Assembly (NCBI GenBank): GCA_905479995.1
Contig: CAJQON010000004.1
Coordinates: 1 to 64,000, forward strand
Reading direction: 5' to 3'
DNA: 64,000 nucleotides
Source of the DNA: an uncultured Flavobacteriales bacterium
GTDB lineage: Bacteria; Bacteroidota; Bacteroidia; Flavobacteriales_E; Vicingaceae
Below are positions 1-64,000 of this stretch, piece after piece (position 1 is the first letter of the stretch; every line of letters begins with the position of its first letter). The translations under genes were made by a program, and so were the position numbers. The notes under the pieces were generated by a model that was not told where the DNA came from, made no database searches, and was given only the letters and a program-made list of their open reading frames with translations.

Positions 1-797
1 CTGGTCGATTTTGCTGGACACCAGATTGTGATGAAGTGAATGGCGTATTTCCTTTTACAGTTAACGCTTATTCTTTAGGTTGCGATGGCAAGTCATCAGA
101 TAGTTTATTATTTAAACTTGAGGTAGTCCCACCTCCAACTGATTTAAAAAACCCAGGTAACAAAACACTTCCTTATGGCTATGAGCATTGTGAAAACATT
201 GTATTTACTGACTCCAGTATAGTCGATTTGATAAAATTAAGTGTTACTTCAGAAATATTTTCTTTAGGAGCCGAATTACCTAGCTTATCAAGCAATTACA
301 ACTATACAAGTTGGGTTGATGATGATGTAATAAGTGGAGTGCCAAACAATGCTGCAAATAATTTTACCTTAGGCACACGCTTTTGTTGGACTCCAGATTG
401 TGAACACATTGGAAAAACCTTTCCAGTTGAAGTAGTTTTATCTTCATTAGATTGTGACAATGCCATAAAAGACACCATAAATTTTGACTATACCATCACT
501 CCTCCTTTTGATAGTTTAGACATTATACCTAACATAATAACACCAAATGGTGATGGTATGAATGATGCATATAAAATTAACGGAATATCTAATCCTTGTA
601 CAGATAAATTGACTGTTGAAATTTTTAGCAGATGGGGAGCATCCGTATATAAAAGTGATTATCCAGAATTTGAATGGAAAGGAACCAATAAAGGAGGAGG
701 AGATGTTCCTGCCGGAACTTATTTTGTTTTAGTAAGTGGCATATATGGTGGAGAATCCGTTAAACTATTGCAACGGTCGGTCACTGTACTTAGATAG
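1..797 (+). CDS. Gliding-motility/T9SS C-terminal-domain surface protein (5' truncated by window edge)
   Basis: The open frame runs in from the left edge: codons before the GTG at 36 still encode GRFCWTPDCDEVNG, which aligns with the same motif in the next gene, so the GTG is internal and the true start lies outside the window. What remains (about 265 residues) holds the end of one repeat unit, a complete second unit (second FCWTPDC motif) and the C-terminal secretion domain beginning IIPNIITPNGDGMND and ending in RSVTVLR. This tail resembles the type B sorting domain (TIGR04131 family) of Bacteroidota T9SS cargo, so the protein is probably exported and surface-attached or released. It is about three-quarters identical by eye to its downstream neighbour, making the pair a tandem duplication. 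Ligand and function are unknown. Confidence 0.9.
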   Translation, partial: GRFCWTPDCDEVNGVFPFTVNAYSLGCDGKSSDSLLFKLEVVPPPTDLKNPGNKTLPYGYEHCENIVFTDSSIVDLIKLSVTSEIFSLGAELPSLSSNYNYTSWVDDDVISGVPNNAANNFTLGTRFCWTPDCEHIGKTFPVEVVLSSLDCDNAIKDTINFDYTITPPFDSLDIIPNIITPNGDGMNDAYKINGISNPCTDKLTVEIFSRWGASVYKSDYPEFEWKGTNKGGGDVPAGTYFVLVSGIYGGESVKLLQRSVTVLR

Positions 798-920
798 ACC
801 AACAACTAAAAACAAAGAGCTTCATTTTAAGTAATTCACTTACAATTGTTAATTATTTGTAAGAAAAAATAAGGAAATGCAACCTTTTAAACTATTTTTA
901 CATCTTCAATACAAATAAAT

Positions 921-944
921 CTATCAATCTATCAATCTATCAAA
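921..944 (+). repeat. Octanucleotide tandem repeat (ctatcaat x3) abutting a start codon
   Basis: Three head-to-tail copies of ctatcaat (the third ends in aaa) fill the 24 bases directly before the ATG at 945. They occupy the place where a translation-initiation region would be, and no purine-rich Shine-Dalgarno sequence is seen, as is common in Bacteroidota. Confidence 0.85.
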
Positions 945-2921
945 ATGAAAAAAGGGATTCTATTAATTGTTGCACTATTTAGTTTGTTATCTTTTACTAA
1001 AGCTACTCACTTAGTTGGAGGAGACATTAACATTAAATGGGTAAGCCAAAACAACTATGAAATTAAATTAAGATATTACAGAGATGTAGTAAATGGCTGG
1101 GTAAACATGCCAACACAAATGACTGTTAGGGTTTACGACCAAGTTACACACTTACAAGTTGCACAACAGATTTTAACCAGAACATCTATTGGTATTGTAC
1201 CTTTAGGAGATCCATGTTACACTCCAGATCCATTGGTAGTAAGCATTGAGGAAGGTGTTTTTGAATCTCCAGCTAGCATAGTATTAGCTGACAACCCTAA
1301 TGGATATTATGTTTCTGCACACGAAGGAGCTAGAAATGCTTTAGCAATAAATGTTCAAGCAGGTGGAAACATGACTTGGTTTGCTATGATATCTGATCCA
1401 GCAATGGGACAAAACTCAACTCCAGATTTTGGAGACTATCCTAACGATGCGTATTTCTGTATTACAGGACCAAAACAATGGAAATATCCAATTACTGATG
1501 CTGACGGAGATTCTTTAGCTTATAAATTCACTCAACCACTTGCTGGAAATGGAGCTGGAGCAGGAGCTTATCCTTTCTACCCTGGATTAAACTGGGCTGT
1601 TGGTTATAGCTTAACTAACATTGTTGGTGGAGCAACCAACATGAACATTAACCCAACTACCGGACTAATAACAGCATGGCCTACTGCTTTAGGCTTTTTT
1701 ACTTTTGCTATTACTGTAGAAGAATTTAGAGATACCACTGCTGCTCAAAACGGTCCTAAAGTGAAAATTGGAGAATCAAGAAGAGATGTACAATACATTA
1801 GTTTAAATTGTACAAGTGGTTCGCCTCCAGCATTTCTAAACACATTCCCTACCATGAACCAAACCATACAAATTCCTTACAACTACGAATATTGTAAAGA
1901 TTTAATTTTTGCAGATCTTAACGTTACTGATTCTGTTTATTTTGAAATGAGTTCTTCAATTTTTGATTCTGGTGCTTACCAACCAACTATGACTCCAGAT
2001 TTAAATGGTGACTACACGTTCTATTACAATTGGGTTGGTTCTGCTTGGGCAGATTCTGTGGTTATTCCACCAAATCAATACGATCCTGCTCAGCAAGATA
2101 CCTTTAACATTGGTACTGTTGCTGGTCGTTTCTGTTGGACACCAGATTGTGATGACATCGATGGTATTTTCCCTTTTGTTGTAACAGCCTATTCTTTAGG
2201 ATGTGACGGAAAAGCTTCTGATAGTATTTTCTTTAACTTACAAGTGGTTCCTCCTCCAACTGAATTGAAAAATCCAGGTGATAAAATTCTACCTTTTGGT
2301 TCTGAATATTGTAGAAATATTGTTTTTACAGATTCTAGTATAGTCGATTTAATTCAACTGGATGTTACTTCAGATATTTTCTCTATGGGAGCTGAATACC
2401 CATCTTTATCCAATAGTTATAATTACGTAAGTTTTGTGGATGCAGATGTGGTGAGTGGTGTTCCAAACAACGACCCTGGTCATAAAGCTTTAGGAACTCG
2501 TTTTTGTTGGACTCCAGATTGTGAGCACATTGGTGGAACCTTCCCGGTTGAAGTGGTTTTATCTTCTGCAGATTGTGAAAACGCAATACAAGATACCATT
2601 AGATTTGATTATACTGTTATTCCTCCATTTGATAGTTTAGATGTTATTCCTAACATCATTACACCTAATGGTGATGGAATGAATGATGTTTACAAAATTG
2701 GTGGAATTTCTAATCCTTGTACGGATAAAATAACCGTTGAAATTTATAGCCGATGGGGTAATTCAGTTTACACAGGAGATAGTTTCCCAGATTTTGAATG
2801 GGATGGAACAAATAAAAGTGGTGCAGATGTTGCCGCTGGTACTTACTTTGTTTTAGTAAGTGGTGTTTATGCTGGTGAGTCTGTTAAGCTTTTACAACGA
2901 TCAGTTACGGTTCTTAGATAA
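945..2921 (+). CDS. Gliding-motility/T9SS C-terminal-domain surface protein
   Basis: A 658-residue exported protein with a clear N-terminal signal peptide (MKKGILLIVALFSLLSFTKA). Residues about 20-290 form an N-terminal region unlike the rest. Two related units of roughly 135 residues follow, each with an early Cys (YEYCKDLIF / SEYCRNIVF), a GT..(G)RFCWTPDC motif and FPV/FPF. The last 90 residues are a gliding-motility-associated C-terminal domain (IIPNIITPNGDGMNDVYK ... RSVTVLR), the type B signal used by T9SS cargo. Paired cysteines suggest disulfide-stabilised extracellular beta modules. The upstream neighbour is a close paralogue 147 bases away, and a strong terminator follows. It could be an adhesin or a structural surface protein; I cannot assign a substrate. 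Confidence 0.9.
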   Translation: MKKGILLIVALFSLLSFTKATHLVGGDINIKWVSQNNYEIKLRYYRDVVNGWVNMPTQMTVRVYDQVTHLQVAQQILTRTSIGIVPLGDPCYTPDPLVVSIEEGVFESPASIVLADNPNGYYVSAHEGARNALAINVQAGGNMTWFAMISDPAMGQNSTPDFGDYPNDAYFCITGPKQWKYPITDADGDSLAYKFTQPLAGNGAGAGAYPFYPGLNWAVGYSLTNIVGGATNMNINPTTGLITAWPTALGFFTFAITVEEFRDTTAAQNGPKVKIGESRRDVQYISLNCTSGSPPAFLNTFPTMNQTIQIPYNYEYCKDLIFADLNVTDSVYFEMSSSIFDSGAYQPTMTPDLNGDYTFYYNWVGSAWADSVVIPPNQYDPAQQDTFNIGTVAGRFCWTPDCDDIDGIFPFVVTAYSLGCDGKASDSIFFNLQVVPPPTELKNPGDKILPFGSEYCRNIVFTDSSIVDLIQLDVTSDIFSMGAEYPSLSNSYNYVSFVDADVVSGVPNNDPGHKALGTRFCWTPDCEHIGGTFPVEVVLSSADCENAIQDTIRFDYTVIPPFDSLDVIPNIITPNGDGMNDVYKIGGISNPCTDKITVEIYSRWGNSVYTGDSFPDFEWDGTNKSGADVAAGTYFVLVSGVYAGESVKLLQRSVTVLR

Positions 2922-2945
2922 CAAATAAAGTAACATAACTACTTT

Positions 2946-2978
2946 AAAAAGGAGCTTCATTTGAAGCTCCTTTTTTTT
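2946..2978 (+). terminator. Rho-independent terminator after surface-protein gene
   Basis: The inverted repeat ggagcttc / gaagctcc is flanked by an A-run on the left and followed by eight T residues. It lies 25 bases after the stop at 2921 and before the pyrG promoter, so it separates the two transcription units. Confidence 0.85.
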
Positions 2979-3045
2979 ATCTTCTTTTTCTAAAAATTTA
3001 GTTGAAATAAAATTGGATTAGGCAGACAAAACCTTAGATTATTTC

Positions 3046-3053
3046 TAAATTTG
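3046..3053 (+). promoter_or_regulatory. Bacteroidota -7 box (taaatttg) for pyrG
   Basis: TAAATTTG is an exact match to the TAnnTTTG -7 consensus. A weaker TTGG-like -33 element lies near 3013. The predicted transcript start, around 3058-3062, leaves a 5' leader of about 25 bases before the ATG at 3084 and leaves almost no room for the TTG at 3069 to act as start. Confidence 0.55.
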
Positions 3054-3065
3054 CAGCTTTGTTAA

Positions 3066-4691
<1,626 letters not shown>

Positions 4692-4730
4692 TATACATAC
4701 GTTAATTGACAATTTAAACAAGAAGAAAAA

Positions 4731-6689
4731 ATGAGTGCAAAAGGATTTGATAAAAATTCAATAATTGGTTTAGTATTAATTGGAGCAATTCTTCTTATTG
4801 GTAGTATTATAACTAGTCCAAGTGATGAGGAAATTGCTGCAAAAAAGGAAAAACAAGCAAAAGAAAAAGCCAAAACAGAACAAGTAGCCAAAGAAAAGCC
4901 TGATACAAACTCTACAAAAATTTCTGAAGTTGACAAACAAGAAACTGTTCTAGCAGCTGTTGACAGCAATCAAATATCCCAACAGGATTCATTAAGAAGT
5001 TTAAAAGCTTCTATGAAATACGGCAACTTTTTAGCAGCGACCAAAGGAGAGAAAAAGGATTACATTATTGAAAACGAAAACGTTAAAGTGACCATTTCAA
5101 ATAAAGGTGGTCGTGTTAGTTCGGTAGAATTGAAAAACTTTAATACCTACGACTCTCTTCCTTTAATCTTATTTCATGAAGACTCTTCTCACTTTAACAT
5201 TGAATTAACTGTAAACGATGAATTAGGCGGAAGTAAGGCAATAAAGACAGAGGATCTCTTTTTTGAAACTGAAGGAAAATCGTTTAGTGTAGAACAACAA
5301 AATGAAAAAAGCATTTCTTTTAGAGCATATTATGGCTCTAAAGAAAAATACTTGGAATACAAGTACACACTTGCTGGAAATACTTATTTAGTAGATTTTG
5401 AAATTAACTCTGTTGGATTTAACGATGTTATTACTCAAGGATTTGATTATTACTTGTATTGGAACATGTACACACCTAACCAGGAAAAAACTATTGCTTT
5501 ACAACAACAACACAGTACCATTTACTACAAATACGAAACTGGTGATGTAGATTATATTTTTGAAACAAAATATGAGAAAGAAGAAATGGAGCTTAACATG
5601 GATTGGATCATGTTTAAACAACAGTATTTTAATTCCACTTTAATTGCTTTAGAAGAGCCTTTTGATTCAGATTCAGACATTGAAACTATAGAAATTCCTA
5701 AAGAAGAAGCCAAAGATTACATTCAAGGAATGGAAGCAAATATTAGTATCCCTTTTGCTGGTGGCAAAGATGAATCGTTTAAAATGCAATTTTACTTTGG
5801 GCCAAATAGACATGAAGATCTAGCTGCCGTAGACTTAGGCTTGGAAGAAAGTTTAGATTACGGATGGGGAATTTTTGGTTGGACAAACATGATATTAATT
5901 CGCCCAGTATTCGATTTCTTGAACAGCTTTGGAATATCAATAGGAATAATAATTCTGTTGCTTACACTAGTTATAAAATCGCTTCTATTCCCTATTACAT
6001 GGAAAACATACGTAAGTAGCGCAAAAATGAGGGTTCTAAAACCTGAAATTGCAGAACTTACTGAAAAACATAAAGGTGATTCTGCTAAGAAACAACAAGC
6101 TACAATGGCACTGTATCGACAGACTGGCGTTAATCCACTTGCAGGTTGTATTCCAATGTTAATTCAGATGCCAATTTTATTTGCCTTGTTCCGGTTTTTT
6201 CCAGCAACTTTTGATTTACGTCAAAAAGGCTTTTTATGGGCAGACGATTTATCTACTTATGATTCTATTTATGAATTAGGATTTGAAATACCAATGTATG
6301 GAGACCACATTAGTTTGTTTACTTTATTAATGGCTATTTCTATGATTTTTTACACCAAAGCAAACAGTCAAATGACTGCAGGTATGGGTGGAGATGCTGG
6401 TGGTGCAATGGCAAGTCAAATGAAAATTATGACTTACTTAATGCCCGTTATGATGTTATTTTTCTTTAACAGCTATGCAGCAGGATTGAGTTTATATTAT
6501 TTAATTGCCAACTGTATTACTATAGGGCAACAATTTGTAATTAAAAAGTGGATTGTTGATGAAGACAAGCTTAGAGCAAAAATTCAGGCCAATAAAACCA
6601 AAAAGAAAAAGAAATCTGGTTTCGGTGCAAAGTTAGAGCAACGCATGAAAGATGCTCAAGCAATGCAAGAAAAGAAAAAGAAGAAATAG
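4731..6689 (+). CDS. yidC: Membrane protein insertase YidC
   Basis: YidC inserts and folds inner-membrane proteins, alone or with SecYEG. The 652-residue protein has an N-terminal transmembrane helix (residues about 10-25), a Lys/Glu-rich linker, a large periplasmic beta domain (about 100-360) and the conserved C-terminal 60-kDa inner-membrane-protein core of several helices. In this core are the positively charged cytoplasmic loop with MRVLKPEIAEL and the segment GCIPMLIQMPILFALFRFF. The C terminus is a long Lys-rich tail, as expected for ribosome contact. The length fits the Gram-negative YidC class with a periplasmic domain. The gene lies between pyrG and a run of small co-directional genes and is only 6 bases from the next start. 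Confidence 0.97.
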   Translation: MSAKGFDKNSIIGLVLIGAILLIGSIITSPSDEEIAAKKEKQAKEKAKTEQVAKEKPDTNSTKISEVDKQETVLAAVDSNQISQQDSLRSLKASMKYGNFLAATKGEKKDYIIENENVKVTISNKGGRVSSVELKNFNTYDSLPLILFHEDSSHFNIELTVNDELGGSKAIKTEDLFFETEGKSFSVEQQNEKSISFRAYYGSKEKYLEYKYTLAGNTYLVDFEINSVGFNDVITQGFDYYLYWNMYTPNQEKTIALQQQHSTIYYKYETGDVDYIFETKYEKEEMELNMDWIMFKQQYFNSTLIALEEPFDSDSDIETIEIPKEEAKDYIQGMEANISIPFAGGKDESFKMQFYFGPNRHEDLAAVDLGLEESLDYGWGIFGWTNMILIRPVFDFLNSFGISIGIIILLLTLVIKSLLFPITWKTYVSSAKMRVLKPEIAELTEKHKGDSAKKQQATMALYRQTGVNPLAGCIPMLIQMPILFALFRFFPATFDLRQKGFLWADDLSTYDSIYELGFEIPMYGDHISLFTLLMAISMIFYTKANSQMTAGMGGDAGGAMASQMKIMTYLMPVMMLFFFNSYAAGLSLYYLIANCITIGQQFVIKKWIVDEDKLRAKIQANKTKKKKKSGFGAKLEQRMKDAQAMQEKKKKK

Positions 6690-6695
6690 TTTTAA

Positions 6696-7160
6696 ATGAA
6701 AGCACTACTTACATTATTGATTTTTACTTCATTGAACAGCAATGAGGCAACAACCAATGCAGATAGTGCTCCTTTACTTAAAGAAAGCTTAATGCTTACC
6801 TTGGAAAGAACACCATGCATGGCACAATGCCCCAATTATACCATCCGTATTTTTAATACCGGAAAAGTAGAATACAACGGCATTGATTTTGTAGAAAAAA
6901 CCGGAAAGTACTCTTCCACCCTTTCACAAGCTGAATTAAAACATTTAGTTGACAAAATTGATGCCATTCAATTGTTTGATTTACAAGACAAATACGATAC
7001 GGAAAGAAGAGACATTGGTGCTTGTTCCCTATATATTAATCTTAGCGGTAAAAAGAAAAAAATATTTGACAGAGACGGTGGTCCTGCGGCATTAAAAGAA
7101 TTTGAGAAGCTAGTAGATGCGCTAGTAATAAATAGCAATTTAACAAAGGCAAACGATTAA
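6696..7160 (+). CDS. DUF6438-like exported protein
   Basis: A 154-residue protein with a short hydrophobic N terminus (MKALLTLLIFTSL) that may be a signal sequence. The core, LERTPCMAQCPNYTIRIF followed by GKVEYNG, matches the pattern I know from DUF6438 proteins (a CxxxCP motif and a G-x-V-x-Y-x-G strand). No enzymatic residues are apparent. The start lies 6 bases after the yidC stop and the next gene follows after 17 bases, so it is probably in one transcript with yidC. Function is unknown. An alternative family assignment is possible because the call rests on a short motif. Confidence 0.7.
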   Translation: MKALLTLLIFTSLNSNEATTNADSAPLLKESLMLTLERTPCMAQCPNYTIRIFNTGKVEYNGIDFVEKTGKYSSTLSQAELKHLVDKIDAIQLFDLQDKYDTERRDIGACSLYINLSGKKKKIFDRDGGPAALKEFEKLVDALVINSNLTKAND

Positions 7161-7177
7161 CTTATTAAGTAAGAATC

Positions 7178-8296
7178 ATGGCAATTGAAATTAAAGAACT
7201 GAAATCAAGCAATGAATTTAAAGATTTTGTGAACGTTCAATTCTCTATTTACAAGGGAAACAACTTTTGGGTACCACCTATTAAAAAAGATGAAATTAAA
7301 GCTTTAAAAGCTGAATTTAATCCGGCTTTTAGGTTTTGTAAAGCAAAATTTTGGGTAGCCTACAAAAATGGCACTCCTGTTGGTAGAATTGGTGGTATAA
7401 TTAACAACCTATACAACGAAAAAACCAATACCAAAATGGGGCGGTTTTCTAGAGGTGAATTTATTGATGACATTGAAGTATCTACAGCCTTACTAAAAAC
7501 AGCTGAAGATTGGTTACGAGCTGAAGGAATGACAGAGATTCAAGGCCCTTTAGGATTTACCAACTTAGATCATCAAGGAATGTTAATTGAAGGTTTTGAT
7601 CATTTACCATCGGCAGCTTCAGAATATCACTTACCATATTACAAAGACCATTTAGTAAAATTGGGTTACGAAAAAGAAATTGATTGGGTTGAGTTTCGAT
7701 TGTTTTTAGAAGGAATGCCCGAAAAAGCTAAAAGAGGCGCTCAAATAGTTACCAAACGAAGTAATTTAACCGTTAAGAGTTTTACTAAAAACTCTGAGCT
7801 ACAAAAATACTCTGTTCAGTTATTTGAAATATTAAACGAAGCTTTTAAAGATTTACATAGTGTAGTTCAACTCGACAAAGAGATGATTAACTATTATGTG
7901 AAACGCTACTTAATGCTTTTAAATCCTGAATTTGTTAAACTAGTTTTTGATGAAGACGAAAATTTAATTGCTTTCATCATTGGACTTCCTTCTTTATCGG
8001 CAGCTTTACAAAAGGCCAATGGTAGTTTATTCCCTTTCGGTTGGTATCACATTAACAAAGCATTAAAAGGACCAAAAGTTATTGACTTAATGTTAACTGG
8101 TATATTACCAAAATACCAAGCCAAAGGAGTTACCGCTGTGTTATTTTATGAATTGCACGAAGTAATGGAAAAATATGGCGTAACAGAAATGGAGACTACC
8201 GGAATATTTGAAACAAACCAAAAAGTAATTCAAAATTGGAAGAATTACGAACACATACAACACAAAAGAAAAAGGTGTTGGAAGAAAAATTTATAA
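7178..8296 (+). CDS. GNAT-like N-acetyltransferase family protein
   Basis: A 372-residue cytoplasmic protein with no signal peptide or membrane segment. The N-terminal half (FWVPPIKKDEIKAL, then AKFWVAYKNGTPVGRIGGII) and the C-terminal half (LMLTGILPKYQAKGVTAVLF, then ETNQKVIQNWKNY) both read like parts of a GNAT acyl-CoA-binding fold, with a Q/R-x-x-G-x-x-A/G-like turn at QAKGV. Homologues of this size are common in Bacteroidota and of unknown substrate. It lies in the yidC run with a 17-base gap before it and 26 bases after it. A small-molecule or protein acetyltransferase role is inferred only from the fold-like pattern. Confidence 0.7.
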   Translation: MAIEIKELKSSNEFKDFVNVQFSIYKGNNFWVPPIKKDEIKALKAEFNPAFRFCKAKFWVAYKNGTPVGRIGGIINNLYNEKTNTKMGRFSRGEFIDDIEVSTALLKTAEDWLRAEGMTEIQGPLGFTNLDHQGMLIEGFDHLPSAASEYHLPYYKDHLVKLGYEKEIDWVEFRLFLEGMPEKAKRGAQIVTKRSNLTVKSFTKNSELQKYSVQLFEILNEAFKDLHSVVQLDKEMINYYVKRYLMLLNPEFVKLVFDEDENLIAFIIGLPSLSAALQKANGSLFPFGWYHINKALKGPKVIDLMLTGILPKYQAKGVTAVLFYELHEVMEKYGVTEMETTGIFETNQKVIQNWKNYEHIQHKRKRCWKKNL

Positions 8297-8322
8297 ATTT
8301 ACGCTCACTAACTAAATAAATT

Positions 8323-9588
8323 ATGAAATTAATTACACTATCGCTAGCAGCATTTTTGGCCATTGGTACAACTTACGCTCAAGATAAAAAAGATACAGGA
8401 AATCATTCTATACCAGAAGATAAAGTAGAGAATGATACCATAAAAAATAAAAAAGACGGACATTACTTTTTTGAAATAGTTGCAGATAACGAAGCAACAG
8501 GAGTAAAAAGTCAAGGACGAACAGGTACTTGTTGGAGTTTTTCTTCACTTTCATTTTTCGAATCAGAATTGATTAGAACAGGAAAAGGAAAAATAGATTT
8601 GGCACCGATGTACATAGTACGTAACGCATACATAGGTAAAGCAGAAAACTACCTAAGAATGTATGGTAATTTTAACTTTAGCGCAGGTGGAGCATTTCAC
8701 GATATTCCTTGGGTAATTGAACGTTACGGAATTGTACCTAATGAAGTTTATGGTGGTTTAGAATACGGAGAAGAGAAGCATAACCATAGCGAAATGGCAG
8801 GTATGCTAAACGGAATGGTTAAGTCATTAGTCAAAAAACCTCAAAATGGAAAATTACACCCGAACTGGAAAGAAGCTTACACTGGAGTTATTGATGCTTA
8901 TTTAGGAGATGTTCCTGACAACTTAGAAGAAATGACTTTTAAGCATGAAGGAAAAGAGTACAACCCTAAATCTTTTGCAAAACACTTAGATTTAAACATG
9001 GACAACTATGTTTCTTTAACTTCTTACACCCATCACCCATTCTATTCTTCTTTTGTAATTGAAGTGCCAGACAACTGGGCTTTAAGATCGTCTTACAACT
9101 TACCATTGGATGAATTTATGACAGTAATGGAAGAATCTGTTAAAAACGGATATACTTTTGCTTGGGGAGCTGATGTTTCTGAAAAAGGATTTTCGTTTAA
9201 AAATGGTTTAGCAATAGTTCCAGAAGATGAAGAAACAATTAAAGTAAAAGGAAAAGACAACAAACACTTTAGCGATGCTGGTGCAGAAAAAATTGCCGAT
9301 TGTTTTGATGAACCTGTTAAAGAATTGGAAATTACTCAAGAACTAAGACAAGAAGGGTATGACAACCAAACTACTACAGATGACCATGGTATGCACATAA
9401 CAGGGATTGTTAAAGATCAAAAAGGAACCAACTACTTTATCGTAAAAAATTCTTGGGGTAAAAAGAACAACGATTGTGATGGTTACTTCTACGCATCTTT
9501 CCCATATGTAAAGTACAAAACAATGAACATCTTAATACATAAAGATGGAATACCAGCAGCAACTAAAAAGAAACTAGGAATTAAATAA
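8323..9588 (+). CDS. Exported C1 family (bleomycin-hydrolase-like) cysteine peptidase
   Basis: A 421-residue papain-fold peptidase with a signal peptide (MKLITLSLAAFLAIGTTYAQ), so it acts in the periplasm or outside. All catalytic residues are visible: oxyanion-hole Gln64 and nucleophile Cys70 in QGRTGTCWSF, His358 in DDHGMHITGIV and Asn376 in VKNSWG. The order and the long insert between Cys and His resemble the C1B aminopeptidase C/bleomycin hydrolase branch, whose characterised members are cytoplasmic; secretion is usual for the Bacteroidota versions. The substrate is unknown. The next gene begins 4 bases after its stop, which suggests a joint function or joint expression with that small acidic protein. 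Confidence 0.88.
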   Translation: MKLITLSLAAFLAIGTTYAQDKKDTGNHSIPEDKVENDTIKNKKDGHYFFEIVADNEATGVKSQGRTGTCWSFSSLSFFESELIRTGKGKIDLAPMYIVRNAYIGKAENYLRMYGNFNFSAGGAFHDIPWVIERYGIVPNEVYGGLEYGEEKHNHSEMAGMLNGMVKSLVKKPQNGKLHPNWKEAYTGVIDAYLGDVPDNLEEMTFKHEGKEYNPKSFAKHLDLNMDNYVSLTSYTHHPFYSSFVIEVPDNWALRSSYNLPLDEFMTVMEESVKNGYTFAWGADVSEKGFSFKNGLAIVPEDEETIKVKGKDNKHFSDAGAEKIADCFDEPVKELEITQELRQEGYDNQTTTDDHGMHITGIVKDQKGTNYFIVKNSWGKKNNDCDGYFYASFPYVKYKTMNILIHKDGIPAATKKKLGIK

Positions 9589-9592
9589 GACT

Positions 9593-10063
9593 ATGAACAT
9601 TCAAGAAATTAAAATTGGAGAAGGCTTAGGTGACATCAAATTTGGAATGTCTAAAGAAGACCTTATTAAAATAGTTGGCGATCCAACAGAATCTGATATT
9701 TATAATGCTTCTGGTGAAGAAGACGGTTACTTAACAGAATCATGGCATTATGATGATCATGAGTTTTCGGTATCTTTTGATCAAGAAGACAATTGGAGGT
9801 TAACAACGATATCTACTAGCTCTCCTGAGTGTAAATTCAAAGATGTTCTTCCTGTTGGGAAAAGCATTGATCACATTATGGCGCTTTTAGCTGACCAAAA
9901 TATGGACGAGCCAGAATTAGAGGATTTATCTGATGAAAACATCAACCAAAAATTACTATCATTTTTATCTTCTTCTCTTAACCTTTGGTTTGAAGATGAT
10001 AACTTAACAGAAATACAATGGGGTGTATTATGGAGCGATGAAGATACTCCAAAATGGCCTTAA
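9593..10063 (+). CDS. Acidic hypothetical protein downstream of C1 peptidase
   Basis: A 156-residue cytoplasmic-looking protein without signal peptide, strongly acidic and Trp-containing (for example SWHYDDHEFSVSF, WFEDDNL, DEDTPKWP). The opening IGEGLGDIKFGMSKEDLIKIVGDP resembles the short beta-alpha start seen in many small proteins that begin 'I.FGMs.eev...lG.P', including some immunity-type proteins. Its start is 4 bases after the peptidase stop, and a terminator follows, so it closes this transcript. An inhibitor or accessory role towards the peptidase is possible from position only; against it, the peptidase is exported and this protein has no export signal. Confidence 0.6.
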   Translation: MNIQEIKIGEGLGDIKFGMSKEDLIKIVGDPTESDIYNASGEEDGYLTESWHYDDHEFSVSFDQEDNWRLTTISTSSPECKFKDVLPVGKSIDHIMALLADQNMDEPELEDLSDENINQKLLSFLSSSLNLWFEDDNLTEIQWGVLWSDEDTPKWP

Positions 10064-10111
10064 TTAAACCTTAACGATTAACTTAAGTCTATAACATACC
10101 ATTGATAACCT

Positions 10112-10147
10112 AAAAACTCCTTTCATGTAAATTAAAGGAGTTTTTTA
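10112..10147 (+). terminator. Rho-independent terminator ending the yidC-peptidase run
   Basis: The stem aaactccttt / aaaggagttt has a 10-base loop and is followed by a T-run. It lies about 50 bases after the stop at 10063 and upstream of the GLPGLI gene. Confidence 0.8.
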
Positions 10148-10185
10148 GTTATAGGTAATTAATTTTAACCCTTAAACTAGTACAT

Positions 10186-10926
10186 ATGAAAAATTTATTA
10201 CTCTTACCAGCTCTATTGTTTGGCATTGCTTTAATGGCTCAAACCAATTCAGGTATTATTTCTTATAAAGAAGTTATTACCACAAAACCCGACATGAAAA
10301 AGGCTGAAGAACAAGGTTGGGCACAATGGGCCGATATGGTTCCAGATTCAGTAGTATTTAATAAACAACTAGTATTTAACAGTACATCATCTATGTACGT
10401 TAACGTAAAAGTTGAAGTAGATGGAACTGAGCAAAACATGGTAAAACGAATGATGAATCGTTATGCCAATGCCGACAACCAAACTTACATTAATAGTGAA
10501 ACCAATGAATTTGTTGAACAACAAGATTTTATGGGAAAAACCTTTTTAATTAAAGGGAAACCTGAAGAAATGAAATGGAAAATTACTGGAGAAATGAAAG
10601 TAATTATGAATTACCCTTGTCTTAAAGCTACTTATGAAGATACTACCGAAACCTTACAGGCTTGGTTTACTACAGAAATAGCTATTGGCCTTGGACCAGA
10701 AAAATATGGAAACCTGCCGGGAATGATTTTAGAATTGACTTCAAAAAAGAACAAAAAAACCTTAACTGCGACCAAAATTGAATTTAAGGAAATTAGTTCG
10801 GAAGAATTATCTGAACCAAGCGAAGGAAAAGAAGTAACCCGTGAAGAGTACAAAAAAATTGTACAAAAGAAAGTGAAAGAAATGAGAGAGAATGGCGGTT
10901 ATGGTGGACATGGAAAAATGCGTTAG
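10186..10926 (+). CDS. GLPGLI family protein
   Basis: A 246-residue exported protein with signal peptide MKNLLLLPALLFGIALMAQ. The sequence GNLPGMILELT near residue 180 is the signature that names the GLPGLI family (TIGR01200), here as NLPGMI; the upstream KYWNIT-like strand and the Trp-containing YEDTTETLQAWFT fit the family too. Members are Bacteroidota-specific, of unknown biochemical role, and are very often encoded next to a TonB-type outer-membrane receptor, as here (gap of 4 bases). The C terminus is Lys/Glu- and Gly-rich and ends in GGYGGHGKMR. It probably acts in the periplasm with the downstream receptor. Confidence 0.88.
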   Translation: MKNLLLLPALLFGIALMAQTNSGIISYKEVITTKPDMKKAEEQGWAQWADMVPDSVVFNKQLVFNSTSSMYVNVKVEVDGTEQNMVKRMMNRYANADNQTYINSETNEFVEQQDFMGKTFLIKGKPEEMKWKITGEMKVIMNYPCLKATYEDTTETLQAWFTTEIAIGLGPEKYGNLPGMILELTSKKNKKTLTATKIEFKEISSEELSEPSEGKEVTREEYKKIVQKKVKEMRENGGYGGHGKMR

Positions 10927-10930
10927 TAAA

Positions 10931-13759
10931 ATGCTTAAACAACTTCATATCAACACAATTTTACTAACAGCAGTTTTATTAACTGCACTACCCTCTTTTG
11001 CCCAAACAGTAAATGTATCGGGTACTGTAACCGATGGCGAAAACGAAACAACCATGCCAGGTGCTACAGTAATGTTATTGAATCCTTCAGATTCTACTTT
11101 TTACAAATTCGGCATTACCAATACCACTGGTCAGTTTAGCATTAAAGGAGCTAAAACAGGTCCATTTATCTTACAAATATCATTTATAGGCTATTCCAGC
11201 TATTATAAAAACTTAGAGCTTACCGAAGAAAACAAAGAACTCAATTTAGGTAAAATTGCCATGGCTACAAAAAAAGAGTTGTTGCAAACCGTTGAGATTG
11301 TAGACGAAATGGTTCCAGTTATTATTAATGGAGATACCATAGAATACAATGCTGGTGCATTTAAAGTAAAACCCGAAGACAATGTTAAAGACCTTTTAAA
11401 AAAGCTCCCTGGTGTTGAAGTAGATAAGGATGGAAAAGTTACCGCGCAAGGTGAAGAAGTAAAAAAGGTATTGATAGATGGTAAAGACTTTTTTGGTGAC
11501 GACACCAAAATTGCTACCGAAAACTTACCCGCGGATATGGTAAAAAAAATTCAGGTATATGATGATGAATCTGAAATGTCGAAAATTACAGGTATTGATG
11601 ATGGTGACCGAACCAAAACCATTAACCTAAAAATTAAAAAAGATAGAAAAAAAGGAGTTTTTGGAACTGTTACAGGTGAAGGTGGTTTAACAGCCGACAA
11701 TTGGAATAACATTGAAAACGAAGACGGTTTGTACTACGGTAAATTTAACATTAACAAGTTTAAAGATGACATGCAACTTTCTACTTTGGGTATGATTAAC
11801 AATACTAATGACCAAGGTTTTTCATATAGAGATTACTTAAATTTTGCTGGTGGAGCAAGTAATGCCATGGGTAAAGGTGGTTTTAGAAACATGAGTAACA
11901 CCACAGGCGTTCCTATTGGTGGTGATGAAAATGATGGATTTACTACTACTAAAGCTGCAGGACTTAACTGGAATCAAGACATTTCTAAATCGGCTAGAAT
12001 AGCTATGAGCTATTTTTACAATGAAATTGACAAGCGGGTTTACCAAGAAACTGACATCCAATACATAAACACAGGGAATAGAGATTTTAATTCGTTTGAG
12101 AAAACCAACCAATTTAGTTTTTCTCAAAACCATAGAGTTAATTTAAAATACGATCAAGACATAGATTCTACTCAAGATTTAATAATTAAGGTAGATTTAA
12201 GCACTGCAAAAGGCAATCAAAATTCATGGTCGGCCAACGAAACCAGAACACAAGAAGGAATTTTTATCAACTCTACAAATAATGAAAATCAAAGTACTGG
12301 AACTGATATTGGAGGAAGTGGTAACTTAACTTATGGTAAACGATTTAAGAAAAAAGGGCGATCGTTTGTTACAACATTAAATTATGGTATTTCTGAAAAT
12401 GATAAAAAGTATTACCTCGCTTCAAACAACAATACAATTGATAGTCTGGGTGGCTTAATTAATACGACCATAAACCAAACTCAAAATGAAATTAATAACA
12501 ACACTAATTTCTCTGGTAAGGTAAGCTATACAGAACCGATAGCTAAAGGGAAATACCTTGAAGTAAATTACCGAAGAAGCAACAACAATACTGATTATGT
12601 TAAAGACTTTTATGATATTGTAGGACCTGGAAACGATGTATTTAACACCAACCTAAGTTCTATTTATTTAAATAACTATACTTACAACAGCTATGGCTCA
12701 TATTTAAAATGGAACACCAAAAAATCTAACATTACCTTAGGAGGTGCAGCTCAACAATCTACCCTAGATGGCGAAATTGAAAATAGCAATTTTAAATTGA
12801 CCAGAATACAATGGAACTTTTTACCCCGTTTTAAATGGAAATACAGTTTTAACAAATCTTCTCGAATTCATTTTAACTATAATACCAATGTCAATGAGCC
12901 AAGCTTAACACAATTACAACCAACACTTGACAATTCCGATCCGCTTAACCTATACCAAGGTAATCCTAACTTACAACAAGAATACCGGCACAGTGGTAAC
13001 ATTAGGTTTATGTCATTTAACCAATTTTCTTTTACCAATGTATTTGCAACTTTAGGAGCAGTATATACCAAAAACAAAATTACCAACTCACAAATTTTTA
13101 ACCAGCAGTTTATTCGAGTAACTACTCCTATTAATGTTGCTAGCGATTACTTATTTACTGGATATGCTTATTACGGCACACCAATAAGAGCGATTAAAAG
13201 TAAAATTAATTTAAAGCTAAACTCATCTTACAACAAAAGTATATTGTTTGTTAATACCATTGAAGACAATGTGGATAGAATTACCAATGGAATAGACTTT
13301 AGTATAGAAAACCGTAGAAAAGAAGTGGTAGATGCCAGTATAGGTGCTGAAGTAAGCTATACCACTACCAAATACGCCATTAGCGATGCATTCAATCAAA
13401 ACTATTTTTCTACTGAATATTATGCAGAGCTTGTAATAGATTTTAAAAAGGATTGGACCTTTAGCTCTGAAGCATTTTATACCATATACAGCGGAGATGA
13501 GTTTACAGACAACCCAAGTATACCTATTGTAGAAGCAACAGTTTCTAAACGATTCTTAAAAGGTAACCGAGGTTTATTAGAACTTTCTGTTTACGATATC
13601 TTTAACCAAAATGTAGGTATTAATAGAACCAACAACTTAAACTATATTCAAGATCAACGAACACGAACCTTAAGTCGTTTTGTTATGCTAAGCTTTAGCT
13701 ATAAGATTAGACGATTTGGAGGGAAACGAAAGAAAAAGGAAGAGTCTAAGATAGACTAA
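10931..13759 (+). CDS. TonB-dependent-receptor-like outer-membrane beta-barrel protein
   Basis: A 942-residue outer-membrane protein. The chosen ATG at 10931 gives a good signal peptide (MLKQLHINTILLTAVLLTALPSFAQ). The longer frame from 10892 would overlap the upstream gene and bury that signal. Residues about 25-110 form a carboxypeptidase-regulatory-like domain (VNVSGTVTDGENETTMPGATVML). A plug-like region follows (DLLKKLPGVEVDKDGKV, KKVLIDGKDFFG), then a long barrel rich in alternating aromatic strands and Asn (outer-membrane beta-barrel family 3 type). No TonB box is obvious. With the GLPGLI gene 4 bases upstream it forms a typical Bacteroidota pair. The imported or secreted ligand cannot be deduced. 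Confidence 0.88.
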   Translation: MLKQLHINTILLTAVLLTALPSFAQTVNVSGTVTDGENETTMPGATVMLLNPSDSTFYKFGITNTTGQFSIKGAKTGPFILQISFIGYSSYYKNLELTEENKELNLGKIAMATKKELLQTVEIVDEMVPVIINGDTIEYNAGAFKVKPEDNVKDLLKKLPGVEVDKDGKVTAQGEEVKKVLIDGKDFFGDDTKIATENLPADMVKKIQVYDDESEMSKITGIDDGDRTKTINLKIKKDRKKGVFGTVTGEGGLTADNWNNIENEDGLYYGKFNINKFKDDMQLSTLGMINNTNDQGFSYRDYLNFAGGASNAMGKGGFRNMSNTTGVPIGGDENDGFTTTKAAGLNWNQDISKSARIAMSYFYNEIDKRVYQETDIQYINTGNRDFNSFEKTNQFSFSQNHRVNLKYDQDIDSTQDLIIKVDLSTAKGNQNSWSANETRTQEGIFINSTNNENQSTGTDIGGSGNLTYGKRFKKKGRSFVTTLNYGISENDKKYYLASNNNTIDSLGGLINTTINQTQNEINNNTNFSGKVSYTEPIAKGKYLEVNYRRSNNNTDYVKDFYDIVGPGNDVFNTNLSSIYLNNYTYNSYGSYLKWNTKKSNITLGGAAQQSTLDGEIENSNFKLTRIQWNFLPRFKWKYSFNKSSRIHFNYNTNVNEPSLTQLQPTLDNSDPLNLYQGNPNLQQEYRHSGNIRFMSFNQFSFTNVFATLGAVYTKNKITNSQIFNQQFIRVTTPINVASDYLFTGYAYYGTPIRAIKSKINLKLNSSYNKSILFVNTIEDNVDRITNGIDFSIENRRKEVVDASIGAEVSYTTTKYAISDAFNQNYFSTEYYAELVIDFKKDWTFSSEAFYTIYSGDEFTDNPSIPIVEATVSKRFLKGNRGLLELSVYDIFNQNVGINRTNNLNYIQDQRTRTLSRFVMLSFSYKIRRFGGKRKKKEESKID

Positions 13760-14346
13760 GTAATAATCTTTTGGAGTGTTTTTAGAATAATGCTAACATC
13801 TGTACCTAATCCCGGATTTTGAATGTACTTTTTATTGAGCATAATTTTTGCCGGCATAACTTCATTAATATACGTTTCTTCGGGATTATCGGATTGAGCC
13901 AGCAACTCGTTTTCATTAAAATATTCTAGTGAAGCATAATCGGTTATACCGGGTTGTATACTTAAAATTTCTCGTTGACTTTTGTTGTATAAATCTACAT
14001 ACTTCCTTACCTCTGGCCTAGGACCAACAAAGCTCATGGTGCCATTTAACACGTTAATAAGCTGGGGTAATTCATCCAGTTTGTATTTTCTTAGCGTGTA
14101 ACCAACTTTAGTAATTCTACTGTCGGAACTCCCCACAGTGAGCAAACCTTTTTTGTCGGAACCAGTACTCATGGTTCTAAATTTGTACAATTTAAAATCT
14201 TCACTTCCCTTACCTACCCTAGTTTGTAAATAAAATATTCCACCTTTAGAATCTATTGCTATTAAAACAGACACCACCATAAACAGAGGCAATAGCCAAA
14301 GTAAGCCCCACAATGCAAACCATATATCGAACAATCGTTTAGCCAT
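13756..14346 (-). CDS. Bacterial sugar transferase (phosphoglycosyl transferase)
   Basis: A 196-residue membrane-associated monotopic transferase of the PglC/WcaJ type. It moves a sugar-1-phosphate from a UDP-sugar to undecaprenyl phosphate, the first step in building a surface glycan repeat. The N-terminal helix (FALWGLLWLLPLFMVVSVLIA) is followed by the usual QTRVGKG, FKLYKFRTM, LRKYKLDELPQLINVL and MSFVGPRPE motifs. The size matches the minimal catalytic form without the extra WcaJ membrane domain. Its start overlaps the upstream aminotransferase by 8 bases, and its end overlaps the convergent receptor gene by 4. With a PLP aminotransferase partner, a diaminosugar phospholipid is a reasonable guess for the product. 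Confidence 0.92.
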   Translation of the reverse strand: MAKRLFDIWFALWGLLWLLPLFMVVSVLIAIDSKGGIFYLQTRVGKGSEDFKLYKFRTMSTGSDKKGLLTVGSSDSRITKVGYTLRKYKLDELPQLINVLNGTMSFVGPRPEVRKYVDLYNKSQREILSIQPGITDYASLEYFNENELLAQSDNPEETYINEVMPAKIMLNKKYIQNPGLGTDVSIILKTLQKIIT

Positions 14347-15550
14347 TCATCACATCTTCTACAGCAGTTTTTACTGCACTTATTACTGTGTTTACCGCTT
14401 CATCAGATAAATCGAAATACACGGGTAAGCTAATTTCTCTGCTATAATTATCAAAAGCCACCGGATAATCATCTATTTTATAGCCTAAATTTTTATAGAA
14501 TGACAACATTGGCAAAGGCTGAAAATGTACATTAACCGACACCTCTTTTTCAAATATCTTATCAATTATCAAATCGCGTTCCTCTTCCGTAACTCCTTTA
14601 ATTCTTAAAGGATACAAATGGTAAGATGTATTGTGTGTAGCAGTATGATAAACAGGAATTTCTGCCCAAGTCTCCTTAGTAAATGCTGCAGTATAAGCCT
14701 CAAAAATTGCTTTCCGTTTGGCTAGAGTTTCATCGTAATGCTTTAATTCTACCAATCCCATACTTGCCTGAATATCGGTCATATTTGCTTTATAACCAGC
14801 CTCAACAACATCATAACGCCAAGCACCACGTTTAGTTTTAGCTAAAGCATCTTTATTTTGTCCGTGCAAGGTTTTCGTACACAACTTATTGTAAATCTCC
14901 TGATTGTTAAACGGTGCTGGTAAATTAAGTGCTACTGCTCCACCTTCAGAAGTGGTTAAGTTTTTTACTGCATGAAATGAAAACACCGACACATCAGTTA
15001 AACTTCCTGTTCTAGCACAATTAATGCTTGCTCCTAATGAGTGTGCTGCATCTGATAAGACTAAAATTCTTCCCAACTGATTTTGTACAGCAGTATTTCC
15101 TTTAAACTTGGCTTTAATTTCGTCTGTTTTTACCAATGCATTAATGGACTCATAATCGCATGGGAAACCGGCAAAATCTACAGGCATTATTACTTTTGTG
15201 TTTTCGGTAATGGCAGCTTCAATACTGGCCAAATTGATGTTAAAATCTTTTCCAACCTCCACAAAAACTGGTTTAGCACCACAATGCACCACTGTGTTTG
15301 CTGTAGCACAATAGGTATAAACAGGAATAATTACCTCATCCCCCTCGCTTACACCAAACCAACGCAATATAATTTCTAAACCCGCAGTAGCAGAATTTAA
15401 ACAAAGCGTATTGGGGTTGCCATTGTAAGCACTTAAGTCTTTTTCAAACTGTTTGGTTTTAGGACCAGTAGTAATCCATCCCGATTTTAAAGTGTCAACC
15501 ACTTCATCAATCAATTCTTGGTAAATTTTTGGTGGAGAAAACGGTATCAT
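14339..15550 (-). CDS. DegT/DnrJ/EryC1/StrS family sugar aminotransferase
   Basis: A 403-residue PLP enzyme that transaminates a nucleotide-linked keto-sugar. Visible landmarks are the N-terminal IPFSPPKI...LKSGWITTGPKTKQFE, the cofactor-pocket segment LCLNSATAGLEIILR, the Asp of VLSDAAHSLGA, and Lys196 in FSFHAVKNLTTSEGGAV as Schiff-base lysine. The C-terminal VHFQPLPM is typical of the family. It overlaps the sugar transferase gene by 8 bases, so the two are translated together: it probably makes an amino sugar (PglE/PseC/LegC-like) that the partner then loads on the lipid carrier. The specific sugar cannot be read from the sequence. Confidence 0.93.
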   Translation of the reverse strand: MIPFSPPKIYQELIDEVVDTLKSGWITTGPKTKQFEKDLSAYNGNPNTLCLNSATAGLEIILRWFGVSEGDEVIIPVYTYCATANTVVHCGAKPVFVEVGKDFNINLASIEAAITENTKVIMPVDFAGFPCDYESINALVKTDEIKAKFKGNTAVQNQLGRILVLSDAAHSLGASINCARTGSLTDVSVFSFHAVKNLTTSEGGAVALNLPAPFNNQEIYNKLCTKTLHGQNKDALAKTKRGAWRYDVVEAGYKANMTDIQASMGLVELKHYDETLAKRKAIFEAYTAAFTKETWAEIPVYHTATHNTSYHLYPLRIKGVTEEERDLIIDKIFEKEVSVNVHFQPLPMLSFYKNLGYKIDDYPVAFDNYSREISLPVYFDLSDEAVNTVISAVKTAVEDVMNG

Positions 15551-15744
15551 AAATCTTGAGAATTTAAGTTAAAGTAAAATTAAAATTTATATCGATTAAA
15601 AATGGAGATCGAAGTATTAGTTATTAAGAATATATTTTTACGAATTAATTAACCAATTCTTGTATTTAATCTATCGTTATCAAATAGAGGTGAATAAAGT
15701 TAAATCTGGATAACATTGCCCTTGCATAAAAATCGTAAAAAATA

Positions 15745-15778
15745 AAAAAGCCTAAACGATGTTTCGTTTAGGCTTTTT
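15745..15778 (-). terminator. Rho-independent hairpin after the 63-residue membrane protein gene
   Basis: A 14-bp stem aaaagcctaaacga / tcgtttaggctttt with a 4-base loop, A-run on one side and T-run on the other, so it can work on either strand. It lies 36 bases beyond the stop of the minus-strand gene ending at 15815. Confidence 0.82.
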
Positions 15779-15814
15779 ATTTCCCTTTTTTAGGAAATTA
15801 TATTTTACAAAGGC

Positions 15815-16006
15815 TTAATGACCAGCTTGGTCTCCCGATTTTTTATTAAACATTAAAATAGCCACTACTGAACCTATCAATACCATTGCCATTGTTAATA
15901 CCTGAGTTAATTGACTTTCTACAGTGAAATCAACGTACGCAAATTGAAACGGTACAAAGATTAAAAACAATATGATTACTATGGATATAATTTTATTTTT
16001 ACTCAT
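15815..16006 (-). CDS. Small two-helix membrane protein
   Basis: A 63-residue protein made almost entirely of two hydrophobic segments (IISIVIILFLIFVPFQFAYV and VLTMAMVLIGSVVAILMFN) joined by a short acidic loop, with Lys-rich start and a hydrophilic tail KKSGDQAGH. It stands alone between two terminators on the same strand, so it has its own transcript. I do not recognise the family. The layout suggests a small inner-membrane protein with both ends in the cytoplasm. Confidence 0.7.
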   Translation of the reverse strand: MSKNKIISIVIILFLIFVPFQFAYVDFTVESQLTQVLTMAMVLIGSVVAILMFNKKSGDQAGH

Positions 16007-16035
16007 CTTCTTCTTTTTTATGTTGCGATAAAGAT

Positions 16036-16067
16036 ATAAAAAAATCGGAGCGATACTGCTCCGATTT
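16036..16067 (-). terminator. Rho-independent terminator after hppD
   Basis: The stem aaatcggagc / gctccgattt has a 6-base loop. Read on the minus strand it is followed by seven T residues, and it begins 9 bases after the hppD stop. Confidence 0.85.
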
Positions 16068-16075
16068 ATTATTTT

Positions 16076-17233
16076 TTATAAAGTACCTCTTTTTTGTTGT
16101 TCTCTTTCTATGCTTTCAAACAAAGCCTTAAAGTTTCCTGCACCAAAACCTCTAGCACCCATTCGTTGAATTATTTCAAAAAATAAGGTTGGTCTGTCTT
16201 CTACTGGTTTGGTAAATATTTGTAATAAATACCCTTCTTCATCAGCATCTATCATAATACCCAACCCTTTTAAGGTTTCAATGTCTTCTTTTAATTCGTG
16301 GTTATGGTCTTCCAATCTTCCAGGTACTGACCTGTAATATTCTTCTGGTGGAGTAGATAAAAATTCTATCCCTCTAGCTCTTAATTGAGATACTGTTCCA
16401 ATAATATCATCGGTAGCCATAGCAATGTGTTGTACTCCAGATCCTTCATAAAAATCTAAATATTCTTCAATTTGAGATCTTTTGGCTGCTTTAGCTGGTT
16501 CATTAATTGGAAATTTAATTCTTCCATTACCATTACTCATTACCTTACTCATTAAAGCTGAATATTCTGTGTGTATTTGCTTGTCATCAAACGATAAAAA
16601 GTTAACAAACCCCATTACATCTTCATACCATTTTACCCAGGTATTCATTTCTCCCCAACCTACATTACCAACCATGTGGTCAATAAACTTAAGTCCGGTT
16701 GGTTCAGGATTGTAATCCGATTTCCAAGCTTTAAATCCTGGTAAAAATTCTCCTTTGTAGTTTTTACGTTCCACAAACATGTGAACGGTTTCGCCATAAG
16801 TATAAATACCAGCTCTTACCACTTCTCCATGTTCGTCTTTTTCTACAGTAGGCTCCATGTAAGATTTAGCACCTCTTTTGGTGGTTTCTTCGTACGATTT
16901 TCGTGCATCATCTACCCATAAAGCTACTACCTTAACACCATCACCATGCTTTACAATGTGATCGTTAATTGGTGATTTTGAGTTTAAAGGAGTGGTTAAT
17001 ACTAGTTTAATTTTGTCTTGTGTTAACACATAAGAAACCGTATCGGTACTTCCTGTTTCTAAACCTCTGTAGGCGTATGATTGAAAACCAAATGCTGTTT
17101 TATAGAAGTGTGCCGCTTGTTTGGCGTTACCTACATAAAACTCTACATAATCGGTCCCTAATAATGGTAAGAAGTCTTGTGCATCTTCAAATATTTTTTC
17201 TAATCCGTATTCTACGTTTTTTATATCGCTCAT
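16076..17233 (-). CDS. hppD: 4-hydroxyphenylpyruvate dioxygenase
   Basis: This non-heme iron enzyme converts 4-hydroxyphenylpyruvate to homogentisate in tyrosine breakdown. Two vicinal-oxygen-chelate halves are present. The iron ligands appear as His186 (FIDHMVGNV), His269 (GVQHIAMATDD) and Glu353 (LFFEIIQRMGARG), and the C-terminal helix after GFGAGNFKALFESIE closes the active site. I take the ATG at 17233 (MSDIKNVEYG, 385 residues); an upstream TTG would add eight implausible Lys/Asn-rich residues. The product is the substrate of the homogentisate dioxygenase encoded immediately upstream, so the two form a catabolic unit, here in reverse pathway order. No fumarylacetoacetase gene is in the window. 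Confidence 0.97.
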   Translation of the reverse strand: MSDIKNVEYGLEKIFEDAQDFLPLLGTDYVEFYVGNAKQAAHFYKTAFGFQSYAYRGLETGSTDTVSYVLTQDKIKLVLTTPLNSKSPINDHIVKHGDGVKVVALWVDDARKSYEETTKRGAKSYMEPTVEKDEHGEVVRAGIYTYGETVHMFVERKNYKGEFLPGFKAWKSDYNPEPTGLKFIDHMVGNVGWGEMNTWVKWYEDVMGFVNFLSFDDKQIHTEYSALMSKVMSNGNGRIKFPINEPAKAAKRSQIEEYLDFYEGSGVQHIAMATDDIIGTVSQLRARGIEFLSTPPEEYYRSVPGRLEDHNHELKEDIETLKGLGIMIDADEEGYLLQIFTKPVEDRPTLFFEIIQRMGARGFGAGNFKALFESIEREQQKRGTL

Positions 17234-17283
17234 TTTGTTGTTTTTTTTAAGATTCAAGATTAAAAGAAGTAAGAGAAAAGACC

Positions 17284-17382
17284 CTAGTCTTTTAACTTAC
17301 TCATAAATCCAGTAATCATTTTTTGTAACTCTATTATTCTAGTTTCTAATTCTTTAAATTCAGCTGCAGAAATGTATGTTAA
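17284..17382 (-). pseudogene. 3' stub of a four-helix-bundle (23S rRNA intervening-sequence-type) protein gene
   Basis: On the minus strand, 32 codons plus a stop read LTYISAAEFKEL then ETRIIELQKMITGFMSKLKD. This closely resembles the last helix of the short four-helix-bundle proteins of Bacteroidota (S23/IVP family), which typically end '...YIS..EF..L......EI.KMI.GLI..LK'. A stop codon lies in frame immediately before it, and the roughly 85 preceding residues of the family are missing. It sits in the gap between hmgA and hppD, so insertion of the intact gene there and later deletion is the simplest history. No start codon in a plausible place is seen. Confidence 0.65.
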
Positions 17383-17412
17383 TTAAAGTACTGCATCTCT
17401 CCGTCTTGTCTC

Positions 17413-18573
17413 TTAGTGATCGAGCCAAGATTGGAAGTACGTTCCATCCTCAATATCTAATGCTTGTTGTGTTACTTTTAGTGGTGCAAAGGTATCTACC
17501 ATTACGGCCAATTCTTCTGTTTCTTTATGTCCTATACTTCGTTCCATAGCTCCAGGGTGAGGACCATGAGGAATTCCGGCAGGATGTAAGGTAATTTGAC
17601 CTTTATCGATGTTGTTTCTACTCATAAAGTCACCATCTACATAATACAACACTTCATCAGAATCTATATTACTATGATGATAAGGCGCTGGAATTGCTTG
17701 TGGATGATAATCATATAATCTTGGTACAAAAGAACATATTACAAAAGCCGAAGTCTCAAATGTTTGATGTATTGGTGGAGGCAAATGCACTCTACCTGTT
17801 ATTGGCTCAAAATCGTGTATAGAAAATTTGTAAGGAAAGTTATATCCATCCCAACCTACTACACTAAAAGGATGTGCTGCATAATTATACACATGCATTA
17901 CATCTTGTTTTTTTACTTTAACAGTAAAGTCTCCTACTTCATCAAAGGTTTCTAATTCTGTTGGTGGATGTAAATCTCGTTCACAAAATGGTGAATCTTC
18001 AAGATGTTGCCCAAAGTAATTCCGGTAACGTTTTGGCGTATAGATGGGTTGTTTAGATTCTACTATAAACAAACGATTGTCTTCGGTATCAAAGTTAATT
18101 TGATAGATCATTCCTCTTGGAATAACAATGTAATCACCGTATTCAAAATCAATGTTTCCGAGGTGTGTTCTAAGCTTTCCGCTTCCTTTATGGATAAACA
18201 AAACTTCATCAGAGTCGGTATTTTTATAAAAGTACTCTGTTAACGATTTTTTAGGAGCTGCTAATACGATTGTACAATCGTTGTTAAATAAAACTGGCAC
18301 TCTGCTTTCTAAGTAATCGTTTGTAGCTGGAACGTCAAATCCTTTTAAACTAATGGATTTCATGTTTTTTTCTACTGCAGCAACTGGCTCAACATTATAT
18401 GATTTTACTACTTCTTTTACTTGTGTTGGTCGTTGTGTATGGTATAGTAGTGATGACATTCCGTCAAATCCTATGGTACCAAATAATTCTTCGTAATAAA
18501 AGTTCCCTTCTGGGCTTTTAAATACGGTATGTCTTTTCTTAGGAATGTTTCCTAATTTATGATATCGTGGCAT
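17413..18573 (-). CDS. hmgA: Homogentisate 1,2-dioxygenase
   Basis: This enzyme opens the aromatic ring of homogentisate to maleylacetoacetate, the step after HppD in tyrosine degradation. The 386-residue protein starts MPRYHKLGNIPKKRHTVF and has the cupin-like architecture of the family: GEVLFIHKGSGKLRTHLG-like first barrel strand (DEVLFIHKGSG), YVVIPRG-like turn (DYIVIPRGMIYQI), DGYNFPYKF, and the metal-binding C-terminal stretch HPAGIPHGPHPGAMERSIG. It belongs to the shorter bacterial branch rather than the 430-450-residue form. The gene is first in the pair with hppD; an inverted repeat lies 23 bases upstream of its start and may be an operator. The gap to hppD contains a gene stub. Confidence 0.95.
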   Translation of the reverse strand: MPRYHKLGNIPKKRHTVFKSPEGNFYYEELFGTIGFDGMSSLLYHTQRPTQVKEVVKSYNVEPVAAVEKNMKSISLKGFDVPATNDYLESRVPVLFNNDCTIVLAAPKKSLTEYFYKNTDSDEVLFIHKGSGKLRTHLGNIDFEYGDYIVIPRGMIYQINFDTEDNRLFIVESKQPIYTPKRYRNYFGQHLEDSPFCERDLHPPTELETFDEVGDFTVKVKKQDVMHVYNYAAHPFSVVGWDGYNFPYKFSIHDFEPITGRVHLPPPIHQTFETSAFVICSFVPRLYDYHPQAIPAPYHHSNIDSDEVLYYVDGDFMSRNNIDKGQITLHPAGIPHGPHPGAMERSIGHKETEELAVMVDTFAPLKVTQQALDIEDGTYFQSWLDH

Positions 18574-18595
18574 TTTTTATTTTTTATTGATTTCT

Positions 18596-18624
18596 AATTA
18601 AGTTAACTGGTTGTTAACTCAATT
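18596..18624. promoter_or_regulatory. Imperfect 12-bp inverted repeat upstream of hmgA (possible operator)
   Basis: The arms aattaagttaac and gttaactcaatt match at 11 of 12 positions around a 5-base spacer tggtt, with two perfect gttaac half-sites. It lies 23-51 bases before the hmgA ATG, where a repressor or activator of tyrosine catabolism would bind. No T-run follows, so it is unlikely to be a terminator. No regulator gene lies next to it. Confidence 0.5.
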
Positions 18625-18747
18625 CACTCAGGATTACGCTTGAGTTCCATCTTTACCCTTGCTTTATACTTTACACCTATTACTTTCATAGTGATGTAAA
18701 GGTACAAAATAGATATACGTTAAAAAAATGATAATTATCAGCTAAAT

Positions 18748-19188
18748 TTAATTGTCTGATTTAAACCATTCGGCATAAGAAGTTGGTGTTTCGCGCAATA
18801 AAAGATGGTCTAATTCAATGTGGAGTGGTAATTTTTCTTGAATTAAATCAACGTAATGTAGTAACAAGTTTTCGCAAGTTGGTTGAAAAGGAACCAATAT
18901 TAGTTTGTTCATAAAACTAAATTGCGAAGGGTCTATATTCATCTTATCAAAAAGGACCAAAGAATGGTCATATTCCTTAATAATAAGGGGTTCTACTATG
19001 TTTTTTAAGATGGTAAAGTCTACTACCATGCCTTCATCTGGATCATCAGTTCCGTTTTTTACATTTCCCTTAACTGTAACATTCAATTTGTAAGAATGGC
19101 CGTGAATATTTTTACATGGACCATCATGACCTAATAATGCATGGGCCATTTCAAACTTAAATTCTTTTGTTATTCTAATTACCGGCAT
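18748..19188 (-). CDS. queD: 6-carboxytetrahydropterin synthase / 6-pyruvoyl-tetrahydropterin synthase family protein
   Basis: A 146-residue T-fold enzyme acting on dihydroneopterin triphosphate. Zinc ligands His16, His29 and His31 (FEMAHALLGH; NIHGHSYKL) and catalytic Cys25 in the CxxxHGH arrangement are all present; this arrangement is typical of QueD, the second step towards queuosine. The C-terminal LRETPTSYAEW carries the Glu that anchors the pterin. The neighbouring tyrosine-catabolism genes leave a role in tetrahydrobiopterin supply conceivable, since phenylalanine hydroxylase needs a pterin, but no such hydroxylase is in view. It lies 40 bases after the propeller/phosphatase gene on the same strand and could share its transcript. 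Confidence 0.9.
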   Translation of the reverse strand: MPVIRITKEFKFEMAHALLGHDGPCKNIHGHSYKLNVTVKGNVKNGTDDPDEGMVVDFTILKNIVEPLIIKEYDHSLVLFDKMNIDPSQFSFMNKLILVPFQPTCENLLLHYVDLIQEKLPLHIELDHLLLRETPTSYAEWFKSDN

Positions 19189-19228
19189 AGTTTCCTTTAA
19201 AATACAAAGCTATTAAATGTAATGCATA

Positions 19229-22200
19229 TTACAATCTACTTCCAATAACAATTACATCATCTATTTGTTCATGGTTACCCATCCAGTCTGTAAATTCATT
19301 TTCTAAACGCTGTTTTTGCTCGTTCATTGGTAGTTCATTCATAGCTAACAAAAGTTCTTTAAAACGCTTGTACCTAAACTTTTTACCTTTTTGGCCACCA
19401 AATTGATCGGCATATCCATCAGAAAATAAGTATAGTGTATCGCCCGTATTGAGTTGTAAATCATGGTTGGTAAAGGCCTTTGTTTCATTAGAGTAGTTTC
19501 CTATAGGAAATCTGTTGGCCTTCACTTCATAAAGATTTAAGCCATTTTTGCCTTCCAATATAGATGGTAGGTCCTCGTTTTGAGCATTGCTTAATTGGTG
19601 TTTACTTGCAATATATAATGGGTTGTAAGCACCAGCATATTGCAAGGTTTTCTTTTTCTTATCAAAGCAACAAAGGGCAATGTCCATTCCATCTCTTATT
19701 TCTTCTTCACCTACTTCTTTTTTCAGGGTATCGGCAACACCTTTGTTTAATTCGTCTAATATTTTAGCGGGCTCTGTAATGCCATATTCCCCTACAATTT
19801 TATCCAATAAGTTATGACCAACTATACTCATAAATGCTCCAGGAACACCATGCCCGGTACAATCTACAGCTGCAAACAATATTTGATCGTCTTTAGCAGC
19901 CAACCAGTAAAAATCACCACTCACTATGTCTTTCGGGTTAAACAATATAAAGGTTTGACTTAATGCTTTGGTAAAACGTTCATTAGTTGGTAAAATGGCG
20001 TCTTGTATTCTCTTGGCATAAGTAATACTGTCAATAATGTCTTTGTTTTTACGTTCTAACTCTTGTCTTTGCAGTACTACCTTTTGTGTTCGTTCTTCTA
20101 CTTTTTCTTCCAATACTCTTTTTTCTTTAAGGAGCTTCTGTTCTCTTAGTTTTATAAAGCTTATTACCAATACTATTAATATTAGTGTACATAATATTAT
20201 AAACCAAGCACGCTGCCATATCGGTGGAACTATTTCAAAACTATAGGTAACCGGGCTACTGTTCCAAACACCATTGTTGTTTCTGGCCTTTAGTTTAAAG
20301 GTGTATTTACCTGGTGGTAATGGTGAGTATGATGCAAAGGTTTGATGTGTTGCGGGGCTCCAATCAATATCCAATCCTTCTAGCATTACTTTATAGTAAA
20401 CTTCATCGGGGTTGGTTAAACATATACTAGAGTAGTTAAATACAATGGATTTTTCTTTGTAACTCAATTCTAGGTTGTTGAGCATTTCTCTGTCTTCCAA
20501 GTTAATTTGCATGCCCGACAACTGAGTTAAAGGCTCTAATAAGTTTATGCTTTCTTGTTGATGGTTAAATTTAACGGCTCCAGCTATAGTACCAAACCAA
20601 AGATTTCCATTGCTTGCTTTAAAGGTAGCATTGGGTTTAGATTCTTTACCAACATACCCCATTTTTTCGGAGTAGGAGTAAAATTTATTGGCTTTTACAT
20701 CATATTTATTGAGGCCCTTATTGGTTCCTATCCAAATGTTATCCTCCTCATCTATATTTAATAAGGATACGTAATCGGATAATAATCCATTGGCAGCACT
20801 GTACTTTTGTACAATAGTATCTCTATTATAAATTACCACTCCTTTACCTTCTGTACCTATCCATAAATTGCCCTTACTGTCTTCTATTACAGATGTAGCT
20901 GTTATTTTTTGATTTAAGTTAATTGCTTCAATTTTATCTCCTTTTATTTTGGTAATTCCTTTTCCACGAGCTCCAACCCAAACTACGTTTTTAGCATCGG
21001 TATATACCGTGGTAATTTCATTTCCTGCCAATCCGTTTGATTGAGTTAATCTATTGGATAATTGATTGTCGATTTCATAATATACTAGTCCATCTGTAGT
21101 TCCTACCCACATGTTATTGTCCAGATCTATAGACAGAGCAGTAATTAATAGCTGGTTCATAAATGAATTGATTCTGTAATTCATTTCAAAGCGATTGGAC
21201 CGTGGCTTAAATTCCATTACTCCACCCCCCCAAGTACCAGCCCAAATGGTGCCATTCTTGTCTTGTTTTAAAAAACGAATTTGTTGGTAAGGTATACCCT
21301 TATTTTCATTATACACGCTAAGTAATTGCCCATTTTTATACACTGCAATTCCTTCGTTAGTTCCTATCCAAACCTTATCATCTTTGTCTTTTAAAATGGC
21401 CCACACTTGCTCATTTGGTAGCCCATCCATCAATCCATAAGACACAAACTGACTGCCTTTGTAAACAAACAAGCCAGTTTCTTTGGTTCCAAAAAGCAGG
21501 TTTCCTTCTCTGTCTTTGGCAATACACCTAATATGGTTGTCTTTTAATCCGTTGGTTTTATTCATAGACCAAACTTTTCCATTTTCCAATTTGGCAACTC
21601 CACCACCCCAAGTTGCCGTCCAAATAGTGCCATTGTCTCCTTCGTTAATAGAGCTAATCCAGTTGGATCCAAGTCCATCGCGAGTGTCATAAATAATTAG
21701 TTTACCTGACTTTTTTTGAAATTGGTATAAACCTCCATTGTATGTTCCAAACCATTGATCGCTATTTGATGCTTCATACATATAAGTAATTTGAAAGTAA
21801 GAGGGCATATTGGGAACCCGATAAAAATCAAAACTGTTTTTTTGATAGCTGTAATTTTTAACGCCCACATCGGTAACAAAGTAGATGTTACCATTCTTTA
21901 CTTTTTTTACTTGAAATACAACATCACTCAACCCTTCTTGACCTTTGTATTGCTTAAAACTAATGTCTTCTTTGTTGGTAGTGTAAGGATTGCTAATTTT
22001 TATTACTCCCTGGCCAAATGAACTTACCCAAAGGTTATGTTCATCATCTGCAGAAAATGAAGTAATGTCGGCACTTATGCTGAGAACAACTTCTATTTGG
22101 TTGTTTTGTATTCGAGATACTCCACCATCAACATGCCCAATCCAAAGGGTTCCAACAGTATCTATGTAAATTGCTTTAACGGCACCATCGGCCAAACCAT

Positions 22201-22441
22201 CTTCAGTAGAATAATTTACAAAATCTCTCCCATCAAAACGAGACAATCCACTGGCTGTACCTAACCAAATAAACCCTTTATTATCTTGTAAAACTGCATA
22301 TACACTGGATTGAGCCAAGCCTTCTTTTACACTGTAATTATCGAAATGATATTGCTGTGCATTACTTAAGCTACTTAATAGCAAAAAAATAACCGATAAG
22401 AACAATGCCTTATCGGTTAAATAGTTCTTTAATGTGTTCAT
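19229..22441 (-). CDS. Propeller sensor with transmembrane helix and SpoIIE-type PP2C phosphatase domain
   Basis: A 1070-residue sensor, started at the ATG at 22441 (MNTLKNYLTDKALFLSVIF, signal/anchor). Residues about 30-690 contain many two-component-regulator propeller repeats (WLGTASGLSRFDG, LWIGTEGKGVVIYN and similar), likely two seven-bladed periplasmic propellers. A Y_Y_Y domain follows (LPPGKYTFKLKARNNNG, about 704-738), then one transmembrane helix (about 742-764) and a coiled coil (LEEKVEERTQKVVLQRQELE). The cytoplasmic SpoIIE domain (about 810-1070) has metal-binding GDFYW, VDCTGHGVPGAFM and DGYADQFGG. It is a hybrid-two-component-like receptor with a Ser/Thr phosphatase output instead of a kinase. 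It is encoded just after the caspase-fold gene, with which it is presumably co-expressed. The signal sensed is unknown. Confidence 0.93.
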   Translation of the reverse strand: MNTLKNYLTDKALFLSVIFLLLSSLSNAQQYHFDNYSVKEGLAQSSVYAVLQDNKGFIWLGTASGLSRFDGRDFVNYSTEDGLADGAVKAIYIDTVGTLWIGHVDGGVSRIQNNQIEVVLSISADITSFSADDEHNLWVSSFGQGVIKISNPYTTNKEDISFKQYKGQEGLSDVVFQVKKVKNGNIYFVTDVGVKNYSYQKNSFDFYRVPNMPSYFQITYMYEASNSDQWFGTYNGGLYQFQKKSGKLIIYDTRDGLGSNWISSINEGDNGTIWTATWGGGVAKLENGKVWSMNKTNGLKDNHIRCIAKDREGNLLFGTKETGLFVYKGSQFVSYGLMDGLPNEQVWAILKDKDDKVWIGTNEGIAVYKNGQLLSVYNENKGIPYQQIRFLKQDKNGTIWAGTWGGGVMEFKPRSNRFEMNYRINSFMNQLLITALSIDLDNNMWVGTTDGLVYYEIDNQLSNRLTQSNGLAGNEITTVYTDAKNVVWVGARGKGITKIKGDKIEAINLNQKITATSVIEDSKGNLWIGTEGKGVVIYNRDTIVQKYSAANGLLSDYVSLLNIDEEDNIWIGTNKGLNKYDVKANKFYSYSEKMGYVGKESKPNATFKASNGNLWFGTIAGAVKFNHQQESINLLEPLTQLSGMQINLEDREMLNNLELSYKEKSIVFNYSSICLTNPDEVYYKVMLEGLDIDWSPATHQTFASYSPLPPGKYTFKLKARNNNGVWNSSPVTYSFEIVPPIWQRAWFIILCTLILIVLVISFIKLREQKLLKEKRVLEEKVEERTQKVVLQRQELERKNKDIIDSITYAKRIQDAILPTNERFTKALSQTFILFNPKDIVSGDFYWLAAKDDQILFAAVDCTGHGVPGAFMSIVGHNLLDKIVGEYGITEPAKILDELNKGVADTLKKEVGEEEIRDGMDIALCCFDKKKKTLQYAGAYNPLYIASKHQLSNAQNEDLPSILEGKNGLNLYEVKANRFPIGNYSNETKAFTNHDLQLNTGDTLYLFSDGYADQFGGQKGKKFRYKRFKELLLAMNELPMNEQKQRLENEFTDWMGNHEQIDDVIVIGSRL

Positions 22442-22448
22442 AAAATGC

Positions 22449-24788
22449 CTATTTCTTAATGAAGAAGAAAGTACCATTCTCATCTTCTAACCCAGCAATT
22501 TTACCAAATTTTGGTTTTTGCTTGGCTCCTGATTTACTTACTGCACTACTTACTTTTTTTACTACAGTTTCTATAGGAATACATGAGTTTGGATTACTTG
22601 ATAGTGTGTTGGCAAATGTTTTGGTAAATTGAGAGTTATCGGTTGCCAACTCATAACCAGCAGATGAAAATACCTGAGATGATTTAAATTTTGTGGCTTG
22701 CCAATCGGTACAACTCTTATCTGTTGGTGTAGAACGCATGGCCTGATAAAATGATGGGCCAGACTCACAAGCATCGGTTACGACCAAAGTATGTGTAATA
22801 TTTTTTGAGTAGGACTGCATTCCTGCTTTTAGGTTGTTAATGTTAAAATAAGTAAACTCATCATCTCTTTTGGCATTAGTTGGTATCCAATATCCCGACT
22901 CGTTTATAAATTTACCATGACCAGCATACCATACCAATAATGAGTTTACGCGGTTACTTCTTACCAAGTCTCTTAATTCAATAGAAAAGAAACGTTCTAA
23001 CTGTGTTTTGGTCATGTTCTTTTTATGTACCACATTATGAATTTTATATTTGGCAAAAGCTGACTTCATCATGGTAACATCTTTAGTTGGTCCATCTAAA
23101 CTAGCAAATGATTGGTATGTGGCATTTTCTATAAATATTACCCATGTTTTTCCCATAGGGTTATCAGCCAATAATGCTACATTCTCTCGATTAATGGTAA
23201 AACGCTTACTTGTTTTGTTTCCATAAATATCTTCAGAAGTAACAGTAAACTTATCTTTGTTCATGATGTTAATGCTAGCAGAAAATTTAGGATTATTTTC
23301 ATCCAAAACAAAGCTAGCAGTAGCACCTTCAATCATTATAGATTTAATTTTACTTTCATCTTGCATCACTCCCTCTACATATAATGTTGGATCATCAGAA
23401 TCTAGATATACTGTACCATCATCTGATGCATAAGGAGCCATTAATTTAACCACTGGAGCATCTGTTTCAGTTTCTAACTTTTTATAGCTCCATGTTTCTG
23501 AATTTTGATACACATCAAAAGCGGAAATATCGATGTTAGTCATCTCGCTCATATTTACTTCCAATTCAAAAGTTGGATTAAGGCTGTCTTTACTAAATAT
23601 GGCGTCCTTTCCATTAATCTTTATAAACCCTATTAAGCTTTCATCCTTTATTTGTCCTTTAATAGTATGTAATAAAGTCCCTTTGGCAACAGCCAAAACA
23701 TTTTCTTTTGGTGAGATTGGGTCTATCATTACTATGGTAGGATTGTTTTCTTCTTTGTTTAACTCAAACAATCTCTTTTTAGCATCATCATAAAGTTTTA
23801 AGGCTTTACCATCGTAAGGATCTAAATTCTTTAAAGCTTCATAATCTTTAACAGCCAATTTAAATTTTGAAACCGATTCATAAGCCTTAGCTCTTGTATA
23901 GTAAACAAAGTAATCTTTATCGTTAATAGTTAATGCTTTAGAATAATCTTCAATTGCATTTTGTGTTTGTCCCAATTCCTGATACTTTTCTCCACGTAAC
24001 ATGTAGTATTTTAGTTCATTAGGCTTATATGAAATTATTATAGAAATGTCATCCACAGCTTTTTGAGGATTACGGGCGGCTACGTGAATATCTGCTCTTA
24101 CCAATAATGCTTGAATATTTTCTGGGTCAAAGCTTAATGCTTTATCTGCAGCTTCTAAAGCTTTATCCAATTCTTCCATTTTCATTTGTGAAAAAGCCAA
24201 ACCTATGTATGCTTCCATCATTTTTGGCTCATAAAATTTAGCTCTACTAAAGCTATACACAGCATCTTCATATTTCATTAAACTATCTTGAGCAACACCC
24301 AAATCATAATAAGTTTTGCCTGACTTTAGTTTAAGTATAGCAGCTTTACCTGTTTCTACAGCTAACGGATATTGATTTAATTTAATGTGTGCATATAATT
24401 TATCTGAATATACTTCCATTAACTTTTTATCTCTTTCTAAAGCTACAGTAAAGGCTGCAATAGCTTTTTCAAAATCTCCTTTCAAGTAGTAATTTCTACC
24501 CAAACCAGCATGATACGCTGCCATTTTTGGTTTAACTGTTGTTGCTACTAAAAAATCGGCAATGGCTTTATCGTATTCTTTGGTTTTTTCATAAGACAAC
24601 CCTCTTAACGACAGAGATTTGTCAAATTCTGGTTTAACCTCAATTACTTGAGTAAGAAATCCTATGGCTTCAGAATAATTGCCTTGGTTATAAGCCGTTT
24701 CTCCTTTTTTATGGTGCTGAAAGTAGGCTTGAGAAAAGACGGCTACATTAAGGGTTAAAAAGAGTGCTAAAAGTTGTATTTTTTTCAT
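22449..24788 (-). CDS. Exported TPR protein with C-terminal caspase-fold (C14) domain
   Basis: A 779-residue protein with signal peptide MKKIQLLALFLTLNVAVFSQ. Residues about 20-330 are some nine tetratricopeptide repeats (AYNQGNYSEAIGFLTQVIEV, AYHAGLGRNYYLKGDFEKAI and so on). Two beta-sandwich-like modules follow (about 345-520; both have 'G.(I/M).DES.I..I.I.G'). The C-terminal 250 residues are a caspase/paracaspase domain with catalytic His624 in WYAGHGKF and Cys674 in VVTDACESG, and a WVIFIENATY start. The catalytic dyad is intact, so proteolysis is likely. Signal peptide and domain order place it in the periplasm or on the surface. The stop lies 7 bases from the start of the propeller-phosphatase gene, implying one operon. 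The substrate is unknown. Confidence 0.92.
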   Translation of the reverse strand: MKKIQLLALFLTLNVAVFSQAYFQHHKKGETAYNQGNYSEAIGFLTQVIEVKPEFDKSLSLRGLSYEKTKEYDKAIADFLVATTVKPKMAAYHAGLGRNYYLKGDFEKAIAAFTVALERDKKLMEVYSDKLYAHIKLNQYPLAVETGKAAILKLKSGKTYYDLGVAQDSLMKYEDAVYSFSRAKFYEPKMMEAYIGLAFSQMKMEELDKALEAADKALSFDPENIQALLVRADIHVAARNPQKAVDDISIIISYKPNELKYYMLRGEKYQELGQTQNAIEDYSKALTINDKDYFVYYTRAKAYESVSKFKLAVKDYEALKNLDPYDGKALKLYDDAKKRLFELNKEENNPTIVMIDPISPKENVLAVAKGTLLHTIKGQIKDESLIGFIKINGKDAIFSKDSLNPTFELEVNMSEMTNIDISAFDVYQNSETWSYKKLETETDAPVVKLMAPYASDDGTVYLDSDDPTLYVEGVMQDESKIKSIMIEGATASFVLDENNPKFSASINIMNKDKFTVTSEDIYGNKTSKRFTINRENVALLADNPMGKTWVIFIENATYQSFASLDGPTKDVTMMKSAFAKYKIHNVVHKKNMTKTQLERFFSIELRDLVRSNRVNSLLVWYAGHGKFINESGYWIPTNAKRDDEFTYFNINNLKAGMQSYSKNITHTLVVTDACESGPSFYQAMRSTPTDKSCTDWQATKFKSSQVFSSAGYELATDNSQFTKTFANTLSSNPNSCIPIETVVKKVSSAVSKSGAKQKPKFGKIAGLEDENGTFFFIKK

Positions 24789-24829
24789 GATAGAAAAATT
24801 GTATAATTAATTCATTTTCAGTAGATCAT

Positions 24830-24837
24830 CAAAAGTA
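24830..24837 (-). promoter_or_regulatory. Bacteroidota -7 box (tacttttg) for the caspase/sensor operon
   Basis: On the minus strand TACTTTTG matches the TAnnTTTG consensus exactly, about 42 bases before the ATG at 24788. No clear TTTG -33 box is found at the usual spacing, so the site may be weak or activator-dependent. Confidence 0.4.
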
Positions 24838-24963
24838 ATTATAAATTCGATGACCTATCGTTTACTGTAGACAAAATTGCCTTTTTGTTCAACGAAAAGC
24901 AAAATTAATGCCAACAAGTTATCACCAAAAAATGATTAATTTCACCGATAAATTAGATTTATA

Positions 24964-25134
24964 GTGAAAAAGAAAGATAAAATAAAGCTAATAGCCTTTG
25001 GAATTTTAGCCGTGATACTGATTAGCGCTTTGTTGCTTTTTGATAAAGATGCTATAGAAATGAAATACATCAGTGGATTTTGCATGGCTGCATGGCTAAG
25101 CACCATGTTTATTGTTAATCGTAAATACAAATAG
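24964..25134 (+). CDS. Small two-helix membrane protein, GTG start, upstream of ybaB
   Basis: A 56-residue frame starting at a GTG (reads M/VKKKDKIKLIAFG). It has a Lys-rich start, two hydrophobic segments (LIAFGILAVILISALLLF and YISGFCMAAWLSTMFIV) split by DKDAIEMK, and a basic end NRKYK. The stop lies 2 bases before the ybaB ATG, the main reason to believe it. An in-frame stop at 24949 rules out a longer start. A 10-codon ATG frame (24932-24964) ends in TAG that overlaps the GTG by one base, which could couple translation. I do not recognise the family. Confidence 0.55.
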   Translation: MKKKDKIKLIAFGILAVILISALLLFDKDAIEMKYISGFCMAAWLSTMFIVNRKYK

Positions 25135-25136
25135 TT

Positions 25137-25445
25137 ATGTTAGGGAATTTGATGAATAAAAAGGTAATGGAAAAAATGCAGGTTCAAATGGAAGAAGCCA
25201 AAGCCAAACTGAACAACATTACTGTTACTGGCGAAGCTGATAATGGCAATGTGAAGGTTATTGCAAATGGCAATCGCTTATTAAGCAAGGTAGAATTGAA
25301 TGATGACTTTTTGAAAAATGCTTCTAAAGAACAACTCGAAGAATTAATTTTAACTGCTGCAAATAGAGCATTAGAGCAAGCTGAAAGAGTAGAAAAAAGT
25401 GAAATGAGTCATGCTGCAATGGGCATGTTACCCGGCATGGGCTAA
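25137..25445 (+). CDS. YbaB/EbfC family nucleoid-associated protein
   Basis: A 102-residue DNA-binding protein that forms tweezer-like dimers and coats the nucleoid. The central VTVTGEADNGNVKVIANGN-like strands (ITVTGEADNGNVKVIANGN) and LNDDFLKNASKEQLEELIL helix, with an N-terminal helix rich in Met/Gln/Lys (KVMEKMQVQMEEAKAKLNN), match the family. Length is normal. In many bacteria the gene follows dnaX or precedes recR; here it follows a tiny membrane protein by 2 bases instead. Its last 18 bases overlap the convergent acyltransferase gene. Confidence 0.95.
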   Translation: MLGNLMNKKVMEKMQVQMEEAKAKLNNITVTGEADNGNVKVIANGNRLLSKVELNDDFLKNASKEQLEELILTAANRALEQAERVEKSEMSHAAMGMLPGMG

Positions 25446-26561
25446 CTTATTAACCACTGGGTTGGCATACATTTGTAAAAACAACTTTTTGGCATTATCA
25501 TTTCCTTGGTACTTTTCTAAACGTGAATTTATGTACTTTACAAACTTTGCTTTGCTTTCTTCAGTATAACTAGCTTCAAATTGAGTCGAATTGTTCAGTA
25601 AATCATAAGCAACATAATTGCTATCCCATAGTTTATAACTTCTATAAATAGATCGATCTATGACTAAAGCAACTTCCTTTAACAACTCGTTTCTATTTTT
25701 AATGTCTCTTAGTTTTTCAATCTCTTCATTAATTGGAGTAGTAAATTGTACATGAACTCTTCCTTTATGCCCTTGTATTCCTAACAACATGTGCATATCA
25801 TCTTCTCCATCAGTTTTCACATAGGCTTCTTCCTTCTCTTTGGCTAGAAGTTCAGGTATCTTTAAATGATCACAAGGATCTACTTCGTAAGAAATACTAA
25901 TTGGAGTAATGTTAAGCGATTTAATGTAATCCAATAAATCAGCTTCTTTTGACATTCCAAACATTTTCAATAATCCAGGAGTGGTCTTATCGTTACCATC
26001 TTTAGCTCTACCCTCTCGTTGCGCTATCCAAACCGACTGCTTTTTATTTTGTAAGGTGTGTTTTATATAAGCTGAAAGTGTTTTAGAAGCTTCCAACATA
26101 TCATGCTTTGGTAAATTTCTTTTGACAATAAAGCTTTTATTTAAGCGAACCAATTTCTCAATCCATGGTCTGCTTAACAAATTACTCCCAATAGCGATCT
26201 CACAAGTATTGTATTGCTGGTCGTTTAAACAATAGTTAACAAAGGTAGAGTCCAATACAATATCTCTATGATTAGACATTAATAAGTAAGATTTTTCAGG
26301 ATCTAAATCATTAACACCATCATAACTAAACTCATCTACCGAATGTTTAATAATCCCTCTAATTACTCCAAAAGCCATTACACTTTGAAAGTCTTGAATG
26401 GTATTAAAGCTGCTCAATTTTAAGGTTAATTCTTCAATGGTTAAATCGGGCATATAAAATTGAATAGCTTTTACAAAAGGCTCTTCTTGTAATAGCTCAG
26501 TTACAACCTTATGATATTCATCATCATTGTAGCACCTTATGTCGTCAAAATTGTATTCCAT
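25428..26561 (-). CDS. PlsC-like glycerol/lysophospholipid acyltransferase family protein
   Basis: A 377-residue member of the acyltransferase superfamily that transfers fatty acyl groups in membrane lipid synthesis. The motif I region is YLLMSNHRDIVLDSTFV: His98 is followed by Asp100 and Asp104, so the acid is not at the textbook HX4D distance. Motif II FIVKRN and motif III-like WIAQREGRAKDGND are present. The protein has no strong transmembrane helix and is longer than PlsC (about 240), with N- and C-terminal helical extensions. Similar long proteins occur widely in Bacteroidota with uncharacterised acceptors. It converges on ybaB with an 18-base overlap. Confidence 0.85.
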   Translation of the reverse strand: MEYNFDDIRCYNDDEYHKVVTELLQEEPFVKAIQFYMPDLTIEELTLKLSSFNTIQDFQSVMAFGVIRGIIKHSVDEFSYDGVNDLDPEKSYLLMSNHRDIVLDSTFVNYCLNDQQYNTCEIAIGSNLLSRPWIEKLVRLNKSFIVKRNLPKHDMLEASKTLSAYIKHTLQNKKQSVWIAQREGRAKDGNDKTTPGLLKMFGMSKEADLLDYIKSLNITPISISYEVDPCDHLKIPELLAKEKEEAYVKTDGEDDMHMLLGIQGHKGRVHVQFTTPINEEIEKLRDIKNRNELLKEVALVIDRSIYRSYKLWDSNYVAYDLLNNSTQFEASYTEESKAKFVKYINSRLEKYQGNDNAKKLFLQMYANPVVNKLAHAG

Positions 26562-26690
26562 CTGTTTGCCAAAATTATAAAATAATAACAGATATGCTAA
26601 CTTTTAACATCTTATCCACAATTAACGATCTCTAAAGTTTCGTATAAAATAATTCTTTACTTTTATTTACTTCAAACAAATTAGATACTT

Positions 26691-29600
26691 ATGAGATTTA
26701 CTACCGTTCCTTTTTTTAAACCAATAATTGCACTAATTATTATAACCTTGTCTTTTACTCGTTGTGGCAATAGCCCAACAGATATTATTGAAATAAATCC
26801 TGCTTTTGGAGAATACATTTCTGCATTTACTTCTGGTATTATTTCAAAAGAATCTAACGTTAGAATTCGATTGGCCGAAAGCAGTATTCATTACAATGAT
26901 GATGGAGCACCAATAGATAAAAGTTTATTTGATTTTTCACCTAATATAGATGGTGAGGCTTATTGGATTGATGAAAGAACCATTGAATTTCAGCCTGAAG
27001 AAGCAATGGCTTCTGGAACAATGTTTACTGGTGAATTAGAATTGGATGAACTATTGGAAGGTTTGCCAAGTGAGTTAGAAACCTTTGAATTTCAGTTTCA
27101 AACCATAGACCAAGCCTTTTCTGTTAATGTAGGTACTTATGAAACGTATGAAAAAACAAAGCTTCAATTAAACAAGCTTCCTGGAACCATTTTAACTGCA
27201 GATGTTATTGCAGATGAAGAAATTGAAAAAGTGTTGAGTGCAACTCAAAGTGGCAATCAATTAGACATTACTTGGGAGCATGAGTCGGATAAAAAAACAC
27301 ATTACTTTACCGTTGAAAAAGTAGTAAGAGAAGAAAATGCTGGCGAGGTAGCACTAAATTGGAATGGTGAAGTTGTTGGAATAGAAGAAAATGAAGGGAG
27401 TAATACCGTTGAAATTCCATCTTTAAGCGATTTCAAAGTCTTAAATGTTAGTGTTATACAGCAACCAGAGCAATACATATTAGTAGAATTCTCTGACCCA
27501 CTAAATGAAACACAGAACTTAAACGGCTTAATACGATTAGAAAAAAATAACTCTACCAGATACATTACGGAAGATAATCACATAAAAATTTATCCACCAG
27601 TTCGCCAATCAGGTTCTAGAAAGCTTTATATAGAAGCAGGAATAAAGAATATTTTGAATTACAAAATGAAAGCCAAACAAGAAATTGAAGTGGTTTTTGA
27701 AGACATTAAACCTTCGGTTAGGTTAACAAGTGATGGTGTAATCTTACCTAGTACAGATGGTTTAGTTTTTCCTTTTGAAGCCGTAAACTTAAAAGCAGTT
27801 GACGTTAGAATTATTCAAATTTTTGAAGATAACGTTGCACAATTCTTACAAGTCAATCAGCTTGATGGCGACAGACAATTGAAACGAGTTGGACGTTTGG
27901 TTCACAAGGAAACCATTAAACTAAAATCTAAATCGCTGATTGATTTTGGAAAATGGAATGCCTTTTCATTAGACCTATCAACATTTATTGCCACTGAACC
28001 TGGAGCGATATATAAAATTGAGCTTGGATTTAAAAAAGGCTACTCACTATACCCTTGTGAAGGTGATGACCCAAATGCTGAAGAGATGGAAAGCTTGGAA
28101 GAAAACTGGGACGAAGATGATGAGAAAGAACAAAGTAACTGGGATTATTACGAAGACTACTACTATGATGATTATTACTATTATGATGATTATGGTTATG
28201 ACTATAACTATAGAGATAGAGATAATCCTTGTTCAACCTCTTATTTCGGTAAACGAAGAAACGTAAGTCGTAATATCCTTGCTTCAGATTTAGGTATAAT
28301 TGCTAAAGCTGGCAATAATGGTTATATGAATTTTGCTGTTACAGATTTAAGAACAACCGCTCCTATTGCTAATGTAACGTTAGAGGTATACAATTACCAA
28401 CAACAATTAATAGGAACTGTTCAAACCAACAACGAAGGATTGGCACAAATAGAGATCGACAAAAAACCATTCTTATTAATTGCTAAAAAAGACAAGCAAA
28501 GAGGCTACTTAAGGTTAGATGATGGTTCGTCCTTATCGCTGAGTAAATTTGATGTACAAGGAGAAGTAGTTCAAAAAGGAATTAAAGGATTTATTTATGG
28601 CGAACGTGGTGTTTGGCGTCCAGGAGATTCCCTTTTTGTAATGTTTATACTAGAAGATGAAGAAAAACTATTACCAAAAAACCATCCAGTTTCTTTTGAA
28701 CTAATTAATCCACAAGGGCAAACAGAAAGCAAAACCATTAAAACAAATGGCGTTAACGGTTTCTATAACTTTTCTACAAGAACAGAAGCTGATGCACCAA
28801 CGGGGAACTGGACTGCTAAGATTAAAGTTGGTGGTGCTATTTTTAGAAAAACACTTAAAATAGAAACAATTAAACCCAACCGATTAAAAATTAATCTCGA
28901 TTTTGGAGTAGAAAAACTTACTACAGCCAATAGCAATATTGCTGGAAAATTAAATGTAAAATGGTTACACGGAGCAAAAGCTAGAAACTTAAAAGCTGAC
29001 ATTACTACTACCCTATTTCAATCAAAAACAAAATTTAAAAAGTATCCAGACTTTACTTTTGATGATCCTGCTCGTAGTTTCGATTCAGAAGAAATTACTG
29101 TATTTAAAGGTAAAATTGACAATGACGGAAATGCTTCAGTTGCAGTAAACATAAATGTTTCAGATGAAGCGCCAGGCATGTTAAAAGCTAATTTTGTAGC
29201 CAGAGTATTTGAGGAGAGTGGTGATTTTAGTATCGATCGTTTCTCGGTAGACTATTCTCCTTATGAATCTTATGTAGGAATAAAAATGCCTAAAGGTGAT
29301 AAAGCCCGAGGCATGCTCTTAACCGATACCAATCAAACTGTAAAAATTGTAACTGTTGATGAAGAAGGCAGACCAATTTCGAGAAAAGGCTTACAGGTAG
29401 AAGTTTATAAAGTAGAATGGCGCTGGTGGTGGAGCACAGGAACCGACAACTTAGCTTCCTACGTTAGTAGTTCTTATCGAACTCCTATTATTAAAAAAAC
29501 AGTGAATACTACCAACGGTTTTGGAAAATTTGATTTTAGAGTAGATTATCCAGAATGGGGAAGATATTTGGTAAGAGTTATTGATCCAGTTAGTGGTCAT

Positions 29601-32300
29601 GCTACAGGAAAAACAGTTTACATGGACTGGCCAGGATGGGCTGGGCGAGCACAAAGAGAAAATCCAGGCGGAGCTTCAATGTTAACCTTTAGTGCCAATA
29701 AAGACAAATACAATGTTGGTGAAAATGTAGATGTAAATTTCCCTTCTGCCAAAGACGGAAGAGCTCTTGTGAGCATAGAGTCTGGTTCCAAAGTAATTGA
29801 TGCTTATTGGGTTGAAACAGAACAAGACGAAACCAACTTTAGCTTTAAAGTAACGGAAGAGATGACACCTAATGTTTACATTAACATTACATTGGTTCAA
29901 CCTCATTTATATACGGCAAATGATTTACCAATACGATTGTATGGCGTAATTCCAATAGCTGTAGAAGATCCAAACACCAAAATTAAGCCGGTGCTTAACA
30001 TGCCAAAAATTTTGGCTCCAGAAGAAAATGTAACCATTAATGTTAAGGAACAGAATGGTAAAGCTATGACTTATACCATTGCCATGGTAGATGAAGGTTT
30101 ATTGGATTTAACTCGATTTAAAACACCTAACCCATGGAAAAGCTTTTATGCTAGAGAAGCATTGGGTGTTAAAACATGGGATATGTATGATTTTGTAATT
30201 GGAGCTTTTGGCGGTAAAATCGCTCAAATGTTTGCCATTGGTGGTGATGGTGAAGCTGTTGGTGCTCAAGGCAACAAAGCCAATCGTTTTAAACCTATGG
30301 TTAAGTTTTTAGGACCATTCCAATTAGAAAGTGGCGATAACCGTTCTCACACGTTTAAAATGCCTCGATACATAGGTTCGGTAAGAACAATGATAATTGC
30401 AGGACAAGATGAAGCCTATGGTTATGCAGACAAAACAACACCTGTAAGAAAACCATTAATGGTTTTGGCAACCTTACCAAGAGTTGTTGGACCAGGAGAA
30501 TCTGTAAAGCTTCCGGTAACTGTATTTGCAATGGAAAAACATGTGAAAAACGTTACGGTTGAAGTAAAAACAAACGGCTACTTTACAGGAGCAGGCAAAA
30601 AGACAATTACTTTTAATGAAATAGGTGATCAACTGGTCAACTTTGATTTAGAAGTTGCCAAGAAATTAGGTGTCGGTAAAGTTAAAGTTGTGGTGAAAAG
30701 CGGCAAAGAAAAAGCTGAATATGACATTGAGATTGACGTTAGAAACCCTAATCCACCTGTAGTTGATTATGTAGATGCGGTAATTGAATCGGGTCAAAAT
30801 TGGAATACAGATTACAGTCCTGTGGGAATTTCAGGAACCAATACTGGTACGCTAGAATTATCTAACATCCCTCCTATTGATTTTGGTAGAAGATTGAAAT
30901 ACTTAACACAATATCCGCATGGCTGTGTAGAACAAACTACATCAGGTGCTTTCCCTCAGCTATTTTTAAGTAGCGTAATGACGGTAGATGAAAAAATGAA
31001 AGGAAAAATATCTACCAACATAAAAGGTGCAATTAAGCGTTTAAAAACATTCCAACAACCGAATGGTGGTTTAGGGTACTGGCCCAACTCAAACAGTGCT
31101 AATGACTGGGGAACAAGTTATGCTGGACACTTTATGTTAGAGTCTGAAAAAATGGGTTATAGCCTACCTATTGGTTTTAAAAAGAACTGGATAAAATATC
31201 AAAAAAAGGCAGCCAGAAATTGGACAAGGACTTCAAAAAAGAACAAGTACTACTATAGAAGTCAAGATTTAATTCAGGCATATAGGTTGTACACTTTAGC
31301 ATTGGCTAAAAAGCCAGAGTTAAGTGCTATGAACAGAATGAGAGAACAAAAAAACTTATCTGTTCAAGGTAGATGGAGATTGGCAGCAGCATATGTATTG
31401 GCTGGGCAGCCTGAGGTTGCTAAAAAATTAACAACCAACCTTACAAAGTCTATTGCGGCTTACTCGGAAATGTCGAACAGTTATGGTTCATCCGAAAGAG
31501 ATGAAGCCATGATACTGGAAACAATGAGTTTAATGAAGCAACGCAGCAAAGCAGTTTCATTAATGAAAAAAGTTTCTGGAGCATTAAGTAGTAGCAGGTG
31601 GATGAGTACACAAACTACTGCATACAGCTTAATTGCCATGAGTAAATTTGCGGGAGATAATGCTACCTCTAAAGAATTGAAGTTTACGTACAACATTGGC
31701 AAAGGAAATGTAACTGGAGCAACTAAAAAGCCTGTAGCTCAAATTGACATGAAACTTAAAGGAAAGAGAGATGGCAAAGTTACCGTTAAAAATAGTGGCT
31801 CAGGAATACTTTATGCACGATTAACCTTGCAAGGTGTCCCAGAAACTGGAGATCAAACTTCTGCCAACAATAACCTTAATATGAGCATAAGGTATTTAAA
31901 TATGAAAGGCAAAGAAATTGATATAACTCAATTGGATCAAGGAACAGATTTTATTGCTGAAGTTAAAGTAAGAAACCCAGGGATATTAGGACATTATAGA
32001 CAAATGGCCTTAACTCAGATATTCCCTTCTGGCTGGGAAATACACAATTCTAGAATGGATGGTTTTAACAGTGTTCATGCCGCAGATATACCAACCTATC
32101 AGAACATAAGAGACGATAGGGTTTATACTTATTTTGATTTATTTAAAGGTAAAACAAGAACCTTTAGAGTTTTATTAAATGCAGCTTACTTAGGTAGATA
32201 CTACTTACCTACTGTATCTTGTGAAGCAATGTATGACAATAAAATTAATGCTAGAAAACCAGGCAAATGGGTTGAAGTAACTAAACCTGGCATACAATAA
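26691..32300 (+). CDS. Alpha-2-macroglobulin family protein with thioester motif
   Basis: At 1869 residues this is a bacterial A2M, a protease-trapping protein of the envelope. The N terminus is hydrophobic with Cys25 (SFTRCGNS), suggesting a lipoprotein, though Arg before the Cys departs from the usual lipobox. Domains include MG2-type modules (FIYGERGVWRPGDSLFVMFI, about 640), a bait/MG region (VDEGLLDLTRF, about 1135), the A2M domain (FKMPRYIGSVRTMIIAGQDE) and the thioester GCVEQ at Cys1412-Gln1415, followed by the alpha-helical toroid (GGLGYWPNSNSANDWGTSYA). Residues 459-514 are an unusual Asp/Glu/Tyr-rich insert. The usual partner gene pbpC is not adjacent; a small lipoprotein gene follows after 24 bases. 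Confidence 0.95.
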   Translation: MRFTTVPFFKPIIALIIITLSFTRCGNSPTDIIEINPAFGEYISAFTSGIISKESNVRIRLAESSIHYNDDGAPIDKSLFDFSPNIDGEAYWIDERTIEFQPEEAMASGTMFTGELELDELLEGLPSELETFEFQFQTIDQAFSVNVGTYETYEKTKLQLNKLPGTILTADVIADEEIEKVLSATQSGNQLDITWEHESDKKTHYFTVEKVVREENAGEVALNWNGEVVGIEENEGSNTVEIPSLSDFKVLNVSVIQQPEQYILVEFSDPLNETQNLNGLIRLEKNNSTRYITEDNHIKIYPPVRQSGSRKLYIEAGIKNILNYKMKAKQEIEVVFEDIKPSVRLTSDGVILPSTDGLVFPFEAVNLKAVDVRIIQIFEDNVAQFLQVNQLDGDRQLKRVGRLVHKETIKLKSKSLIDFGKWNAFSLDLSTFIATEPGAIYKIELGFKKGYSLYPCEGDDPNAEEMESLEENWDEDDEKEQSNWDYYEDYYYDDYYYYDDYGYDYNYRDRDNPCSTSYFGKRRNVSRNILASDLGIIAKAGNNGYMNFAVTDLRTTAPIANVTLEVYNYQQQLIGTVQTNNEGLAQIEIDKKPFLLIAKKDKQRGYLRLDDGSSLSLSKFDVQGEVVQKGIKGFIYGERGVWRPGDSLFVMFILEDEEKLLPKNHPVSFELINPQGQTESKTIKTNGVNGFYNFSTRTEADAPTGNWTAKIKVGGAIFRKTLKIETIKPNRLKINLDFGVEKLTTANSNIAGKLNVKWLHGAKARNLKADITTTLFQSKTKFKKYPDFTFDDPARSFDSEEITVFKGKIDNDGNASVAVNINVSDEAPGMLKANFVARVFEESGDFSIDRFSVDYSPYESYVGIKMPKGDKARGMLLTDTNQTVKIVTVDEEGRPISRKGLQVEVYKVEWRWWWSTGTDNLASYVSSSYRTPIIKKTVNTTNGFGKFDFRVDYPEWGRYLVRVIDPVSGHATGKTVYMDWPGWAGRAQRENPGGASMLTFSANKDKYNVGENVDVNFPSAKDGRALVSIESGSKVIDAYWVETEQDETNFSFKVTEEMTPNVYINITLVQPHLYTANDLPIRLYGVIPIAVEDPNTKIKPVLNMPKILAPEENVTINVKEQNGKAMTYTIAMVDEGLLDLTRFKTPNPWKSFYAREALGVKTWDMYDFVIGAFGGKIAQMFAIGGDGEAVGAQGNKANRFKPMVKFLGPFQLESGDNRSHTFKMPRYIGSVRTMIIAGQDEAYGYADKTTPVRKPLMVLATLPRVVGPGESVKLPVTVFAMEKHVKNVTVEVKTNGYFTGAGKKTITFNEIGDQLVNFDLEVAKKLGVGKVKVVVKSGKEKAEYDIEIDVRNPNPPVVDYVDAVIESGQNWNTDYSPVGISGTNTGTLELSNIPPIDFGRRLKYLTQYPHGCVEQTTSGAFPQLFLSSVMTVDEKMKGKISTNIKGAIKRLKTFQQPNGGLGYWPNSNSANDWGTSYAGHFMLESEKMGYSLPIGFKKNWIKYQKKAARNWTRTSKKNKYYYRSQDLIQAYRLYTLALAKKPELSAMNRMREQKNLSVQGRWRLAAAYVLAGQPEVAKKLTTNLTKSIAAYSEMSNSYGSSERDEAMILETMSLMKQRSKAVSLMKKVSGALSSSRWMSTQTTAYSLIAMSKFAGDNATSKELKFTYNIGKGNVTGATKKPVAQIDMKLKGKRDGKVTVKNSGSGILYARLTLQGVPETGDQTSANNNLNMSIRYLNMKGKEIDITQLDQGTDFIAEVKVRNPGILGHYRQMALTQIFPSGWEIHNSRMDGFNSVHAADIPTYQNIRDDRVYTYFDLFKGKTRTFRVLLNAAYLGRYYLPTVSCEAMYDNKINARKPGKWVEVTKPGIQ

Positions 32301-32324
32301 AAAAAAAATAGATATTTTTACCGT

Positions 32325-32879
32325 ATGAAAAAATTGCTGTATTTAAGTTTAATCGCCATCAGTTTAACTTTAATGGCTTGTCCTTATGAAGGAGATGTTG
32401 CATTATGTACCTATGAAGAAGCCTACAAAACAGATAAAAAACTATTTGACATTTGGGTAGCTTACGATGAAGAAGGCGGCAGAGATGAAGTTAAAATTGA
32501 AAAAGGGAATAAAGCAGTGATGTTTTTATCTCATAAACGATATGAGAAAGGGAATAAATTAAAAAGTATAGAAAAATACAGAGCATTTGCAACGTTAATT
32601 AATAACGAGATGTTATTTACCATTGAAAAACCTGATGGAAAATACCATTATTGTAGGTATGCTTGGACTAGTAAAAACGAGTTTTATGTTCAATTTATAG
32701 AAGAAGACTTCATGGAAAGTAATTTTAGTGTAGATACCGTTACCACAGAAAACCTAATAGAATCATTAGAAGTTAATTTAGGTAAAGATGCTTTGTATTC
32801 TTCAAAAATGGAGTTTTATAGAAAATACTCTCCAGAATATGAAAAAGTTAGGATATTTATGAAAAAATCAGGCTTTTAA
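32325..32879 (+). CDS. Small lipoprotein downstream of the macroglobulin
   Basis: A 184-residue protein with a clear lipoprotein signal (KKLLYLSLIAISLTLMAC, lipobox LMAC at Cys19). The mature part has no motif I recognise: charged, with LFDIWVAYDEEGG, KAVMFLSHKRY and WTSKNEFYVQFIEEDF. Small proteins of this type, in which a beta-rich domain weighs up a Trp-containing strand, are common in Bacteroidota. Position 24 bases behind the A2M gene suggests co-transcription and perhaps a shared envelope role. Confidence 0.75.
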   Translation: MKKLLYLSLIAISLTLMACPYEGDVALCTYEEAYKTDKKLFDIWVAYDEEGGRDEVKIEKGNKAVMFLSHKRYEKGNKLKSIEKYRAFATLINNEMLFTIEKPDGKYHYCRYAWTSKNEFYVQFIEEDFMESNFSVDTVTTENLIESLEVNLGKDALYSSKMEFYRKYSPEYEKVRIFMKKSGF

Positions 32880-32884
32880 ATTGT

Positions 32885-33337
32885 TTACTTCGCTTTTGCA
32901 GCAAGTTTCTGTTGTCTCTTTACACTTTTTGCGTATTTCACATCAAAATTAAAGCTTCCCTCATCTTTTTTATAAGATATTAAGGCTGCAGGAAAATCAT
33001 CATCCTCTTCTCCTTTTATAGCTTTTACTAATTCCATTACAAACATAAATGGTTCTGTACCTTTACTTCCTTCAAAAGTAGAAATAGCAATTCTTTTAGA
33101 TTTAAAATCTTCTTTAGTTAACTCCAAGGTATAATATTTTTCTAATCCCAAATCATACTCCAATTTCTTAGACCATTTTTTAGTAGAAATTAATTCGTTA
33201 CCACTATACAGGTTAACTACTACATCTTTAATCTTAGTATCATCTTCAGTAACCATATATCCGGTAAATTCTACCTGAGAATAGCTAAAACAACTAATCA
33301 ATACAAAAGCGATTGTAAATACGAGAGAACGTGTCAT
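32885..33337 (-). CDS. Exported hypothetical protein with a carboxypeptidase-regulatory-like fold
   Basis: A 150-residue protein with signal peptide MTRSLVFTIAFVLISCFSYSQ. The mature start VEFTGYMVTEDDTKIKDVVVNLYSG reads like the first strands of a CarboxypepD_reg-type beta-sandwich, and LELTKEDFKSKRIAISTF continues in that manner. The tail is Lys/Ala-rich. Function unknown; similar proteins often describe themselves only by this fold. It converges on the lipoprotein gene with a 5-base gap, and there is no obvious promoter. Confidence 0.7.
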   Translation of the reverse strand: MTRSLVFTIAFVLISCFSYSQVEFTGYMVTEDDTKIKDVVVNLYSGNELISTKKWSKKLEYDLGLEKYYTLELTKEDFKSKRIAISTFEGSKGTEPFMFVMELVKAIKGEEDDDFPAALISYKKDEGSFNFDVKYAKSVKRQQKLAAKAK

Positions 33338-33424
33338 AGTAATAGATTGAGTTAAGTAGTTGAAAGATTAAACGCTCGCCTCAACAAAAGGTTACAATAT
33401 ACCCTGAATAAACACCCTTTTGTC

Positions 33425-33466
33425 TCAAAAAAAATCCCCAATCTCTAAAATTAGAGATTGGGGATT
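33425..33466 (-). terminator. Strong hairpin with minus-strand T tract, with no intact gene in front
   Basis: A 16-bp perfect stem (aatccccaatctctaa / ttagagattggggatt) with a 2-base apex. On the minus strand it is followed by a run of T residues. It lies downstream of the nqr terminator, so it does not serve nqrF; it may have belonged to the gene stub at 33488-33532. Confidence 0.75.
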
Positions 33467-33487
33467 AATACCAAGTTATTTAAAAAC

Positions 33488-33532
33488 TTAGTTTTTAATA
33501 ATTTTTCTGGTTACAACTTCCTGTGGAGTGAT
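33488..33532 (-). pseudogene. Possible 3' stub of a T9SS-sorting-domain gene
   Basis: Fourteen minus-strand codons read ITPQEVVTRKIIKN and then stop, with a stop also directly upstream in frame. The pattern hydrophobic-T-R-K-I-I-K-N at the extreme C terminus is how many T9SS type A sorting domains end. A strong terminator follows. The stretch is short, so chance cannot be excluded. Confidence 0.3.
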
Positions 33533-33534
33533 TT

Positions 33535-33573
33535 AAAAAAAAGCCTTTTCGAAGTTACGAAAAGGCTTTTTTT
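33535..33573 (-). terminator. Rho-independent terminator of the nqr operon
   Basis: The stem aaaaaagccttttcg / cgaaaaggctttttt has a 6-base loop. On the minus strand it ends in a T-run and begins 23 bases after the nqrF stop. Confidence 0.88.
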
Positions 33574-33595
33574 AATCAATTATAGTTGAATTGGT

Positions 33596-34900
33596 TTATC
33601 CACCAAAATCATCAAATCTTATATTTTCATCTGGCATACCAAAATCCTCTCCCATTTTTTGAACGGCAACGTTCATCATAGGTGGTCCACAGAAATACAA
33701 TTCTATGTCCTCTGGATCCTCATGCTTGCTTAAATACTCATCAATTACAACTTGATGAACAAACCCTGTAAACCCGTCTCCTTCTGGATCATTAACATCT
33801 TTTTTGTTTACCCAATTATCAGATTCTAGCGCATCAGATAAAACTAAAAAGAATTTAAAGTTTGGAAATTCTTTTTCTAAATCTCTAAAGTAATGGATGT
33901 AAAACAATTCTGCTTTAGATCTACCACCATACCAATAAGTAACTGTTCTACCTGTCTTTAAGGTCTTAAATAATTCATAAAGGTGAGAACGCATTGGAGC
34001 CATACCAGCACCACCACCAACGTATAGCATTTCTGCTTCAGATTCATTAATAAAAAATTCTCCGTAAGGACCAGAAATGATTACTTTATCTCCTACTTTT
34101 TGGTTAAAAATATAAGAAGAAACAACTCCTGGATTTACATCCATCCATGTGTTTTTAGCTCTATCCCATGGCGGTGCTGCAACTCTTACGTTCAACATTA
34201 TCTTTCTTCCTTCAGCAGGATAAGAAGCCATAGAATAAGCTCTAATTACTTCTTCATCATTTTTCATTACTAAGTTTCTGATGGCATAACCACCTTCAGC
34301 CCAATCTTTCTCAAACTTATCTGGTTCACCCGGATGATCTTGAGGATGAGCTTTAATGTCCATCTCTGAAAAGTTAATGGTACAAGCAGGAACTTTAATT
34401 TGAATGTATCCACCAGCTTTGTAATCCATGTCTTCTGGAACTTCAACAATAAACTCCTTAATATAAGTAGCCACATTGTAATTTGAAACAACAACTGCTT
34501 CAAACTCTTTAATTCCCATTATCTCCTCTTCAACTTCAACCTGCATGTTTTCTTTAACCTTAACTTGACAGCCCAATCTATGATTAGAAGCAATTTCTTT
34601 TCTAGAAAAAGAAGGGATTTCAGTTGGTAAAATAGATCCACCACCTTCGTGTACCTGACAGATACATTGAGCACAAGTTCCACCACCACCACAAGCAGAT
34701 GGCAAGAAAATTCCTTGACTACTTAAAGTGTTCAATAGTGTATCTCCACCATTTACTTCAAGTTCTTTATCGCCATTTATGGTAATTTTAATTTTACCTG
34801 AAGGCATCAGTTTTGCCTTAGCAAACAACAACACACTTGTTAGAATAATTACTACGCTAAAAAATGCTACAATTGTTATAATTATTACGCTAATATCCAT
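33596..34900 (-). CDS. nqrF: Na+-translocating NADH:quinone reductase subunit F
   Basis: NqrF is the electron-entry subunit: it oxidises NADH through FAD and passes electrons to a 2Fe-2S cluster. The 434-residue protein has an N-terminal membrane helix (residues about 4-26), a ferredoxin domain with cluster cysteines Cys70, Cys76, Cys79 and Cys111 (PSACGGGGTCAQCICQV; HRLGCQV), then an FAD domain (RAYSMASYPAEG) and an NAD domain (MLYVGGGAGMAPMRSHL; FCGPPMM), ending FDDFGG as is typical. It is the last gene of the nqrABCDEF operon, 20 bases after nqrE, and followed by a terminator. Confidence 0.98.
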   Translation of the reverse strand: MDISVIIITIVAFFSVVIILTSVLLFAKAKLMPSGKIKITINGDKELEVNGGDTLLNTLSSQGIFLPSACGGGGTCAQCICQVHEGGGSILPTEIPSFSRKEIASNHRLGCQVKVKENMQVEVEEEIMGIKEFEAVVVSNYNVATYIKEFIVEVPEDMDYKAGGYIQIKVPACTINFSEMDIKAHPQDHPGEPDKFEKDWAEGGYAIRNLVMKNDEEVIRAYSMASYPAEGRKIMLNVRVAAPPWDRAKNTWMDVNPGVVSSYIFNQKVGDKVIISGPYGEFFINESEAEMLYVGGGAGMAPMRSHLYELFKTLKTGRTVTYWYGGRSKAELFYIHYFRDLEKEFPNFKFFLVLSDALESDNWVNKKDVNDPEGDGFTGFVHQVVIDEYLSKHEDPEDIELYFCGPPMMNVAVQKMGEDFGMPDENIRFDDFGG

Positions 34901-34920
34901 AATATCTATCTTATAAATTA

Positions 34921-35535
34921 TTAAAGTTCAAATCCTAAAAACCCAAGAAACGCAAGTCCCATAAGTCCTGTTAGTATAAATGCCATACCTACACCTCTAA
35001 CTGGTGCTGGAATGTGAGAGTATTTAATTTTCTCTCTAATGGCAGCAATTAATACAATGGCAATAAACCATCCAAATCCAGAACCTAATCCATAAATGGT
35101 AGCTTCACCAATGTTAGCAAATTGCTTTTGTTGCATAAATAATGCAGCTCCTAATATTGCACAGTTTACGGCAATCAATGGAAGAAAGATACCTAAAGCA
35201 CCGTATAATGCTGGAGAAAATTTCTCTACTAACATTTCAACCAATTGTACAATAGAAGCAATTACCGCAATAAACATAATGAAACTTAAGAAACTCAAGT
35301 CCATTGTTGCATAATCATCGCCCAACCAAGATAAGGCTCCTTCTTGCAATACTAATGTTTCTAATAAGTAGTTTAAAGGTGTTGTAACCACCAATACAAA
35401 GATTACTGCCGATCCTAATCCAACTGCAGTCTTTACTGTTTTTGATACCGCCAAATATGAACACATTCCAAAGAAGAAGGTGAAAATCATATTGTCTATG
35501 AAGGCACTTTTTATAAATATATTAATGTATTCCAT
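34921..35535 (-). CDS. nqrE: Na+-translocating NADH:quinone reductase subunit E
   Basis: A 204-residue integral inner-membrane subunit with six predicted helices, homologous to NqrD and RnfA. Together with NqrD it holds a membrane-embedded iron centre and forms part of the Na+ path. The conserved FFFGMCSYLAVSK and VNCAILGAALFMQQK segments each carry one of the cysteines that bind this iron. It lies between nqrD (31-base gap) and nqrF (20-base gap). Confidence 0.97.
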   Translation of the reverse strand: MEYINIFIKSAFIDNMIFTFFFGMCSYLAVSKTVKTAVGLGSAVIFVLVVTTPLNYLLETLVLQEGALSWLGDDYATMDLSFLSFIMFIAVIASIVQLVEMLVEKFSPALYGALGIFLPLIAVNCAILGAALFMQQKQFANIGEATIYGLGSGFGWFIAIVLIAAIREKIKYSHIPAPVRGVGMAFILTGLMGLAFLGFLGFEL

Positions 35536-35566
35536 GTCTTTTTATAATAAAATAAGTAGTCTTAGT

Positions 35567-36247
35567 CTAGCTTTCAATTAAATCTGGGTTTCTATATTTC
35601 TGCACCCATATATATATACCAACAATAAATAGCGATGATGGAGGTAAGAGCATTAAGCCATTGTCCATATATCCCATGCTGTAAAGTCCAGTCATATCAG
35701 TTGCATTTCCAAAAATTTCAAATTTTTCGAAACCAGGAATTGTTAATGCTCCTGATCCAAATAACTCTTTAAAGAAAGCTACTATTACCAAAACTAAACC
35801 GTAACCGAATCCATTTCCAACACCATCTAATATAGATGCCCAAGGTTTGTTACCTAAAGCAAATGCTTCTAAACGACCCATTATAATACAGTTGGTAATA
35901 ATTAATCCAACAAATACCGATAGTTTTTTAGATACGTCATATACGTAAGCTTTTAAAACTTGATCTACAATAATTACCAATCCAGCAACAATAACCAGTT
36001 GAACGATAATTCTAATTTTTCCTGGAATCATGTTTCTCATTAAAGAAACGATTAGATTTCCTAAAACCAATACAGCCATTACAGCAACAGACATTACTAT
36101 TGCGTTGTCCATTTGTACAGTTACCGCTAATGCAGAACAAATACCCAATACCTGTATGGTAACAGGGTTAATTTTGTTTAGCGGATTTTTAATTAACGCG
36201 ACATTCTTCTTAGAGAATAACGGTTCTGATGTTTTTGCTTCACTCAT
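35567..36247 (-). CDS. nqrD: Na+-translocating NADH:quinone reductase subunit D
   Basis: A 226-residue six-helix membrane subunit paired with NqrE. Characteristic stretches are NPVTIQVLGICSALAVTVQM and LIITNCIIMGRLEAFAL, again each with one conserved Cys for the shared iron site. The N-terminal cytoplasmic segment (FSKKNVALIKNPL) is usual. Gap of 21 bases to nqrC. Confidence 0.97.
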   Translation of the reverse strand: MSEAKTSEPLFSKKNVALIKNPLNKINPVTIQVLGICSALAVTVQMDNAIVMSVAVMAVLVLGNLIVSLMRNMIPGKIRIIVQLVIVAGLVIIVDQVLKAYVYDVSKKLSVFVGLIITNCIIMGRLEAFALGNKPWASILDGVGNGFGYGLVLVIVAFFKELFGSGALTIPGFEKFEIFGNATDMTGLYSMGYMDNGLMLLPPSSLFIVGIYIWVQKYRNPDLIES

Positions 36248-36268
36248 AATATACTATCTCAAGTAAAT

Positions 36269-37087
36269 TTAAAATTCTTTGTTTGTCTTAAAAAAGTTGT
36301 AATAAACACTCATGTTTCTTTCTAGCATTTCGTCTACTCCTACTCCTGTAAATGTAGCACCACTAATTCCGTCCACTTGGTGGTTATTTTTTTCTTTTCC
36401 TGGTTTTAATACTTCTATTGGAGAAAATGCTTCTCCTTCAACTATAGATTTATCAATAAATTGATTTTGAAACCAGTCTTCTGTTATTTTTGATCCTAAT
36501 CCAGGAGTTTCTCCTTTATGATCGAATACTGTTCCGTTGATTGTTGTCGCATCAGCTTTTACACCAATGTATCCCCAAATATCATCCCATAATCCTTTTC
36601 CACTAGCAGAAAGCACGTAAAAAGTTTCTCCGTTTGATTCACAAACAAATATTGGAAAATGAACGTCTTTAGATGCTTTTAATGCTGCTTCAATTGCTGC
36701 TGCATCACCTTTATGTTGGTTCATAATAGGCTTAACAAATCTTGAATATTCTTTTCTAAGGTTAATGTTAAAAGCATCTAATTTATCAGCTCTATCAGCT
36801 TCAGTATAAGCTGCTGTTTTATCGCTAACAATGTTTCCACCAAAATCTATGGTAACTCTTCTTTTAACAAATTCATTAAACTTTGCTCCAGCTTCTTGTC
36901 TGGTAACACCGTCTGTTTCTTCAATACCAATAGATTGCAAAATGTTTTGCATTTTTTCATTGGTTACGTTTGCTTGTTGCATTGGTTTTAGGCTCATCGA
37001 CAAAAATGCCAATATTCCTCCTACCACAATTACCATAATGGTTGCAAAAACAATTGTATATACGTTACTATCTCTATTAATAGCCAT
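36269..37087 (-). CDS. nqrC: Na+-translocating NADH:quinone reductase subunit C
   Basis: A 272-residue subunit with one N-terminal membrane helix (residues about 10-30) and a periplasmic FMN-binding domain. The covalent FMN site is the SGAT motif in DGISGATFTGVGV, with Thr245 as the acceptor. FMN is attached by an ApbE flavin transferase, for which no gene lies in this operon. The gene is 2 bases downstream of nqrB, so the two are tightly coupled. Confidence 0.97.
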   Translation of the reverse strand: MAINRDSNVYTIVFATIMVIVVGGILAFLSMSLKPMQQANVTNEKMQNILQSIGIEETDGVTRQEAGAKFNEFVKRRVTIDFGGNIVSDKTAAYTEADRADKLDAFNINLRKEYSRFVKPIMNQHKGDAAAIEAALKASKDVHFPIFVCESNGETFYVLSASGKGLWDDIWGYIGVKADATTINGTVFDHKGETPGLGSKITEDWFQNQFIDKSIVEGEAFSPIEVLKPGKEKNNHQVDGISGATFTGVGVDEMLERNMSVYYNFFKTNKEF

Positions 37088-37089
37088 AA

Positions 37090-38268
37090 TTATGCTGTTT
37101 TAACTCGTTTTAATCTCTTTTTAATATTTCCGCTAACCACAGTGTGGTCAATCAACGGAGCACATACATTACCCAATAAAATGGCTAACATTACTCCTTC
37201 TGGATATGCTGGATTTGCTACTCTTATTAATATGGCTACAAAACCGATTAAGAATCCATATATAATTTTACCTTTTGCTGTTTGTGCAGCCGATACTGGA
37301 TCGGTTGCCATAAATACAGCTCCAAAAGCAAAACCACCTAACATTAGTTGATGTAGTGGCGGTACTGCCATAAATGATCCTGCATCGCCAACAGCATTAA
37401 ATATTGCTGCCATTGCAAAACCACCAACAAACATTGAAAGCATAATTCTTAAGCTTCCTACACCTGTAACAATTAATAGTAAAGCTCCTAAACCAATTGC
37501 TATTGCAGAAGTTTCTCCTACAGAACCAGGAATAAGACCAATTGTTGATTCCATTAAAGAAGGGATGGCTTCAACACCACCTTCAACAGCTTTCCCTAAT
37601 GGGGTTGCTCCAGAATAACTGTCTACTAATTGTTGACCTTCTTCTAAGCTAGTGTTAATCCAAACTTGATCTCCAGACATTTTTGTTGGATAAGCAAAGA
37701 ATAAAAATGCTCGTGTAACTAAAGCTACATTCAAAACATTCATTCCAGTTCCTCCAAACACCTCTTTACCTATTACAACAGCAAATATTGTTGCTACTGC
37801 AACCATCCACAATGGAACATCTACTGGTAAACATAAAGGTATAAGCATTCCTGAAACTAAAAATCCTTCATGAATAGAGTGCTTATTAACGGCTGCAAAG
37901 ATAAACTCAACCCCGAGACCTGCAGCATAAGATACAATAACCAATGGCAACACCTTAAGTGCTCCAAAAATAAATTTATCCCAAAACATACTACAAACAT
38001 GATCTGTTGGTAAACATTCTCCAATTGCCAAGAAATGTTGGTGACCAACGTTATACATTCCAAATAATAAACATGGAATTAAAGCTTTTACCACCACTAT
38101 CATGGTTCTTTTCAAATCCACACTATCTCTAATATGAACTCCGTTTTTATTGGTGTGCCCAGGAACAAACAAAAAGGTGTAAGTTCCATCCCAAATGGTA
38201 TGAGCAATCGGAAATTTCCCGTCTGCTTTGGGCTTCATTTTTTGCATAAAATTATCTAATGCTTTCAT
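37090..38268 (-). CDS. nqrB: Na+-translocating NADH:quinone reductase subunit B
   Basis: A 392-residue polytopic membrane subunit, the core of the Na+ channel, with covalent FMN and riboflavin. The FMN-linkage motif SGAT is at Thr222 (YSGATPLGKAVEGG). Other family landmarks are the N-terminal FLFVPGHTNKNGVHIRDSVD, GMLIPLCLPVDVPLWMVAVA and MATDPVSAAQT. Length and order match known NqrB. Second gene of the operon, 23 bases after nqrA. Confidence 0.98.
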   Translation of the reverse strand: MKALDNFMQKMKPKADGKFPIAHTIWDGTYTFLFVPGHTNKNGVHIRDSVDLKRTMIVVVKALIPCLLFGMYNVGHQHFLAIGECLPTDHVCSMFWDKFIFGALKVLPLVIVSYAAGLGVEFIFAAVNKHSIHEGFLVSGMLIPLCLPVDVPLWMVAVATIFAVVIGKEVFGGTGMNVLNVALVTRAFLFFAYPTKMSGDQVWINTSLEEGQQLVDSYSGATPLGKAVEGGVEAIPSLMESTIGLIPGSVGETSAIAIGLGALLLIVTGVGSLRIMLSMFVGGFAMAAIFNAVGDAGSFMAVPPLHQLMLGGFAFGAVFMATDPVSAAQTAKGKIIYGFLIGFVAILIRVANPAYPEGVMLAILLGNVCAPLIDHTVVSGNIKKRLKRVKTA

Positions 38269-38291
38269 TTGCTTAATTCTATATTAAAGGC

Positions 38292-39644
38292 TTATGTCGT
38301 TTCTTTACGAACTAAATCTAATGCCTCTCTAACAATTCTTTGAGTTTCTATTTTTGATGTACATCCAAATTCACATAAAGCGAAATCTTCTGGAGCTACT
38401 TCGTAAACACCTAATTTCTCCATTAAATCAATATCTTCTACAATCATCGATTTTAATAAATGAACTGGTAAGATGTCCATCGGAAATAATTTTTCATATT
38501 CCCCAGACATTACAAAGGCTCTTTCTTCACCATTTAAGTTGGTATCTAAATCTCTTTCTTTATTAGGAGACAAGAATGACATTGAGGTTTTAGATAAACT
38601 AAATCCGTTAAACCCAATAAATGGTAACCAACCAAACATTCTGTTTTTACCACCTTCAGTAATTACTGATACTTGGTAATCGTAAAATCCTAAATGACCA
38701 TCGGCAGCTATTTGAGTTCCAGACAATGGATTTCCACTTATAAATCTTCCACCTTCTTCGGTAGCTCCTTTTAACAAGTCACCAATGTTGGCTCCTAATA
38801 CTGTCTTGTAATATTTTGGTGTATTAACTTTTGCTCCCGCAACAACTATTGCTCTAGAAGCATCAAACTTTCCTTCTTTAAACAATTTACCAATTGTTAA
38901 CACATCTAAAGCTCTTAATACCCAAACCACTTCTCCTTTATTTAAAGGATCTATATTGTGCAATTGTATTCCAACGTTTCCTGCTGGATGTGGACCAGAT
39001 ACTTTATTTATTTGAACATTTTTAGCTCCTGTAAATGCTGCATCAGCATTAGCATTGCCTGTAATGTTTAAATGAACAGTTCCTTCGGTCAATTTTGCTA
39101 AAGCATCTATTCCAGCTTGCAACAATTCATCTTGTCCATGTGTTATAAATCCATAATCTGGAGCTAATGGTGCAGAATCAAATGCTGTAATGTGAATTGC
39201 TTTTGGCGTTTCTTCAGGATTAGCAACTATATCAAAAGGTCGTTGACGAACAAATGGCCAAACACCACTTTTTAACATGTTATCAATTACTTCTTCTCTA
39301 GACAAGCTATTTGGGTCTGCTTGCTTAAAAGTTTCAAATTGATTGGCTCCGTCAGCCTTAATTTTAATTTCTAATACTTTTCTCTTCTCTCCTCTTTTGA
39401 TTTCGGTCACTTCTCCACTAATAGGTGAAGTAAACAATACCTTGTCATTTTCCTTGTTATAGTAAACTGGAGAACCAGCTTTTACTTTTGCCCCTTCCTT
39501 TACAGAAAGTTTAGGCTTTAATCCAGGAAAGTCAGTAGGCTTCAAAACCACATCAGAAGTAGAAACAGAATCAGCGTAAATCTTTTCAGCTAAACCAGTT
39601 AGCTTAATATTTACACCTTTACGAATCTTTACGTCTTTTGACAT
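38292..39644 (-). CDS. nqrA: Na+-translocating NADH:quinone reductase subunit A
   Basis: A 450-residue cytoplasmic subunit without membrane helices, thought to bind quinone at the interface with NqrB. The start DVKIRKGVNIKLTGLAEK is the family's hallmark, followed by a biotinyl-lipoyl-like hammerhead (KPKLSVKEGAKVKAGSPVYY), an SLBB-type region and the C-terminal ALCEFGCTSKIETQRIVREA. It is the first gene of the operon and stands behind a good consensus promoter. Having Nqr as NADH dehydrogenase points to a sodium-rich habitat. Confidence 0.97.
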   Translation of the reverse strand: MSKDVKIRKGVNIKLTGLAEKIYADSVSTSDVVLKPTDFPGLKPKLSVKEGAKVKAGSPVYYNKENDKVLFTSPISGEVTEIKRGEKRKVLEIKIKADGANQFETFKQADPNSLSREEVIDNMLKSGVWPFVRQRPFDIVANPEETPKAIHITAFDSAPLAPDYGFITHGQDELLQAGIDALAKLTEGTVHLNITGNANADAAFTGAKNVQINKVSGPHPAGNVGIQLHNIDPLNKGEVVWVLRALDVLTIGKLFKEGKFDASRAIVVAGAKVNTPKYYKTVLGANIGDLLKGATEEGGRFISGNPLSGTQIAADGHLGFYDYQVSVITEGGKNRMFGWLPFIGFNGFSLSKTSMSFLSPNKERDLDTNLNGEERAFVMSGEYEKLFPMDILPVHLLKSMIVEDIDLMEKLGVYEVAPEDFALCEFGCTSKIETQRIVREALDLVRKETT

Positions 39645-39670
39645 ATTTAATTTTTTGTTGGAATATCTAG

Positions 39671-39700
39671 CAAAAATATAAAATTGATTAAGCTTTCAAA
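39671..39700 (-). promoter_or_regulatory. Consensus Bacteroidota promoter for nqrABCDEF
   Basis: On the minus strand a TTTG -33 box (39697-39700) is followed after 18 bases by TATTTTTG (39671-39678), an exact TAnnTTTG -7 box. The predicted start leaves a leader of roughly 20 bases before the nqrA ATG at 39644. It is the best promoter in the window. Confidence 0.7.
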
Positions 39701-39788
39701 GTAATTTTTAATTGATTTTTTAACAAAATAGACCAGTTGGTATATTAATTGGTTCAATATAGTAATTTAGCAAACCAAGATCCATTTT

Positions 39789-41129
39789 ATGAAATCACTC
39801 AGCATTAGAACTATATTGACTTTGGCAACAATTGCCATCCTAATTATTACCTCTACAGCAGCTACAATAAAAAATGTAGAAAATAATGATGATGATTATG
39901 CCGAAACTAATTTTTTCAGATATGATGACTATATATATGATGATAGCATAAAAACCGTATTACTTTTTAATCCAGCTTCCGAATTAAGTTACCCCATATT
40001 GAGTTTAACTGGCAATGATAAACTCAAATTGAGCTTTGATGACTTAAGAAGATCAAATCTCTCTAACTTTTATTACACTATTATACATTGCGATCGGTCA
40101 TGGGAACCTTCAGACCTAAGCCAAAACGAATACATTGATGGTTTTTTTGAAGATGAAATTTTTGAATACAAATACTCAACAAACACAGATATTGCTTACA
40201 CTCATTATGATATTGAGTTTCCGAATGAGAATCTCCAAATCTCCAAATCAGGCAATTACATATTAAAGGTATACAATCAAGGCGAAGAAGATAAACCTAT
40301 TATTACCAGACGATTTGTTGTTTACGAAAACCGCCTTTCAGTTTCTTTAAATATTAAAAGAGCCACAGACGTGAATGAAAGTTATTTTAGACATGAAATT
40401 GATTTTGAGATTGATCATCGTGGATATGATATTCCGTATCCTTTTAAAAACTTACAAGTCGTTTTAATGCAAAATTTTAGGTTTGACAATGCCATCACCA
40501 ACTTAAAACCCATTTACATTAAAGACGATAAATTGATTTACGACTATAACAATAGTGAGAATGTATTTGACGGAATTAATGAATTTAGAAACCTAGAATT
40601 AAAAAACTTATTGTACCAAGGAATTATGGTAAACACCATTAAATATAGTCCAATTGATAAAATTACTCACGTATATCTTTTAAATGACGAAGCACGCTCC
40701 TACAAAAAATACTACTCATCACAAGACCTTAATGGCAACTTTTTAATTAAGAAAGATGGTGCTATTGACACTGATACCGATGCCGATTACGTGAAAGTTC
40801 ATTTTAACTTGCCCTATCCACAACCATTACCAGATGGAAACCTTTATTTGATGGGGAAGTTTAGTGACTGGAAATTTAGAGAAGAATTAAAGTTAGATTA
40901 TGACACACTAAACCTGAGCTACAATAAAACGGTTCTTTTAAAACAAGGTTATTACAACTATATGTACTGTTTTGTTAAAGATGGATCTAAAAATACTGGA
41001 GACTTTTCTACCATAGAAGGTTCTCATTACGAAACAGAAAATGCCTACTCTGTTTTAGTTTACCATAAAGAACTAAATGACAATTATGATAGATTGGTTG
41101 GGTTCTCAACAAAAACCAATAGAGAGTAA
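39789..41129 (+). CDS. DUF5103 / type IX secretion system plug-domain protein
   Basis: A 446-residue exported protein with signal peptide (SIRTILTLATIAILIITSTA). The segment VLLFNPASELSYPILSLTG, then KLKLSFDDL and YYTIIHCDRSWEPSDL with EYIDGF is the hallmark of DUF5103. A homologue was seen as the 'Plug' bound to the SprA translocon, sealing the pore when PorV and cargo are absent. The C-terminal part (NLYLMGKFSDWKF, LLKQGYYNYMYCF) resembles a carbohydrate-binding-like immunoglobulin fold. It is transcribed away from nqrA and meets the efflux operon end to end, with one base between stops. Confidence 0.88.
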   Translation: MKSLSIRTILTLATIAILIITSTAATIKNVENNDDDYAETNFFRYDDYIYDDSIKTVLLFNPASELSYPILSLTGNDKLKLSFDDLRRSNLSNFYYTIIHCDRSWEPSDLSQNEYIDGFFEDEIFEYKYSTNTDIAYTHYDIEFPNENLQISKSGNYILKVYNQGEEDKPIITRRFVVYENRLSVSLNIKRATDVNESYFRHEIDFEIDHRGYDIPYPFKNLQVVLMQNFRFDNAITNLKPIYIKDDKLIYDYNNSENVFDGINEFRNLELKNLLYQGIMVNTIKYSPIDKITHVYLLNDEARSYKKYYSSQDLNGNFLIKKDGAIDTDTDADYVKVHFNLPYPQPLPDGNLYLMGKFSDWKFREELKLDYDTLNLSYNKTVLLKQGYYNYMYCFVKDGSKNTGDFSTIEGSHYETENAYSVLVYHKELNDNYDRLVGFSTKTNRE

Positions 41130-41130
41130 C

Positions 41131-42465
41131 TTACTTAAATATTGGTTCTCCAAAATAAAATTCTAATACCTTCAATTTGAACATAAAATCATACTTACTC
41201 TGAATTAACTGAGATTGAGCATTTACTAAGTTGTTCTTTGTTTGGTTAAAATCGAACGAATTAATTGATCCAGCCTTAAACCGCTCCTGCGAATATTCAA
41301 ATGCTTTGGTTTGAGCTTTTACAGATGCTGTAGCGGCATCAAACGATTTTGAAGCAGACATTGCATCAGTATATGCAGATTGAATTGTTTCTCGTAACCG
41401 AAGACGTTCACTATCCAGCGAATAAGTAAATTTTTGGTAGTTAACTTTTGCTTTATTTACATTATTCCGAAATTGGTAACGATTAAAGATTGGAACATTT
41501 AATGAGAAGACCAGTGACTTCCCTAAATTATTATCCAATTGATTACCAAACGTAAAAGGAGCAAAATCTTTAAATCCCTGACGATGCTGGTAAACGGTAT
41601 TCATTCCCATACTCATTGTTAAGGATGGATAAAAATTCGCCTTTGCTATTGACATCCCTTTTTCAGCACTCAAAATATTAAGCTCTGCTAACTTTACTTC
41701 TGGAAATTCAGCATTTGCTTTATCGTAAATAGCTTGAACATCATTCCCTAAAATTGCCTGATCCTCAACATTTACCTGCATTTCTGCAACAGAAATTTTA
41801 CTTGAATTCAGCTGTAAAAGTTGAGCCAATCTTAAACTAGCCAACTCTAAGTTATTCTGATTAGCAACAAGGTTCTGATTGTCAGCAGCCAAATTTGATT
41901 TTATATTTAACAAATCTCCTTCAGCCAAAACTCCCGCACTCACCAACTCCTCTATCCTTCTTACTTCATTACTACTTATTTGCAATTGAGACTCGGCCAC
42001 CTTTAGTTGTTCTTGGGCAAAAAGAATTTGCAAATAAGAATTCACAACATTTAATGAAATGTCATTTTTTATTTTGGCAATAGAAGCCTCTTGAACTTCT
42101 ACCCCTATTTTTGCTTGCTTTAATCCTTGAACATTCGCAAATCCATCAAATAAATTAATAGAAGAATTTAACCCGAAATTATTCGATCTAAAATCTGCTG
42201 CTGCTCTAGATCCTGAAGCAGTTATAGATGATCCAAAGTTGAAATTTTGAGAAGCATTTGCATTTAAATTCGGTGCAAAATTCCATTTGGCAGACTTTAC
42301 ATCTTCAATAGATATCTCTTTATCTAGCTGGGCCTGCTTTACAGAAATATTATTTTCCAAAGCATAACTCACACATTCCTGAAGTGTCCATATTTTATCC
42401 TCTTGAGCAACAACAGTTTGAATAACTGCAATTGCCAATAAGAGCATTGTACTTTTTAACCTCAT
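41131..42465 (-). CDS. TolC family outer-membrane efflux protein
   Basis: A 444-residue outer-membrane channel with signal peptide (KSTMLLLAIAVIQTVVAQ). The sequence shows the two-fold repeat of long coiled-coil helices and short barrel strands of the OEP family (WTLQECVSYALENNISVKQA; ERFKAGSINSFDFNQTKNNL). It is the last gene of a five-gene export operon and would give the periplasmic adaptor an exit duct. Gap of 3 bases to the adaptor gene. Confidence 0.93.
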   Translation of the reverse strand: MRLKSTMLLLAIAVIQTVVAQEDKIWTLQECVSYALENNISVKQAQLDKEISIEDVKSAKWNFAPNLNANASQNFNFGSSITASGSRAAADFRSNNFGLNSSINLFDGFANVQGLKQAKIGVEVQEASIAKIKNDISLNVVNSYLQILFAQEQLKVAESQLQISSNEVRRIEELVSAGVLAEGDLLNIKSNLAADNQNLVANQNNLELASLRLAQLLQLNSSKISVAEMQVNVEDQAILGNDVQAIYDKANAEFPEVKLAELNILSAEKGMSIAKANFYPSLTMSMGMNTVYQHRQGFKDFAPFTFGNQLDNNLGKSLVFSLNVPIFNRYQFRNNVNKAKVNYQKFTYSLDSERLRLRETIQSAYTDAMSASKSFDAATASVKAQTKAFEYSQERFKAGSINSFDFNQTKNNLVNAQSQLIQSKYDFMFKLKVLEFYFGEPIFK

Positions 42466-42468
42466 AAC

Positions 42469-43596
42469 TTATTTTTTATTTTCCTTTTTACTTGCTTCAT
42501 TTTTAAATGGTTCTGTAATGTTCCATACCTTCACTTTATCTTCCAAAGTAAGTCCCTCCAATACCTCCACCATTATTCCATCTGAAATTCCCAACTCAAC
42601 ATCTCTTTTTTCAAATTGTTGATCACCAAGGTCAAGTTCAACAAATGGCTTCTGGGTATATTGATCAAACTGAACTAGAGCCTCCTTAACAGAGAGCACG
42701 CCTACTTTTTCTCCAATTACGATAGTAGCATTTGCACTATATCCAGCTCTTACAAAGAAATTAGAATCTAAGGTAACATCGGCCTCAATTTTAAATTGCA
42801 CTGCACCCTGCTCTTCAATTCCTTGAGGCGCAACAAAACGTAAACGAGCCTCAAACATTTTATCATTAATTGCCCCAAGACTAATGATTAGTGGCATATT
42901 CATTTTCAATTTGCCTACCTCTGCTTCATCTACCTGACCTTCAAAAATCATAACCGTCAAATCGGCAATTGTTGCCACAGTTGTTCCTGGGTTAAAATTA
43001 TTACTTTCAATTACTTGATCACCTTTCTTTACAGGAATGTCTAATACAGTTCCTGCAACAGTCGCCCTAATATTTGTATTGGCAGCGCCTTTACCAGCAG
43101 TTCCCATCTGTATAATTTTTAAGTCATTTTGAGCATTAACCAATTCTTGTTTTGCTTGATTATACCTCAATTCTATGGCAATAAAATCTTGATTGGAAAT
43201 AATTCCTTTGTCGTAAAGCGCTTTGTTCCGCTTGTAATCAATCTCACTGTTTTTAAGTACAATTTTAGCGTTATCAACTCTCCCACTAGCACTATTTAGT
43301 GCAGCCTCATTTGGCACTACTTTAATTCTAGCAATAAGATCTCCAGCTTTTAATACTTCACCTTCCTTCACAAAAACCGCCTCAATAATCCCTGAAATCT
43401 GAGGCTTAATTTCTACTTGATCTTCAGGCACAACCTTCCCTGTAGCAACGGTCTTTTTCTTTATTGTAGCCTTTACTGGATTTTCAGATTCGTATTGAAC
43501 CGGATCTTGATTATTGGTTGATATAAAAAAGCTTGTGGCGTATATTACTCCTAAAATGACAAGGATGATTAGCAGGTATCTGAATACTTTTTTCAT
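42469..43596 (-). CDS. Periplasmic adaptor (HlyD/MacA-like membrane-fusion protein)
   Basis: A 375-residue adaptor with one N-terminal membrane helix (YLLIILVILGVIYATSFFI). The biotinyl-lipoyl halves (VEIKPQISGIIEAVFVKEGE and ATVAGTVLDIPVKKGDQV) flank a coiled-coil hairpin, and a beta-barrel domain follows (MIFEGQVDEAEVGKL). It links the inner-membrane ABC permeases to the TolC-like channel. Domain layout fits MacA. Gap of 25 bases after the upstream permease gene. Confidence 0.93.
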   Translation of the reverse strand: MKKVFRYLLIILVILGVIYATSFFISTNNQDPVQYESENPVKATIKKKTVATGKVVPEDQVEIKPQISGIIEAVFVKEGEVLKAGDLIARIKVVPNEAALNSASGRVDNAKIVLKNSEIDYKRNKALYDKGIISNQDFIAIELRYNQAKQELVNAQNDLKIIQMGTAGKGAANTNIRATVAGTVLDIPVKKGDQVIESNNFNPGTTVATIADLTVMIFEGQVDEAEVGKLKMNMPLIISLGAINDKMFEARLRFVAPQGIEEQGAVQFKIEADVTLDSNFFVRAGYSANATIVIGEKVGVLSVKEALVQFDQYTQKPFVELDLGDQQFEKRDVELGISDGIMVEVLEGLTLEDKVKVWNITEPFKNEASKKENKK

Positions 43597-43621
43597 TGAT
43601 TTATTTTTTTATAGTTATAAC

Positions 43622-44884
43622 TTATTCTTCTCTTAATGCGTCTATTGGCTTTATACTAACTGCTCTTTGAGCAGGAATTAAACCTATTAATGTTCCTAAA
43701 ACTACCATAACAAACAATGCGCCTAACACATATGGTATTGGCACCGTTGGGTTAGTATATGGTATATCGGTATCTTGGCTTAAAACGGCAATCATTTTCA
43801 ACACAAAAGCGCCTAGTACTATTCCTAAAATTCCAGCAATTAAGGTTAAAAAAACCGACTCTAAAATAATTTGTCCTCTTACCTCTGAAGGAGTTGCTCC
43901 TAGCGCTCTTCTAATCCCCAACTCCTTCGTTCTTTCTTTTACTGCAATTAACAAAATATTACCTATCCCAATTACTCCAGCAACAATAGTAGCAATTCCC
44001 ACTACAAGCGATAAAAAAGTGAGCCCTTTTGCAAAACCACTTATACGAGTAAACAGCTCCCCTAAATTAAACGACCCAATAGCACGTTCATCTTCTGGAG
44101 CAATTTGATGAATCTTTTTCAATTGACTTTTAACGTTCTTTTCTACCTGAATAACATCTGCATCATCATATGCCGCAATTGCCAACCACCCAACATCGTT
44201 TCCTGTATTGTATAATTTTCGATAGGTAGAAAAAGGTATTGTAATATCTCCATCATCACCAAAACCACCACCATCTTCAAATTTTTTAACTCCAATAACT
44301 CTAAAAAAGACTTTGTCTATCTGAATAAATTTACCAATAGGATCTTCATCTTTAGCAAACAACTCTTTCTGTGTTCGCTCACCAATAACACAAACTTTTC
44401 TATTCTCAGCTATATCTCCTTCGTTTACAAATCGCCCACCGTTATATATTTTTTGAGTAGCAATTTTACTCAAAACAGGGTAATCTCCATAAATACTATA
44501 AACACCAACGCGTTGTCCAAAAACAACACTTCCTGCCTCCCCACCAAAAGCTCCTTTCACAATTCTTGGAGCAATAAATTCTATTTGAGGTATCCGTCTT
44601 TTCAAAAGGTCTACATCCTCTAGTTTTAGCTGAATTGATCTTCCTGTTTTAAATCCTGCATAAGGAACACTAGTTTGTTGAGCCCAAGCAAACATACTAT
44701 TCATAGCTACATCTTCAAATCGTTCTTCAAAACCATTATCTAATCCTTTGGCAGCTCCAGACAAAACAATGTAAATAAAGATACCCCAAAGCACACCTAT
44801 AACTGTAATGATAGTTCTAGCTCTATTTTTTCGAATAGAACCAAATATCTCTTGCCATATGTCTCGTTTAAACAACAACATCAT
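43622..44884 (-). CDS. MacB-like ABC transporter permease (second)
   Basis: A 420-residue permease with the MacB/FtsX topology: one N-terminal helix (ARTIITVIGVLWGIFIYIVL), a large periplasmic MacB_PCD domain (about 50-270), and three C-terminal helices. The FtsX motif KERTKELGIRRALGATPSEV is complete. It is a paralogue of the preceding permease, with a 4-base ATGA overlap, so the complex is likely a heterodimer. Exported substrate unknown (peptide, lipid or drug). Confidence 0.92.
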   Translation of the reverse strand: MMLLFKRDIWQEIFGSIRKNRARTIITVIGVLWGIFIYIVLSGAAKGLDNGFEERFEDVAMNSMFAWAQQTSVPYAGFKTGRSIQLKLEDVDLLKRRIPQIEFIAPRIVKGAFGGEAGSVVFGQRVGVYSIYGDYPVLSKIATQKIYNGGRFVNEGDIAENRKVCVIGERTQKELFAKDEDPIGKFIQIDKVFFRVIGVKKFEDGGGFGDDGDITIPFSTYRKLYNTGNDVGWLAIAAYDDADVIQVEKNVKSQLKKIHQIAPEDERAIGSFNLGELFTRISGFAKGLTFLSLVVGIATIVAGVIGIGNILLIAVKERTKELGIRRALGATPSEVRGQIILESVFLTLIAGILGIVLGAFVLKMIAVLSQDTDIPYTNPTVPIPYVLGALFVMVVLGTLIGLIPAQRAVSIKPIDALREE

Positions 44885-46110
44885 TCGTCTCTTAAAGCAA
44901 CAATAGGTTTAATTCTTGCAGCTCTTCTTGCTGGAACATAACCAGCAATTGCACCAAATACAATTAAAATAATAGTAGCAAAAACGGCTGTCCCCATATT
45001 AATATAAGGGTTTTTAATAAAATAATCATCCAAAGTATCTCCCAAAGAATTCAATAAAAAAATACCGCTAAACAAACCAAAATAACCAGCAGCCGTAGTA
45101 ATAAATATAGATTCCTGCAAAATCATTAAGATAACAGAGCGAGGAGAAGCGCCTATTGCTTTCCGAATACCTAATTCCTTAGTTCTTTCCTTTACTACAT
45201 AGATCATAATATTACTAATCCCAATAATTCCTGCTATAAGAGTTCCCAAACCTACAAAGGTTACCACCATTTGTAAAATGCTACCAAACTGTTGATTCTC
45301 TTCTAGTTTTTCAGCAACATTTCTGATAAAAATGCCACTTTCATCCAAAGGATGTATATCATGTCTTTTCCTCATAAAGTTCATCAAGTCTTCATCAAAC
45401 TGCATGGCTCCTTTATATCCAATTGCCGGATTGAAGGCCACTATAATTTGCCCTAATTTATCCGTATTTTTTTCTATGAGTTGATTCGTAGTATAAGGAA
45501 CATAAACAAAACGCTCTTCATTATCACCACCATCATCCTGAAAAACTCCAACAACTTTAAATGATCTTTTCCCTATACCAACATATTTCCCTAAAGCATC
45601 TTCACCATCAAAGAGATCAATCTCAACAAGACGACCAATTACAACATATTTGGTCTTATTCTTTACATCTTCATTATTAATGTACCTCCCTTTCATCAAG
45701 ATGGTCTTTTCAGCCTTTTGATGACCTGGAGCGACAGCTCTTAAACCATAATTATTAGAAGTGTTTTTATACTTTACGGTATAATTACGCTCTATTCGAG
45801 GTGTGATATAATCGATTTGATAGCCAAAGCTTTTTTCAATAGCCTCCATATCTGAATTGTCAAATTCTATTGACCTACCCGACTTAAAACCATTATATGG
45901 AATATTAGTTCTACCAGGAAATAAGCGGAAAATATTGGTAGCATCATCTACAAAAAACTCTTTAAATGAATTTTTCAATCCATTGCCAAAGCCAAAAAGT
46001 ATAACAAAAATAAAGATACCTAATGCCACAGTAAAACCTGACAAAAAAGTCCTTAGCTTGTTTTTTGAAATGGTTTCGAATATTTCTTGCCAGCTATCTC
46101 TATTAAACAT
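44881..46110 (-). CDS. MacB-like ABC transporter permease (first)
   Basis: A 409-residue permease with the same topology: N-terminal helix (FLSGFTVALGIFIFVILFG), periplasmic domain, and three terminal helices with the FtsX motif KERTKELGIRKAIGASPRSV. It overlaps the ATPase gene by 8 bases and the next permease by 4. No fused ATPase, unlike Escherichia coli MacB. Confidence 0.92.
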   Translation of the reverse strand: MFNRDSWQEIFETISKNKLRTFLSGFTVALGIFIFVILFGFGNGLKNSFKEFFVDDATNIFRLFPGRTNIPYNGFKSGRSIEFDNSDMEAIEKSFGYQIDYITPRIERNYTVKYKNTSNNYGLRAVAPGHQKAEKTILMKGRYINNEDVKNKTKYVVIGRLVEIDLFDGEDALGKYVGIGKRSFKVVGVFQDDGGDNEERFVYVPYTTNQLIEKNTDKLGQIIVAFNPAIGYKGAMQFDEDLMNFMRKRHDIHPLDESGIFIRNVAEKLEENQQFGSILQMVVTFVGLGTLIAGIIGISNIMIYVVKERTKELGIRKAIGASPRSVILMILQESIFITTAAGYFGLFSGIFLLNSLGDTLDDYFIKNPYINMGTAVFATIILIVFGAIAGYVPARRAARIKPIVALRDE

Positions 46111-46804
46111 GATCTGAAGCTCTAATCTGATTAACTTCTTTATCCTCTATTATTAAGCCATCTTTTAACAGAACAATTCGTTTACACATTTGAGCAATAT
46201 CATCTTCATGCGTTACCACTAAAATGGTTTTCCCCTCATCGTTAATCTCTTGAATTAACTGCATTACCTCATAAGATGTTGTTGAATCTAGCGCTCCTGT
46301 AGGCTCATCTGCCAAAAGCACTTTAGGTTGTGCTGCTAGAGCCCTAGCAATAGCTATCCTCTGCTTCTGTCCACCAGACAATTCACTTGGCAAATGTCCA
46401 GACCAATCTGCCAAACCTACTTTAGTTAAGTATTGCATGGCTTTTTTGTGGCGTTCTTTTCTAGGAACTTTTTGATAATAAAGGGGAAGAGCAACATTCT
46501 CTATCGCTGTTTTGTAATTAATTAAGTTAAAAGATTGAAAAACAAATCCTAAAAATTTGTTTCGGTATTTTGCAGCTTTAGTTTCATTAAGGTCCTTAAT
46601 TTCAACACCATCCAAGGTGTAAGTTCCCTCTTCAGCAACATCTAACATTCCTAAGATGTTTAGTAGTGTAGATTTTCCCGAACCTGAAGAGCCCATAATA
46701 GCGACTAGTTCGCCTTCTTTTATAGAAATATTAATCCCCTTAAGAACGTGAAGCGAACTCTTACCTATAGCATAAGACTTATGTAAATCTTTAATTTCAA
46801 TCAT
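46103..46804 (-). CDS. MacB/LolD-type ABC transporter ATP-binding protein
   Basis: A 233-residue ATPase that powers the export complex. Walker A GSSGSGKST (residues 38-46), Q-loop in LGFVFQSFNLI, signature LSGGQKQR, Walker B VLLADEPTG and the switch His in VVTHEDD are all intact. It is the first gene of the operon ATPase-permease-permease-adaptor-TolC. The substrate cannot be inferred; the MacAB class exports peptides, macrolides or siderophores. Confidence 0.96.
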   Translation of the reverse strand: MIEIKDLHKSYAIGKSSLHVLKGINISIKEGELVAIMGSSGSGKSTLLNILGMLDVAEEGTYTLDGVEIKDLNETKAAKYRNKFLGFVFQSFNLINYKTAIENVALPLYYQKVPRKERHKKAMQYLTKVGLADWSGHLPSELSGGQKQRIAIARALAAQPKVLLADEPTGALDSTTSYEVMQLIQEINDEGKTILVVTHEDDIAQMCKRIVLLKDGLIIEDKEVNQIRASDHV

Positions 46805-46911
46805 AACTTAACCCAAATATCAAGTGCTAAGTTAAACCACTAAATCAAATAAAGTAGCTTCAATTTACATAGGTGGTAAAAGAAAAGGGATAAGTGGTAC
46901 TTTCTTTCTAT

Positions 46912-47007
46912 TTATCCTTTTTTATCCTTAGTACTTAAGTAAAGTACAACAAAAATAACAACTAAAACGACTGCGGTTATAATACCTGTTAGAATACCTG
47001 AATCCAT
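46912..47007 (-). CDS. 31-residue single-helix membrane protein
   Basis: A short frame, MDSGILTGIITAVVLVVIFV followed by VLYLSTKDKKG and stop. One unbroken hydrophobic helix with a short acidic start and a Lys-rich end follows the positive-inside rule, N terminus outside. It lies in the 359-base gap between the ABC operon and meaB; the rest of this gap (46805-46911 and 47008-47163) shows nothing further that I can name. Composition is far from random, but no Shine-Dalgarno or promoter was found. Could be a small regulatory or complex-stabilising subunit. Confidence 0.5.
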   Translation of the reverse strand: MDSGILTGIITAVVLVVIFVVLYLSTKDKKG

Positions 47008-47163
47008 AATAATGAGAGTTTAAAAGTATAACATTTGTTTATTCGTATCAATTAAAACAAACTTTAGATTAACCGAAATATTGTATCGACCAAACACATT
47101 TTTTGTTCTACTAATGTAATACGTAGTGCATTTAAAAATGGTTACCTTTATCGCATAGTTATT

Positions 47164-48183
47164 ATGGCCAAAAACATTAATAAAATATCACTTCCCAACA
47201 AAATCAAGCCTTCGGCTGTAACTTATTTTAATGAAATAAAAAAGGGAAATACCACTATTTTAGCAAAAGCAATTACTCTTATAGAAAGTTTAAATGCCGC
47301 ACATCAAGAAATAGCCCAAGATCTAATAGAGCTATGCTTACCATTATCTGGAAACTCTATCCGGATTGGGATAACGGGAGTTCCGGGAGTAGGAAAAAGC
47401 ACTTTTATTGAAGCCTTAGGTTCTCACCTTACGGATGATAACGGAAATAAGGTTGCTGTTTTAGCAATAGATCCAAGCAGTAAAAAAAGCAGCGGTAGTA
47501 TTTTAGGTGATAAAACGAGAATGAATAAACTCTCTGTAAATAAAAATGCTTTTGTTCGCCCTTCACCTTCGTCAGGAACACTTGGAGGTGTTGCAAAAGC
47601 AACTAGAGAAACCATTATTCTATGTGAAGCTGCTGGATTTGATGTTATCTTAATTGAAACAGTTGGAGTTGGTCAATCTGAAATAGAAGTAAAATCTATG
47701 GTTGATTTCTTTTTATTACTAATGCTAGCTGGTGCTGGAGACGAACTACAAGGTATTAAAAGAGGTATTACTGAAATTGCAGATGCATTAATCATTAACA
47801 AAGCGGATGGAGAAAACTTAACTAGTGCAAAAATTGCCGCTCAAGAATACAAGAATGCTTTACACCTATTTCCTGCCAACACAAACAACTGGATACCAAC
47901 CACTGCAACATGCTCTGCTATTAACAATACAGGAATAGCAGAAGTATGGCAAATTATTGAAAGCTTTAAGAACCTTACCAAATTGAACGGAACGTTTGAT
48001 AGTGAACGAAAAAAACAAGCTAAATACTGGCTAGAACATGCTATTAATTATAACTTGAAGGAACTTTTTTACAACAACACTGAAATTAAAGCCAAAATTG
48101 AAACCATAGAAAATGAAGTTCAAGAAGGTAAACTTAGCCCATTTAAAGCAGCCAAACAGTTACTAACTATCTTTAAAAACTAA
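47164..48183 (+). CDS. meaB: Methylmalonyl-CoA mutase-associated GTPase MeaB (ArgK family)
   Basis: A 339-residue G3E-family GTPase that protects and reloads the adenosylcobalamin-dependent methylmalonyl-CoA mutase. The GTP-binding motifs are GVPGVGKST (residues 72-80, Walker A), the switch region DPSSKKSSGSILGDKTRM, ETVGVGQSE and NKADG (base recognition). Length is typical. The mutase genes are not in the window, so the partner must be encoded elsewhere. It has its own transcription unit; a TACCTTTA motif just upstream is a weak promoter candidate. Confidence 0.95.
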   Translation: MAKNINKISLPNKIKPSAVTYFNEIKKGNTTILAKAITLIESLNAAHQEIAQDLIELCLPLSGNSIRIGITGVPGVGKSTFIEALGSHLTDDNGNKVAVLAIDPSSKKSSGSILGDKTRMNKLSVNKNAFVRPSPSSGTLGGVAKATRETIILCEAAGFDVILIETVGVGQSEIEVKSMVDFFLLLMLAGAGDELQGIKRGITEIADALIINKADGENLTSAKIAAQEYKNALHLFPANTNNWIPTTATCSAINNTGIAEVWQIIESFKNLTKLNGTFDSERKKQAKYWLEHAINYNLKELFYNNTEIKAKIETIENEVQEGKLSPFKAAKQLLTIFKN

Positions 48184-48245
48184 TTAAAATCAGGTTTTTA
48201 TTAAAAAGAAGGCTTTACATTTGCATTAAATAACAAAAACTAAGC

Positions 48246-49100
48246 ATGTTGATAAGACTATTATCACTTCTACTTATACTCGCATCCTTTTCTGCACAAG
48301 CAAAAGAAAGGTTTTTAGGCCCTAGAACTGAAGAAGTAAAATCCAATAAAGGAAAAATATACCTCTTTTACGGATGGAATAGCGGCTGGTACACCAACTC
48401 CAACATTCGCTTTCAAGGAGATAATTACGATTTTGTACTCAATGATGTTGTTGCTCACGATAGACAGACAGCTTTTGATTTTGGCACTTATTTCAACCCT
48501 AGCACCATCACCATTCCTCAAACCAATTTTAGAATAGGTTTTTTCATTAACCATAAGATTGACATTTCTTTTGGTATAGACCACATGAAATATGTGATGG
48601 ATCAAGGACAGCGTACAACAATTACTGGGTCAATTGACAATGAGACCATATACAATGGAAACTATTCTGATGATGACATTGTATTGGATGAAGATTTTTT
48701 AACCTTTGAACACACTGACGGATTGAATTACCTCAATTTTGAAATAACGAGAAACGATAATTTATTAAAAGCGTTGAACATTAGGTCAAATGAAGACAAA
48801 ATTAAATTGGACTTTTTAGTTGGTTTTGGCGCGGGAGGCATGCTTCCAAGATCTAACATAATGTTAATGGAAAATGTACGACACGATGAATTTCATCTTG
48901 CTGGTTATGGAATTGATGTTAAAACAGGATTAAATTTAAGCTTGTTTAAGCACTTTTACTTAAGGAGCGAACTAAAAGGAGGGTTTGCTCATTTAACAGA
49001 CATTAGAACTACGCCTTCAAAAAGTGACAGAGCTAGACAACGCTTCCTTTTCGGTCAATTAAACTTTATGGTTGGATTCTCTATCAATCCGTTCAACTAA
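48246..49100 (+). CDS. Outer-membrane beta-barrel-like hypothetical protein
   Basis: A 284-residue protein with signal peptide MLIRLLSLLLILASFSAQA. The mature part alternates hydrophobic and polar residues with frequent aromatics (KIYLFYGWNSGWYTNSNIRF, FRIGFFINHKIDISFGIDHM) and ends in a strand whose last residues are VGFSINPFN, compatible with a beta-barrel C terminus. I do not know a named family. It follows meaB by 62 bases and overlaps the convergent gene by 4 bases. Confidence 0.75.
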   Translation: MLIRLLSLLLILASFSAQAKERFLGPRTEEVKSNKGKIYLFYGWNSGWYTNSNIRFQGDNYDFVLNDVVAHDRQTAFDFGTYFNPSTITIPQTNFRIGFFINHKIDISFGIDHMKYVMDQGQRTTITGSIDNETIYNGNYSDDDIVLDEDFLTFEHTDGLNYLNFEITRNDNLLKALNIRSNEDKIKLDFLVGFGAGGMLPRSNIMLMENVRHDEFHLAGYGIDVKTGLNLSLFKHFYLRSELKGGFAHLTDIRTTPSKSDRARQRFLFGQLNFMVGFSINPFN

Positions 49101-49618
49101 AATATCATTTTAATTTCCTTTTTCAGTTGATTGATTGCCACTTGAGTTGGCGAAACCTCTATTTTCATCATTATCTCAAATATCTTTTGAGCTAATTCAG
49201 GACCTGTAGTATGATCGTTTAGCTGTGAACCAGCTAAATTAATCACCTTAATAATTTCATCCTTAGATTTCTTTACCATCTCCCAAGAAGTACCCGAAAT
49301 ATAAATCTGCTGAGCAAGATTATGGTTAAACTCATCATTAATCGTTCTAACCAACTCAGCTTTCAACAATTTACCACTCATCCCCGGCTTATGAACTCTC
49401 AACACCAATTTTTCTGGAGCAGTTCTTTCCAAAAAAATAATTATTCGTTCAAAAGCTTGCAACCTAGTCGGTAAAATTTCTTTTTGCGATTCTTTTCTAA
49501 ACATCAACATTGCCTTACGTTGCTCACTATCCATAAACTTTTGCATAACTAAGTAAGCCGCTGCAAATGTTATTATTGATGGGATGATGTATTTTAAAAT
49601 TTCTAAAAAAGTTTCCAT
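49097..49618 (-). CDS. Membrane-anchored hypothetical protein conserved in Bacteroidota style
   Basis: A 173-residue protein with one N-terminal membrane helix (ILKYIIPSIITFAAAYLVMQ). A basic linker and a helical cytoplasmic domain follow, with LPTRLQAFERIIIFLERTAP, LVRTINDEFNHNLAQQIYIS and TSWEMVKKSKDEIIKVINL. The text reads like a conserved uncharacterised family that I have seen in flavobacterial genomes, but I cannot name it. The gene stands alone and converges on the barrel-like protein. Confidence 0.75.
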   Translation of the reverse strand: METFLEILKYIIPSIITFAAAYLVMQKFMDSEQRKAMLMFRKESQKEILPTRLQAFERIIIFLERTAPEKLVLRVHKPGMSGKLLKAELVRTINDEFNHNLAQQIYISGTSWEMVKKSKDEIIKVINLAGSQLNDHTTGPELAQKIFEIMMKIEVSPTQVAINQLKKEIKMIF

Positions 49619-49707
49619 TATAAAAGATAAAATTTGAGCAGTAAAATTATAAAAAAAAGGCAGACTTTAAACACGATTAATTTTAAACGTAATAAGCGCA
49701 AAATTAT

Positions 49708-49715
49708 TAGCTTTG
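49708..49715 (+). promoter_or_regulatory. Bacteroidota -7 box (tagctttg) for the aminotransferase operon
   Basis: TAGCTTTG matches TAnnTTTG exactly, with a partial TTTA -33 element 22 bases upstream. It lies 19 bases before the ATG at 49735, leaving a very short leader. Confidence 0.55.
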
Positions 49716-49734
49716 TGGCTTACTACTTTAAATT

Positions 49735-50931
49735 ATGAATAATCAATTATCAAATACCATTAACAACCTTAGCGAATCTCAAACGCTAGCTATGTCGAGA
49801 TTAAGCAGAGAGCTTATCGCAGAAGGGAAAGATGTTATTAGTTTAAGCATTGGTGAACCAGATTTTGACACACCCGATTTTATTAAAGAAGCAGCAAAAA
49901 AAGCGATAGACGAAAATTTTACCCACTACACCCCTGTTCCCGGATATCCAGAATTGAGAACTGCTATTTCTAATAAATTTAAACGCGACAACAACCTTGA
50001 TTATGCAATTGATCAGATCGTTGTTTCAACTGGCGCAAAACATTCATTAGCAAATATATCCATAAGCTTACTTAATCCAAATAATGAAGTAATACTTCCT
50101 GCTCCTTATTGGGTAAGTTACCATGAAATTATAAAGCTTGCTGGCGCAAAACCGGTTAGCTTACCAACCACTATAGAACAAGATTTTAAAGTTTCTGTTG
50201 CTCAAATTGAGGCAGCTATTACTGATAAAACACGTATGATTTGGTTTAGTACACCATGTAATCCAAGCGGATCGGTCTATACTAAAGATGAATTACATAA
50301 GATTGCTTTACTAATAAAAGATTACCCAAACATTATAATCGTTTCTGACGAGATTTACGAACACATTAACTTTATGGGCAAGCACGAAAGCATTGCTCAA
50401 TTTGACTTCATTAAGGATCAAGTTATTACTGTAAATGGTGTTTCTAAAGGATTTGCTATGACTGGTTGGAGAATTGGCTACATTGGCGCTCCAAAATGGA
50501 TTGCCGATGCTTGTACCAAAATGCAAGGGCAATTTACCTCTGGAACTTCTAGTATATCTCAAAAAGCTGCTCAAGCTGCACTTGAAGCTGACCCTTCTGT
50601 TACTTACGAAATGAGAGAAGCATTTGAAAAAAGAAGAGAATTAGTACTTAATTTAATGAAAGAAATTCCTGGACTAAAACTAAACTCGCCAAAAGGCGCT
50701 TTTTATGTTTTTCCAGACATAAGTTCTTATTTTGGAAAAACAGATGGCGAAACAACGATAAACAATGCAACAGAACTCACTATGTTCCTTTTAAACAAAG
50801 GGCTGGTTGCTTTGGTTACCGGAGAAGCGTTTGGCGATCCAAACTGCATTAGATTCTCTTATGCAACATCTGAAGACATTTTAATTGAATCTATAAAACG
50901 CATAAAAAATACTTTAGCACTACTTCATTAA
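49735..50931 (+). CDS. Class I/II pyridoxal-phosphate aminotransferase (aspartate aminotransferase type)
   Basis: A 398-residue cytoplasmic transaminase of the thermophile-type AspC (Ib) branch. PLP lysine is Lys238 in NGVSKGFAMTGWRIGYIG. Other landmarks are SIGEPDFDTPDFI, FTHYTPVPGYPELR, STPCNPSGSVY and the carboxylate-binding Arg in CIRFSYATS. It makes aspartate and oxaloacetate interchange or acts on aromatic substrates; the sequence alone does not decide. First of five genes with gaps of 2, 9, 28 and 2 bases, so probably an operon. Confidence 0.95.
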   Translation: MNNQLSNTINNLSESQTLAMSRLSRELIAEGKDVISLSIGEPDFDTPDFIKEAAKKAIDENFTHYTPVPGYPELRTAISNKFKRDNNLDYAIDQIVVSTGAKHSLANISISLLNPNNEVILPAPYWVSYHEIIKLAGAKPVSLPTTIEQDFKVSVAQIEAAITDKTRMIWFSTPCNPSGSVYTKDELHKIALLIKDYPNIIIVSDEIYEHINFMGKHESIAQFDFIKDQVITVNGVSKGFAMTGWRIGYIGAPKWIADACTKMQGQFTSGTSSISQKAAQAALEADPSVTYEMREAFEKRRELVLNLMKEIPGLKLNSPKGAFYVFPDISSYFGKTDGETTINNATELTMFLLNKGLVALVTGEAFGDPNCIRFSYATSEDILIESIKRIKNTLALLH

Positions 50932-50933
50932 GT

Positions 50934-51929
50934 ATGAACAAAGACGAGATTATAGGCTTATTCCAAGACTTCAACAATCAAAATATTTTGATTATTGGAG
51001 ATGTAATGGTTGACGCTTATTATTTTGGAAGTGCCGACCGAACTTCTCCAGAAGCCCCTGTTCCTATTGTATCTGTAAAAAACAAAGAAAGCAGGTTGGG
51101 CGGAGCAGCTAACGTTGCACTTAACCTAAAAGCTTTAGGTGCCACGCCTATTTTATGTTCGGTAATTGGAAACGACATTGAGGGGAAACGAATATTAGCT
51201 TTGCTTGAAGAAGACAACCTATCTACCAATGGACTACTTACCGTAAAAGATAGAATCACAACTGTTAAGACAAGGATTATAGGCAACCAACAACAATTAT
51301 TGCGGGTGGATGATGAGGACGAATCTCCTATTTCTACTGAAGAAACTAAAGTATTAATTGAAAGAATTAACTCAATTTTAGCAACTACCAAAATTGACGT
51401 TGTGGTATTTCAAGATTATGACAAAGGCGTTATAACACCTACACTTATTGACAAAATTGCAGCAACATGTCGTACTAAAAACATTCCTACTGCTGTGGAC
51501 CCAAAAAAAAGGAACTTTAACGATTATAAAAATATCTCATTATTTAAACCCAACTTAAAAGAGTTAAACGAAGGACTAAACCTTAATGTTAATCCATCAA
51601 ACACTAAAGAAGTTGAAAACGCAATAAACCAACTTCATAAAGAGCTGAGTAATCAAATTTATTTTGTAACACTCTCTGAGTATGGTGTTTTTATTAAAAA
51701 CCAAACAACTCAAAACCAAATTCCTGCTCATGCCAGAAACATAACTGACGTGTCTGGAGCTGGAGATACCGTAATCAGTGTCGCAGCCCTATGCCTTGGA
51801 CTTAATCAGCCCATTCATACAATTGCAGAAATATCCAACTTAGCTGGCGGTTTAGTCTGCGAAAGCATTGGAGTTGTTCCAATTAACAAAAACGAATTAT
51901 TATCCGAAGCAATTTCTAACCTAACTTAA
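50934..51929 (+). CDS. PfkB family D-glycero-beta-D-manno-heptose-7-phosphate kinase (HldE/RfaE kinase domain)
   Basis: A 331-residue ribokinase-fold enzyme. The N-terminal GDVMVDAYYFGSADRTSPEAP, the LGGAANVALNLKALGA motif and the C-terminal anion-hole sequence DVSGAGDTVISV fit the kinase half of HldE, which phosphorylates heptose-7-phosphate at C1 on the way to ADP-heptose for lipopolysaccharide. The C-terminal adenylyltransferase domain of the bifunctional E. coli enzyme is missing, so a separate cytidylyltransferase-like partner must act elsewhere. Gap of 2 bases to the aminotransferase. Confidence 0.9.
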   Translation: MNKDEIIGLFQDFNNQNILIIGDVMVDAYYFGSADRTSPEAPVPIVSVKNKESRLGGAANVALNLKALGATPILCSVIGNDIEGKRILALLEEDNLSTNGLLTVKDRITTVKTRIIGNQQQLLRVDDEDESPISTEETKVLIERINSILATTKIDVVVFQDYDKGVITPTLIDKIAATCRTKNIPTAVDPKKRNFNDYKNISLFKPNLKELNEGLNLNVNPSNTKEVENAINQLHKELSNQIYFVTLSEYGVFIKNQTTQNQIPAHARNITDVSGAGDTVISVAALCLGLNQPIHTIAEISNLAGGLVCESIGVVPINKNELLSEAISNLT

Positions 51930-51938
51930 GTATATTTA

Positions 51939-52661
51939 ATGGCTGTAATCCCTTACAAAGAAGACGTTGGTAGTAAAAAAGAACAAGTTGCTACAATGTT
52001 CAATAATATTTCTAAGAAGTATGATTTCTTAAATCATTTCTTATCCTGTGGAATAGATATTTTATGGCGAAAAAAGGCCATACGATTACTTCAGCCTTCT
52101 GCTCCTAAAGAAATTCTTGATATTGCTACTGGGACTGGAGACTTTGCTATAGCTGCTTTAAAACTTAACCCCAACAAAGTTACAGGAATAGATATTTCTG
52201 AAGGAATGCTTAACGTTGGTAGAGAAAAGATTAAAAGTAAAGGCTTAACGAATAAAATTGAATTGCTTTTGGGAGATTCTGAGAATCTTCCTTTTGAAGA
52301 CAATAAATTTGACGCCTATACAGCTGGTTTTGGTGTTAGAAACTTTGAAAACTTAGAAAAAGGATTGGCTGAAATGTATCGCGTACTTAAGCCCAATGGA
52401 ACTGCTGTAATCTTAGAGTTTTCTAAACCTAAAACTTTCCCTATCAAACAGATTTACACCTTTTATTTCAATAAAGTACTCCCAGGAATTGGCAAACTAG
52501 TATCAAAAGACAATAGCGCCTACACCTATTTACCTGAATCTGTTGATGCTTTTCCTGATGGACAAGACTTTATTAATATCTTAACAAAACTAGGCTACCA
52601 TAACGCCACAGCAATTCCATTGCTATTTGGAATTGCAAGTATTTACAAAGCAAACAAATAA
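51939..52661 (+). CDS. ubiE: Demethylmenaquinone methyltransferase
   Basis: A 240-residue SAM-dependent methyltransferase that performs the last step of menaquinone synthesis. Motif [18 protein letters not shown] binds SAM; the family signatures [20 protein letters not shown] near the start and [17 protein letters not shown] later are intact. Bacteroidota use menaquinone, so menG is the functionally exact name. The product quinone is what Nqr reduces. Followed after 28 bases by porT. Confidence 0.96.
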
Positions 52662-52689
52662 AATCAGTTAGTAGGACGTTATACAAGCA

Positions 52690-53409
52690 ATGATTAAAAA
52701 GGCCCTCATAATTAGTTTATTTTTAGCGTTAGGCATCAATTGCTTTGCTCAACGAGAAACAACTTTAAATCTACCTAAATTCGATCACCGCTTTATGCAT
52801 TTTGGATTTTTGTTAGGCTTCAATCAGGCCAACTTTGTAGTGGAGCGCTTTCCTGCAACTGTAGCAGGATCGGACAGCCTTTTTATTTTAGAACCAAAAA
52901 CGGCAGCAGGGTTTAACCTAGGGATTATTTCGGCATTGCATTTTAGCGAACATTTTAGTTTAAGGTTTACTCCCAACCTTGCCTTTTCTTCAAGGTCTTT
53001 AGAATACACCTTTGAAACAATTGAAGGACCCAGAAAATACGATAAGATTGTTGAGTCGACCTTAATTAATTTTCCACTAGGAATAAAATACAAATCTAGA
53101 CGAGTAAATAACTTTAGCGCTTACATACTTGCTGGCGCAGCCTACACACTAGACTTAGCATCTAATTCAAAATCTGAAAACTTAACCACCAATTTAGATG
53201 AGCTAATTATAAAAATTAAACGAGATGATATAGTTGGTGAAATTGGCTTCGGAACTGATTTTTATTTAGAATACTTTAAGTTTGGCATTGAATTGAAGAT
53301 GTCTTACGGCATTAAAGATTTACTAGAACACGATAACACTCCTTTATCTGATCCAATAGACAAACTAAGTTCCAAAATGTTTATGCTATCACTTACTTTT
53401 GAAGGTTAA
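52690..53409 (+). CDS. porT: PorT-like outer-membrane beta-barrel protein (type IX secretion)
   Basis: A 239-residue protein with signal peptide MIKKALIISLFLALGINCFAQ. The mature sequence (FDHRFMHFGFLLGFNQANFVVER, YKSRRVNNFSAYILAGAAYTLDL) is an eight-stranded-barrel type found in PorT/SprT, a component needed for type IX secretion. The neighbour on its left is ubiE/menG, an arrangement that I recall from other flavobacterial genomes, which supports the name. Gap of 2 bases to the flavoprotein gene. A generic PorT-family barrel without secretion role remains possible. Confidence 0.8.
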   Translation: MIKKALIISLFLALGINCFAQRETTLNLPKFDHRFMHFGFLLGFNQANFVVERFPATVAGSDSLFILEPKTAAGFNLGIISALHFSEHFSLRFTPNLAFSSRSLEYTFETIEGPRKYDKIVESTLINFPLGIKYKSRRVNNFSAYILAGAAYTLDLASNSKSENLTTNLDELIIKIKRDDIVGEIGFGTDFYLEYFKFGIELKMSYGIKDLLEHDNTPLSDPIDKLSSKMFMLSLTFEG

Positions 53410-53411
53410 AA

Positions 53412-54977
53412 ATGGAAACGATTCAACTTACTGTACTCCCCGAACAAGCCATAGACAATGAATACTTAGAATTTAGGATCCAAGAAGAAACTAAGTTAAA
53501 TAAAAACTTTAGGTGGGATATCTTAAAGCGCTCTATTGACGCAAGAAGAAGTCCTGTTAAGGTGAATTTAAAAATTGAGATTTATCAAGAAGATGAGTAC
53601 TCAATACCTCCACAAAACAAAACTTACCAAAATGTAACTGACAGTAAAGAAGTATTGGTTATTGGTTTTGGACCAGCAGGACTTTTTGCGGCTTTAAAAC
53701 TAATAGAACTAGGCCTAAAACCTGTTGTTATTGAGCGAGGAAAAGATGTAAGGGCTAGACGTAGAGATTTGGCACAAATTACAAAAGCACAAATTATTGA
53801 CCCCAACTCTAACTACTGCTTTGGTGAAGGTGGTGCTGGAACCTACTCTGATGGGAAATTATATACCCGATCTAAAAAAAGAGGCGATGTAAATGAAATA
53901 TTAAAAGTGCTTGTAGCACATGGGGCACCAAAAGACATAACGATTGATGCTCATCCGCATATTGGCACCAATAAACTCCCAAAAGTTGTTACTGCCATTA
54001 GAGAAACCATTTTACAATACGGAGGTGAAATACACTTTAATACCCGACTTGAAGACCTATTAATTGAAAACAACGAACTGAAAGGTATTATTGATCAAAA
54101 CGGCAAAAAACACTTGGCTGACCATGTTATTTTGGCCACAGGACATTCTGCTAGAGATATTTTTTACTTGTTAGACAAAAAGAACGTTCTTATTGAAAAT
54201 AAACCCTTTGCCCTTGGCGTTCGAGCGGAACATCCACAAGAATTAATAGACACCAATCAATACCATACCAACAAAAAAAGTGAACTCCTACCTCCTGCTT
54301 CCTACAAATTAGTGCAGCAAGTAAAAGGACGCGGAGTCTTTTCTTTTTGCATGTGTCCCGGTGGAATTATTGCACCTTGCGCTACAGCTCCTGGCGAAAT
54401 AGTAACCAACGGTTGGTCACCTTCCAAACGAAACAACCCTTTTGCCAATTCAGGCATTGTTGTTACCATTGAAGAAGAAGATCTTGAGCCCTTTAAAGAA
54501 TTTGGTGCCTTGGCTGGCCTTAAGTATCAAGAAGCTGTTGAACGTGATGTTTTTGAAGCTGGTGGTAACAATACCAAAACAAATGAAGGACAAATTGCAC
54601 CTGCACAACGTTTAGTTGATTTCATTAATAACAAAACTTCTGACTCTTTACCAGAATGCAGTTACCGACCAGGGCTTATTTCAGCTCCTTTACACGAGGT
54701 TTTGCCTCAAACCATAGTTATGCATCTGCAAGAAGGATTTAGAGGCTTTAAAAACAAGATAAATGGCTTTTTAATGAAAGATGCTATAATTGTAGCGGTA
54801 GAAAGCAGAACCTCTTCTCCTGTAAAAATTCCAAGAGACAGAGAAACACTTGAACATCCTGAACTAAAAGGACTTTACCCTTGTGGTGAAGGTGCTGGAT
54901 ATGCAGGAGGAATAGTTTCTGCAGCTATTGATGGCGAAAAATGCGCACTTGCCATTCATCAGAAAATACAACCGTAA
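53412..54977 (+). CDS. COG2509-type NAD(P)/FAD-dependent oxidoreductase
   Basis: A 521-residue flavoprotein. The N-terminal 80 residues form a small alpha-beta domain typical of this family; the FAD-binding loop follows (VLVIGFGPAGLFAAL, about 82-96, then VVIERG). Further signatures are FGEGGAGTYSDGKLYTRSKK, ILATGHSARDIFYLL and the C-terminal LYPCGEGAGYAGGIVSAAID. Members are often annotated as uncharacterised FAD-dependent dehydrogenases and their substrate is unknown. Last gene of the aminotransferase-ubiE-porT run, 2 bases after porT. Confidence 0.9.
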   Translation: METIQLTVLPEQAIDNEYLEFRIQEETKLNKNFRWDILKRSIDARRSPVKVNLKIEIYQEDEYSIPPQNKTYQNVTDSKEVLVIGFGPAGLFAALKLIELGLKPVVIERGKDVRARRRDLAQITKAQIIDPNSNYCFGEGGAGTYSDGKLYTRSKKRGDVNEILKVLVAHGAPKDITIDAHPHIGTNKLPKVVTAIRETILQYGGEIHFNTRLEDLLIENNELKGIIDQNGKKHLADHVILATGHSARDIFYLLDKKNVLIENKPFALGVRAEHPQELIDTNQYHTNKKSELLPPASYKLVQQVKGRGVFSFCMCPGGIIAPCATAPGEIVTNGWSPSKRNNPFANSGIVVTIEEEDLEPFKEFGALAGLKYQEAVERDVFEAGGNNTKTNEGQIAPAQRLVDFINNKTSDSLPECSYRPGLISAPLHEVLPQTIVMHLQEGFRGFKNKINGFLMKDAIIVAVESRTSSPVKIPRDRETLEHPELKGLYPCGEGAGYAGGIVSAAIDGEKCALAIHQKIQP

Positions 54978-55059
54978 ATCAAATACTACTGCAACGAGAT
55001 ACTTCCAAACGGAATATTTTATACTTTCGAGAAATATAACTTAATAAACTTATCAAATT

Positions 55060-55908
55060 ATGAAAACGATCAAATTACTTTCATTAGCCTTTGCAACTGT
55101 GCTTGCATTTAGTGCTAATGCTCAAATAAAAAGCCCACAACCTAGCCCTGTTGCTAAGGTTGAACAAAAAGTTGGACTAACTGACTTTACAGTAGAATAC
55201 GCTAGACCCGGAAAAAAAGATAGAGCCATTTTTGGTGAATTGGTACCTTTCGATAAGATGTGGAGAACTGGAGCAAACGCTTCTACTAAAGTTGAAATTA
55301 GTGACAACATTAAGATAAATGGTGCTGAATTAAAAGCTGGTAAATATGCTTTATACACTATTCCTGGAAAAGAGGAATGGACTATTATTTTTCACAACAA
55401 CCTAACTTACTGGGGAATTGGAGATTATAAAGAAGATGAAGATGCTTTAAGAATTAAAGTAAAACCAACCACTACTACCAACATTGTTGAATCTTTTACC
55501 ATTGATTTTGGAAGTTTTACCACTACTGGTGCTAACCTGCTATTGTCTTGGGACAATGTTTCTGTAGTTATTCCTATTGAAACGGATGCAAAGGCACAGA
55601 TTGAAAAACAAATTAAAGAAGTACTAGTTGATGGTCCAAGTGCTGGATCTTACGCTTCTGGAGCGCGTTATTACATAGAAAACGACATGGACAACGACCA
55701 AGCATTGGTTTGGATAACAAAGGCCATTGAAAAAAGAGCTGATGCTTTTTGGTACGTTCATGACAAGGCGAAATTATTGGCTAAAATGGGCAATAAAAAA
55801 GAAGCGATTGCTGCAGCAAACAAATCTATAGAAGTAGCCAAAACAAGCAAAAATGGTGACTACGGTTACATTGAAAGAAATGAAAAATTGATTGAAAGCT
55901 TGAAGTAG
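55060..55908 (+). CDS. DUF2911 protein with C-terminal TPR-like region
   Basis: A 282-residue exported protein with signal peptide (KTIKLLSLAFATVLAFSANAQ). Residues about 25-170 are a DUF2911 domain (VKVEQKVGLTDFTVEYARPG-like start, IFGELVPFDKMWRTGANAS, LKAGKYALYTIPG). Residues about 190-282 are helical and TPR-like (QALVWITKAIEKRADAFW, KEAIAAANKSIEVA). Function unknown; the family is strongly Bacteroidota-biased. An 82-base gap separates it from the flavoprotein gene, and a terminator follows. Confidence 0.9.
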   Translation: MKTIKLLSLAFATVLAFSANAQIKSPQPSPVAKVEQKVGLTDFTVEYARPGKKDRAIFGELVPFDKMWRTGANASTKVEISDNIKINGAELKAGKYALYTIPGKEEWTIIFHNNLTYWGIGDYKEDEDALRIKVKPTTTTNIVESFTIDFGSFTTTGANLLLSWDNVSVVIPIETDAKAQIEKQIKEVLVDGPSAGSYASGARYYIENDMDNDQALVWITKAIEKRADAFWYVHDKAKLLAKMGNKKEAIAAANKSIEVAKTSKNGDYGYIERNEKLIESLK

Positions 55909-55951
55909 TCAACAACTTCACTTATCCCAAACAAAGCTTATTAATTAACAT

Positions 55952-55984
55952 AAAAACGGAGATATATTTCTCTCCGTTTTTTTT
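55952..55984 (+). terminator. Rho-independent terminator after DUF2911 gene
   Basis: The stem aaaaacggaga / tctccgttttt has an 8-base loop and a run of eight T residues. It begins 44 bases after the stop at 55908 and abuts the next gene. Confidence 0.85.
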
Positions 55985-55998
55985 ATACCCAAAAACGT

Positions 55999-56658
55999 AT
56001 GAAACTCAATTTGAAAAGAAAAAAAAGGTCACAAAAATTAGTCGTTATTTCAATCATCTCTATTGGTCTCTTAGGTGTTTCTTGTAAGGAAACACCTGCA
56101 CCTCCTATAAACACAGAAAGTGAATTAATAATGAAGATAAATGCTGTGCAACAACAGGTGATGGCACAAGGAAACATTACTCAAGAAGAAGAACAAGCAA
56201 TGTTAAGTTTATGCAGCATTATGTCTCATGATGACGGTTTAGCAAATTATAGTCCCGACAATAGGATGATATTGAAAGATGTTGAAATAGTGCCCGTTTT
56301 TGAGGGTTGTGAAGATCTTTCCAATGAAGAAACAAAAGAATGTTTTAAAAATAAAGTGGTAACATTTATAAAGCGTGAGTTTAACTTGAGTGTATCTAAA
56401 GATTTAAATCTTTCAGAACCAAAACAGGTAGAAGCTTTTTTTATAATCAACGAAAACGGAAATTCAACTGGCATGAAAGTCAGAGATTCGGAGGTAACCA
56501 TTCAAGCAGAAATATTGAGAGTGCTTAGAAAAATGCCTGTAATGAAACCTGCTAATCAAAATGGGAAAAGTGTTTCTGTATTATGTTCAATTATAGTAAA
56601 ATATGGAAATGATATCGAAATTGATGTTGTATACATTCCTGAAAGACCAAACGATTAA
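55999..56658 (+). CDS. Lipoprotein with a TonB-C-like terminal domain
   Basis: A 219-residue protein. A very basic start (KLNLKRKKRSQK) leads to a hydrophobic stretch ending in lipobox LGVSC (Cys29), so it is probably a lipoprotein. Residues about 40-80 are helical and Gln-rich. From about residue 90 the sequence VEIVPVFEGCEDLSNEETKE, CFKNKVVTFIKREF and the strand EAFFIINENGNSTGMKVRDS with EILRVLRKMPVMKPANQNGK follows the pattern of the Bacteroidota TonB C-terminal domain. A TonB-type domain on a lipoprotein rather than an inner-membrane protein is unusual. It begins 15 bases after a terminator and precedes the long intergenic region. Confidence 0.75.
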   Translation: MKLNLKRKKRSQKLVVISIISIGLLGVSCKETPAPPINTESELIMKINAVQQQVMAQGNITQEEEQAMLSLCSIMSHDDGLANYSPDNRMILKDVEIVPVFEGCEDLSNEETKECFKNKVVTFIKREFNLSVSKDLNLSEPKQVEAFFIINENGNSTGMKVRDSEVTIQAEILRVLRKMPVMKPANQNGKSVSVLCSIIVKYGNDIEIDVVYIPERPND

Positions 56659-57067
56659 TTTTCAAGAAAGCGAGCTTGGAAGGTCTATTTTGTACCCATT
56701 TAGCTTATTAAGCACCCTCAATTGGCTTCAGAAGCTGAACCTTTAGCTTAATAAGCTGAACTTTTAGCTTTTCGAAACTTGCGGAAGTTGTGCCATAATT
56801 TTTGCTTGTGCTTTTTAATAGCATATTAGCGAGCTGCATTCTCGCTTTGTAATCTAACAAGATCTTCGCTACTAAGTTGGTGCTATTTCGAGGGGTTCAT
56901 TCACAAAAATTATTACTTTTATTCTTTTCATATATACTCTCTAAACAAATAGAGACATCATTCTGTGCAATATTTGTGCAAATGCTTTTTTAGCCACCAC
57001 ACAAAGTAATATCTAATTTCGTCACATACAATACTCCTATCATATTGTCTATTCAAAATAGAACATT
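56659..57067. other. 409-base intergenic region without a gene
   Basis: No frame with coding character was found on either strand. The left third carries a cluster of AGCT-type repeats (56702-56770). A short hairpin agcgag / ctcgct lies at about 56828-56846. Two tgtgcaa copies 11 bases apart (56964-56970 and 56975-56981) lie about 90 bases before the CotH gene and could be a paired protein-binding site. A TAATTTCG sequence near 57014 is one base away from a -7 box. It has the look of remnant or regulatory DNA. Confidence 0.6.
56702..56770. repeat. Nested inverted and direct repeats built on AGCTT
   Basis: A 12-bp perfect inverted repeat, agcttattaagc (56702-56713) and gcttaataagct (56746-56757), flanks 32 bases. 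A 17-base direct repeat agctgaac(c/t)tttagctt occurs at 56733-56749 and 56754-56770 with one mismatch and a 21-base period. Confidence 0.8.
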
Positions 57068-59374
57068 ATGAAACCAACCCCATTACTAATTACTAGCATA
57101 CTACTAGTTTTATTTACTCAGAATTTTAGTAGCCAAAACATTGTAATCAATGAGTTTATGGCAAAAAACACTACCATAATTCAAGATTTAGATGGTGATT
57201 TTAGCGATTGGATTGAACTATACAACACAAGCAATACAACCATCAACCTTTTAAACTACAGCTTATCAGATGATAAAGATGAACTCAAAAAATGGATTTT
57301 TCCAAACGTAAGTATTCCTCCTCAAGGCTATTTAATTGTTTTTGCTTCAAACAAAAGCACTTTAAACCTCGCTGAATTACATTCCAACTTTAAGATTTCT
57401 TCTAATGGCGAAAAACTGTATTTATCAAACAGTTTAGGAATTCTAATTGATTCAACTTCCAATGTCAGTTTATCGTCTGATCAATCATTTGGAAGAGTTC
57501 CTGATGGAAATAGCATTTGGACAAAAATTGACACCCCAACTCCAAAAAGCACAAACAACAACTCTAATGGACTTGATTTTTCTCATTCAGAAGGGTTTTA
57601 TACGAGCCCATTTTCATTGAAAATAAACTCCATATTACCAGACACCATTTATTATACACTAAACGGCAGTGTTCCAAACGAAAACTCATCTGTTTTTAAC
57701 GGTTCTATTTTAGTAGATTTCAAAAGCACACAAGCTAATTCAGTTTCAACCATACCAACCAGCCCAGATCAAAGTCTTATAGGCCACAAAGCATGGGAGA
57801 AACCATCCGTAAAGTTGGATAAAGCCAATATTTTAAGGTGCGCAACCTATAAAAATGGACGAAGAACAAGTGAAATTTACACCAAAACATTTTTTATTGA
57901 TGCCCAAATAAGATCTAAATATACCCTCCCAATAGTTTCGTTGATAACCGAAGAAAACAACTTCTTTAGTGCGGATAGCGGCATTTATGTTCCTGGCATA
58001 AATCACGACATAAACAGGCCTGAACAGACAGGGAATTACTTTATGCATGGAAAAAATTGGGAAAGAGCTGTACACATAGAATATTTTAAACCTGATGGAA
58101 AACTAGGTTTTTCGCAAGATGCAGGAGTTAGAATACACGGAGGTTCATCTCGTCAGGCAGCCCAAAAATCATTACGCTTTTACGCAAGAAATGAATATGG
58201 AGAAGAATATTTCAACTACAAGCTTCTACCTCAAAAAAAAGTAGACCAATTTAAGCGTTTCATACTAAGAGCCAGCATGGGTGACTGGCATAGAAAAACA
58301 ACAATAGCTGATGTTCTAGCTCAAAAAATCTCCTCTCCATTAAATATCGACTATCAGGACTTCCAACCTGTTATCGTTTTTATTAACGGAGAATATTGGG
58401 GAATACACAACATTAGAGACCGAATTGACAAACATTTTATTGCTTATTCTCATAACATTGAAGCTGATTCTGTTGAATTTAAAGGTTGGACAAATACTCA
58501 TTATGAAAATTTAATCAATTTTATTGAAAATAACGATTTATCCTTCAATAACAACTATGACTATGTAACAACGCAAATAGACATCGACAATTACATTGAT
58601 TACACCATTGCAGAACTATTTGTTGCAAATTATGATTGGCCAGGAAATAACATGAAATTATGGCGAGAAAAACCCCTTGGAAAATGGAGATGGGTGCTCT
58701 ATGATCTAGATAGAAGTTTTGAAAATTTAGATTCCAACATGTTCGCCCACGCCACGTCTACAGACCCAACTATAGGTTGGCCCAACTCTGTTAAGGCAAC
58801 TTTTTTATTCAGAAACTTACTGAAAAACAACAAGTTTAAAAAACTTTTTATCAATAGATATGTTGAAATTCTAAATCAAGAATTTAACATAGACAGCATG
58901 AAAGCAGAATTAACTACTATAAAAAAAACCTATCAACCTGAAATTTCCAGTCATATTGACCGATGGAATTACTTAGGAAGCTCTAGCCAATGGGAGGAAT
59001 ACATAGACACAGAAATTCTTACATTCTTAGAAAAACGTCCATGTGTTGTTAAAAATAATACCATGGAGTTCTTCAAACTTTCTTCTTTTGACTATGAATG
59101 CGACAAAAAACTTTACACTAAAGATGGACTCACTATTGCTTCAAACCCTAATAATGGTCATTTCTATATACACAATTCATTTTCAGATATTATTGCTGCC
59201 AAAATTAGAATTAGCAGTAATCAAGGGCAATTGGTATATGAAGAAAGCAACATTAATTTAATGAAAAATGAACGAAAATATTTTGACTTGTCTCACCTAC
59301 CGAGTAACACTTATATCTTTCAACTCATATCAACTAGCTACCTTAGTCAAAGAAAAATTATTATTATCAATTAG
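57068..59374 (+). CDS. CotH-like surface protein with lamin-tail domain and T9SS sorting tail
   Basis: A 768-residue exported protein with signal peptide (LLITSILLVLFTQNFSSQ). Residues about 22-130 are a lamin-tail domain (NIVINEFMAKNTT, DWIELYNTSNTTINLLNYSL). Residues about 170-250 resemble a chitobiase/hexosaminidase C-terminal module (GFYTSPFSLKI, TIYYTLNGSVPN). Residues about 290-610 are a CotH kinase-like domain (GVRIHGGSSRQAAQKSLRFY; WRWVLYDLDRSFENLD). The last 80 residues (ASNPNNGHFYIHN ... RKIIIIN) are a T9SS type A sorting domain. Spore-coat CotH is a protein kinase; the secreted bacterial versions are untested for the most part. Preceded by a long regulatory-looking gap; converges on the symporter. 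Confidence 0.92.
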   Translation: MKPTPLLITSILLVLFTQNFSSQNIVINEFMAKNTTIIQDLDGDFSDWIELYNTSNTTINLLNYSLSDDKDELKKWIFPNVSIPPQGYLIVFASNKSTLNLAELHSNFKISSNGEKLYLSNSLGILIDSTSNVSLSSDQSFGRVPDGNSIWTKIDTPTPKSTNNNSNGLDFSHSEGFYTSPFSLKINSILPDTIYYTLNGSVPNENSSVFNGSILVDFKSTQANSVSTIPTSPDQSLIGHKAWEKPSVKLDKANILRCATYKNGRRTSEIYTKTFFIDAQIRSKYTLPIVSLITEENNFFSADSGIYVPGINHDINRPEQTGNYFMHGKNWERAVHIEYFKPDGKLGFSQDAGVRIHGGSSRQAAQKSLRFYARNEYGEEYFNYKLLPQKKVDQFKRFILRASMGDWHRKTTIADVLAQKISSPLNIDYQDFQPVIVFINGEYWGIHNIRDRIDKHFIAYSHNIEADSVEFKGWTNTHYENLINFIENNDLSFNNNYDYVTTQIDIDNYIDYTIAELFVANYDWPGNNMKLWREKPLGKWRWVLYDLDRSFENLDSNMFAHATSTDPTIGWPNSVKATFLFRNLLKNNKFKKLFINRYVEILNQEFNIDSMKAELTTIKKTYQPEISSHIDRWNYLGSSSQWEEYIDTEILTFLEKRPCVVKNNTMEFFKLSSFDYECDKKLYTKDGLTIASNPNNGHFYIHNSFSDIIAAKIRISSNQGQLVYEESNINLMKNERKYFDLSHLPSNTYIFQLISTSYLSQRKIIIIN

Positions 59375-59463
59375 GATGCTTTCCTTTAATATATTAATAC
59401 AAAAGACATCATACAACCCCATTATTTCGCTTACTTCGAAAAAACAGCAAAACCATTCCCCTA

Positions 59464-61179
59464 CTAATTTTTGGAACCTAACAACAATTGAACTAAAAGA
59501 CCTATTGTAATAACCAATAAACAACCCAACACATTATACCACAAGTAGCCCATTTGCAAGAAGCTTGGCGCCATTTCAAACCGATTCAATAAATCGACCG
59601 TAATTACCAACAACTCCGCAACAATAGCGGCTATAAAAACGGCATTTCCTTTTATTTTTTTGAAGTAAAAAGCCACTACAAAAATTCCAAGTATGGTTCC
59701 ATAAAATATAGAACCTAAGTAGTTTACTGCTTGAATTAAGTTTTCGAACAATGAAGCGGTAGTTGCAAACAAAATGGCCAATGCTCCCCATAAAAAGGTA
59801 AACCACCGAGATGACTTGAGGTAATGCGTTTCATCCTTGTTCTTATTAATGGATCGTTTATACAAATCTATGGTGGTGGTAGATGCCAAAGCATTTAACT
59901 CACTGGCAGTACTAGACATTGCTGCCGAAAACATTACCGCGAAGAGTAACCCAACCATTCCAACAGGCAAATAGTCCATTACATAGGTCATAAAAACATA
60001 ATCTTTATCGTTGGTTTCTGCCGATGGACTCACCTTTTTTACCAAGGCTTTGGTTTCTTCGCGCAGCTCATCCATTTTGGACTCAGCCAACATGGCTTTT
60101 TGTTTTTCGGTGGCTACCACTAATTCGTTATTGGCATTAACACCCTTTACCATGGTTTTAAGTGCAGCTTGTTTCTCTAAAAATAACGCAGAATATTCGT
60201 CTTCAATTTGTTCTAAGCCTCCTGCATATTCAGATACAGCCACTTTATTCATTTCTACCTGATTAAAGAATATGGGCGGTTGGTTAAATTGGTAAAACAC
60301 AAATACCATTACACCAATGAATAAAATGATAAATTGCATTGGAATTTTTAACAAGCCATTCATTACCAGCCCCAACCTACTCTCTCTTATAGATTTACCA
60401 GATAGGTAGCGCTGCACTTGAGATTGATCGGTTCCGAAGTAACTCATAAATAAAAACAAGGCTGCAGTAATTCCCGACCAAAAGTTATACCGGTCGTTAA
60501 TGTCAAAATCGAAATTTACAATTTCCAGTTTACCCATTTTACCCGCTACGTGCAAAGCATCTGCAAAACCCATGTCTTTAGGCAACATAGAAACTACCAT
60601 AATTCCCGCCAAAATCATTCCTCCCATCATAACAGCCATTTGTTGCTTTTGGGTTTGCGTTACTGCTTTGGTTCCTCCAGAAACGGTATATACAATAACT
60701 AGCACACCAATAAAAACATTGGTTGCACCTAAATTCCAATCCAATAAGGTAGATAGAATAATGGCAGGTGCATAAATGGTTATTCCAGCAGCTAACCCAC
60801 GTTGCACCAAAAAGAGAATTGCAGCTAAAGACCTCGTTTTTAAATCAAATCGTGTTTCTAAAAATTCGTAGGCTGTAAATACCTTTAGTTTATAAAAGAT
60901 GGGAATAAATGTTACCGACAGAATAATCATGGCAATGGGCAATCCAAAATAGAATTGCAAAAACTGCATTCCATCGGTATAGGCTTGCCCGGGAGTAGAT
61001 AAAAAAGTAATGGCACTGGCTTGTGTAGCCATTATGGAAATTCCTATTCCCCACCATTTGGCATCGTTGTCTCCTTTTAAATAACTTTCTAGGTTTTTGC
61101 TTCCACGAGTTTTCCAAACGCCATATACAACTATAAAGGCGAGTGTTCCTATTAATATTGTCCAATCTATTGTACTCAT
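59464..61179 (-). CDS. Sodium:solute symporter (SSS family)
   Basis: A 571-residue Na+-coupled transporter with about 13-14 helices. I start at the ATG at 61179 (MSTIDWTILIGTLAFIVVYG), which overlaps the upstream tiny gene by ATGA; a longer frame to 61251 lacks sense. Family landmarks are the broken helix GIGISIMATQASAITFLSTPG and the Na+-site region FSAAMSSTASELNALASTT. An insert of about 85 residues (near 305-390), charged and coiled-coil-like (AALKTMVKGVNANNEL, ESKMDELREETKALVKK), sits in one loop, as in many Bacteroidota SSS proteins. It is the last gene behind a PIG-L deacetylase, so the substrate may be an acetylated amino sugar or its product. The Na+ motive force would come from Nqr. 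Confidence 0.93.
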   Translation of the reverse strand: MSTIDWTILIGTLAFIVVYGVWKTRGSKNLESYLKGDNDAKWWGIGISIMATQASAITFLSTPGQAYTDGMQFLQFYFGLPIAMIILSVTFIPIFYKLKVFTAYEFLETRFDLKTRSLAAILFLVQRGLAAGITIYAPAIILSTLLDWNLGATNVFIGVLVIVYTVSGGTKAVTQTQKQQMAVMMGGMILAGIMVVSMLPKDMGFADALHVAGKMGKLEIVNFDFDINDRYNFWSGITAALFLFMSYFGTDQSQVQRYLSGKSIRESRLGLVMNGLLKIPMQFIILFIGVMVFVFYQFNQPPIFFNQVEMNKVAVSEYAGGLEQIEDEYSALFLEKQAALKTMVKGVNANNELVVATEKQKAMLAESKMDELREETKALVKKVSPSAETNDKDYVFMTYVMDYLPVGMVGLLFAVMFSAAMSSTASELNALASTTTIDLYKRSINKNKDETHYLKSSRWFTFLWGALAILFATTASLFENLIQAVNYLGSIFYGTILGIFVVAFYFKKIKGNAVFIAAIVAELLVITVDLLNRFEMAPSFLQMGYLWYNVLGCLLVITIGLLVQLLLGSKN

Positions 61180-61277
61180 GAAAAATGTTTTGAGAACCAA
61201 TAAAAAAGGATGATTAATCCTGTTAATGTAGCGATAAGTGCAACATACCACTTTTTCCAGTTGACTTCGTTATTCAT
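61176..61277 (-). CDS. 33-residue membrane protein coupled to the symporter gene
   Basis: A short frame, MNNEVNWKKWYVALIATLTG followed by LIILFYWFSKHFS and stop. It has one hydrophobic helix between a charged Trp-rich start and a basic aromatic end. Its start overlaps the end of the PIG-L gene by 8 bases. Its TGA overlaps the symporter ATG as ATGA, a classic sign of coupled translation. Position and sense composition argue for a genuine gene, probably a small helper subunit of the transporter. It is shorter than the DUF4212 small subunit known from some SSS systems and not obviously related. Confidence 0.7.
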   Translation of the reverse strand: MNNEVNWKKWYVALIATLTGLIILFYWFSKHFS

Positions 61278-63741
61278 TGCTCAAGCTAATTATGTTAACC
61301 AATAAACGATAGGCTCCTGGAACTCCAGCAGGTAAAACTCTAAAGAAAGAAATACCGGTATAAACAAAGTTTCCTTTGCCGTATTTAGCTATCAATAAAC
61401 TTCCTTCTTTAGCTTCCTCTCCTTTGTCATGACAACTTAAAATGGCTTCATATTTTGCATCCCATTCATTTGGAAAATACAAACCACGCTCTTGCACCCA
61501 GCCGTCAAAATCTTTTAGGGTAATTTTATTGGGCGAATTAAGTACTTGATGTTTCGGTTTTAAAAAAGTTACCGTAGCATCCTCTTCTGTTACTCTGTCG
61601 CGAGAGATTTTTAAAGGGTAAGGAGAAAATTCTTTCGTTTTTAAACGATGAGATGTGTTGTACTGAATAATTAAGTTTCCGCCATTTTTACAGTAAGCCA
61701 ACAGTTTTGGCATTATAAACCCAATTCTATTATTGGTGTTTAAAGCACGAATTCCCAATAAAACAGCATCATACTGTTTCAAATTATCAGCAGTAATGTC
61801 ATTTTCAGTCAATTCATTAACAGTATAACCAATATTTCTAAGTGCTTCTGGTACTTTATCGCCAGCACCAACAACGTAACCAATCTTAGAATTTTTTTTC
61901 TTTAAATCGATATACACCAACTGCGCTTTAGCTTTAGGCATGTATACTTGAGTAGGAATATGATCATAAGCAATTGTATTTAAGGACTTGTTAAAAGAAG
62001 CTCCTTTCACTTTAATGGAGGCTTGTAAGGTTCCTTGAACAGCTTTTGGAGTTGGCATTAATTTAACAACCACCTTTTGTTCTTCTTCTTTTTTATTCAG
62101 TTTAAGTTTAAATTCTTTTTGAGACAACACCCAACCTTCTGGAGCGGATAACGACAAGTCTACTTCAATACTATCAGCCGCAGCTTTCACCACCATTTCA
62201 ATTGATCGCTCTGAAAGGTTGGAAAACAATTGTGTTTCTTCGGTAAAGTTTACAAATACTGGAGGAACAACAACAAATGGCCTATATAGTTCACCTCTTA
62301 CAGGATCATTCCATTTATAAATTAATGGAACAGCGTAGGTCAGTTCCACTCCTTCACAATCTAACACCACCTCGTAGCTAATTGCAGCATCGTTTTCTGG
62401 TTTCCCAATAGTTTGTTGGTCTGCTACATCATAAGTTCCCAAAGAGCCTTCCTTTTGAAGCCAATAAGGTTGAGAATGAATGATTGTTTTTGGAAGTGAA
62501 AATTGTTGTTTAATTTCTTTCTTCACATTCTGCAACAAGGACTCATTAAAAGACTGAACATATCCGTAAGCTGGAGCTTTAATCCCTTTTAGCTTAAATG
62601 AAACTTTACTTCTATTAATAAATTCAAAATCTACGTTTATTGAATCTCCTGCTGTTGCAAAATAGTTATTGGCTTTTGCTTCGATGTATAAACCTGCGCA
62701 TTGTTTTATCAACTCATCAACTTCTTTTAACTTAACTGTTTTCCAATAACCAGCTTTAAGTTTTTCCAATTCTTCTTTAACAGAGATCAAATTAGCAATG
62801 GCCAAATTCGGTTTTTCATGCTCAAACTCCTCTATTAAATTTCCAACTGAAGATATTACATTTTTACCCCCTTCAACTCTACTCCATCCCTCATGCATCC
62901 CTTCAAATAAAGATGATTTGGCTTCTATTCCTTTAAGGTGTTCAAAATACTCTAAATGATCTCCTCTAGATCCTGTAGAACCAAATCCTTGACTCTTATG
63001 CATAGTTCTACTTTTTGCAGCTATTTCATTGCAAGAAGTTCCCAACTCTTCAATATAAACTCCTATGTTTTCAGCAACAACACCCTCATCATCTGCAGAA
63101 ATGTTTTTATTCCACCAACGGCCAGTATTTACAACTATTCGTTTGGCTTGCCATACCTCAACATATTTTAGTTGTTCTGGAAACTGAGTTTTATCGGCTG
63201 CTTTCTCAAAAGCCTCAACACCCAACAATGCCGAAGCGGTATGATGTCCATGTCCACCACCTCCATCAGTTGGAAAACGACAAACAATTACGTCTGGTTT
63301 AAATTTACGAATCAACCAAACAGCGTCACTTAAAATCTTTTCTTTATCCCAAATGGCCAAAGTTTCCTCTGGAGTTTTAGAATAACCAAAATCGTTTGCT
63401 CTAGAAAAAAACTGTTGTCCACCATCAGTTCTTCTTGCAGCTAACAATTCTTGTGTACGAATAATGCCTAATTCTTCACGAATTTCAGTACCTATAAGAT
63501 TTTGACCTCCTGATCCTCTTGTTAAAGAAAGATAAGCTGTGTTATATAATTTTTCGTTGGCACAATAGGCAATAAAACGTGTATTTTCATCATCGGGATG
63601 CGCTGCTAAATACAACACATTGCCTAATACGTTTAACTTTTTAATGTTTTGATATATTTCTGATGAAGACAGTTGCTTCGGCTTTTGAGCCATGGCAGAC
63701 AATCCCATTAAAAGTAGTAATGATAGACCTATTTTTTTCAT
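61270..63741 (-). CDS. Exported PIG-L family deacetylase
   Basis: An 823-residue protein starting at the ATG at 63741 (signal peptide MKKIGLSLLLLMGLSAMAQ); the longer frame to 63789 would hide that signal. The N-terminal LmbE/PIG-L domain (about 30-260) has the zinc/catalytic motif AAHPDDENTRF and the second metal motif GGGHGHHTAS, with TRGSGGQNLIGTE between them. The remaining 550 residues are beta-rich modules (NEW3/immunoglobulin-like) and a C-terminal flavodoxin-like region (YDAVLLGIRALNTNNRIGF). PIG-L enzymes remove the acetyl group from N-acetylglucosamine-type sugars. The long secreted form is frequent in Bacteroidota. It heads an operon with a tiny membrane protein and a sodium symporter. 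Confidence 0.93.
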   Translation of the reverse strand: MKKIGLSLLLLMGLSAMAQKPKQLSSSEIYQNIKKLNVLGNVLYLAAHPDDENTRFIAYCANEKLYNTAYLSLTRGSGGQNLIGTEIREELGIIRTQELLAARRTDGGQQFFSRANDFGYSKTPEETLAIWDKEKILSDAVWLIRKFKPDVIVCRFPTDGGGGHGHHTASALLGVEAFEKAADKTQFPEQLKYVEVWQAKRIVVNTGRWWNKNISADDEGVVAENIGVYIEELGTSCNEIAAKSRTMHKSQGFGSTGSRGDHLEYFEHLKGIEAKSSLFEGMHEGWSRVEGGKNVISSVGNLIEEFEHEKPNLAIANLISVKEELEKLKAGYWKTVKLKEVDELIKQCAGLYIEAKANNYFATAGDSINVDFEFINRSKVSFKLKGIKAPAYGYVQSFNESLLQNVKKEIKQQFSLPKTIIHSQPYWLQKEGSLGTYDVADQQTIGKPENDAAISYEVVLDCEGVELTYAVPLIYKWNDPVRGELYRPFVVVPPVFVNFTEETQLFSNLSERSIEMVVKAAADSIEVDLSLSAPEGWVLSQKEFKLKLNKKEEEQKVVVKLMPTPKAVQGTLQASIKVKGASFNKSLNTIAYDHIPTQVYMPKAKAQLVYIDLKKKNSKIGYVVGAGDKVPEALRNIGYTVNELTENDITADNLKQYDAVLLGIRALNTNNRIGFIMPKLLAYCKNGGNLIIQYNTSHRLKTKEFSPYPLKISRDRVTEEDATVTFLKPKHQVLNSPNKITLKDFDGWVQERGLYFPNEWDAKYEAILSCHDKGEEAKEGSLLIAKYGKGNFVYTGISFFRVLPAGVPGAYRLLVNIISLSNE

Positions 63742-63870
63742 AGGTTCAAAACTAATGAAAATACAATTTAGATAACCACCGTTTATCAAACAGTCTTTTA
63801 TATAAACTTGTAATGGATATTTTGGCTATTGACACGAATAAATAAGCCAATTCAGTTTACAACAACTGAT

Positions 63871-64000
63871 TTAGTTCGCTTTTATAAAATAAGATTCTGC
63901 TGTTGGCAACCAATCTTTTATTCTTGCTATTCGTCTGTCATGACTTGGATGAGTACTCATAAACTCAGGAGTTCCACCACCGCCACCACTTGCAGCTTTC
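63871..64000 (-). CDS. M48 family metallopeptidase, C-terminal end (truncated by window edge)
   Basis: The minus-strand frame enters at the right edge and gives 42-43 residues: KAASGGGGGTPEFMSTHPSH, DRRIARIKDWLPTAESYFIK, then AN and stop. The 'TPEF.STHPS...RI..I..W.P.A' block is the usual C-terminal signature of M48 (LoiP/BepA-like) periplasmic metalloproteases. The catalytic HExxH lies outside the window. It is read in the same direction as the PIG-L gene, 129 bases upstream of it. Confidence 0.85.
   Translation of the reverse strand, partial: KAASGGGGGTPEFMSTHPSHDRRIARIKDWLPTAESYFIKAN

Follow-up and report, generated by a model that had tools for sequence, protein, structure and literature searches.

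A conserved gene pair for an exported caspase and a propeller receptor-phosphatase, proposed as a transmembrane signalling unit in uncultured Bacteroidota

Two adjacent genes in a 64,000-nucleotide stretch of DNA (the window) from an uncultured Flavobacteriales bacterium encode a TPR-caspase that is predicted to be exported and a membrane-spanning propeller receptor with a PP2C phosphatase domain. With moderate confidence, they are proposed to constitute a two-gene transmembrane signalling unit, in which the caspase and the propeller receptor operate a SiaC switch and in which expression is set by a terminator. Sequence comparison supports the conserved pairing, the active sites, the topology and folds of both proteins, the linkage of receptor paralogs to SiaB and SiaC, and a covarying hairpin. 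The two-gene unit was found in many uncultured marine and sediment Bacteroidota, no published description of it was found, and it suggests a so far undescribed route that could relay events beyond the inner membrane to the cell interior.

The two genes and their products

A preliminary description of this DNA had reported two genes, the first encoding an exported TPR-caspase with two beta modules and an intact His624/Cys674 dyad. Open reading frames, Pfam matches, and conserved residues bear this out for both genes, each of which has an intact active site; for the caspase, the evidence comprises the signal peptide, the Pfam domains, the strands of the AF2 model, and retention of the dyad in 75/75 orthologs.

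22449..24788, minus strand: TPR-caspase gene, 779 aa, predicted exported (ORF, Pfam TPR and Peptidase_C14, orthologs)
23757..24722, minus strand: about nine TPR repeats, caspase residues 23-344 (Pfam; AF2 pLDDT ~95; TPR structures in Foldseek)
23190..23738, minus strand: two beta modules, caspase residues 351-440 and 446-533 (AF2 strands, pLDDT ~85)
22506..23144, minus strand: Peptidase_C14 domain, caspase residues 549-761 (Pfam 57.1 bits, cut-off 21.4)
22917..22919, minus strand: catalytic His624 (kept in 75/75 orthologs)
22767..22769, minus strand: catalytic Cys674 in DACESG (kept in 75/75 orthologs)

The N-terminal signal peptide of the caspase has no lipobox, and its beta modules matched no Pfam name. 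The Peptidase_C14 domain is the best-conserved region of the protein among orthologs; the profile match above the cut-off and the His-Cys dyad place it in family C14, and proteolysis is predicted. Against the EACC1-associated caspase family (NF047832), the protein scored 42.8 bits, below the curated cut-off of 140. Because AF2 confidence is low across the C14 domain, so that the Foldseek matches listed for the caspase are TPR proteins, relatives of this domain were sought by profile search instead, and the closest solved ones were MALT1 and metacaspases. Two S1-type acids, D570 and D672, are invariant in 29/29 aligned caspases, and from these residues the enzyme is predicted to cut after basic P1 residues; the matching residues of MALT1 have pocket roles. 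The caspase falls into a clade of its own with conserved C693/C736 and a fixed receptor linkage.

For the second gene, a start 7 bases after the caspase gene, a propeller outside, and a PP2C domain inside had been described, in agreement with the ORF, the Reg_prop and SpoIIE matches, and the transmembrane helix. The longest ORF starts at 22483; the ATG 7 bases past the caspase stop opens a protein with a hydrophobic N-terminal segment.

19229..22441, minus strand: propeller receptor-phosphatase gene, 1070 aa from MNTLK...
20222..22357, minus strand: extracytoplasmic double propeller and Y_Y_Y, receptor residues 29-740 (Reg_prop 150 bits; Y_Y_Y 676-737)
20147..20209, minus strand: single transmembrane helix, receptor residues 745-765 (hydropathy; AF2 helix)
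19232..19921, minus strand: SiaA-type PP2C phosphatase, receptor residues 841-1070, with D843, D860, D1008, and D1062 (Pfam, fold)

The receptor joins a double propeller of the kind found in hybrid two-component systems (HTCS) to a SiaA-type PP2C phosphatase. Its ectodomain matches the periplasmic fold of BT4663 (E 6e-48, TMt 0.79). The SpoIIE match at residues 851-1067 (65 bits, cut-off 25) comes with every PP2C aspartate, and these are retained in 55-56/56 receptors. SiaA (6k4e) is the best solved relative of this domain (E 7e-42, TMt 0.90), which is assigned to the SiaA type by its predicted fold and metal-binding aspartates. A layout with the protease outside, the sensor spanning the membrane, and the phosphatase inside is thus supported by the signal peptides, by the topology and folds of both proteins, and by their intact catalytic residues.

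Linkage of caspase and receptor

In the preliminary description, the link between the two genes had been made to depend on their conservation as neighbours, and the pair survived this comparison. In 64/72 evaluable caspase-ortholog loci of Flavobacteriales and Bacteroidales, the caspase gene is immediately followed by that for the receptor (median gap 10.5 bp), so that the pairing is not due to chance; upstream neighbours vary among these loci. The co-occurrence check suggested there, carried out across the family genomes, gave both genes in 23, the receptor only in 2, the caspase only in 0, and neither in 21 (Fisher p 7e-11, a statistic uncorrected for phylogeny); G008 and G026 have the receptor, with no caspase detected. 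A phylum-wide sample of 395 genomes contained no further ortholog, and the pair is therefore not general across the phylum. A known defence system was ruled out, as the PADLOC anti-phage models returned 0 families for both proteins.

The exported TPR-caspase is proposed to work alongside the receptor ectodomain and probably to act on it or together with it. This action, by which the caspase would cleave or gate the receptor, is inferred, as is the direction of the signal. Overall, distances of the caspase domain correlate more strongly with those of the ectodomain (partial r 0.56) than with those of the cytoplasmic part (0.13), with 0.52 and 0.20, respectively, after length matching. Within 15 Vicingaceae, the ectodomain preference is absent (0.13 vs 0.29), and the TPR and beta parts of the caspase have no such preference in the rate correlation. 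Because it is non-uniform and absent in the Vicingaceae, this mirror-tree result is a mixed hint at a caspase-ectodomain link.

That caspase-domain rates track the ectodomain would also fit a non-proteolytic complex, in which the TPR-caspase would dock on the propeller as a ligand or co-receptor in the periplasm; its protease activity would be directed at other proteins of the envelope, and the receptor would sense its state. This alternative is possible but doubtful. It has a precedent in the caspase-fold sortase PorU, which binds the double propeller PorZ (PMC8545088), and both the TPR array of the caspase and the resemblance of the receptor to PorZ in profile and fold are consistent with it. 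However, the PorZ match is under the family cut-off (NF052228, 69.8 vs 260 bits), PorU is a C25 and not a C14 peptidase, and the strict conservation of the dyad indicates that catalysis matters, whatever the substrate.

The caspase is retained at four loci with no receptor ortholog found in the genome (L058, L084, L098, L100) and can hence act alone. This, together with the mostly diverse operons of metacaspases (PMC3501461), agrees with an independent envelope protease whose neighbour merely shares a promoter or stimulus. Such separate functions are nevertheless unlikely: the pair occurs in many contexts and in two orders, both genes are kept unlinked in 4/8 of the exceptions (L039, L047, L097, L108), and the pairing recurs with paralogs. 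This second, divergent pair lies in three related genomes (L126-L128) with gaps of ~12-17 bp, its caspase and receptor each coming from separate clades. It had been missed in the preliminary description. At L112, a TPR-less caspase adjoins a receptor.

Cytoplasmic partner and junction hairpin

Within the proposed signalling unit, the receptor PP2C domain would dephosphorylate a SiaC-family phosphoprotein, with SiaB as counter-kinase, and SiaC dephosphorylation would switch a downstream partner. An anti-sigma-antagonist-like partner had been guessed before; gene context and homology sharpen this guess to a SiaB/SiaC switch. Downstream of a close receptor paralog in the window's own genome (L123) lie SiaB and SiaC, a trio of genes that recurs in L117-L119 and L125; SiaC is present in 46/46 family genomes (SiaB in 44/46). 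Given the operon that the paralog forms with these two genes, and the universal presence of SiaC in these genomes, the inner partner is likely to be a phosphoprotein of the SiaC type and not a sigma-factor antagonist, and SiaC is presumed to be the substrate of this receptor. In the core SiaC, the phosphosite keeps its context and reads YFNTSSSK; the stretch around T68 in Pseudomonas aeruginosa SiaC is LNTSSIK (PMC7647112). F612 and R652 of SiaA, SiaC contacts proposed by docking, are not retained in the receptor, nor in the SiaB/SiaC-linked paralog. The window's genome encodes ~24 SpoIIE proteins vs two SiaB and five SiaC, and the neighbours of its SiaC genes revealed no common partner.

In Bacillus, STAS proteins are targets of SpoIIE/PP2C domains from the receptor's superfamily. 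Judged from the nearest structure and from gene context, it is unlikely that the receptor controls a sigma factor through a partner of the STAS or anti-sigma kind (RsbV/SpoIIAA-like): even though the SiaC fold resembles that of an anti-sigma antagonist (PMC7647112), SiaA is the best solved relative and the paralogs adjoin SiaB/SiaC.

The receptor:caspase expression ratio would be set by an intrinsic terminator in the signal-peptide codons of the receptor.

22390..22419, minus strand: terminator-like hairpin and T7 tract in the receptor signal-peptide codons (proposed attenuator)

This embedded hairpin, which had escaped the preliminary description, is present at 24/63 caspase-receptor junctions vs 1/363 other junctions. 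Its stems covary, in two unrelated stem sequences, and with a stable stem and a U tract it is a predicted intrinsic terminator. It is absent from receptor paralogs, from unlinked receptors, and from about half of the orthologs. A known RNA family was ruled out by the lack of an Rfam match. The alternative of a hairpin that closes the caspase gene ahead of a later receptor start is rejected: the ATG and n-region of the receptor precede the hairpin, and no later Met occurs before the mature part. The hairpin is probably a ribosome-controlled attenuator: a ribosome that begins to translate the receptor would unfold the stem, so that transcription could proceed in vivo. If true, this would be a compact tie of receptor transcription to its own translation, and a terminator embedded in the codons of a receptor signal peptide would be a new layout as far as the literature could be searched.

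A specific form of the proposal, advanced tentatively, is that the exported caspase directly targets the propeller-phosphatase ectodomain and in this way resets a SiaC-type phosphoprotein inside, with the ribosome-sensitive terminator setting the stoichiometry. The caspase would then be tied to a defined receptor and a likely cytoplasmic substrate, which provides a concrete pathway to test in one clade, and Bacteroidota propeller sensors would feed a SiaABC-type serine/threonine switch.

Comparison with known systems

The HTCS of Bacteroides thetaiotaomicron (BT4663, BT3049) share with the receptor a double seven-bladed propeller with Y_Y_Y and one transmembrane helix before the output. Their output consists of histidine kinase, receiver, and AraC domains, whereas in the receptor Pfam identified only SpoIIE after the helix, without histidine kinase or AraC, and the partner gene encodes a caspase. 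The SiaABCD system of P. aeruginosa has a PP2C output 32% identical to that of the receptor, and the SiaB and SiaC families are present in the genome. In contrast to SiaABCD, the sensor is a propeller, SiaB and SiaC are encoded elsewhere, and a SiaD partner was not identified; the SiaA equivalog model (NF038263) gave 216 bits against a cut-off of 700, with only linker and PP2C domain matching.

In PorZ-PorU, too, a double propeller is paired outside the cytoplasm with a cysteine peptidase of caspase fold (PMC8545088), but PorZ resides on the cell surface without transmembrane helix or phosphatase, PorU is a C25 sortase, and the proteins described here have no sequence membership in these families. 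The hairpin resembles ribosome-mediated attenuators such as bmrB-bmrCD of Bacillus subtilis (PMC4191407) in that translation could prevent the terminator from forming; instead of a separate leader, however, the proposed attenuator would occupy codons for the signal peptide of the second structural gene. Prokaryotic metacaspases and orthocaspases have the C14 fold and the His-Cys dyad in common with the caspase, and TPR is a common partner domain (PMC3501461); SpoIIE, phosphatase, and Reg_prop do not appear among the partners mentioned in the text of that survey. The caspase differs from them in its predicted export, its separate C693/C736 clade, and its fixed linkage to a receptor.

The caspase-receptor gene pair and its neighbours

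The two genes named in the preliminary description, encoding an exported TPR-caspase and a propeller/SpoIIE phosphatase receptor, are both present on the minus strand, and their ORF coordinates were confirmed. The features of the locus are:

22449-24788, minus strand: caspase gene with Pfam matches to TPRs and Peptidase_C14
19229-22441, minus strand: receptor gene with Pfam matches to Reg_prop, Y_Y_Y, and SpoIIE
22390-22419, minus strand: terminator-like hairpin found by a terminator scan, within the signal-peptide codons of the receptor

The caspase stop codon and the receptor ATG are separated by 7 bases. The AF2 model of the caspase has a pLDDT of about 95 in the TPR part and about 85 in the two beta modules, while the C14 domain is poorly modelled; the receptor is modelled well (mean 87.5). 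Downstream of the receptor (window 16076-19188, minus strand) lie a 4-hydroxyphenylpyruvate dioxygenase gene, a homogentisate-dioxygenase-like gene, and a PTPS/QueD-like gene, the last of which follows the receptor in Vicingaceae only. Near the caspase, a large protein resembling alpha-2-macroglobulin is encoded (26691-32300, plus strand) with a CVEQT thioester-like motif recognized by eye; such a gene neighbours the caspase at several Vicingaceae loci only. At one locus from the same genus (L042), the receptor is followed by a second SpoIIE-containing ORF of 611 aa, perhaps a duplicated phosphatase module.

The caspase protein query matched 74 loci in GTDB genomes, almost all of them MAGs, from Flavobacteriales (Vicingaceae) and Bacteroidales; an ortholog was found in no other genome of a phylum-wide sample of 395 genomes. 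The proposed pairing holds across these loci, as the receptor is the next same-strand gene in 64 of the 72 with sufficient downstream sequence, at a median gap of 10.5 bp. Four of the eight exceptions (L039, L047, L097, L108) retain a receptor ortholog elsewhere in the genome, and none was found in the genomes of the other four. The upstream neighbour differs: in Vicingaceae it is a divergent YbaB-type gene, and outside this family a RibD-like, PyrH-like, DnaK, or other gene (names assigned by eye); therefore, the pair survives rearrangement on its upstream side. Among 46 Vicingaceae genomes, 23 encode both genes, two only the receptor, none only the caspase, and 21 neither (Fisher p 7e-11, phylogeny not corrected for).

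Three Vicingaceae genomes (L126, L127, L128) harbor a second pair, in which a divergent caspase (25-26% identity over the domain) precedes another propeller-SpoIIE gene by about 12-17 bp. In quick trees, the caspases of the two pairs fall into different clades, as do the receptors. At L112, an exported caspase without TPRs directly precedes a receptor, and the caspase-receptor linkage is therefore independent of the TPR part. An additional TPR-less exported caspase of 258 aa is encoded directly upstream of the TPR-caspase at L060 and L062, and in one genome (G167:C96; L177, L178) exported caspase genes form a long tandem array, with seven matches in one search and nine ORFs in another.

Predicted caspase specificity and a possible outer contact

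The predicted dyad residues were found at positions 624 and 674, and the His-Cys dyad is kept in 75/75 orthologs. Conservation within the caspase is highest in the C14 domain (mean 0.80 vs 0.49 for the TPRs), and the nearly invariant C693 and C736 possibly form a disulfide. The nearest solved proteins are MALT1 paracaspase and metacaspases. D570 and D672, invariant across 29 aligned caspase sequences, align with acids that form the basic-P1 pocket in these proteins, so that cleavage after Arg/Lys is predicted from the alignment.

The extracytoplasmic part of the receptor (ectodomain) matches the periplasmic domain of BT4663 (E 6e-48, TMt 0.79) and, to a lesser degree, PorZ. In pairwise distances, the caspase domain shows a partial correlation of 0.56 with the ectodomain once the cytoplasmic part is controlled for, compared to 0.13 in the reverse case (bootstrap interval of the difference 0.19-0.64). 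This preference is also seen with length-matched regions (ectodomain 0.52 vs cytoplasmic 0.20) and among 37 non-Vicingaceae loci (0.42 vs 0.22), and is absent among 15 Vicingaceae loci (0.13 vs 0.29). These correlations are a hint of an outer contact between caspase and receptor. A precedent for such a contact is PorZ, which binds the caspase-fold sortase PorU (PMC8545088).

A hairpin within the receptor ORF

The hairpin starts 22 nt into the receptor ORF and consists of a 12-bp stem and a T7 tract on the coding strand. A hairpin near the receptor start was found in 32/65 orthologs, whose shared ancestry means that p values for such counts are not to be taken literally, compared to 7/554 other gene starts and 6/238 control starts with a hydrophobic N-terminus. 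With strict criteria (stem of at least 10 bp, wholly inside the ORF), it occurs at 24/63 caspase-receptor junctions vs 1/363 same-strand junctions, beginning at nt 19-34. Structure rather than sequence is conserved: the stems of Vicingaceae and Bacteroidales differ, each covarying, with 95.8% and 97.5% paired cells in the two alignments, every slid control being far lower, and 7 and 14 double-change cells. As rows of the second alignment were picked for carrying the hairpin, its paired percentage is favoured, its double changes less so. When the same peptide was recoded at random with synonymous codons, a comparable hairpin arose in 394/20000 cases. Among the genes tested, no such hairpin was found early in the ORF of other propeller receptors, of the second pair, or of receptors unlinked to a caspase; relaxed criteria gave only weak hairpins in unlinked receptors, and two receptor paralogs and one SpoIIE gene carry a hairpin upstream of the start. 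Since the receptor ATG comes before the hairpin, any receptor mRNA has to extend through it, which leaves only a partial or regulated terminator, at which ribosomes would control termination.

The probable inner partner and comparison with known systems

The receptor phosphatase resembles the PP2C domain of SiaA (6k4e; TMt 0.90, E 7e-42 by sequence), the phosphatase of the SiaABCD partner switch of Pseudomonas aeruginosa, and its PP2C aspartates are retained in 55-56/56 sequences. The phosphoprotein SiaC is encoded in 46/46 Vicingaceae genomes and the counter-kinase SiaB (DUF6272) in 44/46. Neither gene lies beside the receptor in the window. In the same genome, a paralogous receptor (L123, G000:C2) is followed by SiaB and SiaC at spacings of a few bases, and the same trio occurs at L117, L118, L119, and L125; this operon is a self-contained SiaABC-type switch in Bacteroidota, its three products being a propeller-SpoIIE receptor, a SiaB-like kinase, and a SiaC-like phosphoprotein. 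Core SiaC retains the sequence context of the phosphosite T68 (PMC7647112). The SiaC contacts of SiaA proposed by docking are lost in the window's receptor and also in the SiaB/SiaC-linked paralogs, so that their loss is no argument against SiaC. We infer that a SiaC-type phosphoprotein is the inner partner of the window's receptor. The genome encodes 24 SpoIIE-domain proteins vs two SiaB and five SiaC, and many SpoIIE phosphatases may converge on few phosphoproteins.

No description of a caspase with SpoIIE or a propeller in Bacteroidetes was found in a literature search that covered mainly open-access papers, so that this absence is weak evidence. A survey of prokaryotic caspase operons (PMC3501461) does not mention such partners. 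The caspase-receptor pair is real and conserved and, as far as could be searched, undescribed. A cross-membrane mechanism is a testable proposal for this pair, which brings known families into a new combination.
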